From the NCBI RefSeq assembly GCF_047495875.1, contig NC_092497.1, positions 29,455,889 to 29,519,888 on the forward strand: a stretch of DNA of 64,000 nt, in the 5' to 3' direction. Position 1 is the first letter of the stretch; each line of letters begins with the position of its first letter. Below the pieces are notes generated by a model, which ran no database searches, was not told the origin of the DNA, and was given only the letters and a program-made list of their open reading frames with translations. Position numbers and translations under genes: made by a program. This document shows positions 1-64,000 of this stretch, one piece after another. The DNA comes from Pithys albifrons albifrons (taxonomy: Eukaryota; Chordata; Aves; Passeriformes; Thamnophilidae).

Positions 1-217
1 TTCTCCTCTCTGGTAAGGATGCAGCAGCACTGTATTCCTGGAACTCAGAAGCGAACCAGTTTTCCATGATGCTGGAAGCCCCATATGCAGATCATATCAC
101 TTCAGCTACTGCAAGGTCTCTGAACTCCAGCAAGACCTTGATTGTTCTTTCTGTGGAGTCCATCTCCCAGATTTATGAGCTGACCACTATCTCCAACCAA
201 TCAGATTTTATACCTAG
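1..217 (+). CDS. ADGRV1: ADGRV1 exon 1 of window (EAR/EPTP region, 5' truncated by window edge)
   Basis: Residues 1-72, read from base 3. It contains [11 protein letters not shown] and the following [16 protein letters not shown], the pattern of an epitempin/EAR strand with W and F in the usual places. Ends in phase 2 at donor GTAGGT (218). The window starts inside this exon, so its true 5' border is unknown. The 467-bp intron that follows shows nothing recognisable. Confidence 0.93.
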
Positions 218-3200
218 GTAGGTTTTTGTTTCATGAAACTTTCTCTCAGCTCTTGCATTCCTTTTTCTGTGATACTGCTTTTGCTACAGTGGAGAGTATT
301 ATAGACTTCTGTGTATGTTCTGCTTGTTAACACTAAAGAGGATTTGTCACAGGTAGCTTTAGGATACCTGAAGTCAAACTCTTCACAACTGGCCTTAAAC
401 AACAGAAAGGAAAAAGTTGCAATTATGCCTTGAGGGTATTAAAGCTTTTATTTAGGCTAAATTAAATCACTTTAATAGGTAATTCCTGTAATTCTATATT
501 CTGTTGTAATTAAAAACAAACAAAACATTTACCACACAACCTTTTAATCCCAATTACTTACTGAGGAATGCAAGCAATAATTTCAGCTTCAAAAATGCTC
601 CTTAAATTTACAGTAGTGCTTTTAAAATTCCTTAGTTAGCTATCCTCAGTTTATAGTTACTTGATGTGTTTGTTTTTATGGTAGTTCAGGTGAATTGATA
701 TTTGAGCCTGGGGACCTGGAAGCTGTGATAGCAGTCAATATCCTGGATGATATCATTCCAGAGGAAGAAGAATGCTTTAAAGTGTGGCTGAAAAACCCTA
801 AGGGAGGTGCAGAGATTGGTGTTCACAGTTTTGTTAACATAATTATTCCTTCCAATGACAATGCCTATGGAGTCATTGCATTTGCTCAGGTAAAACTTAT
901 AAGGTAAATCATTAAAATATGTGCCCATCATTTCAGAATACTGAAATACAGACCGCAAATTAAGACATGTGATGGGTTGTTTTTTCTAATGTTGTGTAGC
1001 AAATTAAGTTAGAAGGTTTTTTGGTGTCCGTTTAGCATTGCTATTTGTTTAAATAGATGCAAGGTCAGAGGAACTCAGTTCCAGTCTGTCCCTATTTTGA
1101 GATTTTTGTGATCCACTTACATTTAGAATAACATATTACTTTGTCAGCTTAGTTTTGCAACAACCTAAAAATTCAGTTTTCAGATGGCATATGTAGTGTC
1201 ATAGAGTCATTACTGATCGGTTAATCAAGGGAATTCCATAAAAATCTTTTTCCTGTAAAAAAGACACTAATTGATTTGTGCCACAGGATGAACAAATCTG
1301 GCCAAACAATATAATTTGGAAAAATATACAGGTATTATTTAGAGTGGTAATTTTAAAATAATCCAATATTATAGAAGTTATCTAAACAGATATATGTATT
1401 AAATGCACACTGAAGAAATAAAGCAAGAAGAATTGTTACTGAAATGTAACATTACTTCTGGACTTGTGTAAGTAGAGTGAATAACAATAAAGTTACAGCG
1501 GTAACAATACATCTGTCTTGAAGGTCTACATGTTTTTTATCTGCTTCAAATGATTTGGACATAAAATACTGTACTAAAAAAATAACACAAAACATTGGAG
1601 TTTAGGATAAAGAGGTCTGACATTTTTAATTCTTACGTCTGTGAAGGTTAGAACTGTTGAGTAATTCTAAAATTAAGACATATAAATTTAATCAGTAGAC
1701 CTGTATTTAGTTGCTTAAGAGTAGGTTAACTTTTGATGCTCAGTATCTCTGACCCCCTTTTAATGCCCAGTTCCCTAAAGAAACTTTTCTTTGTAAGAAT
1801 ATAACATTTTGGCTCTGGTACTGTATGTTTTCCAGAATTCTTTATTTAAGCAAGTTGAAGAAATGGAACAGGACAGTTTAATCACCTTGAATATTGAACG
1901 TTTAATAGGAACATATGGAAGAATTACAGTAGAATGGGTCGCTAATGGGAGCATAAGTGATGTATTTCCAGCTTCAGGAATGGTATGGCAATAATATCAC
2001 TGTGATTGCGGTAGCAGTGACTGTATTGTCTCTGACAATAGGTACAGATATACTGAGAGAGAGAAGGATTGTACAACATTGTACTATTGTCCCACTTTCC
2101 TATTAATTTCTGCTTCCTGGTCCTTTCCTGTGATTCTGGGAGTTTGCATTTCTGGCTGGCATATAATACCTCAGCATCACTCCTGCTCTTCTAGAAACTG
2201 ATATTGCAATGCTGTCCAGACACTGGAAATGTGTATATGTAGTATCCTGTTCCCATCTTTTTTTTCCTGCTGTGAGATCCAGCTACTATGTCAAATCATT
2301 TGCATAGGTGGGAGTCTGGGAGCGTTTGCCTTTTTACCCCGATCTCAATACAACGGTGACCTTAAGTGGCCCAGAAGAATATGGCAAGTCCCAGTTTTCT
2401 CTGTTTCTGAGACTTTTTATATTTCCTACCACTAAAACCAAATGTTTCCAGCCAGCCAAAGCGCTTGGTATGACTTGGGACCAGGAGGAGCCAGGTTCTG
2501 TAAGTCAAAGCTCACCCCCTTGTGGCCATCTGTTGCAGACTCAAAGCCCTAAAAAACTTTAGAGAAAAATAAGAGGGAAAATGAGAGATGCCAAAACTGA
2601 AATTCTTAGAGTACTCCTCGAGTATTCCAGATGAATTCTTTATGATTTTGCTGCATAGGTTTACAGATGAGTTGGAAAGGTAAAGGTGTAATGCTGTTCA
2701 CTGGAAATTTCTGTTTATCCTTCACAGTAGGTGTAACCTAAGTATTTATTGACATGTTTTCCTTTTTGAGAAAGACCTAGTCAAGTGTCTGACCCTTTGA
2801 GTTTAAAAATCAGAATATATATAGACAAAACATGTATCAATTATTTTATCTGAAGAAAAAAGTGTTGAGTAGACACTTCTTCAGTTGGCAGTGATTTTGA
2901 CAGATGCGTTGTTCATCCTTCTATTGACATATATTTATGTAGTGGGTTGACCTTTGTCAATTGACAGACCCCCACCTCTCGTACTGCTTCATCTGAGCAG
3001 GATGGGGAGAAAAATAAGGTGGGAAAGCTTGAGATGAAGGCAGTTGAGTAAGAAAAGCAAAGCTGTTGTCCACCTGGAATTGTCCAAGGTTTTCAATACA
3101 GCCTCCCACAGACACCTCCTGAAGAAACTGGTGCATTATTCTGCACTCAGAGGGTGGTGGTAAATAGCTCCTTTTCAAACTGAGGACCTGCAAAAGCATG

Positions 3201-6200
3201 GTCCCTTGTGAATGAATATTGAGCCCAGTACTGTTGAATGTCTTCTTAAGTGATCTGGTGGGTAGGACCAAGTGTTCTCAGATGAAGTTTGCCAGTGATA
3301 TGAAATGGAGTGAGGAAGTGGGCACTTTGGAAGGAAGTGCCACCGTGCTGGAAGACCTAGGTAGGCTGGAATATTCATCAGGAACAAGTGTAAGGCTTTG
3401 CATTTTGAAAAATATAGTCTGTGAGCGGAGCACCCACTGGGATCTACCTGGGTGCTCTGGTGAAAGGGACCTGGGGGTCCTGTTGGTCTTTAATAAGCTC
3501 AATATGACCTTATTAATAATTAATAAGATCAATATGTGAACACTGTGGCAATCCACCAGGATGTTTCTGGATGGCATCAACAAGGCCATCCCCAGCAGAG
3601 ATAAAGAAGTCATTATCCCACTCTGCACTTGTTGGGCTACACCTGGAATACTATGTTCAGTTTTGGGGTTTTTCCACTATGAAAAATAGGTATGGAGACC
3701 ATGGACAGTGTCTGGAGCTGGTCACAAATATGGCCAGAGGACTGGGAAGCCTGTAATATGAGGAAGGACTGAGAGAACTATTCAGTCTTGAGAAAAAAAG
3801 GCTAAGAGGAGACCTTATTGCCATGCTCCAGTATTTAAAGTTTGGCTACAAAGGAGATGTCCTTTTTAAAAGGTGTTACATTGAAAAGGCAAGGGATACA
3901 AGTTACTCTTGGGGAGATTCTAATTGGACATAAGTGGAAAATTTTTCATCATGAGAACAATCATCCATTTGCGTAATTCCCCCAGGGGGATTGTGGATTC
4001 CCAAACACTGACAATTTTAAGATTGAGCTGGACAGGGTGCTAGGCTGTCTTGTCTAGACTGTGCTACTGCTGAGAAAGTTTGAACTTGATGATCTTTGAG
4101 GTCTTTTGCAAACTTGTATTCTATGATTCTATAAAAGATATATATATGTGTGTATGTGTGTGTATTCGTTTTATAACTGACAGAGTTTTACAGAATAAAA
4201 CAGTTCATGTAAAAACATTGAGGGTAAGTTTGACTTTTTTTCCCTTTCCCTCTAACACTCTAGATTACATTTTCAGAAGGTCAAGCTCTGTCCACAATCA
4301 CCCTGACAATTCTTGCCGACAGTGTTGCAGAGCTTTCAGAGACTGTGGAAATCACACTCACCCACGTTACCACTATGGGTGTTGAAGATACCACAAAAGG
4401 AGCTGTCATTGATCCCAAGAGGGCAAGAGCTGTGCTTACCATTTTACCCAGTGACTCTCCGCATGGTGTGATTGAGTGGCATATAGAATCTCTCTTTGTT
4501 AAAACCACAGAGCCAGAAGGTAAATCTGCTTCTTGATTCTTAGGAAAGCATGTGTGTTTTTTTTTAAAGTCAGCATTATTGAAGCTATAACGTTGGTTGT
4601 ATATATATAATACATGTATCATGTATCTATCTTGAAGTTTTGCATTAAAGTTGTGTAAACAGAAATAGTCCTTAAAATACATAACTGTGCTATTATGTTC
4701 CATACATTTTATGATGTATTTCACATATCAGCATTATCCAGCCATTGTTTAGAAGGTAAGTTATTTTTATCTTAGCATCTTGTGTTTCAAATCACAAATG
4801 CGTAAAATACTTCTGTTTATATAAAAACCTGAACTTGCCCATTTAATGAGATTAATATTTTGTTTAAAATAATTTGCATAGAAAGACTTTCTTCTAGAAG
4901 TGGCTCAAAAAGGAAAGCTTTTTGCTTTGTGGGATAAGGGAAGGAAGGAAACAGTAGGAATTAATTTCATTGCAATAGAAAAGTGAAAGAGTATTTTGCT
5001 GCTTGCCAGATGCATGCTTGATTGGGTTGTGTCAGTTTTCCTTCTAGGCATCAAGTGAAGTTGTGATCTTCCAGGCAGTTGGCCAGAGGAGAAGTGCTGT
5101 GATGCTCAGGCTCCTGCCCTCCCTTCTGGCCCAGGGAGCTCGGCAGCTGATGCTTTGTCATTCTCTTCAGCCTCTCTGCAGCTGCCTGATGGGCTATTCA
5201 TACTTCTATAGCCCAACAGAAATTTCCTGACAATTTCATGTTCTGTCCATATTAACAAATGGCATATATGAAAAATACATTTTCTATCAGAGCATATTAC
5301 CTCCTTACCACTTCTATCTTCAAATGACTTAGTGTAGGTAGGTTTTAGTGTCTGAAAGTATTGTGAAAGGTTTCTGTTGATTTCTTGCATACTCACATAT
5401 TATAAACATTTATGCTTTGAAGTTAAGATTCAAGAAATGTGTTTAGCTTTTATTAGTTTCACAGGTGGCTTTTTCCAATCTTTAAGTGTTGTATTTTCTA
5501 ATGAATTATATTCAGGTGATAACTGGAAAGTAATATTTAATTAACACAAGTAATAGAAACTGGTTTCAAGTTCAAAGTGTCAAGTTCTCCAGTCATAAAC
5601 TGACCACTTTTAGCCAGCTGATATGTTTTGTCATTTATTGGAAAAAATGGCAAATCTGCTTTTCGAAATGAGAGTTGAGCCTGACTGATACTAGTCTGTC
5701 TCTTCAACATTGGAGTTAAGGAAATGTAAAATTTATAGCCAGAGTGACTGCCCTCGATGCTGCTTTTTGTGTTAGAATCAGTAGTGTTCACCTAGGCATG
5801 TAAGGCCAGGAAAAATATGAGATGGAAGTTTTGAAAGGTAACTGAAGTGTTGAAGTAATAATCTGTGTAACAAACATATAAAACTGTAAATTTTCTATAT
5901 TTTATTTTTCCTCTAGATGCAGTTTTTAAATGCTTTCCTGATGTCTTGTGTTGTGTGTTCACACCACTTCTGTGTGCTCATTTGCCTGAGCTCTTGAATT
6001 ACCCGGGTACTGCTATGTTGCTGAGCAGAAGTGAATTGGGCAAGCAGCTCCAGTAGTTAGGTGAGCTGAAAATCACGCAGGGCAAGGGTAAAAAGGAAGC
6101 TCTGTAGGGTTCCATCCTCTGCCTGGTTCTCTTTAACATCTTCATGAATGTCTTGGATGCAGAACTGAAAAGAATACTAAATAAGTTTGCTGACAACACT

Positions 6201-8410
6201 AAATTGGGAGGAAATGTTGACTCCCTGGAAGTCAGGGAGCCCCCAAAGAGAGACCTTAATAAATTAGAGAGATGGAGAATCACCAAGCATAGGAAGTTCA
6301 ACAAGGAGAAGTGCTGGATTTTGCACCTGGATGGAACAACTGTGGTTGTGTGTATAGACTGGGAATGAGATGCTCTAAAACAGCACCATGGAAAGGAACC
6401 TAGGGGTCCTGGTGGATGACAAGTTGAACTGGCAGCCAGGAGGGCCAACTGTGTCTTGGAGGGCATCAGGCAAAGCATCACCAGCTGGGTGAAGGAGGGG
6501 ATTGTTCTGCTCTGCTCTGCACTAGGGAGGCTCACCTTGAATATTGTGTGCAGTTTAGGGCAGTGCAATATAAGAAAGATACTTAGATATTTGAGATTGT
6601 CCAAAGGAGGACAATGAAGATGGTGAAGGAACTGGAGGGGAAGTCGTATGAGGAGTGGCCGAGGTGACTTGGTCTGTTCAGCCTGGAGAAGAGGAGGCTG
6701 AGGGGAGACCTCAGTGTGGTCTTCAACATCTTCACAAGGGTAACTGGAAGGGCAGGTACACATCTCTTCACTCTTGTAATCAGTGTCAGGACTTGAGGAA
6801 ATGGCATGAATCAAGGGAGGTTTAGGTTGGATATTAGGAAGAGGTTCTTCACCCAGAGGGTATTTGGACACTGGAACAACCTCCCCAGGGAAGTGGTCAC
6901 AGCACCAAGCCTGACAGAGTTCAAGAAGCATTTGTGCAATGATCTCAGCCCATGGTGTGATTCCTGGTGTGTCAAGGCACTGGACTGGAGTTGGACTCAA
7001 TGATCTTGATGATCCCTTTCAACTCAACATATTCTATGATTCTAAAACAATAATTTCTTGATTTTTTCCCCCTCCTTTTTATAGGGCAAGTGAATTCCAC
7101 TTCTCTTACTCTACAAATTCTTCGAGAACAAGGATTTGTCGGAGAGCTTGCAATTCATTTGAGCACTGCACCAAACTTTGAACTTCCTCTCTCCAACCGA
7201 GCAACTGAGAACGAGGATTATATACTGGAAAAGAAAACAGTCATTATGGCAGAGAATGCAGCAGCAACTTCTGTTGTAGTCACTATTTTGCCAGTGAGTA
7301 GCCTCATTAATAGCCTTAAAATGTTTTTTAAAGAAAGGGAAATGGTACTGATTTTGTACTAGAAATATATTCTTGCAGCCACCTCTCAAAACAACTTGTG
7401 TATTCACCATTGAAAATGAATAAAATTTTTTGGTTTGTTATAGTCCCAAGATTAACCTATAAAAATGGCAAAGAAAAATATTATAAATGCCTTAGGTGCT
7501 TTTTGTTTCGCTAACTTGTTGCAGGTTTATACAGAGGATTTATTCTACTTTACTTACTTCTCAACAGATTTGTTCTGTAGATCTGAAAATGTTATTTTTG
7601 ACCAAATATATGTATATTATTTAAAAATATTAAGAATGGAGGTAATGCTTTTCAAATTATGTCTTACTTTCTGAGATCTAGCCAGATGTTTTCTAATTAA
7701 CAGAAAAAAGAGACAGCTGGCACTACTTTCCACTGCTCTTGCCAATTTGGAGTCTCAGCAAAAGTAGTCTTCTTCACCTTTCATGTGGTATGAAGCAAGG
7801 CATTGGTTACATGGTCCCAAATGCTGAAAACTTTTGAATAGAAAGCAACCTACAAGTAGTAACCTTCCTGCATACATTATAACTTGGAGTGTTTTATTAA
7901 TAAAGTTTGATTTTAAAATATTTTTTTCAGGACCATATTCCAGAATTACAGGAAGTATTTATAATCAATATTACTGATGTGCAGCTGGTTACTTCTTCAT
8001 CTGGAGGTCAGCCAAGTGTGAAGAGGCTTGGGTTAGAAATAGCTGAAATAACAATTGAGGAAAATGATGATGCCAGAGGAATATTTAATTTTAATGTTAC
8101 AAAGGTAAGTAAGTCTGAATGAAAAATATTTGAAGTAGCATTCCAGCGAGAGAGTCTGGGTTTTTTAGACCAGTTCTAAGAGTGTTCTGATAGGCTTTAT
8201 GACACTATAGTGTTCTGGGTAAAATGGCCAGATACCAGTTAAACAATTCCTTATTAAGAGGTTCATCTTAAGTAATATACAGAATTTATTAGGAAGATGG
8301 CAGTGCTAAAACCAGTGTCATAGACAAGGACCTCAGAAGCTCATGTAATCCAGGCCTTTGGTCAAAGCAAGGTCAATGCTAAATCCAGAGCGTTTTACAA
8401 GTAATTATGT

Positions 8411-8441
<31 letters not shown>

Positions 8442-11400
8442 ACTGCAAGTCAATTTGCAAAACAAACACAAAAAGTTTGCTGAGACACTCAGCAGTTTAT
8501 TGTTGAATTTACAGGATATCACTGGAGCTGTTTCTGGTTATGAGGTGCCACCACCACAGAATGTACTGAAACTTCCAGTTGTTCGACAGGCTGGAAGGTT
8601 TGGGTCAGTAACTCTGTACTGGGAAGCCATTCATTCAACTGCCAGCTTTGAAGACTTTGCACCGTCATTTGGAAACCTTACATTTTCAGAGGGTCAGGTA
8701 TGCATTTTCTGAAAGTTTAGCTGTCTCTGGGTTACCAGCTTAAGAGTTTCATGTGTGTTCTTCTACCAGAATTTGCATATTTTAATTTAAAATATTTTAT
8801 TTATGGCCTTGTGTTTGTGAATGGTGCTCCCAGCTTCAGTTCTTGAACATGGAAAAACAGAATATTCATAAGCATTGACCAAGTAGGCTTGTATGCCTTT
8901 GATACCTGCACAAATGAGGACATAATTTATAATAAACCCTATTACACTGAAAATTTGTGACATAATCCATCTTCTCTGTAAATTCTCAGAATAAGCCTGT
9001 ATGTTTTCTTAGCTGTATTCTACATATAGTTTTAAATTTCATGCTGCACCTGAGAATACTTAGTGTACACAAGGGATTTTGATTTCAAGTGAATATAACT
9101 GCTCTTCAGCAAATAGGATATACTTAGTGAGCAGAATTTTGACTGAAGTACAATATTGTCAACCTGCATTATCTAGTGAGTAGCAAAGCAGAGAAGTCTG
9201 CTGATTTTAGCATACAAGATTTACACTGATGGAATTAAAAACTACCCATGAGATTATGTCTTCTTTTTATAAATATAGGAGTATGAGAAGAAGAATGAAC
9301 TGAAAAATGTCTGTTTAAATGCAATTTACCCTATTTTAAATTTTTTCAAACAATTCACAGAATATTATAAATGAAACTTTATTGCTTTTTTCTTTTTAAC
9401 CTCTCTACAGGCTACAGGAGAAATAGAAATCACAATAATAGATGACAATGAAGTTGAATTCCTTGAGATTTTCAAGATTGCCCTGGTGAGAGTAACGGGT
9501 GGTGCAAGACTTGGAAATGACACCCTGGTAACTGTTGCTATTCCACCAAATGATTCTCCTGTTGGAGTATTTGGGTTTGAGGAGAAGAATGTGAGTTTAA
9601 TTTGGATTGTACTCTTTTCTGCTAAAGCTGGGTAGTGTGTTTGTGTCACTACTACATAGCTGATTTTTGTAAACTTTCATTGCAGTGGAAGACATGACTC
9701 ACTGAAAGGGTGTTAGTGCTTGTCTTCATCTAGCTGTGTCAGATTGGAATAACAGTGAAAGTGCTGCTGCATAAATACAGATTTCTGTGTGACTGAGTCA
9801 ATTTAATTCAGTATACTAAGAAATCAGGACATCCCAGCTATGATTTTTTGTGGACTTTTGAATATTAAAATGGTTTTATATTAATCTTTGTTACTATAAG
9901 TAATATTTGAAAACAAATTACAAAGCATATCTGATCTTAGTTCTTGCAGTGCTTCTGCTCTCCATTTTGCTGGTGCTGTGCCTCCTGGTGACTCATTGTC
10001 TAGTTGTTTTGAATCATAAGGCATACAGAAATAACGAGTGACTAATCTTTGGCAGCAGAATTCAACACATTCCTTATGTCTGTTATCTTCCTGTTCATTT
10101 TCACTTCTCTTGTTGTTTTGGATTGTCATTGATAATGTTTTTTTTTGTTTTTTATCTCAAATTGATATCAAAGCCTTTTGCTACAGCCTTTCCAACACTC
10201 TCCTTCTCCATCAGGTAACAGTGAAGGAACCTCAGAAACCTGATGATTCTGCTGCAGTTGTTTCACTCACTGTGAGTCGAAGTCAGGGAGGACAAGGAGC
10301 AGTTAAAGTGCTGTGGATTCTCGAGGAAGCAGCCAGACATGATCTGACCCCTCTAAATGGTACCCTCCATTTCAATGAGGTATTTCTGATATTGCTATAA
10401 ACTATTTACTATTAGATTTACAAGTTATTTCTTCTACTTGTTGTTATGTGTTTATAGAAGTAGAGGGCTACTAAGTATTATACACTAAAAAAGGTCAGTT
10501 AGAACTGGTGATGTTAGCAGTATTTAGTGTTTTTTCAAGCAGTAAAGGAAAGCTGACACGCTCTTTGTAGGGCAGCATAATGTAAGCATTAGGAAGGTAG
10601 GTTCTTCAACCCTCAATTTTTTTACAATTAAGAAAGAGGAATCAAAATGTACTGAATGTGAATAATGATTACAGAAACATTGCACTACAGTGTCATGGAA
10701 TCGAAAAGGAAAATTTCTGTTGAAAGGGTGAGAAGGATAAATGAAGGCTCAAGAACTGCAGATGAAATAAAAAATCAAACTAAAGCAAAAATCACTTGAG
10801 TAACTTTCAGACTGGACAGTGGTATTTTATTTTGTATTTCATGGCAGGTTAAAACTCTGTGGTGGGAACCAAAATATCGGATACTGATGCTGCCTTAATT
10901 CTGATCTTTTGCTGTCTACTCAAAATATTTAATGAAGAAAGGTGTTTTAACAAACCGTAGTCTATTCTCTCTGTACAAGTCTGCTCAGCAGTAAATAAAC
11001 AGGCATGCTGGTAATTTTAGTTTTAATCAGCTGGATAGACAATTTTTGTAAGACCACCAGTATCTGGCACAGTTTTGTTATCATTCTGCTATCCTTCCTG
11101 TAATGGTAGGCTTTGACAGTGTTTTTTCATCTTGAAGTTTTAAATGTGCATAAGTGTAAGAATACAATTACGTATATGTAGTATACTAAAGTTACACAAT
11201 ATGTATGCCACTTCCAACAACAAAAATGTGGATTAGACAGAAATTTTCTGTGACCTAATATATCTAATCTTAATAATGTGTTAATCCTTAGAATGTTCAT
11301 GTGCTCTTGAATATCCACTTTCTGAAGGAAAAGATTTTGTGTAAAGTTTCCTCTGAGTTCACAGCCAGTATATGAATACAATTTCAAAGTACTTTCAAGT

Positions 11401-14400
11401 GCATTGAGTTGAAAATAGCTAGGATATTTTTAAGGTGGCACATAATGTTTGAGAGACAATTTTTATTATTTATTAATCTGTGAGAAAACATTTCAGCCAG
11501 ATCAGAAATTTAATATTTAAAAAATATTAGAGAATATGTCGAGCATTCTTCACACTTGATATGTTAAAAAAAATACTGTATTTTGTTTAGTTTCATTTAA
11601 TATATATGGGTACCTTCTGGTGTTTACATGATGCAGACTGAATCCCAGAAGCTGATTGTTTTGCATGCGATACAAGATGGTCTGCTGGAGGGGAATGAAA
11701 CATTTACCATTCAGCTAGTCTCTACTGGTGATGCAGAGATATCCCCTGTAAATGGTAAACAATTAATTCATTCTATTTGGAGATATTTCATATGAGAACT
11801 CTTCTAAGTCTGTTCATATTATTTTAGTCTGCAGTACTTAGGTGTTTTGTTTGCAGCTAGCTAGTTTTGAAAGTTAGTCCTTCTCCCTATGTTGTTTCCT
11901 TGTCAGAAGAAATCAAAGGGAATTACATGGTCCCTCTGGCTTAATCATTAATGACACAAAATTTACAAAAGTTAGCTCACTGGTTAGTTTTTATTTATCA
12001 AGAAAAACTTTGTTCTCTTCATAGGTGTTGCAACCATCATTATTGTGGGAGATGAAGGAGCTTCTGGGATGGTTGGGATAGCCCATTCCTCCAGGGATAT
12101 TCTAATTGGAGAACCTTCAGGAAATTATAATGGAACTGCTCTTATCAGGTAGGTACATCTCTCATTTTTCCAAGGAAGGACAGCAACTCAAATTCCAAAG
12201 CTATGAGACTCCATATTTGGGAAGAATTTATTGAATGCTGCATTTCATTATCAATTCTATCATCAGAACTATTTTTAAAATTAGATAGTTGGTTTTAAAG
12301 AAGGGCAGAATATACTATGTATTTGTCTTTTCAGTGTTACTGAGGAGGTCCAAATATTCCTCTCTGTCTTTAAATTATTTACAACATTGATTTATTAGAG
12401 GAAAGAGGATCCTAATAAAAAGAAATGGGCAAGGGAATCGGTGACATTTCAAGGTGTTTTGTACCTTCAAGAATTCAATTCAGGATTTGTGCCTGAATAG
12501 TATTTCAGTACATTGCTACGGTGTCTAGCATAAACAATGTGGGAACTGGGGGTTTGGTGGAAACAAAATGCAATTGTTTCATTGTCAACTGAAAACAAGT
12601 TGAAGAAATTAAGATGTTGCCATACCTTCTAAGAGCATTGTTAAAAAGGATTATGACACTTTCCATTGGTGAACCAGCAAATATACCGTGACTTAGTTCA
12701 CCAAGTCTAATGTAGGGTTTTAGACAAACAACAGGCTGAACATTTCTCAGATCTCACTGAGGTATTTTAGCGTTCTTCTGTCTTTGAAACCAAATTGCCT
12801 CTGGGCATTAACCTAAAGCCCAATTTCCCTTCTGTTTTGCATATCGTGTATTTGGAAAAGCAGAATGGAGCCAAGAGAAACCTGTTTTGAGACTTTGTCT
12901 TTGGGCTATACATGCAAAGAAACTTGAAAGATCTCTTGGTAAAATTACAGCTCAAGATGCCTCCTCACACAGGGAAATAAAAGAGAACTTCCAAAGTGTT
13001 ATTGCCTAAAGAGGGAATTCTAGTCATCTAGTCATCATCAAGTACATTAAAACTCAAGCTTCATATTACTAATAACATTAACATTACACTCATGCACAAC
13101 ATAAGATGTACTCTCTATGGATTGGATATTATATGCTAAAGGTAAAAATAAAATCTGTATTTGTGTTCCTACCTACAGCCTGATACGTGGCCCGGGGATT
13201 TTTGGGGAGATCATTATATATTGGAATATAACACCTCCTCATCACACAGAATTTGCTGAGCTATCAGGGACCTTGACCATGCGAGATAGGCAGTCTGCAG
13301 CTGTTGTTCTAATACAGGTATATGAGACATGTGACACCAGTAGCTATTTCAAGTACTTCCTTTTATTTCCTTAGGAGCTTGGTTAGAAATTTGTTATACT
13401 TCTATCTCTGGAAATAGTTTGAATCCTTTTAGCTTTTGTTGGTGCTTCTCCCTAGGCTGTAGATGACAACTGTCCTGAGGAGAAGCATTACTACCAGTTT
13501 CAACTAGCCAGAATCAGTGGTGGAGGACTCATAAATGAATCTAGCAGCACAGCAAATATTACCATGGCCGCCAGTGATTATCCATATGGAGAGTTTGCAT
13601 TTTCCCAGGAACTGTTGCAAACAACAGAAGAAGAAAAATGGGTATTAGATTAAAATTCCTTCTTATGTAAAATTAGGGGTAGGTATATATATTGTTGCTA
13701 GAATTGTGCTCTGCTTTAGAAAGAAAATAAATCAGTCTCCAGAATGACTATCTGAGAATTTTGGAGTACTCTGAGAAGGAAGGCTTTCTGATAAGGTTCA
13801 CGTACTCTGTACTTAATAGATCAAATTATTGTTACCTGACAGAACCATTGGAAAGGTCCCTTTAGAAAAGCTTCATAAAGGCAACTGTAACAGAAAACAA
13901 AGCCATCTTTTAAAGACAATGTCCTCTTTCCCTCAGGTTAACATCACTGTTGTGCGTTCCAGGGGATCCTATGGCAAAGTACGTCTTTGCTTTCAGATAA
14001 TAAGTGGAACAGCAGAAGAGGGAATGGATTTCACTCCTACAGAAAGGGAAATGGTATTTGAACCACAGGAGGAGAGTAAAGTGGTTTTGATTGAAATTCA
14101 TGATGATGATTTTCCTGAAGGTCCTGAAGACTTTTCAGTTATGATTATTGAAGTGGAACTCCAAGGAAGGTAAAGATAAAATTCCCCGTTGATTGGTTAC
14201 AAGCAGAAGAAAAAAGTATATTTGGATTCTGAGCTATGCGCAAAGAGTAATTTCCGGATTTCATCTATTTTACTGTAAATCTTTATAATATAGCTATAAT
14301 TGTAATCATAATAGAAATTGAATGTATGGGCAACACAATTATTTTATAGTGTAAAGACATTGCTTATTAAGATTTATTAAAGCTAAAAGTCCACAGATTA

Positions 14401-17400
14401 CATGCAAGTTGTCAAGTTGCAAGAAATTAAAATAAGGTAAAATGAGAAAGAACAAATTAAAGATATGCATTTCTGTGTATAAACAACTATTTTTGCATAC
14501 ATAATAATATGAAAAAATGTGAATAAAATGTCTTCAGTAATAACAACCATCAGAAATTAAAAGTATTTGCGGCAATTGACAAATTGTCTTACACACACTT
14601 TAAAACTTTCACAAGAATTTTTAAATGTATTTTTATGCAATTTTCTCTTTTATGTTCTTGCAAGTGGATTTGATTTTATTGTAAAAGAAAATGGTATACA
14701 AGTGGATCAACCTCCAATAATAGGAAATATCTCCACAGTCTGGGTCACTATTGCAAAAAGCGATAATGCTGAAGGCATCATAGAATTTGATCCACATTAT
14801 GTCCTTCTAGAGGGTAAGTTTACTTTAAGCTTTCACTGTGGTCAAAAATATAGAGCTATGACATAAATTTTGAAATTAATATCTGTTTCTCAATCCTTTT
14901 TGTAGTGGAAGAGGATGTTGGGTTACTCATGATTCCTGTGCTGAGAAACCGTGGAACTTATGGCAATGTCACAGCTGATTTTCTTTCTCGAAGTATTTCT
15001 GCACTTCCTGATGGTGTTGACTATATCATCCATAATAATTCTGTCATTTTTTATCATGGACAGAACCACTCTTTTATTTATATCTCTATTATAAATGATG
15101 AAGAAAGGTAATTCAATTTTCAGACATTTATTCACCAATTTACTTCTGATAAATCCTTTCTTAGCATGTACAGTATGCCTGTGTGTAGAACTGTGTGAGC
15201 TGAATTGGAAAACAAATTTCTGCAGTGCTAAAAAGATCACCTAAATTCAAAGGGGAAAAAAAGATGTTATAGTGTCATAGTTTCTGTTAAATATTATGCA
15301 ATCAAATAGAGGGTTTAATTAGATTATTAGAAATTTTGAGTGTCAGCAGTACTGCTGTGAAGAATAAAATACTTTTCCATGTTTTTGTCTAACTTAACAC
15401 TAATAGAGAATAGAACATTATTTTTATTTTGGATGTCACTATTCTGTGCAAATAGGAAGAATCTTCTACATTATGCCTACACAGATGATTTCTATATTAC
15501 TTTAAACAGATTCAGTGGGGTGCATGACAAAATTGCTAAATACAGTGTTAGTTTGGGGTTTTTTTCTCTCAGATGTCTCAGAATCTCTTTTTTTTTTCCT
15601 TTTTTCATGCAGTGAATTTGCAGAGCAGTTTGAAATCCAGCTGACAGGAGCCACTGGTGGAGCAGTCCTGGGGCTTCACCTGGTGAGCCAGGTCACCATT
15701 GCGAAAAATGACTCCCCCCAGGGTGTGGTTCGGTTTCTCAACCAAAGCCGAGTTATTCTTCCCAACCCTGATGCACCCACAACAGTGTCCCTGGTGCTGG
15801 AAAGAGTGGGAAGGTTGCTGGGGGAGACACAGGTGAGACATGGATGTCAAAGACTGATTGTTTTCCAGTGACTAGGTGAAAAAGCTTCTACATCTTCCTT
15901 CAAGAGCTTCCTTAATGACTGATTTCTAATAGCATAATTACGGCTTTTTGTTACACATGAATTACATATTATTGCAATGAAACACAAAATGTTGTTACCC
16001 TTTTAAACTCCTCTTTCTCTTCCTGTTTTCTTTTATTATAGTCTTCTTTGCACTATTCAGAACTAGCTCCTAATCCCATCAAAAATAGTTAACTTCATGC
16101 ACTACCACTAATTTAATTTAATTTGAGAAATTGCTTACTATGAGTTTTCTAGATTTTCTTTTTTTTTACTCTATACAGACTGACCACTGACAAAGTGAAA
16201 GTATAAATATTCGGCAAGGCAGGCCTTTCAAATTCTATGCAAACTACTGGAAAATATGCATTAAAAGCCATGAGCTTCTTCTTTCCCCATATAAAAATTA
16301 TATTGGTCGTCTTCTACTTTTTCTGGAAATCATTAGAGAAAAGTGGAGATCAATTAAATTTCAAATCGCTGAATACAGAGTAGGAAATTTTGGAAGTGTT
16401 GTAGCATTTAATAAAGTGGAAGAAATATGAAGCATGGTCTGAAGTATTAAAAACTTTTATTGCAGAAATTGTCATTTTCAGTCTTGAAATCACACTTCAC
16501 AGGGAAGGGTTTTGATCATGAGTACTCATGTGGGGAGTTTTGCAAAACAAATCATGAAGTGGAGAAAAATTGAAACTAACTTGTATGATTACTGTTACAT
16601 GCTAAGGAAATCGTAGGGTTTTTTCTATTACTAGTATTTAGAATCTAATAAACCAGCATTGTAACTAACTAATGCTCCGAAATTTCCATTTGTAAGTTGT
16701 AATGTTCATTTTTCCAAAGATGTCTGTATTTTGACCCATAGAAGTAATTATGACAATTTTGTGTTCTGTATTAACAGTGAAGATTTAAACATAGCTAATT
16801 AGCAGATATAAGTACTTGCGGTATTTTGTCATTTCTTCTCTTGGGATGCTATTGTATTATATTACCCCTCTAAGTCTAAAACCTATCTCTTATACAGATT
16901 AACTGGGACATCTTGGGACCCAATTCAGAAGAGGTTTTGGCTCCCCTGAATAGTGACGTTGGTGACCCTGTGAATGGATCATTCTATTTTGAAGAGGGAG
17001 AGGGAGGTCTGAGAACTATTAATCTACATATCTACCCTCATGAAGAAATTGAGGTTCAGGAGACCTTCATTATTAGACTGAGCCTTATAAAAGGTGAAAC
17101 AGAAATAGATTCTAAGGCAAACAGCATTACACTAACAGTAAGTCATTATTGCTTTTCTTTCTTCAGAGGTTTCTGTTGGTATTCATATTTATCCTGCAAA
17201 GCTTTTACAAATTAATCATAGTGGTTATATAGTTTGTCATTTGGCTTTTTTGTACTTTGTACTATGAAAGGAAAGGGCAAAGGATATATATATCATTAAA
17301 AAAATGGTTTAAAATCCCTCACCTGACTCTCTTATTTGCAGTTTTCTGTGGTTTTCTTTGCAAAGAGTAAGGTTTTTAGGCTCTCATTTGTACATGTCAG

Positions 17401-20400
17401 TTTGTTTGTTATCCCTCTTGACATCTTCTTCAGAGGCAAGGAGAAAATCTGACTTTTCACAGTGCAAGAGAAATACAAAACTTTGTGAGAGAAGGGAGAG
17501 AGAGTTGTCAGACAAATTACTGCTTCAGGGATACTGTTACTAAGGAAATACTTATAAGGCTGCTATAAGAAGACCTCAAAAAATCTTTCTTGAAGATTGT
17601 ATTCTTATTTTATTATCTGGTCTGTAAGGTGTTGATGGAATTAGCTCCTATTTTCACAGACCCTCAGTAAGTCAATTCACCACAAATTCTTGTTTCAGGT
17701 AGTGGTTCACACAGGTGGATATGGATGAGCTTTCTCCCATAGTCTAGGTTTTCAAACTGATAGTGTTAGGTTATGTACACTAGTTCAAGGTACCTGAGCG
17801 TTTCCTGCTCTAATAGCAAAATCCTGAGGTGTGGGATTTGAAATAAAACTCTGTTATTTTCTTCCTTAGGCAGGGGGACTGAAAACTGAAAAGGAGACAT
17901 TCAGAACTTTCTCTTCTGTCTCTTAGAACCAGCAGATATGTGCCCTGGTGACTTTTAGGAATGGAAATCTTAGTAGTTTGAACAAAGATACAACATAAAC
18001 TGCATTTCTAATTTTTTTATACTTTTTTACTTATTTACAGATAGAGAAGTTTGGTGATCCCAATGGAATAGTGCAGTTTTGTCCTGAATCATTAACTGAG
18101 AGTAACTATACAGAACCCTCAGGAGACGAAGGGCCACAAAGTATTACACTGTTTGTCAAACGAATCCAAGGCACTCTGGGAAACATAACGGTATTGTCAC
18201 TCTTTTCCAGTATAATCTGAAATCATCCTCAGTGTCAGTGTATGAAAAAATACCTTATTCTGTGCCTATTGCTTGTTTTTACAATTAATTTTTGAAGTGT
18301 TGCCTTTTATACTGAATTTAGCAGAGGCTTAGTCCCAGTACTTTTAGTTTGGAGGGTCAGAGTTGGTCTCTCCTGGCCAGGGGAAATAAAAGAAAAACAG
18401 TACTGCAGTGCTGCTCTTGCTTTCTCTCTCCCTGTCTCCCTTTGCTTTTGATGGGAGAACAGAAGAGACCATACTCTCATAGTGAGCTTTCTTTGAGATT
18501 ATCACAATTTACATTTTTTTAGCCAGAATCAGACTTCTTTGAACCATCATTCACATTACTTTTTACCTAAAATTGTTCAGAAGTCGATGTTTTAACAGGA
18601 ACTCATTTAATTAAAAAATAAATTAATTAATGAATAGATGCATCTGATGTGTTTAATGAGAGTTTTTCATCCCTTTCTCATGTAAGGAATCTTGGAAATA
18701 GCAAAATTGACAAGGATATTTTGGTGTAAAAAGAGAAATACCTTTTTTAAAATGTTCAGAGATTCCATATAGTTTTACATAAATCTTCTGAAGGTAAACA
18801 AATCTTTATATTCATAGTACTGTTACTGGAATAGCACACCCTTTTGTAAGATCATATTTGTGCTTCCTTTCACCCATTTAAAAGAAGTCAGTTCCATATC
18901 CTGTCTGGACTGAATCCTGAATATGCAACTTTCTGACTTTGGAAGTAATATTGCTTCCCTTTGTTTTATGCATTTTCTAAACTCATTTCAGGTTTACTGG
19001 GAAATACGCAGTGAATCTGACATCACAGGTGACTTTCTTAAGACAGAGGGATCTGTTGTCATTGCTGACCAGCAGAGTACAGCTGAAATAATTATCTACC
19101 TGTTACCTGACGACATTCCTGAATTGGATGAAAACTATGTGGTGCAGCTGATTTCAGTGGAAGGTGGAGCAGATTTAGACCAAGAGAAAAGTATTTCAAA
19201 GATCACAGTGTTTGCAAATGATGACCCTTACGGAGTGTTTGCCCTGTACTCTGATCAGCAGTCAGTATTAGTTGAGAAGAACCTGGATCGGTATGTTCAG
19301 ATCAATGTGACTCGGCATGCTGGGACATTTGGAGAAGTGCTGGCTGAGTACTGTGTCATGTCTCATCATGAGGAACCACTAACTGAACCTGAGAAGGAGG
19401 TGGGATTCCTCACAATAAAAGATGGTGCCACCTTTGGAGTTAAAAGAGTGCCAATAAGCAACCAGGTGCGTATTACTCTTTTAGCTGCTATGTTATCTAT
19501 TGTTTTCATTTGCTTCATCACAGTACAAATAAGATGTGAAACTTTCACTAATATCCACTGTGAAGAAGCAGAAAAGACTGTTTTAGTGTTACAAATTTCC
19601 TGTTTATCAAGTAGAAATGGCTTCAGGTAACACATTCTCTGATAATAATTGCATGTGCCTAAATATTTAGTGTCTCCTTCCAGCATTGTTTTGTGTGACT
19701 CTCAGTTCAATGTCCTGTTATTACATGTGTACATATATTTTCTTAAGTTTCCCTTTTGGGTTGTAAATGGTTGTCTGTTATTCCTGACTCACAGAGCAGC
19801 AAATAAATGTACCTGGAGTTCTCGGTGTTTCCTGCCTTGTTTGTTATTATTGCAGTCTTAGATCCACATTTGCATACTCGTACATCCATTTTACATACTT
19901 TTAAAGGGTTAAAATCAGGCTAAGGCCCACTGTGTTAGACACAATTTATTAAAATGACAATTGCTCTACAAACTCACATTTCAGCAAACTGCTGGCAGAT
20001 CACCTTCACAATGTTGATGGTTTAACTGTATTTCTTTTGAGAAACACAATCAACAGAGCACTTGTCTTGAGAACACTGCTTTTTTAATGAAAATAGAACA
20101 AAATCTGCACATTGTCCTGTTATGTAATTATTTGAACTGTTGTGGTGGAATTAAATGTCTTTCTTTATAATGAAATTTTCTCTCTCAAAGGTATTTCTTC
20201 TACTGGGCTTGAATTTTACTCTGGAACTGACTAATGTAAACCTGGTTAGGGAAAGTGCCAAGGATGTGCCTAAAATATTAGAAAAAGCAAAGTCTGCTAT
20301 GCTGCTTATTCCTGAAGAAGCTGCCAATTCACAGGTCAGTAGCTTATCTGCAGTGTAGTGTTTCTACCACAGAGGAAAGGTACAGTTCATGGAAAAGATA

Positions 20401-23400
20401 AGTGGTATAAGAGTTCAGTTGGCTATGTGAAGTTTTCATCATTGTAACCAACATAAAGACTGACAAGATTTTTCCAGTTAGTACTTGTACTATATGTTAC
20501 CCTTTCTTCTGTTACAAATTCTTACCGAAATGTTTTAACACAGTTGGAAAAGGTGTCTTCATCTATGAAATGTAAATATTATGGTTAATTTATACTTTTA
20601 TTTACATGAAAGGGAAGTTCTGACACTTAAGAAAATAAGTAAATCTGAACAATCTAATTTCTTTAAAAACAGCAGCCCCAAAGTTGGTAACAGCATGTAT
20701 GCAGTATTAAGTGCAAAAGATGTGGAGTCTATGTTGTGTTTTAATGGAGAAATCTGTAAATTTCACTAATCACTGAGTGATCTATTTTCCATTTTTCTAT
20801 TCTCTGTGGCAGTGAGAGAAGGTAATTTGTCTCATTCTGATGTGGTATATGTGCTACAGTTCCCTTTTTGTATGTAAAATAAAGGCAATTTCATGCTGAG
20901 TTTTTAACTTTCAAATTTTATTGAAGTTTTATTTAATTATTTTAATTATCTTGAAACACTGTTCTGGCTTTTATTTGCAATCAAACTTATTTCAAATTTT
21001 CTTTCTGTAAGCACTGATTACAAAAAGACTGTCATATACTATATACTCTATGCTAACATATATCATTGCTTTTATAATGTGCAAATTATCCATTCAGTCC
21101 TATTTGCTGCTCAGAGAAAAATATATCAGAGTACCAAGAATAATTTTGTGAACAATGTTATGTCTCAACAACTTACTTTTGACTGGATACACAATTAATA
21201 ACTTATTTTAGGCCTAAGTCTGTCTGTCTGTCTGTAGTACTACAGCTATTACCTGTGAGAACTGAAGGCAGATTGATTTGGTTTTTTTCTAAACATCAGA
21301 TGCAGAATGCTGTATCCACTGTTTTCAGTACTGCAATATCAGTCATACTCATTCCTTTTCCCTGCAATACAATTCTCAAAAATCTAAACTTTTGAAGTAT
21401 TATTAAAGATCTGTGAAGGAAATATAGATGCATATACACACACATGCATAACTATATGTACATACATATATCTATAGGTATGCATCCTTATTATGAAATA
21501 CCCATTTTACAAAATACAGTATGTTTGTACATATATTATGGCCTCATTCAGTTTTCTGACAAAATCTACTATGTTTCCACAGGTTGGATTTGAATCTGTG
21601 ATATTACAACTTACAAACATTGCATCAGGGACAGGCCATGCTGTCATAGCCAGAAAAGGAGTTTATGGCTCTGTAATAGTTAGCTGGATTTCAGGATACC
21701 CACCAGACCTAGTCACTGACTCTGCTCAGCTAGGCAATATTACTCCTCCGTTTGGTGAGTACTTGTCGCAATAGAAGCTGTGTACAACTACAAGTACAAC
21801 AGCTGTGACAGTTACATAGGTGGTGATATTGCCTTTTAGTTATTTGTACCTCTATGTGTGTTTCCTTTATTTATGAAGGATCATTAAAATCAAATTTTGT
21901 TATCCAATTTTTATCTGTTAGAGATGTTATTATTTTATGAGCCAACAAAGAACTAATTTTCATAAATACAGTGCTATGCCCCTGAAAGAAAGCTTTATAT
22001 AGCAAAGACACTTAGGAAGATTCCTTCACCCTCAGTGAAGTGGAATTCTGCCTAAAATCCCTGTCTCAGTACATTCACAGGTAAAAAGAGAATTCCAGTT
22101 TAATGATTTGATTAGAATATGGTACTAATCACACCAAAGTTGTGGGTTTGATTCCTGTAGGGGCCATTCACTTAAGAACTGGACTTGATGATCCTTGGGG
22201 ACTCCTTCCAACTCAGGATATTCTGTGATTCTTCTCCTTTCAGGTACTGTTGTATTTTCCTCCGGGGAGAAGAGTAAAGTGATTTCATTTCAGGCTACTC
22301 CAAGCCTAAATAAGTGTGAGTCATTTGCCATCACTTTAACAGCTGTGCACAGCAATGTATCTGGTGGGGCCCGCCTTAGGTAAGGATATTACTTACACTT
22401 TTGAGTTGCCAGATGCTGTAAAATTTAGGACCAGTATAGAGGCATATAGCTCATATGAATCCCTGTTAAATCATAGGCAGATTCCAAACTGTAGTGCCTT
22501 CTCTGATGAGTTTGTATGTCTTGTGTCAGGTGTAAACAGGTGTCAATACTGCAGGTGTGACCTGACCAGAACTGAGGCTTTCCTTCAATTCCAGTCTGTT
22601 TCCTGTCATTGGGATCCAAGGTGTCTAGAATGTTCCTAGAACCAAGATCAACTGTTTTAACCAGGAAGCTGAAGAATCATGTAAACTTTGACAGTTTCCA
22701 GTGTCCCTAAAATTCCATACTTAAAAGATCTTTGATACAAACATTATTTTAAATAAATAAAATGAAACAAGAAATGCTGTAGAAATGCCTACTTTCTCTA
22801 ACCTCCCCTTTTAATTCTTAAAACCAAAACCGTTACATTCACTGTAGTTTTTCATCTCAGTTAAGCTGCTGCCTGTTCTTCAAACTATTTTCATTCTACT
22901 TTATACATTGATACCTAAAAGTAGTATCAAAAGAATGGACATAGAGTGACACTGTGTAAGGAGAAGGGTATTTGTTTCACCATGATACATGTACACTGGC
23001 AAATCTGAAGGAAGTACAAAGTGAACCATTTTGCTAAATTCCTCAAACTGAGCCCCCTTCTCTTGGGCTGTATGGACGGGCATCCTCAGAGCACATGTTC
23101 ACTATGCCAGTCAAAAAAAAAATGTAGAATGATGATCTTTTCTAGAAAACTTAAGACTACATCCCACAGGAGGTAAAGCTGGCATTTACTTTTGAATTTT
23201 TTTTGGCTCCCTCAGTGGTGGTAGGATCCTATTTGTTAGCCAAAGTCATTCAGTGTAATTGTAGTGTCATTTGGTAACCTCTGGCACTGAATAATGGATA
23301 GTTCTAGAGATAAGTGTATTACCTAAGATTTAGCAAAGTATAAGTCTAATATTTTCTAATAAAAGGGGATATATTTAATATGAGTAAAGTGAAGTTTAAC

Positions 23401-26400
23401 TTGATAACAAGGCTTGGATCTGGAAAATATTACTGTGAGTAATGTTGTGAAGGGTGGCAGTATTTCAAAGCCCTGCTTTACATTTTAAAATAACTTCCCA
23501 TCTTTCTCTGGCTTGCTGGCTATAACTGTAGATCTGTTAGCATCTCTCTACTCCACAGCTTTCCCTTGGCACAGGAAGTTTGTTTGGTGTTTAAAACCAG
23601 TATTACTTACAGTGGTTGTATTGCGTTCCTGCATTGTGTCCACAACACGAAGACATACTTTCCTTTGTCTCTCCATACTTTATTTGTCATTTACTCAGTA
23701 TCCTGTGCTGATATAAGATGCATTAACCCTGTGGAGGGCTTTTCAATTCAATAATTGGAAAAGCAATTTTAAGGGACTGTCTTTATGTCTTGCTTTGAAT
23801 GGTTGCTATTGCTTTTCTCTACTGTTTCACATTTTCTAATCACCTTTCTTACAGCCAACATTTGTTGCTCACTGAAAATTATTCTGCTTGATTTTTTTAC
23901 TTTTCATTATTCGTATTTCCTCTCTCAGCTTTGATATCTTTTCTGTTTCAGATCAGGATTTACAACAGCTGAAATTGAGCCAATGGGGATCTTCCAGTTT
24001 GATCTTAATTCAAGATCTGTTTCAGTTGAAGAAGATGTACAAACCATCACACTGCATGTCCAAAGATTGTTTGGTTTTCAGAGTAATCTCACTAAATTGA
24101 CATATGAGACCATTCCGGGAAGTGCCAAACCACAAGAGGACTTTATACCTATCTACAATGGAGAACTTATGTTTCTGCATTTTCAGACAAGTGCTGTGAT
24201 AGAAATATCAATAATTGATGACACTGTGTCTGAAATACAAGAATTTTTTTTTGTAAATTTGACTTCTGTGGAAATTCTGGATGTTCAACCTATGAGCCTT
24301 GCCTGGAGTCCACGTTTGAATCCAGCTTTCAGTGTTGCAACCGTCAATATTCTGGCTAATGATATTCTTCATGGAATACTAAGTTTGGGGCCCCAGTTTG
24401 TTTATGTTGAAGAAGATGCAAACAACAATACCTTCAACACAGCAATGCTTCAAATTAGAAGGACCAAAGGGTTTACTGGTGATATTAAAGTAACTGTTAA
24501 AACCTTTGGGGGAATGAGTGCACAGAGTGGGGTAGATTTGTATCCTTTTGGAAATGTTCAGGGAAAATCAAACTTTACATGGGCAATGGAAGGAGAAGAT
24601 TTTGAAGAACAGTCAATCTCTCTGATTTTGTTGGATGGAGAAAGAGAAAGCAAGGTGTCCATAAAAATTTTTGATGATGATGAGCCTGAAGGACGGGAAT
24701 TGTTTTATGTTTTCCTCTCAAATCCAGAATATGGTGCTCAGATTGTGGAAGGGAAGGATGAACATGGATTTGCTTCTTTTTCAACAGTAATTATTGCAGG
24801 TAATATTATTTTCCCCAGAAAATGAATATATATATTTGAATTAAATCACACTCAACTATTTTTGTAGCAATTTTCATGTAGAATTTGTAATTCTATATGG
24901 CAATAAGCAGGATACTCTATTTCCAAATCTTAAGTTTCCAGATCAGAGGAAGCATCTTATGCACTAAGTCCACTGTGCATCCCTTAGCAATGTAGCTCAA
25001 AATATAGATGCTGTTTATCTCTGTTCTTGTCCTATTTCACTTCATGACAGAAGAAACCTGAGCTTAAGTGTTTACCTTGCAGATGTAGAAGCATTTGCAG
25101 GCTCATTTTTCTTTGCCTTTTATCTTGTGCCAACCTTTCCACTGCAACCTGAGGTTCCCATCTCAAAAGATCCAAGAATTCCAAATTCAGAGAACAAGTG
25201 GGGTACTTTATGAAACAGACCTGTGGCTAAGAGAAGTGCCACCAATTCATTTTGGTCTGAATGTGAAAGTGTCCAATAAGGTTGCAGAGATGCTGAGCTT
25301 CCATTGTTCCTTCTCATTTCTCAAGCAGGCATTCAGGAATGCTTGGGGCTTTTCCTTTTCCTAACTTAGTCTAGAAAATATGATTTTGTGAATGAAAATA
25401 TCATGGAGCATTTGAATACAGGAAGACTGAGTTCCTACTGAGACAATAAGATTATGTAAAACAGGAGAGACCTGAAAATTTAGTAATTCATTATTTAAAT
25501 AATGCATTATAACAGCAGTCCTTGATGGGAGACAGTGTAAGTTGACATGAGATTTAGAATGGATATAAGGAAACATTTTTTTTATTGAGGACAGAGAGGC
25601 AGTGGCACAGATTGCCTGGGGAGGTTGCATGGTGTCTCTCCATCCCTAGAATAATTCAAGTCCCAGCTAGACAAATCCCTGAGCCATCTGGTCTAGTTTC
25701 AGTACTGACTAAGCTTTCAGAATAATATTGGACTAGAGGGCCCTTTTAATTTGAATTATACTGGCATTCTGTCAGATGTATTTCATATACTTTGTACTTT
25801 GTATTTCACTTTTGCAATGTATGAGGGTTGCACAAAGCATAAAACCCGGCTTCTGCTTTTGTTCTTTGATACTATGCAGTTCATATCTGCAGTGTGGTCA
25901 TCCTTTCCTGAGGATGAAGGACAGCAATAGGCCTACAAGAGTTTTCTTTCACTCACTGTGCTCCTTTGAAAATGTGATGTCAGAACTCCAATTTCTTTTA
26001 GCTTTCAGATATCTCTCAGGCTTACAAAATTTAACTGCAATATAGATTAAGTTTTAGAAACAAGTTGGGAATTGGAACCATTTAGGCTAATCAAGAAGGT
26101 AAGGTCCAGTATTCACTGGGAGTTTTGGGTAATTAGATTGGCTTAAGAATTCAATATGTGTATTGAGAACCAGGATTAAACCATGCTGCCAGAGGAGTGT
26201 ATGAAGAAGCCAAGACCATATGCAAAAGCAGACTGTAGGAAACAGGTGTTCTGTTCATGTGCATTGTTTCTAGAATTTACCACAGAAGTAACCAGTTGCC
26301 TGTGTGTGCAAGTTAACCAAAGAAATAGGTGTATAGGCACAGGTTGGAGTTTGAGCTTGTATTGAATCTCACGTGCTCCAGAGTTAGACTCTCAGCACAA

Positions 26401-29400
26401 AGTGCACATAAAGATCATGAGACCACACATTAAGGACAAGGGTCAAAACACATACCTGCATTTAAATGTGCAGATAAATACCACGGGTCAAATGTTCGTG
26501 CATACAAATAAGCAAACATATGATTTCTGTTCATCTTATGTATATTGATGTCTAGAAAGCACTGGGGCGGAATTAGATTGCCTTTTCAATTGCAGAGTAA
26601 AGCCATCACTACCTGCAAGGAGTCCTTTAGAAGCGAGATTTAATGGGACGCTGTAAAGACATTATTTCCCCCTCATTAGCACCATGTATTTTTATTTCCG
26701 CTGCTATGTTGCTGAAGTTATTTACGTTCCCCTGAGAAAAAAATGCAGTGTTTTACAGCTCCCTAGTTCCACACATTGAATTAAAGATGCAAGACAAAGG
26801 CTGATGTAACGATCTGGGAAAATTAGTGGGTTCAAGAACCTTATGGGTAGGGTGAGTAAGAAAGCTTAAGTTATGTTGCTGGAAGCCCATCTTTATCCCA
26901 TTATCTACTCCTTCAGTGCTATCTAGGCATACATTAGGGCACATTTCTGTTCAGAAAGAATATGTTTTAAGGGTTATTATAAACAAAAAATAATATGGAT
27001 GAAGTGATATCCCAGAAGGGTCATATAAGCATTGACATTGAACTATTGTACCACCTAGTCTCTCAAAGCCAAAGGACTCACAATTCAGTCAGTTTGTTGA
27101 ATGTTGCTGAAAATACAAGCTTATCTGCAAAAATAATGCCAGGACTCCCCGAAGGAATTTACTTTCAAAAATACTTATTTACTGATTAAAATAAAATTTG
27201 GAAATGCCAACATTTGAAATTCTAAATAATTATGGGATGTAAGTTAAGAATAGAAATATTTAGAGACATTTTCTTGAGGTGTTCCCAATTACCACTTTTC
27301 AGCATTCTTTTAATACCTAATGATTTGAGGGGTTTTATCAGTTACTCAGATTAAAATTATAATTTATTTTCAACTTAACCTTCTTGCTTATTACTTTCAT
27401 GGGCTGTTTCCTACATAGGAAGTGATCTCCAGAATGGCATTTTGGGATTCATTCCAGAAGTACAAAGTGGTTTGGTACTTGATGAAGATTCAGAAAACAG
27501 AGAGGTGCTGCTGACAGTCTCACGGCAACCAAACAGGTGCTGGCAACAGCTGATTCCAGTGCTCTTCCAAATTTTCTAATAGGCTGTGTTGAATCACAGA
27601 GGCTGCTGTTAGTAGTAAACATTTTCATCACAGAGTTTTATAATGAGTCTTTGCCTTTGGGCTCCTTTAATAACCTCCAGAATTTGGCAAGTGGGCATTT
27701 AAGTTGTGAATGTAATTAGGTCTGTCTCTGTGTTGGTATAAAGCAGAAACAGGAAAAAAACCCAAAAGCTTTCAAATTTACACCGTAAGGCAGCAAGTGT
27801 GAAGGTTTTGCTTAAGATATTTACACTGCTGAAGGTGTAACTTCAGTTCTCATCTTCCTGTGTAATATAAGTAGCTGTGAATACTAAATGGAGCAATTAA
27901 GAAGTTACATGTCAGTTTGCTTATGTCTTCACTCACACAGATACTATACTAAAGCCTTTTTTCTAATTTATATATTTATGTAGTGCATTTGTGTGGACTT
28001 TAAACAAATATGCTCAAGTACTCTAAGTTCCTTAAAGTTACATGAAAGACAAATTCTGCTTGGCTTTCCAGGCAAAAGGTTACTGTAGCATCAAGGAAAG
28101 TCCTTGGGAACATGCCCTTTCTTCCAAGCACCAGGGTCTCTTATTCAGACAATCACATGTTCTCTGAAACAAAAATTGAGAAGAATCTAGGGGCCCATAA
28201 TTGCTTGATTTTATTAATCTGTTACTTTTTTAATAATCTGGATAGATTTTAGAGGAAAGAATTTAAATAAAAAGACCTGGCTTTTTCATTTGTAAGGCCG
28301 TTTATTTCCTAATGATAAGTTTTGAATAATTACAAAAAATATATGCTACCTCTGTGGTTCATGTTTCCTAGAGCAGCAGTGCTCTCCTTCAGTACATAAA
28401 TATTTCTTTGTTTTGCTTATAGGGCTTTTGAAGATGTGAAGATCTTCTGGCGTGTGACCTTTAATAAAACAGCTGTTGTCCTTCTGAAGGATGGTGTGAA
28501 CTTAGAGAATGAACTTATATCTGTGCTAGGAGCTACAACGTGCATGGCAGGTCAAACAATGTGCAACATCTCCATTGAAATAAAGCCTGATCATGTAAGT
28601 AATTACTGCTCATGTATGTACAACACTGACATTGAATTACAATTTATCAACACTTCTCTGATTCAGAGGATCTGATGTTTAGTTTGAAGGCAGTAACTTG
28701 ACAGCTGCTTAGTTTCTCTGCAACATGTTTATTTATAGGTTTGTACTGCTTCCATTGTGACTGGTAGAAAGTTTAGGACGTGAATATTTACTTTGAAAAG
28801 TAAATTACGGATCTCACATTTTTATAAAACAATAAAAAAAAAGAATTTCAGTTGTTTCAGTAACATGCTTATTTATATACTGGACTCCTTCACACAGTAG
28901 GTTTTTTGTCTATGAAAGCACTTTTTAGGGTGGTTTATGGAAGTCATATTCTATAATTATCTCATTCCACAAAGAAAGCTTTTATTCCAATTTGTGTGTA
29001 ATTTTACATGCCTAAATCTAACTCAGTGGTCTCTGAAAGCTCTACTCATAAAACTGCATAAAAATCTCTTGAGTGTCTAAAAATCTGTTGCTGTGTACAT
29101 CAACCTTGTGAACAGTGAAGTTCAGTTCTGAAGCCATTATCCACTAAATGGTGTTTGTCAGTAAGGTATGCCTAAGCCTGAGAGCCTTGTTAGTCCCATC
29201 TGGCACTCTAAAATATAGACATGATTGAATTAAACACAAAGCAGAGCATTCAGCAATTTTTATTGAAAAGGGAAGGAAAAAATATTTTTGAGTGAATACC
29301 TAGTGCTTAGAGTAATCCTTTAAGAAAGGAAAGATTAGTGTTTGCCATTCTTTCAAAAGCTGGAGAATTTTAAACTTTCTTAGAAATTACCTTAGCAGCC

Positions 29401-32400
29401 AGGCTGGTGGCAAAACTGAGGTCTAGGCAGTGGAAGAGAACTACATGAGAAAGTTTCCATGTTTTTTCTGACTGTATTCTAGAAAATACTGCAAGATGTT
29501 GGCTGTGGGAAACAGGGATTTCCCACAAGGAAATAGGATGCATTCTCTTAGGTCAGTAAGAGGGCCATTTTCCTTATTCATCTTACAATGTTATCTTTAT
29601 GATACATAGCCAGTGAATAAAATATATGGAGCAGAGGCACAGGCTGTTTTGCTGACTAAACTGGGACTTTGAACCTGTTTAGTCCAAAGGAGTAGTATCA
29701 CTGTTTAATGACAGCAGTGCAGCAGCTGCAGATATATGCAGTTGTGCCACATAAAGCATAAGCCTGTGCCATTCTAGCAAGTGCTAATGGAAGGCTAAAG
29801 CATTCCAGTAAAATTGTGTCTGTCATAATTTCATTTAGAGAATTACTTAACAATTTAATTGAAAATATATGCTATTTATCCCTCCAAATATTTCCCAATT
29901 CTTCCAGTAATTTTTTCTTGAGTTAGCTTATTAAGTAGTATTAAATACATTACAAAATTATGAAACAATGAGTACACTAAATGACTCTTTCACATTTTTG
30001 CATGACACATTCTGGTTTTTCTAAGCTTTTACCTAGTTATCTGTACTGACTTCATTAGCCTAAATCCTAGAATTAAAGTGGGATTTCCAAAAATTCAGTG
30101 CTGAAACAGAAAGCTATGTTTGCTAAAAAGAATTCGTCTTCAGTGATCATCTTTTTTTGTAATGCTGTTTTCTTGTAAAGAAACTACTATTTTTTTTTTA
30201 AGTTTGCTACTGGACAAGTGCATGCAATAGGTACAAATATCTTTCCAATGATTTTTGAAATCTTAGTAATCAGATGTCTATTTTGAAAAGCTACATTTAT
30301 ATTGTAGGTACAAAATCAAAGATGAGGCAGAAAATTGTATTGTAAACTTAATACTACCACTTTATTTTCAATAAGGAACCAAAATTCTATAGCCCGTATT
30401 TTCAGAATGACAAATTTCTCTATATTTGAACCCTCACAGAAGTCTATCAAATAGTATTCTCTGGCCTTTGATATTTTAGATAAATTCATCTAAGTTGCAA
30501 ATCTACTGATATTTTCTTGTGAAAATGTGCATAAACATGTTAGTGTTTAAACACTAAGATTGTATATAAAATGCTTTTCAGAATTTTAACTAAGTTCAGT
30601 ACTTGAATACAGTCAAGTTAGATAATTGTAGTTTCAAAACCGCATATTTACTTCTTTGCAGTTTTTCCACAGGTGAGTAGGTGTGTACATGCCTGTTTCT
30701 GAGGCAAAAAGGAAGTGAAAGAGCAAATTCTTCACAAGTCGTACATCTATGTAAATTAACAGTCTGGGCGAGGGAGCTCTTGGAGAGTTTACTGTCATGT
30801 ATGGCAAATTTACAGCCACAATACCTGTTCTATATAAATAGCTACTTTTAATGCAGTAAGTTCCATGTGAAAATCTGGGATTTAATTATTGTAATTGACA
30901 GAATGGTGCTTGTTGGAATATTGTTTTTAGGATATACTTGATTATACTTCCTGCACATTTCAGGAAGCATGCTTGTACTGAGTGTTAGTACAAATAATCC
31001 ATTGTGCATGCACAATATATACATTTCTTTAAGGCCGATAGTAATTAGTAGGTCTTACAATGATATGAAAGTCATCTTTCACTTACAGGTACCTGAATTT
31101 GAAACTTATATTTTTGTTGAGCTGTATGCTGTAAGCGCAGGAGCTGCTTTGAACAGCAGTGCCAGATATGCTTTTATAACAGTCCTGGAAAGTGATGCTC
31201 CTCATGGTCTAGTGTATTTTGCTGTGGGATCTCGTTTTGCTGTGGCTCATAAGAAGACAACTTTAATCAGCCTGCAAGTTCTTAGAGATTCTAGTACATC
31301 AGTAACCACAATGGTTAGCTACAGCATGCAGGTAAGACTTATTATTATTTAAATGCTTTTTATAATTTTTTCTGCACTTTAGGAAAGCAAACTTTCAGCT
31401 CTTCAGGGAGATAGGCAGTGGAATCCCCTGTCCTTGAAGGCAAGGGAGTGGAACAGATCTGTCAGATCTTTAAGGGAGTCTTCTGTAGAATGCAAGGCTC
31501 AGCAATCCCCAGGAGCAAGAAATTAGGCAGTGAAGAGAAAGATGCAAATGCACAGTTTTAGCAAGGACAGGGGACCAAGGAAGAGTATAGAAATGAACTT
31601 TGGTTGTGTAGGGATGGGGTAAGGAAGTCCAAGGTGAAGGTGGAACTGAACCTTCCCTTTTGTAGTAGTTAATCCAACATCAGGGCACAGGCTGCAAGAG
31701 GGATTCTTCCAAGTTTTCCATCTCACTAGAGTACTAGGCCTGATTTGCTTTGAATATATGTGATTTTAGGTCTAAAAGCGTTATTTTGGGGGTGGGTAAT
31801 TATGTACTCACCCTTTATATTAAAAACTTCTGCATGCTGTTGTTATATTGCAAGCATATCTCTTTTAACCACTTGGGTTTGCATGGTGTTTCCATGCATT
31901 TATCGTGCAGTAACCGGCCTTTTAGTTAGATTGCATGTAACAAATCTTCACATTTATTCCAGCTAAAAATGGACCATAATTTAGCTGTTAAATAGAGAAG
32001 AAATTGTTACTGTCCAGTGTATATTTAAGCTAAAATGTATGGGGTAATACCTTATCCTTCTTTAATTTTTATGTAACAACCCTTCTTTGAACATACTTAG
32101 GTTTTGAGGGTGCATGGCCAAGAACTGAAGTATTGGTATTATTGGTACCTTTAAAATAAGAGACCACAGCAGACAGGAAGGTTGTAACTGGAAACTGATT
32201 TTTATCTCATCCCTACAAAAGTTTCTTCGACCTTTGCTACTTCTTTCATTATCATTTATTTCCGTTTCCTAATTCTCTGTGAAAAAGGATAAACAAAAGG
32301 GAACTTCTTACTGGAATTTTCACAGCTGATGCGATTGTGTCTACAGCAATTTTGAACAGATATGTACTGCACTGATTTACAAGCTTCTCCAGTGAACTCA

Positions 32401-35400
32401 GAAAATGGTTGATTTTTTTCATAAATAAACTCTCCTAGCTAAATGTTTTCAAAAGGGGTCTAGTATTTCACAAATAAAAATCCTAAGTTTTCAGTAGGAG
32501 ACCTTTGCTGCACAGAATTAAATTAATAGATAATTTAAAAAAAATCATACAGTTGAATAATATCCCAGAAAGTTAGTTTCCACATAAGGAAAGTTTATTA
32601 TATTACCAGACATAATGTCAAGATTATGGCAACTGTCAAAAAGAAAAAGAATGTGAAGAATGAACCAGTATCTGCAAACCTCATGGAAGATAAAAATAGT
32701 GCTACTTCACAGGGAAATGAGTCTGTGCAGCACTCCTAGATAAATCCTTGTATCTGCATAGCGTGTGTATTCTATGGTGTTTGCTTTGCTTTGAACTAAA
32801 TGGATTGTTTGTCTTTCAGGTATATATACCAGGACAGAAAATATCAATTGATAATAGTTTGGACAGAGATTTCCAAAACCTTTGTTTTGCTTTTGTTAGT
32901 TTTTTATGTATTTTTGATGCTTGTCTCTACCCTAAACTAAAGAGATTTATGGTGCAATCATAATCTTACAACTACCCTTCTGGAATTCAGAAATGTGCTA
33001 TCATTTCTGTAGTATTTATTCACACAGAAAAGTTTTGTGGGTTTTGTTCTGAAAAAGAAAGAGAGCAGTGCTGAGTACTATTGGCAATGTATATAATTCT
33101 TTCCCTGGGTTTGATGGATTGCTAATTCAGGGAGATAATTCATTTAATGTAATATTTGTGTAATCCGTTGCTGCATTTTGATAGAGGACTTCTTTTTTAC
33201 CCTTTTAAAGTACATGTATTCTACAGCAGCTGGTTTTGAACAATTACATATATCTTAATGTTTCCTAAAACTCTTTTGGTTTATTTTAAGGAGCTAAAGA
33301 AACCTGAACCTATTGGTCGGACCTTCATATCTCCAGCTGTGGCAGGACAAGATTTTACCAGATCTGAAGGTTTATTGACTTTTGAACATGGACAGAGAAG
33401 TGCATTCCTAGATGTGACCCTGACTCCAAAGACAGAATCTTTAAACCCATTTCCTAAACGTTTCCAGGTTGTACTTTCCAATCCCACAGGTGGTGCCAGG
33501 GTAGATGACCTGTACAGTATTTCTAACGTCACCATTGTCTCAGATTTGGATTCCTTGCCAGTTTGGGGGCTGATTGATCAACTGCATCAGCCTCTTGATG
33601 ACACCATTTTACACAGAATCCTTCAGAATCTGAATGTCAAAGTGGCTACAGAAACTACAGAAGAGCAACTTACTGCTGTAGTGCATATAATAGATAAGGT
33701 AAGCACATCCTTCTTTTTCTTGAATAACCAATGACTTTAATAAGAGTATGATAACCCATAGGCCTGTGATAAAATCGGGGCAGATCACATCTACAGCAGT
33801 GACTCAGGGGCACAGACTGTAAAAGTAAAAGTAGAAATTGTGAAGTCCCTCAACCAAGGAAGGAGTTTCTCTGGTGCTTAGGATGATGGCAAGAAAATCA
33901 GAAATCAAATAAGTTGAGCAGGGTGACTAGTATTGTGTACATACCTATAGTTCTACATTTTCTATTGTGCAAAATTTTCCCTTTGGTTTCATAGAGCTTA
34001 TATTTTCTTGACTTCCAGACCACATCTTTGTTGCTTTTAGTCCTGGCACAAGTCCTGCTCATATCTTTACAGCTGATGTCAACACACAAGCAAATCCTAC
34101 AACAATCAGCTGGAGTCTGCTGTATTCTTAACCAGGCACCAGTCTTTATTCCTGCAGCAGCTTTGGGAATTGGGTTGCCAGGGTAGCTGAGCACTTAAGC
34201 TTTGCACTGAGTTCTGTGAAAACTATGGACTAGTTTCGTGGCTTTCTGTCTCTTATGGACTCATATTTAGCACAGGAGCTGGAAAGTGTCTAAATACCTA
34301 GACATAAAGTATTATAACAATATTAATTCATTTATGATTTTTGCAACACAGAAAATAATGTAAAAAATTCTCAGGACTCAGCAATCTTTGGTTTGTGAAA
34401 GAATGAAAAATGCCACATCCTTTCTTTAATAATAAAATTCCTAGTAAGCGTATCTTTATGGAGTCTTGACGGGTTGTGTCTTATGCCTTGGTAGCAGTGA
34501 TCAGAATGTGGGAAAAATATACTGAACTTTCAGAATGAATATTGGAATCACAATGAGGATGCCACTAAACCATTCAGTGTGAGGAAATGTTACAAACAGA
34601 CTCTTTTGCACTAAATGATTTCTTCTCTTCTCACTAGGTTACAGGTGTAGGTGAAAAACAGTTACTCACAAGTAAAAGCAGAAGTCTTTTCTATGAGATA
34701 CTCTGTGCTCTGGCTAGCCCAAAACGTGAGGACACAAGGGGGTATAGCCTGCTTGCTGAGGTGACTGAGAAGTTTACATTTTCTCTGTTGACTGGGATAA
34801 AGTGTGGATCAGCAGGAGAAAGGTTAGTAAACTTGAATTTGTTTTGGAAATACATGGCAACTTGCCTGTATTGAAAATTTAAATTACATTTTCAGAGAAG
34901 GAACTTATCTACCATCAAATATGTTGCCTATATGAAAAAGTCTTCTCTGGGGACACCCCTTTGTCGTGGGGGAGAGGCTTGCGTGCCCTCATGAGGTTGT
35001 GTGCTATGCTAGCGGTGGTTTGTGCCTCTGGCAGGATCTCACATGCCAGACAGGTCTCAGTTGAAGGGTCAGACAAAGTGTGTCCATGGTCAGGATGGGC
35101 TCGCCAGCCCTCTGGCAACCATCTCAGGAGAAGGACAACTCCAACTCCAAACCCAGGCACATGGAGCTCTCTTAGTCCTGTAAGGCCATCTATCTAAGAG
35201 AAGGATACTCTAACCAAACCTACATCCTGAGGTATTCGCTGTCACTGTCCAAGCTTGCTCAGCCCTGTCAGATGAACCTCAGGAGTAAAGGGTGGGGCCA
35301 GTTCTGTGCACGCTGTGCCTCACCTAAAAAAATCCATTGCTCAGGCCCAAAGGGATCACCTACATTGCAAAGCCCTGTAGCGACCCATGAGGGTCAAAAT

Positions 35401-38400
35401 GGCAGGTGATAGGAAGCGCTGGAAGCTGCAGACCCAACCCTGCATGCAGGTGGTTCAGGACATTGGTCGCTCAAGACTGGCATCTCACAGCATCCTGAAT
35501 GACCAAGCAGCTATTTTTTTCAGGAGAGTCCTACTTTCTCCACACACAGAGGGGTCTAGAAAAGGTGGTCTAACCAAATCTCATCTCCACCCCTCACCTG
35601 TTGGCTAACCATGGCCAATGGGCATCTTCTGATGTGGCCAAACAAAGACAAAACAAACAAATAATATTTATGCTGGAGAGCTATGTTCTAAGCTTTGGGT
35701 AAGAGTTAGCAACCAGAAATTTCTACTGGCATTTTGTAATTCATGTGAGTTTGGTATTGCTCACTTGAACACCATTTAAAAATTTTTAAAACTACCCATC
35801 GTTTCAAATTGCTGGTTTTATCTGCACATGCAAAATAACCCCTTGTCAGGCCAATGGGCAGGGGAAATGAGTGACTGCAAAATGAGATTATTCTCTTTTA
35901 TGAGACAGATGATTTTAAACAGTTAGTTTCTCCCTCTGTGAATCTATTAAGAAACTGGTAGTTGAATGTGTGTTCAGTGTTCAGAACTTGAAAGTTACAA
36001 TTCTTTATTCCAAGCTTTTTTTTGCATCATCTGTTGGGGAAAAGAGATAAACCAAGATCATCCATTTCAATGCCTCTCCTTTTAGACTCATCTGTACATC
36101 AAGTTATAAAGATGAATGTTTTGATAACCTAGTTTACCATGGAGGAGTTTCAGTTGCAGCTCAAAGGGAGCAAATCCTAGAAGGGAAATGGAGCAACCAA
36201 AACACATGATTCAACCCCTCTTTTTTTTTTGCGCAGAAACCGAAGCAGTGTGTCATCAGGCTAAAAATGGTGAAAGAGTAAAGTATTAACACAAACACAT
36301 TTTAGAGTCATTATGTAACAAATAGTGAAGCTTTGTTCTACTTAACAGCCTATTGCATTTCCATTTCAACAGAGGCCGAAATATCCTTGACAGCTGCCCG
36401 TACATTGCAATAATGGCTCACAACTGGTTTCCTCAGCAAATCAATGGACACAGATTTAATGGAAAAGATGGGGATTCTATTCAAGTACCTGAACATTTAC
36501 TAGAGGTCTCTGTTTTATTATCACCTCCTCAAGAAGAGAACTGTGAATCTGTGCAGTTCACAGAATACAGCAGTCAGCAGTGGTTCCTTACAGGAGATAA
36601 AGAACTTGCCCTGAAGAACAAGGTTTGATGATAATGCAGCTTGTTTTTTCAAAATTTTTTTTTAATCTAGGTATTGTTCAAAACATCATAATATATTTCT
36701 AATATTGTGAATATTCTTATAGTCATTTCTATTTAAAATGAACACTATTGAATTTTAGTATTAAATTTATCCTTACATTGTACATGTTATTTCAGGTTTT
36801 TTCTATGAGCTTGAAGGGTCGGAGTTCACAGCCTTTGAAAAATAACAATGAAGTAATTTATCGCATTTTTGCTACAGGAAGTCGGATTGTTCCACAAAAG
36901 TCTCTATGTCTCCTCTGGAATCAAGCTGCTGAAAGGTTATTTTATTGATTTGTTTGATTTTCCAATTCTACCATGAAGCTGTGTATTTGCCTTAGATGTG
37001 ATAACTGCAATTAAATAATTTGCAAGTATAAGTTTGATATCTTTCCTGTCTTTTTTCCCTAATTTTTCAGGCCTCTTTACTAGTGCCTAAAACTCTCCTT
37101 ATAAAGAAAGAGTAGCTATTTTAGATCGGGTATATCTCAGACTTCTCCCCTTACTTTTTCCACTGAAATACCATTTAGTTTATGTAATGATGCGCTAAGT
37201 CACAGTAACAGGCCATAAATCCCGGAATTCCATCACTGAATTAATATTAACGAATTTGTAGAGAATTATGTTCTGTATCCTGTTGAGATCTACTTGGTTT
37301 AGATGCAATTTCATTAGACCAACTATGTCTTCAGAAGGAGAGTCATCAGAATTTACCTATATGCTCTCATTTTATCTATACGTGATTTCCCTTTGAAACG
37401 GATTAGGGTGTCACTGGTAATACCCTTTGTCAAAATCATTTCAGCAATACTGAAAAAAATCCCAAAACATGGGGTTTAGTTTCTAAACAGCAAATAGCAG
37501 TGTAAAATGTTCTCCATAATGGGTAAGGTATTGAGCAAAGTTAAGTAGCAAACTATTTGAAAAGTCAGGCAGATGTAGAAGTCTATCAGAAATTTTAAAA
37601 ATGTGGGCACAAAAATTCCCCAGTGGAAAAAAAGTTCATGTTAATATATTTACAAATATTTTTAATAATAAATGTAAAAAAAAGGCAATAAACAATACTT
37701 AAATCTTGTATAAATGTGCTATTCTGAGCACTGCAACTGAAAGATTACAGAAAACATTCTATTGCAGTAGTTTAGAGAACTTGGTATTTGGGGAATACAA
37801 CAATTTTCAAGCCTGCTTACCATGTGAATTATGCAAGTCCGTTTCCAACTCTGTGGAACCGTTTTTTTGCAGCTGGCTGTCTGATAGTGGGTTCTGCAAA
37901 GTGATTGATGACACATCAAATTATGTGGAATGTTCCTGTTCTCATATGTCCACTTATGCAGTTTACGCCCAAACAGATAACTTGTCTTCATACAATGAGG
38001 CTTTTTTCTCTTCTGGATTCATCTGCATTTCAGGTCTGTTGATTTAAGAGGATTTTCTCATTAATAACAACTGATTACTAGTCAAACTGATGGATTATTA
38101 ATGTTTTTAGTAACTGATGTCAATCTTTTCTATTTGGTGGAATACTGAAGGAGTGTTCACTTCATGGTATTTAAGGTGCTATCTTGCCTGAAGTTTGCTG
38201 AGTGACAAATTTTGCCACTGGGTAAAAAATGTTAGCAAAGGAATATGTTTCCTTGTGATGTTTTTTGAATGGTAGAAAGGAGAAATATGTCATTCATTTG
38301 TGGGAAGAAACTTAAAAATCCTAAATTCACCTGTATCTCTAGCAGCAGTACAGTCATCCTCTTTGTCCAATCTCTTTGAAAATTTTAATTGACAATTTAC

Positions 38401-40430
38401 ACTCAGAAGTGATAACCAGGAGAGATAGATCCCATTACACTCTGCTGCCTAACTGCAGCTAACATCTTGGGAGAAGTCTGAGAGTTTAACCAATGAGGAT
38501 CATGACTCTTTAATAGCAGCCTCAACAGCATTTGCAGAAGGTACAGAATGTTGAACAGGAAGCAGGGGATCTAAGTTCTGGACAGCACTTGGCTTCTGAA
38601 GGAGATGGAATTTATGCCTCTCACATTGCAGCAAGTTTACTGTTACGTTGCAGCAAATCCCCCATGGAAGTAAATTTTTTCTTAAAACTTCAGAAATATT
38701 TAGGTTGAAAATGACCTCTTGTGTTGATAGACAGTAGAAATAATGGGCTTAGTAAGAAAATATGTTGAAGGGATTCTTAATCTAACTTGAAGACACTTCA
38801 GTGAAGTTCTGGATCTGCTTCTTGTGAAGCTTATGACTTCTTTACTAAATCATCATTATAATAAATAATGAAACCAGTAAATAATAAAACCAGTGCAAGC
38901 AGCTAGATCCCCTCTTTATCCCTTCTCAGCAAACTACCTTAAAAGATTAAATCCAGGCTCCTTAATTATTTTAAAACCTCAGCCATAAAAAAGAAGACAA
39001 AGAAGGAGAACACTCCGTTTTTCATCTGGTTCACATAAACTGATGATTTTTATTTAACAATAAGGAAAGAAGTTTTTAACAGATAAAAATAAGCAGATTT
39101 TAAAATACAATTACTGGCTTACAGGGTAAAAAAGTAAATTGATGAGACAAAGATGCCATAGAATACAAAATGCTACAGAAACTGAAGAAAAAAAAATGAC
39201 ACAAAGTAAGATAAGTATTTTGCTGAATTGAAATAAAAAAAGACCCACAGATAATTGTTCAGAATTAGTCTTTTATTGTAGATGTGTTATAAGAATGTGT
39301 TTAAAAAATTAAATAGTTTAGTTTAGTTGCAAATGCCTTGCAAGGCCTTTCAACTCCTTTAGCGGGTTGAAGGTCTTTCCTTACCTGATGATATAGATTA
39401 CTAGAATTAAATAAATCCAGTAAGTAAAAAATTGCTTTAGTTTTAAGAGCTAAAAGGATATTATGAATTTGTCTTAACATCTCCACCTAGGTATCAAGAA
39501 TATAAAAAAAAATAGAGAAAAGATAGAATGTGTAGATAGATATATAAATATCACTAAGTAATTTTTGAAAAATTTAGAAATAATGCTTTTGACAATGATT
39601 TGTTTCATTCATATTTACAAATACTTATAGCTGAGCAAACAGTCAGTCTCAAGAGAGCGTAAAAGATGTGCTTTGATTATCCAAACCCTACCTGGGCTGT
39701 AGAAGTGCACAATTAACTCCACATGAGATTTAGCAGCGTTTTCCTTGATGGCTTATCTTTCCCAGGGACCTTCTTCCAGGAACTACTTACTGGCCATTCC
39801 CATTTTTGTTCTCTTCATGTTCACAATTACTTAGTGAAATGAAAAGTGGTGTCATTTTTTCTGACTACTGCTGTAAAAGATTTCTGTGCTCAGCACTGAT
39901 TAAATGCATGTGGAAGGTTATAGCTCCTAAAGCAGTGCTACACAACTGGAGGCAATTATTAATTAATTAATTAGTTTGTTTGTTTCTAAAAGCATTTTTT
40001 ATGCCGTAATATGAACCCTGAAGTCTTTGCTTCATATTTATTATGACAATCATCCATATCATGCAAAAATTACACACATACAAACCCGAAAGTTTACATT
40101 ATGTAATGTTTTTGTCTTCCAAGCTAATGGCAGAGTACTTGCCTAATAAATGCATGAGTGATCCCTGTGCGAACCAAAGGGAACATACTCTTTCTGTAAG
40201 GTTTGATTGTTTGGTTGTTTGTTTTTTTAGATTATCTGCATCTTCTAGAGATATCTTCTGGATATACAGCATGGTTTGTAAACTTAAAATTTTTCCTTTT
40301 TTCTTTTTTTGATTGTTGTTTCTATGTAGGATTTACTTTGGCTATCATCTCCCACCTCTTCTGCACCAGATGTGCCATGTTTGCAGCTAAACTTCTTACT
40401 CATATGATGGTTGCTTGTTTGGGAACTCAG
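1..40430 (+). CDS. ADGRV1: ADGRV1 (VLGR1/GPR98), internal part: EAR end, Calx-beta repeats, GPS, TM1 (33 exons, partial at both ends)
   Basis: This is a giant adhesion G protein-coupled receptor. In the known family it forms ankle links between stereocilia and links at the photoreceptor periciliary membrane, with usherin, whirlin and PDZD7; loss causes Usher syndrome 2C in humans. Here 33 exons join in phase into 2349 codons without a stop (reading starts at base 3), roughly 37% of the full protein of about 6300 residues. In order I read the end of the EAR/EPTP region (residues 1-70), about sixteen Calx-beta repeats (to about residue 2025) separated by NDxPxG-like links, a GAIN-like region (about 2025-2250), a GPS with cleavage expected between H-M and S (residues 2286-2288), and TM1 (about 2302-2324). 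The first exons and TM2-TM7 plus the cytoplasmic tail are outside the window. Identification rests on remembered vertebrate ADGRV1 sequence and on the domain order; very secure. All introns are GT-AG. Confidence 0.97.
685..889 (+). CDS. ADGRV1: ADGRV1 exon 2 (second half of a Calx-beta repeat)
   Basis: Residues 72-140. It carries the Calx-beta core GELIFEPGD, the acidic [13 protein letters not shown] segment that in this family contributes calcium ligands, and the closing [12 protein letters not shown] link. Acceptor TTTTTATGGTAG, donor GTAAAA. Phase 2 in, phase 0 out. The next intron (946 bp) shows nothing recognisable. Confidence 0.95.
1836..1982 (+). CDS. ADGRV1: ADGRV1 exon 3 (first half of Calx-beta repeat)
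   Basis: Residues 141-189. It shows the Calx-beta first half: [20 protein letters not shown], then [10 protein letters not shown]. Forty-nine codons, phase 0 on both sides; acceptor TATGTTTTCCAG, donor GTATGG. The last codon ATG directly precedes the donor. Confidence 0.95.
1983..4263 (+). other. Intron 3, with a sense CR1 copy
   Basis: Intron of 2281 bp between exons 3 and 4. Bases 1983-3009 hold no coding signal that I recognise. The rest is mainly a decayed CR1 LINE (separate entry) that ends about 130 bp before the exon 4 acceptor. A short TG-rich run lies at 4138-4165. Confidence 0.8.
3010..4133 (+). mobile_element. CR1 LINE, 5'-truncated, sense, decayed
   Basis: The sequence follows the 3' half of a CR1: GTCCACCTGGAATTGTCCAAGG and TACAGCCTCCCACAG (reverse-transcriptase tail), AGGGACCTGGGGGTCCTG, GGCTACACCTGGAATACTATG, AAGGAAGACCTTATTGCC-like text, and the terminal GAACTTGATGATCTTTGAGG with ATTCTATGATTCTAT. 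It is broken by stops and indels, so it is inert. The 3' end is clear; the 5' limit is approximate. Confidence 0.88.
4264..4519 (+). CDS. ADGRV1: ADGRV1 exon 4 (Calx-beta)
   Basis: Residues 190-275. [19 protein letters not shown] is the Calx-beta strand leading to the acidic site, where the usual DD is reduced to a single D ([11 protein letters not shown]). It ends with [12 protein letters not shown], the link to the next repeat. Acceptor CTCTAACACTCTAG, donor GTAAAT; phase 0 in, phase 1 out. Confidence 0.95.
4520..7084 (+). other. Intron 4, with a sense CR1 copy next to the acceptor
   Basis: Intron of 2565 bp. Bases 4520 to about 6070 show no feature I can name, only AT-rich sequence and a TA-rich run near 4600. 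Bases 6070-7046 are a CR1 (separate entry), and only about 38 bp of T/C-rich sequence separate its end from the exon 5 acceptor. Confidence 0.8.
6070..7046 (+). mobile_element. CR1 LINE, 5'-truncated, sense
   Basis: Reads as the CR1 3' half: TTTAACATCTTCATGAATG, AAGTTTGCTGACAACACTAA, GGGGTCCTGGTGGATGACAA, CAGCCTGGAGAAGAGGAGGC, TTAGGTTGGATATTAGGAAG, GGACACTGGAACAACCTCCC, then TCAATGATCTTGATGATCCC and ATTCTATGATTCTAAA. Better preserved than the copy in intron 3. A 333-codon open frame on the opposite strand here is only its shadow. The 5' limit is approximate. Confidence 0.92.
7085..7293 (+). CDS. ADGRV1: ADGRV1 exon 5 (Calx-beta, first half)
   Basis: Residues 275-344: [20 protein letters not shown], then [16 protein letters not shown], a long version of the GTAxxxxDY segment, and ending VVVTILP just before the acidic site. 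Phase 1 in, phase 0 out; acceptor TTTTTATAG, donor GTGAGT. The next intron (637 bp) shows nothing recognisable. Confidence 0.95.
7931..8104 (+). CDS. ADGRV1: ADGRV1 exon 6 (Calx-beta, second half)
   Basis: Residues 345-402. [17 protein letters not shown] carries the Calx-beta E-x-F strand; it ends with [15 protein letters not shown], the link to the next repeat. Fifty-eight codons, phase 0 on both sides. Acceptor TTTTTTTCAG, donor GTAAGT. Confidence 0.95.
8409..8438. repeat. (TTTA)n microsatellite in intron 6
   Basis: About seven TTTA units followed by a short T run, some 75 bp before the exon 7 acceptor. The 410-bp intron holds nothing else I recognise. Confidence 0.95.
8515..8697 (+). CDS. 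ADGRV1: ADGRV1 exon 7 (Calx-beta, first half)
   Basis: Residues 403-463. It holds [29 protein letters not shown] and GNLTFSEGQ, the N-terminal half of a Calx-beta repeat. Sixty-one codons, phase 0 on both sides. Acceptor GAATTTACAG, donor GTATGC. The next intron (713 bp) shows nothing recognisable. Confidence 0.95.
9411..9590 (+). CDS. ADGRV1: ADGRV1 exon 8 (Calx-beta, second half)
   Basis: Residues 464-523. [17 protein letters not shown] is a full acidic Calx-beta site; GGARLGND is the LG turn; [17 protein letters not shown] is the inter-repeat link. Sixty codons, phase 0 on both sides. Acceptor CTCTCTACAG, donor GTGAGT. The next intron (624 bp) shows nothing recognisable. Confidence 0.95.
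10215..10379 (+). CDS. ADGRV1: ADGRV1 exon 9 (Calx-beta, first half)
   Basis: Residues 524-578: [20 protein letters not shown], then [12 protein letters not shown]. Fifty-five codons, phase 0 on both sides. Acceptor CTTCTCCATCAG, donor GTATTT. The next intron is 1257 bp and shows nothing recognisable. Confidence 0.95.
11637..11754 (+). CDS. ADGRV1: ADGRV1 exon 10 (Calx-beta)
   Basis: Residues 579-618: [29 protein letters not shown]. The acidic site is weakened to a single D (IQDG). Phase 0 in, phase 1 out. Acceptor TTTACATGATGCAG, donor GTAAAC; the next intron is 270 bp. Confidence 0.94.
12025..12148 (+). CDS. ADGRV1: ADGRV1 exon 11 (Calx-beta boundary)
   Basis: Residues 618-659: [20 protein letters not shown] is the inter-repeat link with GDEGASG in place of NDDPxG; then [16 protein letters not shown]. 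Phase 1 in, phase 2 out. Acceptor TGTTCTCTTCATAG, donor GTAGGT. The next intron (1030 bp) shows nothing recognisable. Confidence 0.95.
13179..13317 (+). CDS. ADGRV1: ADGRV1 exon 12 (Calx-beta, first half)
   Basis: Residues 659-705: [17 protein letters not shown], then [18 protein letters not shown]. Phase 2 in, phase 0 out. Acceptor TTCCTACCTACAG, donor GTATAT. The next intron is only 138 bp. Confidence 0.95.
13456..13641 (+). CDS. ADGRV1: ADGRV1 exon 13 (Calx-beta, second half)
   Basis: Residues 706-767: [17 protein letters not shown] is the acidic site, [21 protein letters not shown] the link. A Cys sits inside the acidic site (DDNCPEE), unusual beside its neighbours. Sixty-two codons, phase 0 on both sides. 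Acceptor TTCTCCCTAG, donor GTATTA. Confidence 0.94.
13937..14169 (+). CDS. ADGRV1: ADGRV1 exon 14 (Calx-beta, most of a repeat)
   Basis: Residues 768-845: [30 protein letters not shown] (canonical GTAxxGxDF), then [17 protein letters not shown], a complete three-Asp acidic site. This is one of the most canonical Calx-beta repeats in the window. Phase 0 in, phase 2 out; acceptor CTTTCCCTCAG, donor GTAAAG. The next intron (495 bp) is AT-rich with nothing recognised. Confidence 0.96.
14665..14813 (+). CDS. ADGRV1: ADGRV1 exon 15 (Calx-beta boundary)
   Basis: Residues 845-895: [17 protein letters not shown], then [19 protein letters not shown], the link to the next repeat. Phase 2 in, phase 1 out. 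Acceptor TATGTTCTTGCAAG, donor GTAAGT. Next intron only 92 bp, the shortest in the window. Confidence 0.95.
14906..15107 (+). CDS. ADGRV1: ADGRV1 exon 16 (Calx-beta, first half)
   Basis: Residues 895-962: [20 protein letters not shown] opens the repeat, [14 protein letters not shown] is the GxDY segment, and ISIINDEE starts the acidic site, which the splice junction interrupts. Phase 1 in, phase 2 out. Acceptor TTTTTGTAG, donor GTAATT. The next intron (505 bp) shows nothing recognisable. Confidence 0.95.
15613..15832 (+). CDS. ADGRV1: ADGRV1 exon 17 (Calx-beta boundary)
   Basis: Residues 962-1035: [38 protein letters not shown] (link), then [16 protein letters not shown]. Phase 2 in, phase 0 out. 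The acceptor follows a T-rich tract (15588-15612); donor GTGAGA. The next intron (1065 bp) shows nothing recognisable. Confidence 0.96.
16898..17137 (+). CDS. ADGRV1: ADGRV1 exon 18 (Calx-beta)
   Basis: Residues 1036-1115: [37 protein letters not shown], then [17 protein letters not shown], where the acidic DD is replaced by PHEE. Eighty codons, phase 0 on both sides. Acceptor TCTTATACAG, donor GTAAGT. The next intron (903 bp) shows nothing recognisable. Confidence 0.95.
18041..18190 (+). CDS. ADGRV1: ADGRV1 exon 19 (Calx-beta boundary)
   Basis: Residues 1116-1165: [18 protein letters not shown] is the link (GDPNG form), then [18 protein letters not shown]. Fifty codons, phase 0 on both sides. 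Acceptor TTATTTACAG, donor GTATTG. The next intron (801 bp) shows nothing recognisable. Confidence 0.95.
18992..19465 (+). CDS. ADGRV1: ADGRV1 exon 20 (end of one Calx-beta repeat and start of the next)
   Basis: Residues 1166-1323, 158 codons. [36 protein letters not shown] (complete acidic site), [16 protein letters not shown] (canonical link), then [17 protein letters not shown] and [16 protein letters not shown]. The second repeat lacks the usual GTAxxGxDF. Phase 0 on both sides. Acceptor AACTCATTTCAG, donor GTGCGT. The next intron (725 bp) shows nothing recognisable. Confidence 0.96.
20191..20334 (+). CDS. ADGRV1: ADGRV1 exon 21 (divergent Calx-beta tail)
   Basis: Residues 1324-1371: [19 protein letters not shown], then [15 protein letters not shown]. 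It matches the same divergent stretch remembered from mammalian ADGRV1. The acidic DDxxPE site is absent. Forty-eight codons, phase 0 on both sides. Acceptor TCTCTCTCAAAG, donor GTCAGT. The next intron (1248 bp) has a short (CTGT)n at 21220-21236 and a CA/TA-rich run at 21430-21478. Confidence 0.93.
21220..21236. repeat. (CTGT)n short tandem repeat
   Basis: Four consecutive CTGT units in intron 21 (reads TCTGTCTGTCTGTCTGT). Confidence 0.9.
21430..21478. repeat. CA/TA-rich low-complexity run
   Basis: Mixed ATAC, CACA, ATGTAC and ATAT units in intron 21, about 105 bp before the exon 22 acceptor. Confidence 0.7.
21583..21754 (+). CDS. ADGRV1: ADGRV1 exon 22 (divergent Calx-beta)
   Basis: Residues 1372-1429: [19 protein letters not shown], then [20 protein letters not shown]. 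Phase 0 in, phase 1 out. Acceptor ATGTTTCCACAG, donor GTGAGT. The following 489-bp intron ends in a CR1 3' tail (separate entry). Confidence 0.94.
22146..22232 (+). mobile_element. CR1 3'-tail fragment, sense, abutting the exon 23 acceptor
   Basis: GACTTGATGATCCTTGGGGA, CTCCTTCCAACTCAGGATAT and TTCTGTGATTCT are the classic CR1 3' terminus. The element ends only 11 bases before exon 23, and the remaining bases TCTCCTTTCAG complete the splice acceptor. The upstream 50 bases fit CR1 less well, so the 5' limit is approximate. Confidence 0.88.
22244..22379 (+). CDS. ADGRV1: ADGRV1 exon 23 (divergent Calx-beta)
   Basis: Residues 1429-1474: [20 protein letters not shown], then [20 protein letters not shown]. 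No DDxxPE acidic site; the sequence NKCESF stands in its place. Phase 1 in, phase 2 out. Acceptor TCTCCTTTCAG, donor GTAAGG. The next intron (1572 bp) shows nothing recognisable. Confidence 0.93.
23952..24799 (+). CDS. ADGRV1: ADGRV1 exon 24, largest exon of the window (two Calx-beta repeats)
   Basis: Residues 1474-1757, 848 bp. It opens with [16 protein letters not shown] (link), then [50 protein letters not shown], a second link [53 protein letters not shown] and TVIIAG. It thus holds one whole repeat and nearly all of the next without an intron. In mammalian orthologues, as I remember them, a Ser/Thr-rich linker separates the two repeats; here the link follows directly. Phase 2 in, phase 1 out. 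Acceptor TTCTGTTTCAG, donor GTAATA. Confidence 0.97.
24800..27418 (+). other. Intron 24, with a small sense CR1
   Basis: Intron of 2619 bp. It holds one CR1 3' fragment (25548-25776). In 24800-25547 and 25777-27418 I see no gene, RNA or named repeat. Confidence 0.75.
25548..25776 (+). mobile_element. CR1 3'-end fragment, sense
   Basis: AGAATGGATATAAGGAAACA, GCAGTGGCACAGATTGCCTG, GGGAGGTTGCATGGTGTCTC and CTCCATCCCTAGAATAATTC follow the CR1 3' UTR, ending near GGACTAGAGGGCCC and GGCATTCTG. About 230 bp, diverged. Confidence 0.85.
27419..27536 (+). CDS. ADGRV1: ADGRV1 exon 25 (Calx-beta, first strands)
   Basis: Residues 1757-1796: [20 protein letters not shown] (link and first strand), then [12 protein letters not shown]. 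Phase 1 in, phase 2 out. Acceptor TTTCCTACATAG, donor GTGCTG. The next intron (886 bp) shows nothing recognisable. Confidence 0.94.
28423..28594 (+). CDS. ADGRV1: ADGRV1 exon 26 (Calx-beta)
   Basis: Residues 1796-1853: [20 protein letters not shown], then [18 protein letters not shown]. Two Cys (C-x6-C) in the strand before the acidic site could form a disulfide; the same pair is remembered from mammals. Phase 2 in, phase 0 out. Acceptor TTTTGCTTATAG, donor GTAAGT. Confidence 0.94.
28595..31088 (+). other. Intron 26, no feature recognised
   Basis: Intron of 2494 bp, AT-rich. I see no CR1 tail, microsatellite or coding signal. Confidence 0.65.
31089..31331 (+). CDS. ADGRV1: ADGRV1 exon 27 (Calx-beta boundary)
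   Basis: Residues 1854-1934: [37 protein letters not shown] (link), [17 protein letters not shown]. Eighty-one codons, phase 0 on both sides. Acceptor TTTCACTTACAG, donor GTAAGA. Confidence 0.95.
31332..33290 (+). other. Intron 27, no feature recognised
   Basis: Intron of 1959 bp. I see nothing nameable; a short A-rich, unsupported open frame around 32630-32740 is treated as chance. Confidence 0.65.
33291..33698 (+). CDS. ADGRV1: ADGRV1 exon 28 (last Calx-beta repeat, start of GAIN-like region)
   Basis: Residues 1935-2070, 136 codons. SGxDF-like [31 protein letters not shown] (no acidic DD), [20 protein letters not shown], then [14 protein letters not shown] and AVVHIIDK, helical text that begins the GAIN-like part. 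Phase 0 on both sides. Acceptor TTATTTTAAG, donor GTAAGC. The next intron (939 bp) shows nothing recognisable. Confidence 0.95.
34638..34822 (+). CDS. ADGRV1: ADGRV1 exon 29 (GAIN-like region)
   Basis: Residues 2071-2132: [20 protein letters not shown], then [20 protein letters not shown]. It matches the helical GAIN-A part of this receptor as remembered. Phase 0 in, phase 2 out. Acceptor CTTCTCACTAG, donor GTTAGT. Confidence 0.94.
34823..36372 (+). other. Intron 29, with a GC-rich repeat block
   Basis: Intron of 1550 bp. A GC-rich block at 34935-35655 (separate entry) stands out from AT-rich flanks. In 35656-36372 I see nothing recognisable. Confidence 0.75.
34935..35655 (+). mobile_element. 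Unidentified GC-rich repeat block sharing a core with the SINE-like insertion at 52980-53332
   Basis: About 720 bp, clearly richer in G+C and CpG than its surroundings. The stretch 35226-35346 matches 53155-53272 at about 80% identity by eye, including TCACTGTCCAAGCT, GGTGGGGCCAGTTCTG and GCCTCACCTAAAAA. It also shows an internal near-duplication (GAGAAGGACAACTCCAACTC near 35130 and GAGAAGGATACTCTAACCAA near 35200). No reading frame of note, no CR1 tail. It could be the 5' part of a non-CR1 LINE (an RTE-type element would fit known bird biology) or a larger non-autonomous element. Borders are approximate; the family is not assigned. Confidence 0.6.
36373..36622 (+). CDS. ADGRV1: ADGRV1 exon 30 (GAIN-like region)
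   Basis: Residues 2132-2215: [55 protein letters not shown]. These are characteristic of the ADGRV1 juxtamembrane region. Phase 2 in, phase 0 out. Acceptor CCATTTCAACAG, donor GTTTGA (weak). Next intron 173 bp. Confidence 0.95.
36796..36935 (+). CDS. ADGRV1: ADGRV1 exon 31 (GAIN-like region, start of GPS)
   Basis: Residues 2216-2262: [36 protein letters not shown], then CLLWNQAAE, the first conserved Cys and Trp of the GPS. Phase 0 in, phase 2 out. Acceptor TGTTATTTCAG, donor GTTATT. The next intron (937 bp) shows nothing recognisable. Confidence 0.95.
37873..38033 (+). CDS. ADGRV1: ADGRV1 exon 32 (GPS cleavage site, tethered agonist, start of TM1)
   Basis: Residues 2262-2316. [32 protein letters not shown] is the rest of the GPS: Cys-x-Cys-x-His, with autoproteolysis expected between M (37946-37948) and S (37949-37951). 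The new N-terminus STYAVYA would be the tethered (Stachel) peptide. Then [19 protein letters not shown] starts TM1. Phase 2 in, phase 1 out. Acceptor TTTTTTTGCAG, donor GTCTGT (weak), in-frame stop TGA soon after in the intron. Confidence 0.97.
38034..40329 (+). other. Intron 32, no feature recognised
   Basis: Intron of 2296 bp, strongly AT-rich. A short AATT/ATTA repeat lies at 39955-39975. Nothing else is recognised. Confidence 0.65.
40330..40430 (+). CDS. ADGRV1: ADGRV1 exon 33 (rest of TM1, first intracellular loop, start of TM2)
   Basis: Residues 2316-2349: [19 protein letters not shown] completes TM1, and [14 protein letters not shown] enters TM2. Phase 1 in, phase 0 out. Acceptor TTTCTATGTAG, donor GTAAGA. 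This is the last coding exon I can find; TM2-TM7 must follow beyond the window. Confidence 0.96.
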
Positions 40431-41997
40431 GTAAGAAAAAAGGTTTAAGTCTCAAAATGTAAAGTAAGTACATATTTACTTTCCTTTTCCTGATTTTCTT
40501 AGACATATTTGAACAGACCTCCTGCAGTGTAAATGTTTTTGGAAAATGTAAAGTTTAAAGTTTCAGCATATGATACTTGTGATTAATCCAAAATTCATAT
40601 CCTGAGTTGGGATTTCACTTGATTCGGGATGATAGATCAATGTGAGAAAATAGTCCCCTGTGCTCAATTCTATCTACTGAAGAATTTTGAAAGTGCTGCT
40701 GATGGATTTTGAAAGTGAACTTCAGCTTGGGGGCCACAGGCTTTTCTGTCTGTGAGCTGTTTTTTGTTTAAATACACTGCTTTTGAACTTTTATATTAAA
40801 TTCTGACTTGTGCAGGATAATTCTTGTAAACAAGTTAGCGTGGTGTGCAAATGTAATAATTTAGTTTAATCACAGAGATACTACTTAGAATGGTTCAAAG
40901 TCCTTTTGTTATTCATCCTCAAGCCTTGAAATCAGTGACTCTCATGACATTTTTTCCTTTTGCCATGCAATGATTTTGCAAGTTTGGAACAAAACCTGAA
41001 AGAGGAGTTTCACAGGGTAGCAGCTTAACAGTGAGCTATCTTGGAAGGAAAGTAATAACAGCTTGGCAGCAGCTGTCAAAAAAAGGGAAAGCTGCTTTAG
41101 CGCAGAATGAAAAGAGAGTGGATATTTTTGACGAAAGTGAACTGAAGTAGCTAGCTGGTCTGAACAGCTGAAGGAAAATCTTTATACAATTACTTGTGTT
41201 GTGATATGTTGGCTTATGTTCTCCGTATTGTGAACTACCCTGATTAGGAAACCTAAATTTAACAGAAGACTCCATATAGATGATGTATATAGAGCTATAC
41301 CCACGTACAAGCATTTGGACAGTATACATATGATTAGAAATTTACAATGTCATAAAAAGTTTTGTGGTTTTGCTGACTAATGACTCAGAGGAGCTATTTC
41401 AGACAGTTTTAACAGAAAATTGACTAACTGAAAATTGGCACTTCATGATTCATAGTTTAAATACAAGGAAAACATTGGTATTTTTCATTTTATTTGGTGA
41501 CATCCAGGCAATAGTAGACACTGGATTTGTAATTATTAGATCTCAAGCCACTCTAAAGGATGAAGAAAGCTGGGGTTTCTGTGTATAGTTGCATTTTTAC
41601 CAGAAAAAAAATTGAAACTGGGAAATTTTTCTTGTTAGTTTGACTGGTTTATGCATATGTGAAGTGATGATTATTAGCTAATTAGATAATTAGAAAATTA
41701 GTTTTCCTCTAATATCTGAACTGGGTGTTTATTAGGTTTATAGTTTTGGGTTTTGTTGGTTTTTTTAATTGCTGAGGGTGCAGTAGTTACTCATATCTGT
41801 AGATGGCAGTTAAACCTTTTCAGCACATTGCCTGTCAGCTGCTGTTCCAAGGCTGTGCCTGATTTGTGATTGCTCTCAGTGGTTCATTTCTCAGTCAGTG
41901 GTGGGGAATAGTGATTCACAACATTCAGCCTGTTATTCGAGGTGTGTCTGCAGCTTCCAGAGTTAATGGAGCATTTGCAAACCATTCAAAAATGGGT

Positions 41998-42028
41998 GTT
42001 TCACCAAGTGTTTGGTGTTTGGTGAAAC
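41998..42028. repeat. Perfect 10-bp inverted repeat (hairpin), 11-nt loop
   Basis: Arms GTTTCACCAA and TTGGTGAAAC enclose GTGTTTGGTGT. No known function; not followed by a T run and not attached to a gene. Confidence 0.8.
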
Positions 42029-43130
42029 TCACTGGAAAGACACAAAAGGCTAGATATTTGTAAAACATTTTCATTCCTTTCCAGTATAAGTTCATTCAAC
42101 AATACTATAAATACACAAAGTAAAAAAAAAAAATTGCTAGACTAAGGTTTTCAGTTTTGTAGTAAATTGAGGAAAAGATTTGTGTATTTGAAAAATTAAA
42201 GTATGAAAACATACTTCACAGTGTCTCAGTACAGCCATACTAGTGAATAAAGTTCTTCTTTTCAAAGAACTGTAAACCTGATTACAATCTTAATGGAACT
42301 ATTGTTATGGCTACTGTGCTTTGCCTGAGAATTCCCAGGCAGAATTCATGAACAAGCACTTTATACATGGCTTGTTCTTGTATACTTTGCTTGATACATC
42401 TTGTCCACTTTAAATTTCCGGGGCCATCACTACAGTACGTGCAGAATATTACAAATGACACAAACTTATGCTAAATTCTCTATTTAGATTTTTCCTAAGT
42501 GCACTGCTGAGCTGCTTTTTATATATGTAGAAGATACTTCTCTGGATTATTTGAACATTCCCAAGCTGCTTACAGCGATAGTTGTGTACAAATGGCCTGC
42601 AATTCTTCTGGCCATTGATGCAAAATTAAAGTCTAATGGTGAAATGGAAAAAAAAAAAAGCATATGGGGAACTATGTCATCCTCTTTTTGTTAAACAAAA
42701 TGATTATGTTTTTTAAGCTATCCAGTCCTCAAACTACAGTAGGACTTGGCATCATCATCCATTACTGTAATGTCTGCAATGACTACCAAGATGGCAAGCC
42801 AAGCTGATCCTACCACTGACTTTGACAGAAATGCATGGTGCAGAATTATACTTACTCTATTTACATATTTGAAAACTATGTCTTCTTCAACCTGAGCAAA
42901 AATGCAAACATACATGTCAGTTACGTCTTTCAAGAAGCAATTTTGCAAAAAATCCTAGTTTTAAAAAATTGTTAAACATTTATTTAAAAATTATGAACTG
43001 CGGCCTTGGTAGAGTTGCTGTTCTATTATTTGGACTTACTCAGATTTGGAGAAAGATAGAAAACACAATTCTGCCTAAGATAAATTTTAAAGATATGATG
43101 AAACCTTCAAGAGGTGATTAAGGAGCAGGA

Positions 43131-43170
43131 TATGAATGACTGAGTGAATGAATGAATGAATGAATGCATG
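43131..43170. repeat. (TGAA)n short microsatellite
   Basis: About six TGAA units with two variant units at the start, in intron 33. Confidence 0.9.
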
Positions 43171-44764
43171 CTCAGAGAGCCTGTAGCTCCTGCCATTGTA
43201 TGAAAGTGAATGCTCTGCATTGAGTGAAATGTTACTTCTGCTGTGCTGTTTTGAATCTTGACTCTTCTCTTACAAAATATGGAAATTCTCACCTTCCCCT
43301 ATATATTATCAAGGCCCAGAAGAAACTGGCAACCTGGATGTGGGGGTGGAGCATGCAAAGCATATTTCAAAATGAGGTGTGTAGAGTCATTCTCTGTACC
43401 ATCCACCACAGGGCAGCTCATGCAGATAGGCAGCTTGGGTGACTGCCTCTCTCCTCGCAGCAGAGAGAAGTCCTCATGTTAATTCAGTCCTCCCTTAGGG
43501 TAAGCCTCAACCATTCAGTCAGCTGGTAGGAAGTACTAATTAAAGGACTGTTTCTAAAGAAGCCTGGTACAGAGCTTCAGTAAACTCCAGGCCCATACGA
43601 AATATGAGACTTTTGCAGAATAGGAAACAACAAATAGTTTTATGCATTACTATGAAGTTATAGCCCACTTTCAGAGGCTGAGAAAATTTAAATTGTCTGT
43701 GATGAAAACTAGGCCTGAGATTTTCTTGCTCTTGATTTCCTCACTGTTCGCTGACAGCAGCAAATAATCCTAAATGTCATACCATCAGCCCTTACCCATA
43801 AGGCTTGAGAGGGCACAGAGGAAATAGAAAGAAACTAGACCCAGGCGTCTAAAACTGATGCCCACTCTAGAAATTTGACTCAATGCTAATATTTTTCATC
43901 CTGTTACTCTTCAATGTGAAATGTTTCAATAAGAAGAATTATGAGTTGTAGGTAGCCTTCTTCCACCCTTGATGTCAGTGTTCCTATCTTTGGGATAATA
44001 ATGTCTAAAATTTCTTGTTATGGAAGGAGTCTACAGATGTTACTAAGAGTGGAAAAGATTTCTGCTTCTGGTATAGGAGTATTGAAACTTACAGCTAGCT
44101 GAGACACTTATGAATGTCAGAAAGGAAACTTGGGTCAATAAGAATGTTCATGTGGGTAAGCTGCCTTCACTAGTTCCACATATAATGTCTGTGTGGTCAC
44201 AGTAAATAAATGTTAGTTGTTTTATGCATACTTTTCCAGGAGATGTGATGCACGTTCCCTAGACCTGCTGAAAACATGTTCCAATATAATACAATACATA
44301 GTGACTCTTGGAGTTTCATCTTTGTTACCATTGCAAGTATTAGGACGTAAACCTTTTCTCCCAGTGACATGCCATTAGGTTGCAAACAGAATTATTTAGT
44401 TAGTTATTAGCTGATTTCAGTAGTTCTCACCAAGTCAGAGCACAGTGTGAAGTTCACGCAGTGTCTTTCACTAGCAGTTTCAGTCTAGTCATAAGTAGGA
44501 CTATATGGGAATTGGATTTACATAAAAGACATTTTCAGAATGGAGGAATCTAATGCTTTTATAGCAAAGTAATACAGTGTTATGATCTGTGAGGCTCTGA
44601 GAGCCCATCTCTGTTACATTGTGTTACTAATCATGAGTCTGCAATATCTAAGAACGAGATAGTCAAAGGTAGGACTAATGAGAGATTTGTAGCAGAAGAA
44701 ACTAATTTATATCAAGATTTCAGTGACTTTAGAATCTGTATTGATCATACATATGCACACATTT

Positions 44765-44823
44765 TAAGTAAGTAAGTAAGTAAATAAATAAATAAATAAA
44801 TAGCTAACTAACTTACTAACTAA

Positions 44824-44874
<51 letters not shown>

Positions 44875-44875
44875 A
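44765..44875. repeat. Compound microsatellite (AAGT)n-(AAAT)n-(CTAA/CTTA)-(CTAT)n
   Basis: AAGT units run from 44765, then AAAT units to about 44801, then CTAA/CTTA variants to 44824, then about twelve perfect CTAT units to 44874. The long perfect CTAT tract is likely length-variable. Confidence 0.97.
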
Positions 44876-47800
44876 GGTGTCCTCAAGTGTTTAATAAGGT
44901 GTATGAGGTCCTTCAGAATCTGAGAGTCAAGAAATGCTAAACTCGAGAAGTGGGGCACCCAATCATCACAATATGTATTGAACACGGTAAAACGGTGAGG
45001 AAGGACTGTTACCGTGAAACAATAGCTGTGCATTTCCCTGATCACCTGGATTTCCTATGAGGAAGTGGGAAGAATAAGTTACTCCTTGTCGCAGAATGTT
45101 TCCCTTTTCTACAGCAGAGGGAGTCATTTTGCTTGTGCAGTACCAGCAGGTGCCAAGTTGCTGCAGGTCTGAGAGATTTGATATGAACATGATGCTATCT
45201 GTAGATACTTAGAGCTAAAACTGAGGCAATGAAGGTGCTCTAAGAGCTTATCTCTACAGTCAGTCTCAGTCTAGGAAGTGTAAAGTAGAAGGAGGTGAAA
45301 TACCTTAACCCTGTGAAGAAAGGGCAAGAATTGCTCTAGACGTGGAGTAAAAACTAAACCTGAACACTCAATTTAATAATTTTTGTTATTCATTGTCATC
45401 AGCCAACACAGGATTTTGATCTCTCAGGGATAACCTATACCTATGGTAGTATTCATATATTTTTCCTTTTGCTATTCATAGGGATGTTACTTTACCACCC
45501 TTGTTCGCTTTTCTGATGTTGAGCCACCATGTAGTGTTAATGCACAGGCTGTTAGTATTTTTCTAGATTATCTCCTAGCGTTTGCCAAAATTCAGATATA
45601 TGAGCAATGCCATAACATATGTTAGAATGCTGCTACATTATCTCACACCTCCTGTCCTCGTTGCAAACAGTAAAATCTTCTGTTTATCACTTTAAAGTAT
45701 AAGAATATGAGATTTCTATCAGCTAATGCCTTCCAGCTCTTTTTTCATTATACCTTATTTTTTCCCAACATCACAAGCAGTTTGGGACCACACACAGAGA
45801 GGAACAGACAGAAACATTCCCAGGTTGCCTATTCAGTGCTATTTTTGGTATCTTACTGTGAGGCAGGTTATACTGCTACCTCTATCTGTTTCATCCTTCA
45901 TTGTAATTTTTCAACTGTTTCGCCCATTTTCTGCCTCCTTTCTTTATCTGCCTTTGTTCGGTCCTCTCATGCGTGTGTTCTGCTTTAATGAAAAAATACT
46001 TACCTATTCCCGCTCCTATTTAGCAAATCTCCCATTGTTCCTTTCCCTGCTGTGGGCTTTTCTCAACCCTGCCTTGATAGTGAGAAGGATTGCAGCAGTT
46101 GCTGTTACCCATAAATTCAGACCATGGCAACAGCTGTGCAGTGTCAATACGAAGTTTTCAAAACATTCTTAACTTACCTTTTGCAGAAAGAAATCCATCG
46201 GTATTCATGAACAATACTAACTCAATATTTTCCATTGTAGCTAATTAAAATTACACTAACCATTGAACATTTAGCTTCCATTTTACTCCATGACTGTAAC
46301 TTTTCTTGCTTCCATGTATAAAAAATGTTTTAAAAGGACCTTTTGTTTCTGTTTTTGACAGTTTTCTTCTGACCTACTTGTTCATATCTTCCAGGCAGTT
46401 AATGTTCCATACACAGTAGATTAACAAGGCATTTTCCAGACTTAATTGGAATAATTATTTGTATACATGAAACCAGAGCCTGACGTGGCAGGATGCTTAT
46501 GGCAAGTGTAGTTCAAAGTTTATTGGGATGCTGATTGCTTTTGAAAATAACTGAATAAGATTTTCATAAATAACAGCTAATGATTGAGGATTACACTTGT
46601 ATAATTTTTCGTAGCTTAATCAGCAGGCTATATTAGAATTTTTTATGCTGGTAGTTCTGATTTTGTGCACATTGTAATTTTCCCTTTTGGTATAGAAAGT
46701 GCCTTTTGAAAATTACATTATGGAGATTTATAAGAATTAAACAAACAGGTTATAACACAAGACAGACTTTGTTTTTAGGTTTTTTTTTTTTTATCCCAGG
46801 TAGGTAATATCAGTATTTATAAAATATAATTTGAAACAAAGACAGTACTAAAAATGTAGATCTGACTAGATTCTGAAAATTACCAGGAAAACCATAAATG
46901 CTGGGAATGGCAGTGAATGATCAGTGAAATAATTAACGATGAGAGAAACCAGGAGCATTTAATTATATATTCATATGACAAAAAAACCTTTAAAAAACTA
47001 AGCTGACCATGTTCAGCCATGGGAAAAAGGCTTAGAAAACCATGATGGTTGATCATGGAATGTGCTATATTTCCATATTTCCATTCCAAGAAAATGAAGG
47101 AACCGGGAACCTCTGTTTGGACTAAGAGAGGTGAAGGATAGAAACCAACTGAAAATGAGGCATGTACATCATTAGAAATTGACCTCTGTGTCTGGAACAT
47201 TTACTGGACATAATAGAATTTTATGTGTGTCTCAGAGATGAGGGAGCAGAGCAAGTATACAGGAGATAATTAACTACATTGTTTTGCTTCACATCTGACA
47301 TGGGATAGGAATCTTCTCTTAGTAATTGTGGGTCAGCTGGCAGACATAGTTCGGAAAGCACAGGAGTTCAAAGTCTCAAGATTGCCTCTCCGTGAGTAAA
47401 CAAAGAACTGAATCAAATAAATACCTAACCATCTCTTTATTTACCCAGGGCTACAAAATGTCTGCTTCTCTCAAAGGACAGATATTGTGATGAAAACTGT
47501 TAGCCCTACCCCAGTATTTATCCCTGGTCCTTGCAGCATCCAAAGACTTTACAAGCATTTTGTTGTGTCCTGCAATAGGTTTGGACAGATACTTCTCTAG
47601 TCAATGGTGTGATAGAGAGCTTTGTATTCCAGCCAGTCCCAGCATAGGTGTTTAACCACTGTGTAGAAGCAGGTGGCAAATGGGTCATAAAAACATGTTC
47701 ACTGTGTTATAACAGATTAATTTAAGGGTAGCATCTTTATGCCTTTTAGGGTTCTTGTGGTCTACAGCATCCACATTCAAAGTCAGGAAAACTCAGTCTT

Positions 47801-48840
47801 GAAAGTAAGTTAGGAATTACTTTCTCTTTTTAAGACCAGAAGAAATATTTCTAAAGTAATAACTGAAGCCTAGCTTCTTGATTTTTAAAAAAAACTTCTG
47901 GTTTTTAAACAGTTTGTTCCCACAATGAACAAAGATGGGAAAACAAGGATCAAGTAGGCATTCAGTATAAATGCAGCCCATGAAAATACATCAGTCCTCT
48001 AAATCTAATACACACAGGGTTTTTTGTCTTACCACCACCACTTTCATAGATGTGCATGATTCAGCAGAAAATGAGAGGCAGACAGAGAAATACATAACTG
48101 AAAATTATAGCTACAGCACTGTCTGTTATATGCAAATTCACACTTAAAAATGGCTCATAGTTACAGTTATTTTTTACTTCTGAAGTATTTTTAAAATATT
48201 GCAAGGTTGTGCTTGAGTCTAATGTGTGATCAAGATCCAGCAGCATACTTAGAGGCAAATGCAGACAGTTACATGAACATTTTTAAAAGATCTCCATGGG
48301 AGATAAAAGATAAAGCTCTATAGTAAAATCTGTCCTCACATTTAATTGTGTTCTTCAGTTGTCGCAAATCCTTGCAGCCTCTTACCTTGTAGCAGAGTTT
48401 TGGGTGGATGAGTGGTTAATGTGTTCCTAAACCCTTATCTGAATGATTACCAAGTCATTAACTCATTGTGATATACGGAGTCCTACCCATGATGTGGGAC
48501 AGGCTAAAGTAATGTCCTTGTTGTCCTTCGTATTTTGTATAAACATGTGCCTTGCCTTCTACTGTATGCAGATGAATATATGGCATTAATACTTTGCAGC
48601 TCATAATTATGAGATCAGACATGATGGCAACTAATCTCTTTAGGGTAATTATTACTGGGTAGCTCATCTTCCCACCTTTGAGGAACAAAAGCTTTCAGGA
48701 TATATTTGGTAGTAAATGCTACCTATTGTTACAATATATTTTGTCAACATCAGACTGGTTTCTTAAAGCCTTGCATAAATGTGGTTTCACTGGAAAAGGA
48801 ATGGAATAGAAGCTGATGGGGGAGTTGGATGGAGTGGAAG

Positions 48841-48874
48841 TTGACCATATAATTAGTTTGACCATATAATTAGT
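48841..48874. repeat. 17-bp perfect tandem duplication
   Basis: The unit TTGACCATATAATTAGT occurs twice without a mismatch, back to back. Confidence 0.95.
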
Positions 48875-51800
48875 TTAAATTATTGTTTAAATAATATGTT
48901 TAAACATTAGCTCTTCAGCCATTTTATGTGTTATAAAATCCTTTACATTAAGTGATTAAAAGGTCCCACATCTTCCTCTACCTGTGTGAAATGTTTCTTT
49001 CTAATGCATTCTTGGTTATCTTTCTTTATTAGTTGTAAATTAATTTAGCTGTGACACTTCTAGCATTTCGACAGTAATCTTTGTTCTACCCCTGCATGCT
49101 CAGGACTGCCAAAGGATAAAATCAAAGGTGAACTTGCTCTTAATTATACTAACAGATCATTCCTGATGTAGGAAGCAAATACAAGGCTATGCTGATTTTC
49201 TCTTTAGAAGAATTAATGGAAAACTGATCTTTTTATCACAAGAGTCACTCCTTAGAAATCCAGTAATAGCCATGGACTGAGTCTGCATCTGTGCTTGGCT
49301 GGCTCTGGCTTGGACCAGGAGTCACCAGGAATATCCCTTTAGAGGTCCAGAAAGCATGCACTGTAAAGCAATAAAATGGGATAAGAGACCTCTCTGAAGA
49401 CAGCTGTTCACAGCCTTTGGTTCTAACATCCTGCTGCAGTGTGTGACACTCATTCTTGCACTCAGAGCTGTGGTAGCTTTCACAGCATTGCCTAAAGCTT
49501 TAGATCATTCAGGTTTAATTTTTTTATCTTTATATTGAGGCCATTCACTTTTGGAGGAGGAAAGACAACATATCATTTTTCAGTATAAGTTTTTTGCCCA
49601 AACATATGTATCATGTATTCCTCCTGTTTTCACAATGGCAAGTGTCCTTACCAAGCTTCACCCCAGGAATAAGCGTCTTCAAAAGCTTTCTTTGTCTGAA
49701 CTGCTGAGATGCACAGGTGTTATTAGTGGGCCTGATGAATGTCAGGTTCCAGTATATAAGTCCATTTATCAAGGGAAAAAAGAAGCACTTTATTTTTCTA
49801 ACCTTGTAAATTATTGACATGTTATCTTCAAAATGCTACAGGAGTCTGACAAAGTTTAGCTCTGTATAACACAATAGGTGTCCCTTTTCAAAACTACTGG
49901 CAAAATAGTTAATACAGTTTTCCAAAACTGGAAGCATTTTTTAAAGGAAAACCAAATTAATGCAAGCATTTATTTTTCAGTAGTTTGTTGCCCTCTTAGT
50001 TCATAGTGATATATGGGTTGCTCACTTGCAGCTTCATCAGTTTGTGAAGTCCAGCAGTGTTTGTGATGATTACAATGTGCTATATATTGTAAACAGAAAT
50101 TTGAAGAAAAGGAATTTTTAGTATAAAGAATCTACTTTGTCTTTAGTGCCAGCAGACTTCTTTCCTGCATGAGCTTTCTACTGAATATTGTATCATATTA
50201 CCCTTTGAAAATATTTAAAGTTATTGAGGGTTGTTGATTGGGATATATACATAACAGATGACTCCAACTTTGGAGGTCATCTCTTGCCATCAGTGATGAA
50301 AATGTAAGCATTGTAGCTGGTTTATTTCATAACCCTCCATAATTTAATTTTTAATTGCCCAGAAGAAGTTGTGCTGGTGATGTCCTAACATGCAGTGAAT
50401 TATCTTGTATGCTAAATAATCCTGGGTTGCTTAACAAACCTGAAATATCACAGAACCATAGGCAAACACTGAGAGAAAACCAAACTATAGAAAATACATG
50501 CTTTGTAAGACTTCATTTGGTACCATCCTAATTCTGAGCTGCAATACAGGTAAGGAATTGAAAAATTTGTAGCTTTCAACCATATTGTGATTTCAAAACA
50601 TGAGATGAATTTATTACATTTTTAAGGGAAGAAAAGAGCAATTTTTATATGGTATTGAAGTTCTGTAAAGTAAAATGGGTAGAGTGCTTGTAATTTAATT
50701 TATTACATTTCTAGTCTGAAGAAAAATGGTGTTGGGATGTTAACTCAGACTTGTCATTCTGCTTTCTAATATTCTTTCATGACCACTTGTCAAGACTTTC
50801 AACTAACCATTGTACATTATTTTCTTCAAATGAAAGAAACAAATTAGTGAGGTTAAGAACATGTCCTTGTTTGATAATTGCCAACTAATATGCTTTAAAT
50901 AGTCTAGAAAATTATGAGCTGTCATTTACTCTCTAATTAAGTGGGTTTTCTTAAGATAGAATAAGATAGATGGATTAATTGTGGTATATGTACTAAGTTA
51001 TTTGCTAGGTGATATATGAACAATTGAATTTTTAACAAGGCTAGTGCTTTGTATCTAAGATTTGTATCTAGTAACATCCTATGACAGACAGTACTGTTCA
51101 GGAATATCAAGTGTCATTGATAAATTAGAAAGATGTATTGCTCATCTCAGACTGCAGGTTTTCTTTCCTTTACCTGTGCGAGCAAGACTTACCTGCACGT
51201 CAGATGGACACCCAGAGACTAAAGTGTTTTCCTTAAAGCCTGCTTTTAGCCTCTGTCCAACTGTGTGGTTGGTTCAATAGCATGATTGCTCTTTATTTGT
51301 CACAACCAATCAGACTCTCAGATGAACAGGATTTTAAAACTAATTCTTTTTTTAGCAAGCCCAGAATTCTGTTAAGAATCAATAAATAAAATGTTAAAAA
51401 ATAAAAAAAGCATGTCCTCTGTATTCACAGTTCCTTTCCTCAGGATACTGAGGTTTCTTTCTCTCTAAGCCCAAAGAAGGAACCTGATGTTTGTTTATTT
51501 TGGAGGTTTGGAAGTGGGTGTTTTGGATTTGTTTTGTGCTTTGGCAAATTTTCTTGTGTTGCTATAGGTCATCAGTGTAGCACTTAGTGATTCTCAATTC
51601 ACTTTGCTAGTGGGAAGCTTGTTCTCCTGTGTGATAAGGTTCTCATAACTTTTGGCCTTGTCTTTATTTTTTATTCATATTTTCACACTTCTGTATAATA
51701 CTATGAAAGTTTTAACTCCATGATGTATTATCATTGGCGCATTTTTCTTTCTCTGATTTTGCTGGTGTTTGTTTTAAGAACAAATCTGTTAATGAAAGTT

Positions 51801-51984
51801 CCTTCTGTCATGTAGTTTTTTGGTCCAATGCTTAGTAGCATTTGAGGTCACTTAAGGAGAACGATGAACCAAGAGTGACTTTGACCCAAATACAGCTGCT
51901 GAATAGGTGTGTGTCAGGGTAGAAATTAACTGGTCATTAATAGACAGGTCACAGAACAGAATAAAAGAATAACTAGGGTGAGAG

Positions 51985-52035
51985 AACCTCTAGAGATCGT
52001 TTAGTCCAACTCCTAGTTCAAAGCTGCCCATTCAA
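51985..52035 (-). mobile_element. Probable CR1 3'-tail remnant, antisense
   Basis: AGAGATCGTTTAGTCCAACT followed by CCTAGTTC reads as the reverse complement of a CR1 3' end (compare the copy at 62905 on). Short and diverged, so tentative. Confidence 0.55.
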
Positions 52036-52966
52036 ATGAGAAAGTATAGAGAGAGCTGTGTAGTTTATATTTCATTCTGATCAAACAAGTATATGCTAGG
52101 AAGTGACTTGTTTCTTGCAATTCTAGTGTTTCTGGGTGGATTTGAAATTCAAAACAGGATTTGGAGAGTTTGTTCTTGATATAACTCAGATTGTCTCAAA
52201 TTATAAGTCAAAAGACTCCAATAGCAATGCACCATAATTAAGCAATAGTCTAAATCCTCTAAATAGTCTGCGTAATTCCAATTAGTATTTATTTTTCAAA
52301 ATGCTACATTTAGTAATTACATTTGGAGGTGTGAATTAAGATAATCTTGATTGTTTAGCTCTGCAGATCATATTGTCATCTGCAGAATTTTAGAAAACAC
52401 ATTTTTATCGTTGATTTCAGTGGTTCAAAAGAAGGTATTTTTTGTATATTCTGTTATATTGTTCTGGGTGATATCTTCATCACTTTGGTTTCAGAGATAA
52501 ATGCTTTTAACTTAAGAGTTTTGTAGAATATAGCAACTTAAATTTACCAGATACATTAAGTTTTTAATAAAATTTTCTGAGCTGTGTTCAAGCAATTCAA
52601 GTGAAACAACCAAACCAGAATTTCTCTCAGACTATAACAAGCTACCCAGATTAACTTTGTGTGTGTATGTGTATCTGAGACACACACTGTCACCATTTGC
52701 TGCTGAAGACAAATGCTGAAATGTTGTGCTAGAGGTTCTTCTTGTGAAACAGGTTTAACCAAAGAAAAGACTACTGCATATCTGTCACAGAACCCTTTAG
52801 AAGTCTAATCTCCACCTCATTTTCTAAGCTGTTTCTCTATCACGTGGCCTCTGTTGATAGCCCACTTGTTCATCATATACTTAACTTTGATTTAGAATCC
52901 TCTTGTCCATTAAAATAAAAGGAAAAATTAAAAGCAAACAAGTGAAAAGAAATGATCCTATGCTTT

Positions 52967-52979
52967 ATACATAGTGTTG
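52967..52979. repeat. Target-site duplication, left copy
   Basis: ATACATAGTGTTG, identical to 53333-53345, directly before the tRNA-like insertion. Confidence 0.85.
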
Positions 52980-52984
52980 GGGGT

Positions 52985-53057
52985 GGTCCCCGTGGTGTAA
53001 AGGAGAGCACTCTGGACTCTGAATCCCAAGGTCCTGAGTTCGAGTCACAGTGGGACC
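52985..53057 (+). other. tRNA-Gln(CTG)-derived head of the SINE (not a functional tRNA)
   Basis: Seventy-three bases with the shape of tRNA-Gln: six perfect acceptor pairs (GGTCCC/GGGACC), an A box TGGTGTAAAGGAG, the anticodon loop CTCTGAA in GGACTCTGAATCC, and a B box AGTTCGAGTCA. The seventh acceptor pair, two pairs of the anticodon stem and one T-stem pair are broken, no CCA or terminator T run follows, and it lies inside a flanked insertion. So it is a SINE promoter head, not a gene. Confidence 0.85.
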
Positions 53058-53152
53058 GTCCCCTGGCAGTAAATGCCTCCCTTCCATCCCCCCCCTGTCA
53101 GATCTTGGATGCTCAGCAAGGTCAGCCCTGGTTAGTACCGGGTGCTGTGACA
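53058..53152 (+). other. 5S rRNA-like segment of the SINE, internally deleted
   Basis: CAGATCTTGGATGCTCAGCA, AGGTCAGCCCTGGTTAGTAC and CCGGGTGCTGT align with the middle and the 3' end of vertebrate 5S rRNA (GATCTCGGAAGCTAAGCAGG, GGCCTGGTTAGTAC, CCGGGTGCTGT). About 26 bases of 5S between the two TAC triplets are missing. The part 53094-53152 is clear; extension back to 53058 rests only on weak similarity and on the length adding up to about 121. Confidence 0.75.
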
Positions 53153-53332
53153 GTCCCGAGGACTTCACTGTCACTGTCCAAGCTCGCTCGGCCGTGGCAG
53201 ATGGACCTTAGGACTTAAACGGTGGGGCCAGTTCTGCGAACGCTGAGCCTCACCTAAAAATCCACAGCGCAGGCTGGAAGGGCATATGGGGAGAGCCCTG
53301 CCCAAATCAGTGTTCACAAAGTCTGGCCATAC

Positions 53333-53345
53333 ATACATAGTGTTG
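53333..53345. repeat. Target-site duplication, right copy
   Basis: ATACATAGTGTTG, identical to 52967-52979. Confidence 0.85.
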
Positions 53346-56282
53346 AAGTTAGTAATATGATGAAGAATAACACCAGAAAAGATTTCTGGTAAATCCAACA
53401 GTGTACAGGAGTACTGAAACTTCTGGCTGAATTGGCCACTCCACATGGGAAGTTGGCTCCAAGCAGTTTTGTGAGAATCTGGGCAAAGGAAGCAATCCAG
53501 CCTGTCAGTCACTCAGTCCTGTTTGATTTACATTGACCGCCAAATTACACTGGCTGTGTGTTTCTGAAGGCTGTAGGGTCCACCTTTCTATATACATCCT
53601 TTATCAATAATTACTCACAGGGACAGAAGTCAGCATTTTCTTATGCAAATCTTTGTTACAAACAACTGCAAAAATTTGTCAGCATTAATTAATAAAACAT
53701 GAATTGAGGACAAAATTCATTTCCCCATAAGTAAACAAATTTACACATTGATAAAGCCTACATCCTCCAAGAACTAGACTAATAAAATTGTACAGTAAAC
53801 TATGTTACCATAGACTTCCTGCCCTGTTTTTTAGGCATTTTTGTTCAGCAGAGGTGGAGCTGCATGAGAATATCTCAGAAATTTTACTTTTTTCACAGCT
53901 GTTCCAGTTTCAAAAAGGCTGTTTCTCCCCATGCTCCCTTCCTGTAGGGAGAAAGTCTTCATCACCATCAGAGCTGTTGAGTTGGACTCCTGCTTTGAAT
54001 TGCTTTGTGGTGGAGTCTCATCCCTCCTTCTTGTCTACAGTGAAATTATGTTTTCCACATTGAATTTAGCCTCTGTGAGTGAGTTTCTCCACTTTTGCTT
54101 TAGTGCTGTCTTTGTCCTGCTGGTATCAAAAAAAAGTAGAATTTAATCAGCGTTTGGAATGTTGAAGCATGCAAACAGAAATGAGCAGTAATCATAAAGT
54201 TGCGCAACAATAACAAATATTTCCTTTTTATTTTTATTATAAAGAATATGGATGGGGAAACAAAGATTTACTAAGCTTCTAAAGTTTTATAAGAAATACG
54301 TGATTTTGGGTTAGACATCTAAAGAGGGTTTAGCTATCTTAGATCAGGAATTTAAATCTTGTGTAATAAATTATGGTGTAAAACATCAGAACTCAAATCG
54401 CATATAATAAGAAACTTCTTCAGTAAAATCGTTAGTTACTGGACTAAATGAAAGTTACTATTTTGGATAACGGACTTGATATATTTCTTTTTCTTGGCTG
54501 TCAAGTTTTTTTATCATTAAGTCATAATTTAATTTCTTGAGAAATATCAGTGTAGAAATATTTCAAATTTAGAAGTTCTTTCAAAAGAAAGTGTTTCAAT
54601 TTCTTTCAAAAGTACATATATTTAGAAACAGAAAAGAAATTTCTCTTCCTAGACTGAACAAAACAAAAAAAAATTTGTTTTGATTGATTTGCTATTGGTC
54701 TATTTATCTAAGTGCATCATGGTGTCTCTACATTATGGCTTTGTCTAAAGAATTAGATGATGAATGCTAAATGTTATTAATTGATAGCAAACTATATGAA
54801 ACTGCGTATGAAAAACTATTTAAGTCATATATGAAAGTGATTATATGTAGCAAAACTCATTATAGATTTTGTCTTTGGGTTGATAGTTGCTGTGAAATTC
54901 CACAGAATGTCATCCTTCTTGAGACAGTTGACTAAGTTGTAGGCATTTCCAAGACTAGAAAAGCACACTATAATCACAGATAGACAAACATTGTTTGTTG
55001 GCTTTTTTTTCACAGAATAGAAATTAAATAGTTAGGCTGCAGTTCACGGCAAAGTTGCTCTCACTCATTATTTCTGGCTTATTTATGTTTAAAAAGTAAT
55101 AACAACTAAGAATAAGGCAGTATTTGGTAACTTGTATTGCCGGAAATGATGAGAGTACTAAATAGATTTTCTTTTTGTTAAGAGGTCCAATTACTCCATT
55201 ATTAATGATATTATTTAAGTACTCATTAAATGTGGCATTATTTAATGGGTTCATGTTAGTTGAAAACCTTCATTAAAGGATTACTGTGGGGAGTTTCATA
55301 ATCTTGTATTTTTCCATCCCTCCAGTGTTACATTTCCTACTGTCCCTATGAATTCAGGAGCTTTTTTATTTGGACAGTGAATGTGAGATCTCAGGCCCTT
55401 GATGAACTGGAAACAATTAAGCTTCATCAGTTTTCACTGTCCCCTTTAAAATTATTATGTGATGTTACAGTGATGTTTATTGGTTCTGTGGGCTTTCAAT
55501 ACAGGTGGCAATTTCTTGTCATGATAAGAGTGTCCCATCAAATAGTACTGAGTTTCACAATGCACAGGATACCATCTCAGTATGAGAAACAGGGCAGCCA
55601 GGAGCTTCTGCATTTAATTGTGAGTGCTGCTTCTATAGTGTGTAGTTCATACAGAAGGAAGCATCAACATACAGCTGGCATTGCTGCTATTCCTTTGATT
55701 TTTTACAACTGGTATTTTAATATCCTAGGATTGTAGAAAGAAAAAAATATATCATTCATATCTAACACTGTTTTCTGTTGTAATTTTTGGTAGTTGTAAT
55801 CATCCTGATTATACCTACAGTTAAATTGGTAAGGTTGATATTACTGAAATATTTTTGCCAAAACTTGGAAAATTTGTCCTCCTTTCATAAATTTTCAGAA
55901 CTAAGAATTATTTTAATCTGTCCCAAGTTTTATGTTTCCAAAGAGAGGGTTGGTTTCTATCTACAGTCAATGATACTTTCCCATTTACTGTGAATTACTC
56001 TTCAAGGAGGGTCATTTATTTCATCAGGACTGCTTAGGGATAAGTCTCTTGAGATGTGACAATCCAGTTCTAGAATTTGTTCAGAACTGGGATTATGATT
56101 GAAGTACACTGACACTGTATGGAATATGTATTAAGGATGTTTTGAGGATCTTCAGTACATTGTCATTCCTCAGGGATCATTGTGTCAATGAAAAATGAAG
56201 TATAAAAGCATAAAGTGTGTAAAATTTTCCATATTTTAAAAGTGTCTCTAAACTGTGCCAGATTAAAACCACCTCAATTTGT

Positions 56283-56400
56283 ATGCACATATACATATAC
56301 ACATACAAGGTCATGTGGAGAGAGAGATATATATGCATGTGTGCATATGCACACACACACACATGCACACACATACATATACATATATATATATATAAGT
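56283..56400. repeat. CA/TA compound microsatellite
   Basis: Alternating purine-pyrimidine blocks: TACATATACACATAC, a GAGAGAGA run, ATATATGCATGTGTGC, CACACACACACA and a run of ATATATATATAT. Confidence 0.95.
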
Positions 56401-59400
56401 ACATACATGCACAAAGGCAAAGCTATAAAAAGAGAGCAAGACAGAGACTAGGTAGACAAAATGGTAGGCTACAGAATGTGTGCATATTGAAATTGATATT
56501 TCTATTTCATCTTTTCTATAACATTATTATGAAATGTGGAAACCTGCTGGTTGTGCCTCTCTACTACCTTCCCTGTTTTTTGATTCCTGTTTATTCCTGA
56601 AATTTTACTGGTTCAGGAGACTGCTTATAATATTTTAATGCCAGATATTTTTGAAGTATTTCAAGTGTGTTCCAAAATGGATTTATACTGAAGAAATGTC
56701 ATCTCCTACTTCTGTTAGAACTGTTATTGCATATGCTATAGTTAGTTCACTGACTTAGGGTGTTGTAAACCTTCTGGATTCATGAAGCAAAGACCATTTT
56801 CCTCTGAATTGTCTGTGATTAAAAGTGCAGAGGCCAGAATACCTCCATTACTACCTTTTGCCAGGTTAATGATAATTTCTTTCATAAGCAAAGAAACCAA
56901 GCAAAGAGTATGTTTCCTTCCACAGTAGTTACTGGAATTCTCATTGTTTTCTTATTTCAGTCTTGATCAGCTGCTGCTTAACTTAACAATGACGCATATC
57001 ACACTTTTGTTTGTTTGTAGCCATTTCTCCATCCCCTCCTGTTTCCCACCCTTGCTACACTGTAATGATTTCTTCCTTCAGCAGTCTCTTTATCCAAGAC
57101 CGCTTCACTTTTTCACTGATCCTTACCATCCATGCCCTCTTCATATCTAGTCCTTAGCTCTGAGTGAATGTTGGATGCTGTGATTTGACTTTCTAATTCT
57201 TTCTCAAAAAAGCCTTTCTCCTTCTGATACTTCTCTGAAACTTCTGTTATTTCCACACTAATCTCAACATAAACTCCTTGCATTTAGCTTAGCTAATTAA
57301 CTGTCTCTCCTTTTTTTTTATATAACCAATAGGCCTTTTCAACTCATCCAGTTATGGTCACCAGTTGTTATTAGGCATAGTACTCTCGTTTTTTGATACT
57401 GTGTGACTCCTTTTAATGTTGTCAGTAACAAATGCCTTTGCTGTGGTGGTGAACATGAGAAACTTGTCTTCCCTTTTTCCATGAAATGTTACAGCAAGGT
57501 GTCATGCGGGTCCATAACCAACTTTGTCTCATGGTAACCAAGCCTCCTCCTTTCATTTGTCACATTGCTCTGCATCAATAGTGTATATGAATGTGGCATG
57601 CATAGTTAAGGCATGATTTGAATACCATATAAGCTCCAGTGAAAGAACATTTATGCAGTTTAAATTGAGATACTGCAGGCGGCAGCAGTAGGGCAGGAGG
57701 TTGGTATTTGAGACCTCAAGAACAGTCAAAATCAGAAATTTGAAAACAGTAAACAGTAGGAGCTTTGAGAGAAAGGATCAGTCAGTCACCTTTTCTCTCA
57801 ATTTTCTACATTCTATTTTTCTTTTCAGAATGTTTTCCCTCTGGATTATCACATTTATTGGTGTAAAATTATGGGGAATGAGCAAGATTTTAACAAAAGT
57901 GATACAACTTTCAGTTCTTTTTTAGAAACTGTGGAGTTAAACACAAGAAGAGTTGTACCATGTCAAGAGTGAGAATCAAGTATAAAATAATATTTTAATT
58001 TATTAACCTTCTTGCTTTTCATTATGATCCATGTAGAAGTTTGAAAAACTTGAACATGCTGACTTTATTCATTCAAGTCTTTGTTTAACCAAATAGGATA
58101 TTTGTGACTTTAATAGTAGCATTGTCTGTTGTTCTGGATGGCTATGATTTAACAGAACCATTATCTCAACTTCAGAGGTACATAAGCCTTGCTTCAAAAT
58201 TAGGAACAAATGAAATATGTAACCTAAGCCTAAGGTTTAATGAGGTCCTTGCTGTAAAACATGTGCTCACACCTAATTTATAAGCTGCATTTGCTTTTGA
58301 CTTTTTTCTGTTTTATGAAGTTTAATTTTTCATAATGCTCTGCATTATAACACAGTAAAAGGCAGAAAACTCAAAGATAACACTCATTGACCCTGGTTTA
58401 GGCTTGCAAACTGGACAGCTATGCTAATATAGCATTTGACTCAAACCAGGTAATTCTACTGGGAAGTCAAGGTGTAGTTGTGCCCATCTAGATATGATCA
58501 AAGTGTTCCTCTGAGCACCAGGTAGTATTTATGTGCTGCTGTACTGCACTGCTAGGACATAATGGCTTGGGCTGTCAGGGACCCATGTGTTAAACACCTT
58601 AGCAAGTGTACATGTGTCATTAATACACTCTGATTCAATATTTAACATTCAGATTAACAGTGTGGTGCAGTGTGGTGCATTTCTTCTCAATCCCATCTGC
58701 TTATACTTTTTATACCTGTTGTACACCAGCCTACACCTTGGATTATTGTCAGCAGAACCATCCACAATTTGTTTTTCTATTGATAATAAAAAATAGGATA
58801 AAGAAAGTTACATCATTAATTAAGAAATTGGATTGGACAATTTGATACTTAGAACGGATCTAATGCCCTCTCCTAGGTATGTGATATGTTTCTGTGAGAT
58901 GTTTGATAATATTTACAAATGACAGCAGCTTGGAAAGAAATAAAACAAAATATGCTAGTGAAATTGCCAATGTCAAGGATCCGTAACTTCTACACTGTTG
59001 AGTCCAGTTTATAGCAAATTGGTCTACTTCTCAATTTGATGTACAGTGAGACAGGGAAAAAAAGTGTATCTGTCTCTGTATTTGATGGTCTTATCACCAT
59101 GTGTTCTAGCGGTGACCATATAAAAGTCTATGTGTTTTTGTGTGTATGTTTGTATAGCTGAAATAAGAGTCAGTACTTTCAATGTTCCTTTTTGTGTGTG
59201 TGTTGGTTTTCTTTTCAGTATACTGTAATGGCTGTGGTCAAGATGAAGTTAATGTTCTTGATAACAGACTCTGTAGTGCAGTGTTGATAACGGACCAGTG
59301 TTTTCACTGTTGCTAAAGAGGTCTTGTGTGGTGTCAAAGCTTTCTGTATTTCCCACTGCCTCCATGGCAAGCAGACTGTGATGGGCAAGAAGCAGGAGAG

Positions 59401-61779
59401 GACACAGTAGAAACAGATGACCCCAGGTGGCCAAAGGGGTATTCAATACCATGTAACATCATATTTAGAGATAAAAACTGAGGGGTGGTGGTTAGTCTTA
59501 CTTGGAGACTGGTTGGACATCTGCCTGCTTGTGGGAGGTGGTGAGTGATTGCTTTTTTATCACTTGTTTTGATTCCCTTTCCTTCTCTTATCAAATTGTC
59601 TTTATCATGATAAATATTTCATTTGTATGAATATTATTGACATTGACCAGCTGAAATCTAAGGAGGAATGCATTTTCAAAATTCATACTATTTTTATAAT
59701 TTTATCATTTTTATTTTTCGACCATCTCACAGCAGATATTTTGGTTAAAGAAAAACTATTTCTTAGAAAGGGAAAGAAGCATCATAGTAAGGTTTCCTTT
59801 CTAAACACAAAACTCTAATACCACTGAAATACTTCAGGAGCAAACATTTGTCCTAAGGAACTATTCGTGCAAATAATAATAATTTCCCTGCATCAAGTGT
59901 ATTACATTTCCTTTCTAGAAGTCGTCTTCCTAGTGAAATTATAATGAAAACTTGCAGTGCATTTCATGTATGTGATAAATACTCTGACTAATGCTTTAAC
60001 TGTCTAGAAAAAAGGGCCAAACATTATAAATTTATTAGAATAATATTTATTATTCTATTTCCTATGTATCAGTGAAAAAAATCTACCTAAATATCAGCTT
60101 CTGAAGAAAATTCAGAATTTTCCCACCAAATCTTTGGTCAGCCACATTTGAACATGCACATTGCATATACAGAAATAAGTTTTCTGCTTCAGTAAAGAAA
60201 TCTGTAGTTTATCAGTAAAGGCCACACACTCCTTTTTATATTTCTGGAATTTAAAATACTAGAGTAACTTGTTTGGCCTTGTCACAAATGCCTCCATTTC
60301 CCTGTCTTCCTCTGCCCAGGAGTTATGAAATCTCTTCTCTGTATCACTTAACTGCAATCAAGGGGTTTCTTTCAGTTTTTCAAGGTCTTCTGCATGAAAA
60401 GTAGAATGCACATAACTCTCTAGGACCTTTTTCTCACCTTTACTAGTATTTTTTAACCTTTACTTTGCCTTGTTGAAGTGGCTGTAATGCAAAGTTCACT
60501 AAATCCTGGTTTTTATTTGATTATCTAGTACTATATTATAGAAATGAATTGCCATTCTGTTTTGCAAACTTGTCTGTCAAAACGTGCAATAGCAAAAATG
60601 CTGAATATATATCATATATCACATGCAGATTTTCCTCATTAATTCAGAAACCTGAAAATAATTACATAATTCCTTGATAAATGTAGACTTAAAATGAACA
60701 TAACATTAGGAATTAGATTAACAACAAGCCTTGCAGTATTTTGAGGGGAGAAAAACCTCATTATTATTTTCTTAATTTCTTTGTATTTATCTTCCCTAAA
60801 GATTAGAGCAGGCAGACTTTTTCTGAAAACTTAACTCATTATTTTATTTTTAGAATAAAAAGCTTGGATTTATTTCTGACCAGAGTTTCAGAGAAAAAGA
60901 GATTGAGCCTAAACCTGGCTCTGCTGAGTGTTATTTAAAAATGGAAAGCTGAACCTGGAAAATCTAATAGGAGCCCTGTGCAGTATAGGCAGAGACTTGG
61001 TTGAGATGGCCCTTTGGGATAAAGGAGAATGACCTGAGCTGTAACTTCTGTTGAAGTTTTCTCATGCTTTCAGTCTCATCTACTCTCTGAAAGCACTTCA
61101 AATGGTCATTAGGTTAGAATTGTTTTGAAATGCAGTATTTTTTCATCTTATTTTGTTGGGGTTTTTTATCAAAAAAAGTTTGGGTTTTTTTCATGAGTTC
61201 TATGTAAATGTCTGTGTGTTTAAGGACTGTTTCTGGCCCACAAATGTCAGAAGCTCAGAAGTTCTCCAGGTGCTTACTTGACGGTGTATTATCAACTGTT
61301 AATTTTGCCAGACGTTCTAAGTGCATTTTTCTAACTCATTTTTTGCATGTGTATTTTTACTAGTATATGAGGAGATTGGGGAGCACTTTTGCCAGAGATG
61401 TCCAGGTTGGATAGGAGAGCACACATCTTAGAGGAAAATTGGAAGCAGGTAAACCTGGAAAGAAAACTTGTACTGCACTGCAACGTGCTGTGCTAACATA
61501 CCAGAACATATGAGGAATATAAAAGTTTTTGTTATCTGTAACAGACTGTGCTAGGGATCTAGTCTGAAGAGGAACCTACAAACATAATTTTTTTATGTCT
61601 GGTCTTTCTTTCCCATCTCAGATTCAAACTTCTGCTCATTGAATTTTTCATTCACTATGTTCTTCTGAGATACAGTGATCTGATTTTGACCAGCTTCTTT
61701 TTTCATAAACTTCAAACATGTATGCCTCAGACATATGCCTTCATATGTCTTCACTTGGTTATTTTATTTTTTTTAAATG

Positions 61780-61880
61780 ACACCACCACCAAACCTTCCC
61801 TCTCCTCCCCCCACAAAAAAACTCAAAAAGCAAACCCAAAAAGCAACCCCGCCAAAACACCCCCCCAAAAAAAACAATGC
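61780..61880. repeat. C/A-rich low-complexity stretch
   Basis: Runs such as CTCCTCCCCCCACAAAAAAA and ACACCCCCCCAAAAAAAA. It makes open frames of no coding value. Confidence 0.85.
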
Positions 61881-62904
61881 CAACATGTGCCAGGTTCAGT
61901 AAATGAAGATAATAAGGGTCAGTGTGTGTGTGCCAATGATTCTGAAAAGAAACATTGCCCCACCTTAAACCTCAAGCAGTATTCACCTGCCAACATTACT
62001 AGGATTTAGCATACCAGGTCCTGTTTATTCAATCTGTTGCCACAGGAGCTAATGTTTCAGCCGTGTTTGCCATAAACAGAACATGCCAGTTTTCAGCTTA
62101 TCTCCCTTTCCCTTCCAAGTATTGCAATTGTAGAAGGACTTTGTCAACAGTGCTGCATTCCGTGGCTTTGTCAAACGAACTGTGACTATGAAGGAGGTAC
62201 AGCAGCAAAGATGCTAATGTCCCAGTGCTGCTATCATAACTGATGCCTGTTTGATTTCTCTTTCCTGTTCCCCATGTACCTATCAATGAACAGGTTCATT
62301 TTTATAACCAGCATTTGTCCAAGCAAGGATTTGTGAATGTTATTGACAATCAGACATAGTTAATTCCCTAACAGTGAAACTAATGCAGAGATACAATTCC
62401 ACATAAACTACACACCCTAAGGTAAGATGTTTCAGCATGCCCTGCTCTCATCCTGAATAAAGATGGTTCATTTCACCTTGAGACCTGACTACCAGGCTAT
62501 AGGCTAGTTTAGGTGGGAGGTTCCCTCCACCTCACCTTTTGATGCTGTGCCAGCTAAAAAAAAATCAGAAATCCTTAGGTCAAAGGAAGGGAGCTAGAGG
62601 GAGCATGACTCTGTGGCTGAATGCATTGGGCACTCATTTAGAAGAGAGAAGAGTCTGGTTCTGATATCTGCTCAAAAGACTGCAGGAGAGCCTCTGGTTA
62701 AAGTTACCAGAGTTTAGAGATGTGGGTCTGCCCCCTCATGCCAACCCACAGGTTGAGGACGGTATGAAAGCCAAATCTTTCACTTCTTAGGTGAATCTTA
62801 AAACTGCTGACCTGCATCATGGTTGTCATCTGTAAATTTGTCCTCTCCCAGGTATAGAATAAACTGTCTCTGAACCCTAATTAATTCCTGAACACAATAT
62901 ATAT

Positions 62905-64000
62905 AATCATGGAGTCATAGGGTGCTAAGGGTTGGAAAGGATCTTAGTCCCAACCCCCCCTGCCGTGGGCAGGGACACCTCCCACTACACCAGTTTGCTC
63001 AAGGCCTTACTCAACCTGGCCTTGACCACTGCCAGAGTTGGGGCATCCATAACCTTCCTGGACAACCTGATACTGTGTGTCACCACCCTCACAGTGCAAA
63101 ATTTCTTCCTAACATCCAGCCTAAATTTCCCCTCTTCTGATTTGTACCTGTTATTCCTCATCCTGTCACTACAGTTCCTGACAAAGAGGAACTCTCTGGC
63201 TTCTGTGTAGACCCCCTTCAGATACTAGAAGTTTGCTGTGAGGGCTCCATACAACCCTCTTTTCTCCAGGCTGAGCAGACAAGTCTTTCAGCCTGTTTTC
63301 TTTGTTGGGGAGATGCTCCAGTTCTCTTCCCAGATTCTATGCCCTCCTCTGGACTTGCTCCCACAGTTCCATGTCCTTATGCTGGGGGCACCAGAACTGT
63401 AGGTATTACTCCAGGTGGGGTCTTACAACAGTAGTAGAGGGGGGAATCACCTCTCTCAACATGCTGGCCACAATCCTTTGGATGCAGCCCAGGACGTGGT
63501 TGGCTTTCTGGGCTGTGAGTGCACACTCCAGCTCATGGTGAGTTTTTCATTCACCATCATGCCTAAGGCTTTCTCCACAGGGCTACTTTTAATCACTTCT
63601 CTGCCCAACCTATAGATGTGTCTGAAATTGCCATGACTTGGTGCAGGACCTTGTACTTTGCTGAACTTCATGAGGTTTGCATTGGCCTACCTCTCAAGCC
63701 TGTCAAGGTCCCTGTGGGTGGCATCTGTTCTCTTCAGCTTGTCATGTGCACCACACAGCTTGATGTCATCAGTGAACTTGATGAGGGTGCACTCGATCCC
63801 ACTGTCCATGTCATTGACTAAGATGTTGAACAGTATCATCCCCAGTGCCAACCTCTGAGGGACACCTCTCACCATTAGTCTTCATATGGACAATGAGCCA
63901 CTGACCATAACTGTTTGGATGTGGTCATCCAGCTAGTTCTTTATCCACTGAGTAGTTCCTCCATCAGGTCCATCTTCCTGCAATTTAGAGACAAGGTGTC
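62905..64000 (-). mobile_element. CR1 LINE, antisense, 3' half, running past the window end
   Basis: It begins with AATCATGGAGTCATAGGGTG and GGGTTGGAAAGGATCTTAGT, the reverse complement of the CR1 3' end, and continues through the 3' UTR into the reverse-transcriptase tail. On the minus strand at 63687-63875 one reads GVPQRLALGMILFNILVND and KFTDDIKLCG, a decayed match to the GVPQGS and FADD motifs of LINE reverse transcriptase (A to T before the DD). Frames are broken, so inert. About 1.1 kb is visible. Confidence 0.93.

Follow-up and report, generated by a model that had tools for sequence, protein, structure and literature searches.

A tRNA-Gln head in front of a 5S rRNA-derived segment: a composite SINE with an AviRTE-type tail in a bird genome

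The window analysed here, a 64-kb stretch of an 82.3-Mb contig (the assembly comprises 1.144 Gb in 53 contigs), contains at 52980-53332 a SINE insertion flanked by perfect 13-bp target-site duplications (TSDs). The inserted element is very probably a non-autonomous composite SINE mobilised by AviRTE, in which a 5S-headed SINE resembling GymnSINE gained a tRNA-Gln and in which Pol III transcription would start from the tRNA-derived boxes. Compared with a tRNA-less, 5S-headed SINE of the same genome, the composite has a tRNA-Gln added in front and lacks 26 nt that include the 5S C box; the best reading of this difference would be a change of Pol III promoter, from 5S type to tRNA type, inside one SINE lineage. 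The LINE, the 5S-headed SINE and the composite that apparently succeeded it are all preserved in one genome, which makes it possible to trace in the sequence how one Pol III promoter was gained and its predecessor lost, and to test this by assaying transcription. For phylogeny within the lineage of the host, the insertions should be useful markers.

The insertion and its family

The element is full length, as judged from own-genome copies and a 41-copy alignment, and lies on the forward strand. The 13-nt sequence ATACATAGTGTTG is found as an exact match on its left (52967-52979) and right (53333-53345) sides, bracketing the boundaries that an earlier note on this DNA had proposed, which are correct. 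From 5' to 3', the insertion consists of a tRNA-Gln(CTG)-derived head (52986-53058), a linker (53059-53064), a 5S rRNA-derived segment without its C box (53065-53152), a piece of an AviRTE-type 5' UTR (53153-53285) and an AviRTE-type 3' UTR (53285-53330), all on the plus strand. It closes with an (ATAC)n terminal repeat (53331-53339, plus strand) that runs into the right TSD, as seen in the sequence and in the 41-copy alignment.

The head is recognised by ARAGORN, by Rfam and by comparison with sister copies. ARAGORN calls a tRNA-Gln(CTG) at 52984-53061, the sole tRNA call in the 64 kb. Rfam at its own cut-offs returns no match on the window; at a relaxed threshold, the tRNA of the window copy scores 27.2 bits, below the cut-off of 29. 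In 20 sister loci, the Rfam tRNA model passes its cut-off in 17 and is detected beneath it in the other three. Sixteen of the same loci receive an ARAGORN tRNA call (14 Gln(CTG), one Arg, one Trp), the remaining four receive none, and Glu is called in none of the 20; locus L037 receives a Gln call and locus L041 no tRNA call. The Gln isotype is based on these ARAGORN calls. A tRNA-Gln(CTG) head, as the earlier note had suggested, is upheld by the ARAGORN call and by the 17 sister copies, with the window copy itself below the Rfam threshold.

The A box of the window copy (TGGTGTAAAGG, 52993-53003) and its B box (AGTTCGAGTCA, 53037-53047) both lie on the plus strand. The family consensus, which reads AGTTCGAGTCT at the B box, agrees with 7 of 7 specified positions of the A-box consensus and 8 of 10 of the B-box consensus. 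The run TTTT is absent from the family consensus and present in 2 of 41 copies. On this evidence the 5' end of the family appears to carry what a SINE should have there, a Pol III promoter derived from a small RNA gene. The linker that joins the tRNA to the 5S part reads TCCCCT and has no CCA, which mildly favours a tRNA gene or precursor over a mature tRNA as the probable source of the head.

When the element is used as a query against its own genome, 42 rows are obtained, of which 40 (including the element itself) are near full length, at 90-100% identity (90-92% for the other copies). These come from the best 40 of 4246 first-look candidates that were scored, and the figure of 4246 should not be taken for a number of confirmed copies. 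The window copy, the 39 other near full-length rows and L037, a copy met in random sampling, make up the alignment of 41, in which tRNA, 5S segment and tail align throughout in every copy, with common ends. That the copies have one layout in common is partly an effect of selection, 39 of the 41 having been picked for their likeness to the window copy; the random copy L037 agrees with it. TSDs with a score of at least 8 are found in 23 of the 41 composites, versus 22 of 1640 mismatched control pairs. The composites therefore behave as a SINE family in general does, with many dispersed copies, common ends and TSDs, and the multi-copy family with a tRNA-5S order anticipated in the earlier note is present.

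These copies also bear on the simplest alternative, that pseudogenes of a tRNA and of 5S rRNA happen to be neighbours at one locus. Each part is indeed weak by itself in the window copy, but the same tRNA-5S joint recurs in many copies at unrelated sites and with TSDs, so that chance adjacency is already refuted and has practically no probability left.

The 41 composites fall into two variants according to a 6-nt CACACC stretch, present in 20 and absent from 21. Twenty systematic 10-kb samples of the genome (200 kb) yielded one composite SINE, one 5S-headed SINE and two LINE copies; a few thousand copies of each would be plausible, with a very wide error. Six more pieces, from the ends of small contigs (40 kb), yielded one SINE copy, L032, which is discussed below.

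The AviRTE-type tail and the 5S segment

The LINE against which the tail was compared is a near full-length copy at 5056-9060 (minus strand) of locus L042. It has a frame of about 3.3 kb with one in-frame stop, endonuclease (EN) and reverse transcriptase (RT) domains and a short 3' UTR. Protein matches to its RT half number 3351, of which 120 were listed. The named birds among the 120 listed are the suboscines Manacus candei, Pseudopipra pipra and Myiozetetes cayanensis, with an identity of 81-85% across 64-72% of the query, and several other listed matches are 80-83% identical over 76-83% of it. Among the listed matches that cover at least 95% of the query, identity does not exceed 74%, and those named are mainly Branchiostoma and Penaeus. 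The earlier suggestion of a bird-like host is right. AviRTE, in the part of its description consulted, has an ORF of about 3.2 kb and a 3' UTR of about 40 bp, and mobilised bird SINEs with bipartite UTR tails (PMC4844689). Matched to this description, the L042 LINE may be AviRTE, the lengths of its ORF and 3' UTR and its bird relatives being in keeping with it.

Against L042, the composite consensus is identical at 116 of 131 positions in the 5' UTR piece and at 37 of 46 in the 3' UTR, where the match on the LINE starts at the end of the ORF; the corresponding figures for the 5S-headed consensus are 127 of 142 and 40 of 46, with a CGT common to both parts at the joint. The tail is thus composed as in other AviRTE SINEs, of a LINE 5' UTR fragment followed by the 3' UTR, here those of a LINE in the same genome. 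The 5' UTR match accounts for the body of the composite, and the 'unrelated core' of the earlier note has to be given up. Its non-CR1 end stands: the element finishes in the LINE 3' UTR and (ATAC)n, and a CR1 tail is rejected.

Some features of other tails and LINE copies can be mentioned here. The 5S-headed SINEs of loci L074-L089 have two kinds of terminal repeat, (CATA)n and GATG-like, and an internally deleted copy of the AviRTE-type LINE (L050, 2516-5337) ends in GATG repeats.

Aligned to the 5S-headed consensus, the 5S part of the composite starts at the first base (GGCAGT) of the tRNA-less SINE and then carries, besides substitutions, a 26-nt deletion around TTGGATGGGAGACC. The deletion point lies at 53138-53139 (plus strand) in the window copy, and what is taken out is the C-box region, with the motif TTGGATGGGAGACC retained in the sister family and found in none of the 41 aligned composites. 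Numbered along L109, a 5S-like sequence on contig C11 (Rfam 62.7 bits, its 3' end cut by the stretch), the deletion starts at about position 79, and the C box of 5S occupies about positions 80-97. This deletion is the reason why composite copies fail the Rfam 5S model (RF00001), which the earlier note had proposed as a check: the window copy has no match even at a relaxed threshold, and the 20 sister loci contain a single match on a composite copy, at 19.9 bits versus a cut-off of 38.

The 5S identity of the segment is nevertheless real; it rests on homology to the tRNA-less sister SINE, which keeps the full 5S. Locus L018 also carries such a tRNA-less copy, whose head is a complete 5S that scores 54.5 bits in Rfam (cut-off 38). 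With this copy as a query against its own genome, the best 40 of 5453 first-look candidates were scored, giving 40 rows (itself at 100%, the others at 87-90%), and 16 of the 40 were fetched. All 16 pass Rfam 5S, at 46.9-67 bits, and the 5S-like segment of the earlier note is confirmed by way of these copies and L018. A tRNA head is found in none of 18 5S-headed copies in the upstream stretch examined (about 130 nt for the 16, together with L041 and with L018, for which only about 20 nt are available before it adjoins another copy). TSDs lie directly at the 5S head in 10 of the 18, versus 5 of 306 controls. On these counts the 5S-headed SINE, in which the C box is intact and the tail is that of the composite, is a separate family in the same genome.

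Genes for 5S rRNA need an A box and a C box, and tRNA genes an A box and a B box, according to the portion of PMC10498592 consulted. Because the C box is deleted, the 5S promoter of the composite should be silenced. We infer that Pol III would start at the tRNA-derived A and B boxes instead, since a 5S part without its C box can hardly serve as a type 1 promoter. The transcript would then pass the 5S relic and reach the 3' UTR and the ATAC repeats, an end that the AviRTE reverse transcriptase could take, and target-primed reverse transcription would generate the TSDs. The composite is thus apparently copied by AviRTE.

Order of events

In the origin we propose, a 5S-headed, GymnSINE-like AviRTE SINE would have gained a tRNA-Gln gene exactly at its 5' end. 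The SINE may have landed directly behind such a gene and been transcribed together with it, or the template may have been switched to the precursor of a tRNA; the C box could have been lost either before or after the tRNA was gained.

The opposite polarity, with the 5S-headed SINE derived from the composite by loss of the tRNA, would also explain why the 5S start and the tail are common to both families. We consider it very improbable. The 26 nt of the C-box region are retained in the 5S-headed family, and a composite that lacked them could hardly regain them in place; a composite with an intact C box is found in none of 41. The 3' UTR of the 5S-headed family is the nearer to the LINE (40 versus 37 of 46 positions), and the sampled 5S-headed copies are the more diverged, with a median non-CpG divergence of 0.061 (18 copies) versus 0.026 (41 composites), in sets that are biased by consisting mostly of top-hit copies.

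For the order of the two changes, the copy L032 has to be considered. It begins at the 5S start and has neither tRNA nor C box, and at the 26 sites that separate the two consensuses it has 16 composite and 9 5S-headed states. It could thus be a true intermediate, in which loss of the C box came first and a tRNA later rescued a promoterless SINE, and two other tRNA-less copies with partly composite states, L110 and L111, speak in the same direction, though they keep the C box. On the other side, L032 has a 6-nt deletion in common with 21 of the 41 composites, and its tail has turned into a tandem array. With L032 as a query, 47 rows were obtained and the upstream flank was read for 20: a tRNA head is present in 17 (BLAST), two retain only its last bases (L104 and L108, by eye), and the remaining one (L109/L110), headed by 5S and with no tRNA, keeps its C box, so that a second copy lacking both tRNA and C box was not seen among them. 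Several of the tRNA-bearing relatives carry the same '5S-headed' letters as L032, which is therefore most simply explained as a member of an older composite subfamily that has been truncated; its role as an intermediate is not supported, and we regard it as improbable. Three of the 20 flanks score above the Rfam tRNA cut-off and one receives an ARAGORN call, as Gly, and so many of these heads appear to be decayed or variant.

Two details of these copies are noted in passing. In L032, the 3' UTR part of the SINE has grown into a 13-copy array with a 30-bp unit (586-975). The scored matches to L032, 40 in number, include as a raw count at least 14 that lie <5 Mb from the end of a contig of known length (for example at 1.7-5.0 Mb on C2, and at 100.3 of 101.0 Mb on C4).

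Further support for the polarity from 5S-headed SINE to composite comes from L110 and L111, because they carry about half of the composite states together with a C box. L110, which lies beside L109, keeps the C box and CACACC and has 12 composite and 12 5S-headed states at 24 sites, with no tRNA within 120 nt upstream. L111, the second such element on C11, also keeps the C box and CACACC and has 11 composite and 11 5S-headed states at 22 sites; it directly follows another copy, and its missing tRNA says less. These copies suggest that about half of the composite substitutions were acquired by a 5S SINE that had its C box and no tRNA. An alternative is that their mixed states come from recombination within the local C11 cluster. 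The 5S-headed and composite SINE pieces L109, L110, L111, L094 and L103 are clustered on C11 at about 2.437-2.439 and 2.502-2.503 Mb, and one cluster adjoins, in opposite orientation, the 5S rRNA-like sequence cut at the end of the stretch (62.7 bits).

Relation to known SINEs and other features of the window

GymnSINE is an AviRTE-mobilised SINE of antbirds with a 5S-derived promoter, and the figure legend that describes it names no tRNA (PMC4844689). Like the composite, it joins a 5S-derived part to a bipartite tail of AviRTE 5' UTR and 3' UTR; the composite differs from this description in having a tRNA-Gln in front and a 5S part without the C-box region. The tRNA-less family of our genome has the 5S rRNA-derived head that defines GymnSINE and, compared by description, fits it, whereas the composite, with its tRNA head and no C box, does not. 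It is possible, if rather unlikely, that the composite has already been named, because GymnSINE itself or an entry in Repbase, Dfam or a suboscine library has the tRNA-5S layout. The 5S head of GymnSINE and its bipartite AviRTE tail of the same kind would agree with this, but the 5S-derived promoters of the legend, given there without a tRNA, fit the tRNA-less family (PMC4844689), and the open-licence literature searched, in the parts consulted, contains no description of a tRNA-first/5S-second AviRTE SINE.

ManaSINE1, of manakins and tyrant flycatchers, resembles the composite in having a tRNA-derived head and a bipartite AviRTE tail, but its head is a tRNA-Glu and no 5S segment is described for it in the part of PMC4844689 consulted, whereas the composite has Gln(CTG) and then 5S. 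In ManaSINE1 the tRNA-Glu sits directly on the AviRTE tail; among the sister loci of the composite the ARAGORN calls include no Glu, and the 5S part lies between head and tail.

AmnSINE1 is ancient and is not known to have an AviRTE tail. It is like the composite in combining 5S and tRNA parts in one SINE, but their order is 5S, tRNA, Deu domain and tail, according to the excerpt of PMC3234267 consulted. The earlier note had drawn this distinction, and it is sound: the alignment places the tRNA before the 5S part in the window copy and its relatives. We hold it to be an even question whether a 5S-headed (type 1) AviRTE SINE took up a tRNA-Gln (type 2), lost its 5S C box and spread as a composite, with the two stages surviving next to each other in one bird genome. 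Such a composite would mirror AmnSINE1 and might be the first SINE to have the tRNA first and the 5S part second.

Exchanges of head are known from other SINEs. PittSINE and TguSINE1 provide a passerine precedent, a new tRNA head having been gained, for which template switching was proposed; they differ in having tRNA-Asp and tRNA-Ile heads and CR1 tails, and in that the head was replaced and not stacked (PMC5729268, in part). The CR1 tail and 8-bp microsatellite (AUUCURUG) of these SINEs are absent from the composite. HaSE3 of Helicoverpa is a precedent for 5S and tRNA heads being exchanged while body and tail stay the same, but the change proposed is from a tRNA head to a 5S head, without stacking, and the common tail matches the insect LINE HaRTE1.1 (PMC3272025, in part).

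The composite puts an apparently new arrangement of the head on a chassis that is already known, and is not a design from scratch; by description it is set apart from GymnSINE. The chassis is known because the bipartite AviRTE UTR tail has been described for bird SINEs, including the 5S-headed GymnSINE (PMC4844689, in part). The 'different design, and possibly a new family' of the earlier note can thus be kept for the tRNA-first/5S-second head, and does not hold for the tail.

Elsewhere in the window, a 5' fragment of the AviRTE-type LINE is found at 34935-35652 (plus strand), 83% identical to the L042 LINE over 739 columns. Calx-beta repeats are recognised by Pfam at 23935-24825 (plus strand, E 2.1e-23) and, below Pfam's cut-off, at 33240-33734 (plus strand, E 0.0002). 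These repeats may belong to an ADGRV1-like gene, which would fit a Z chromosome.
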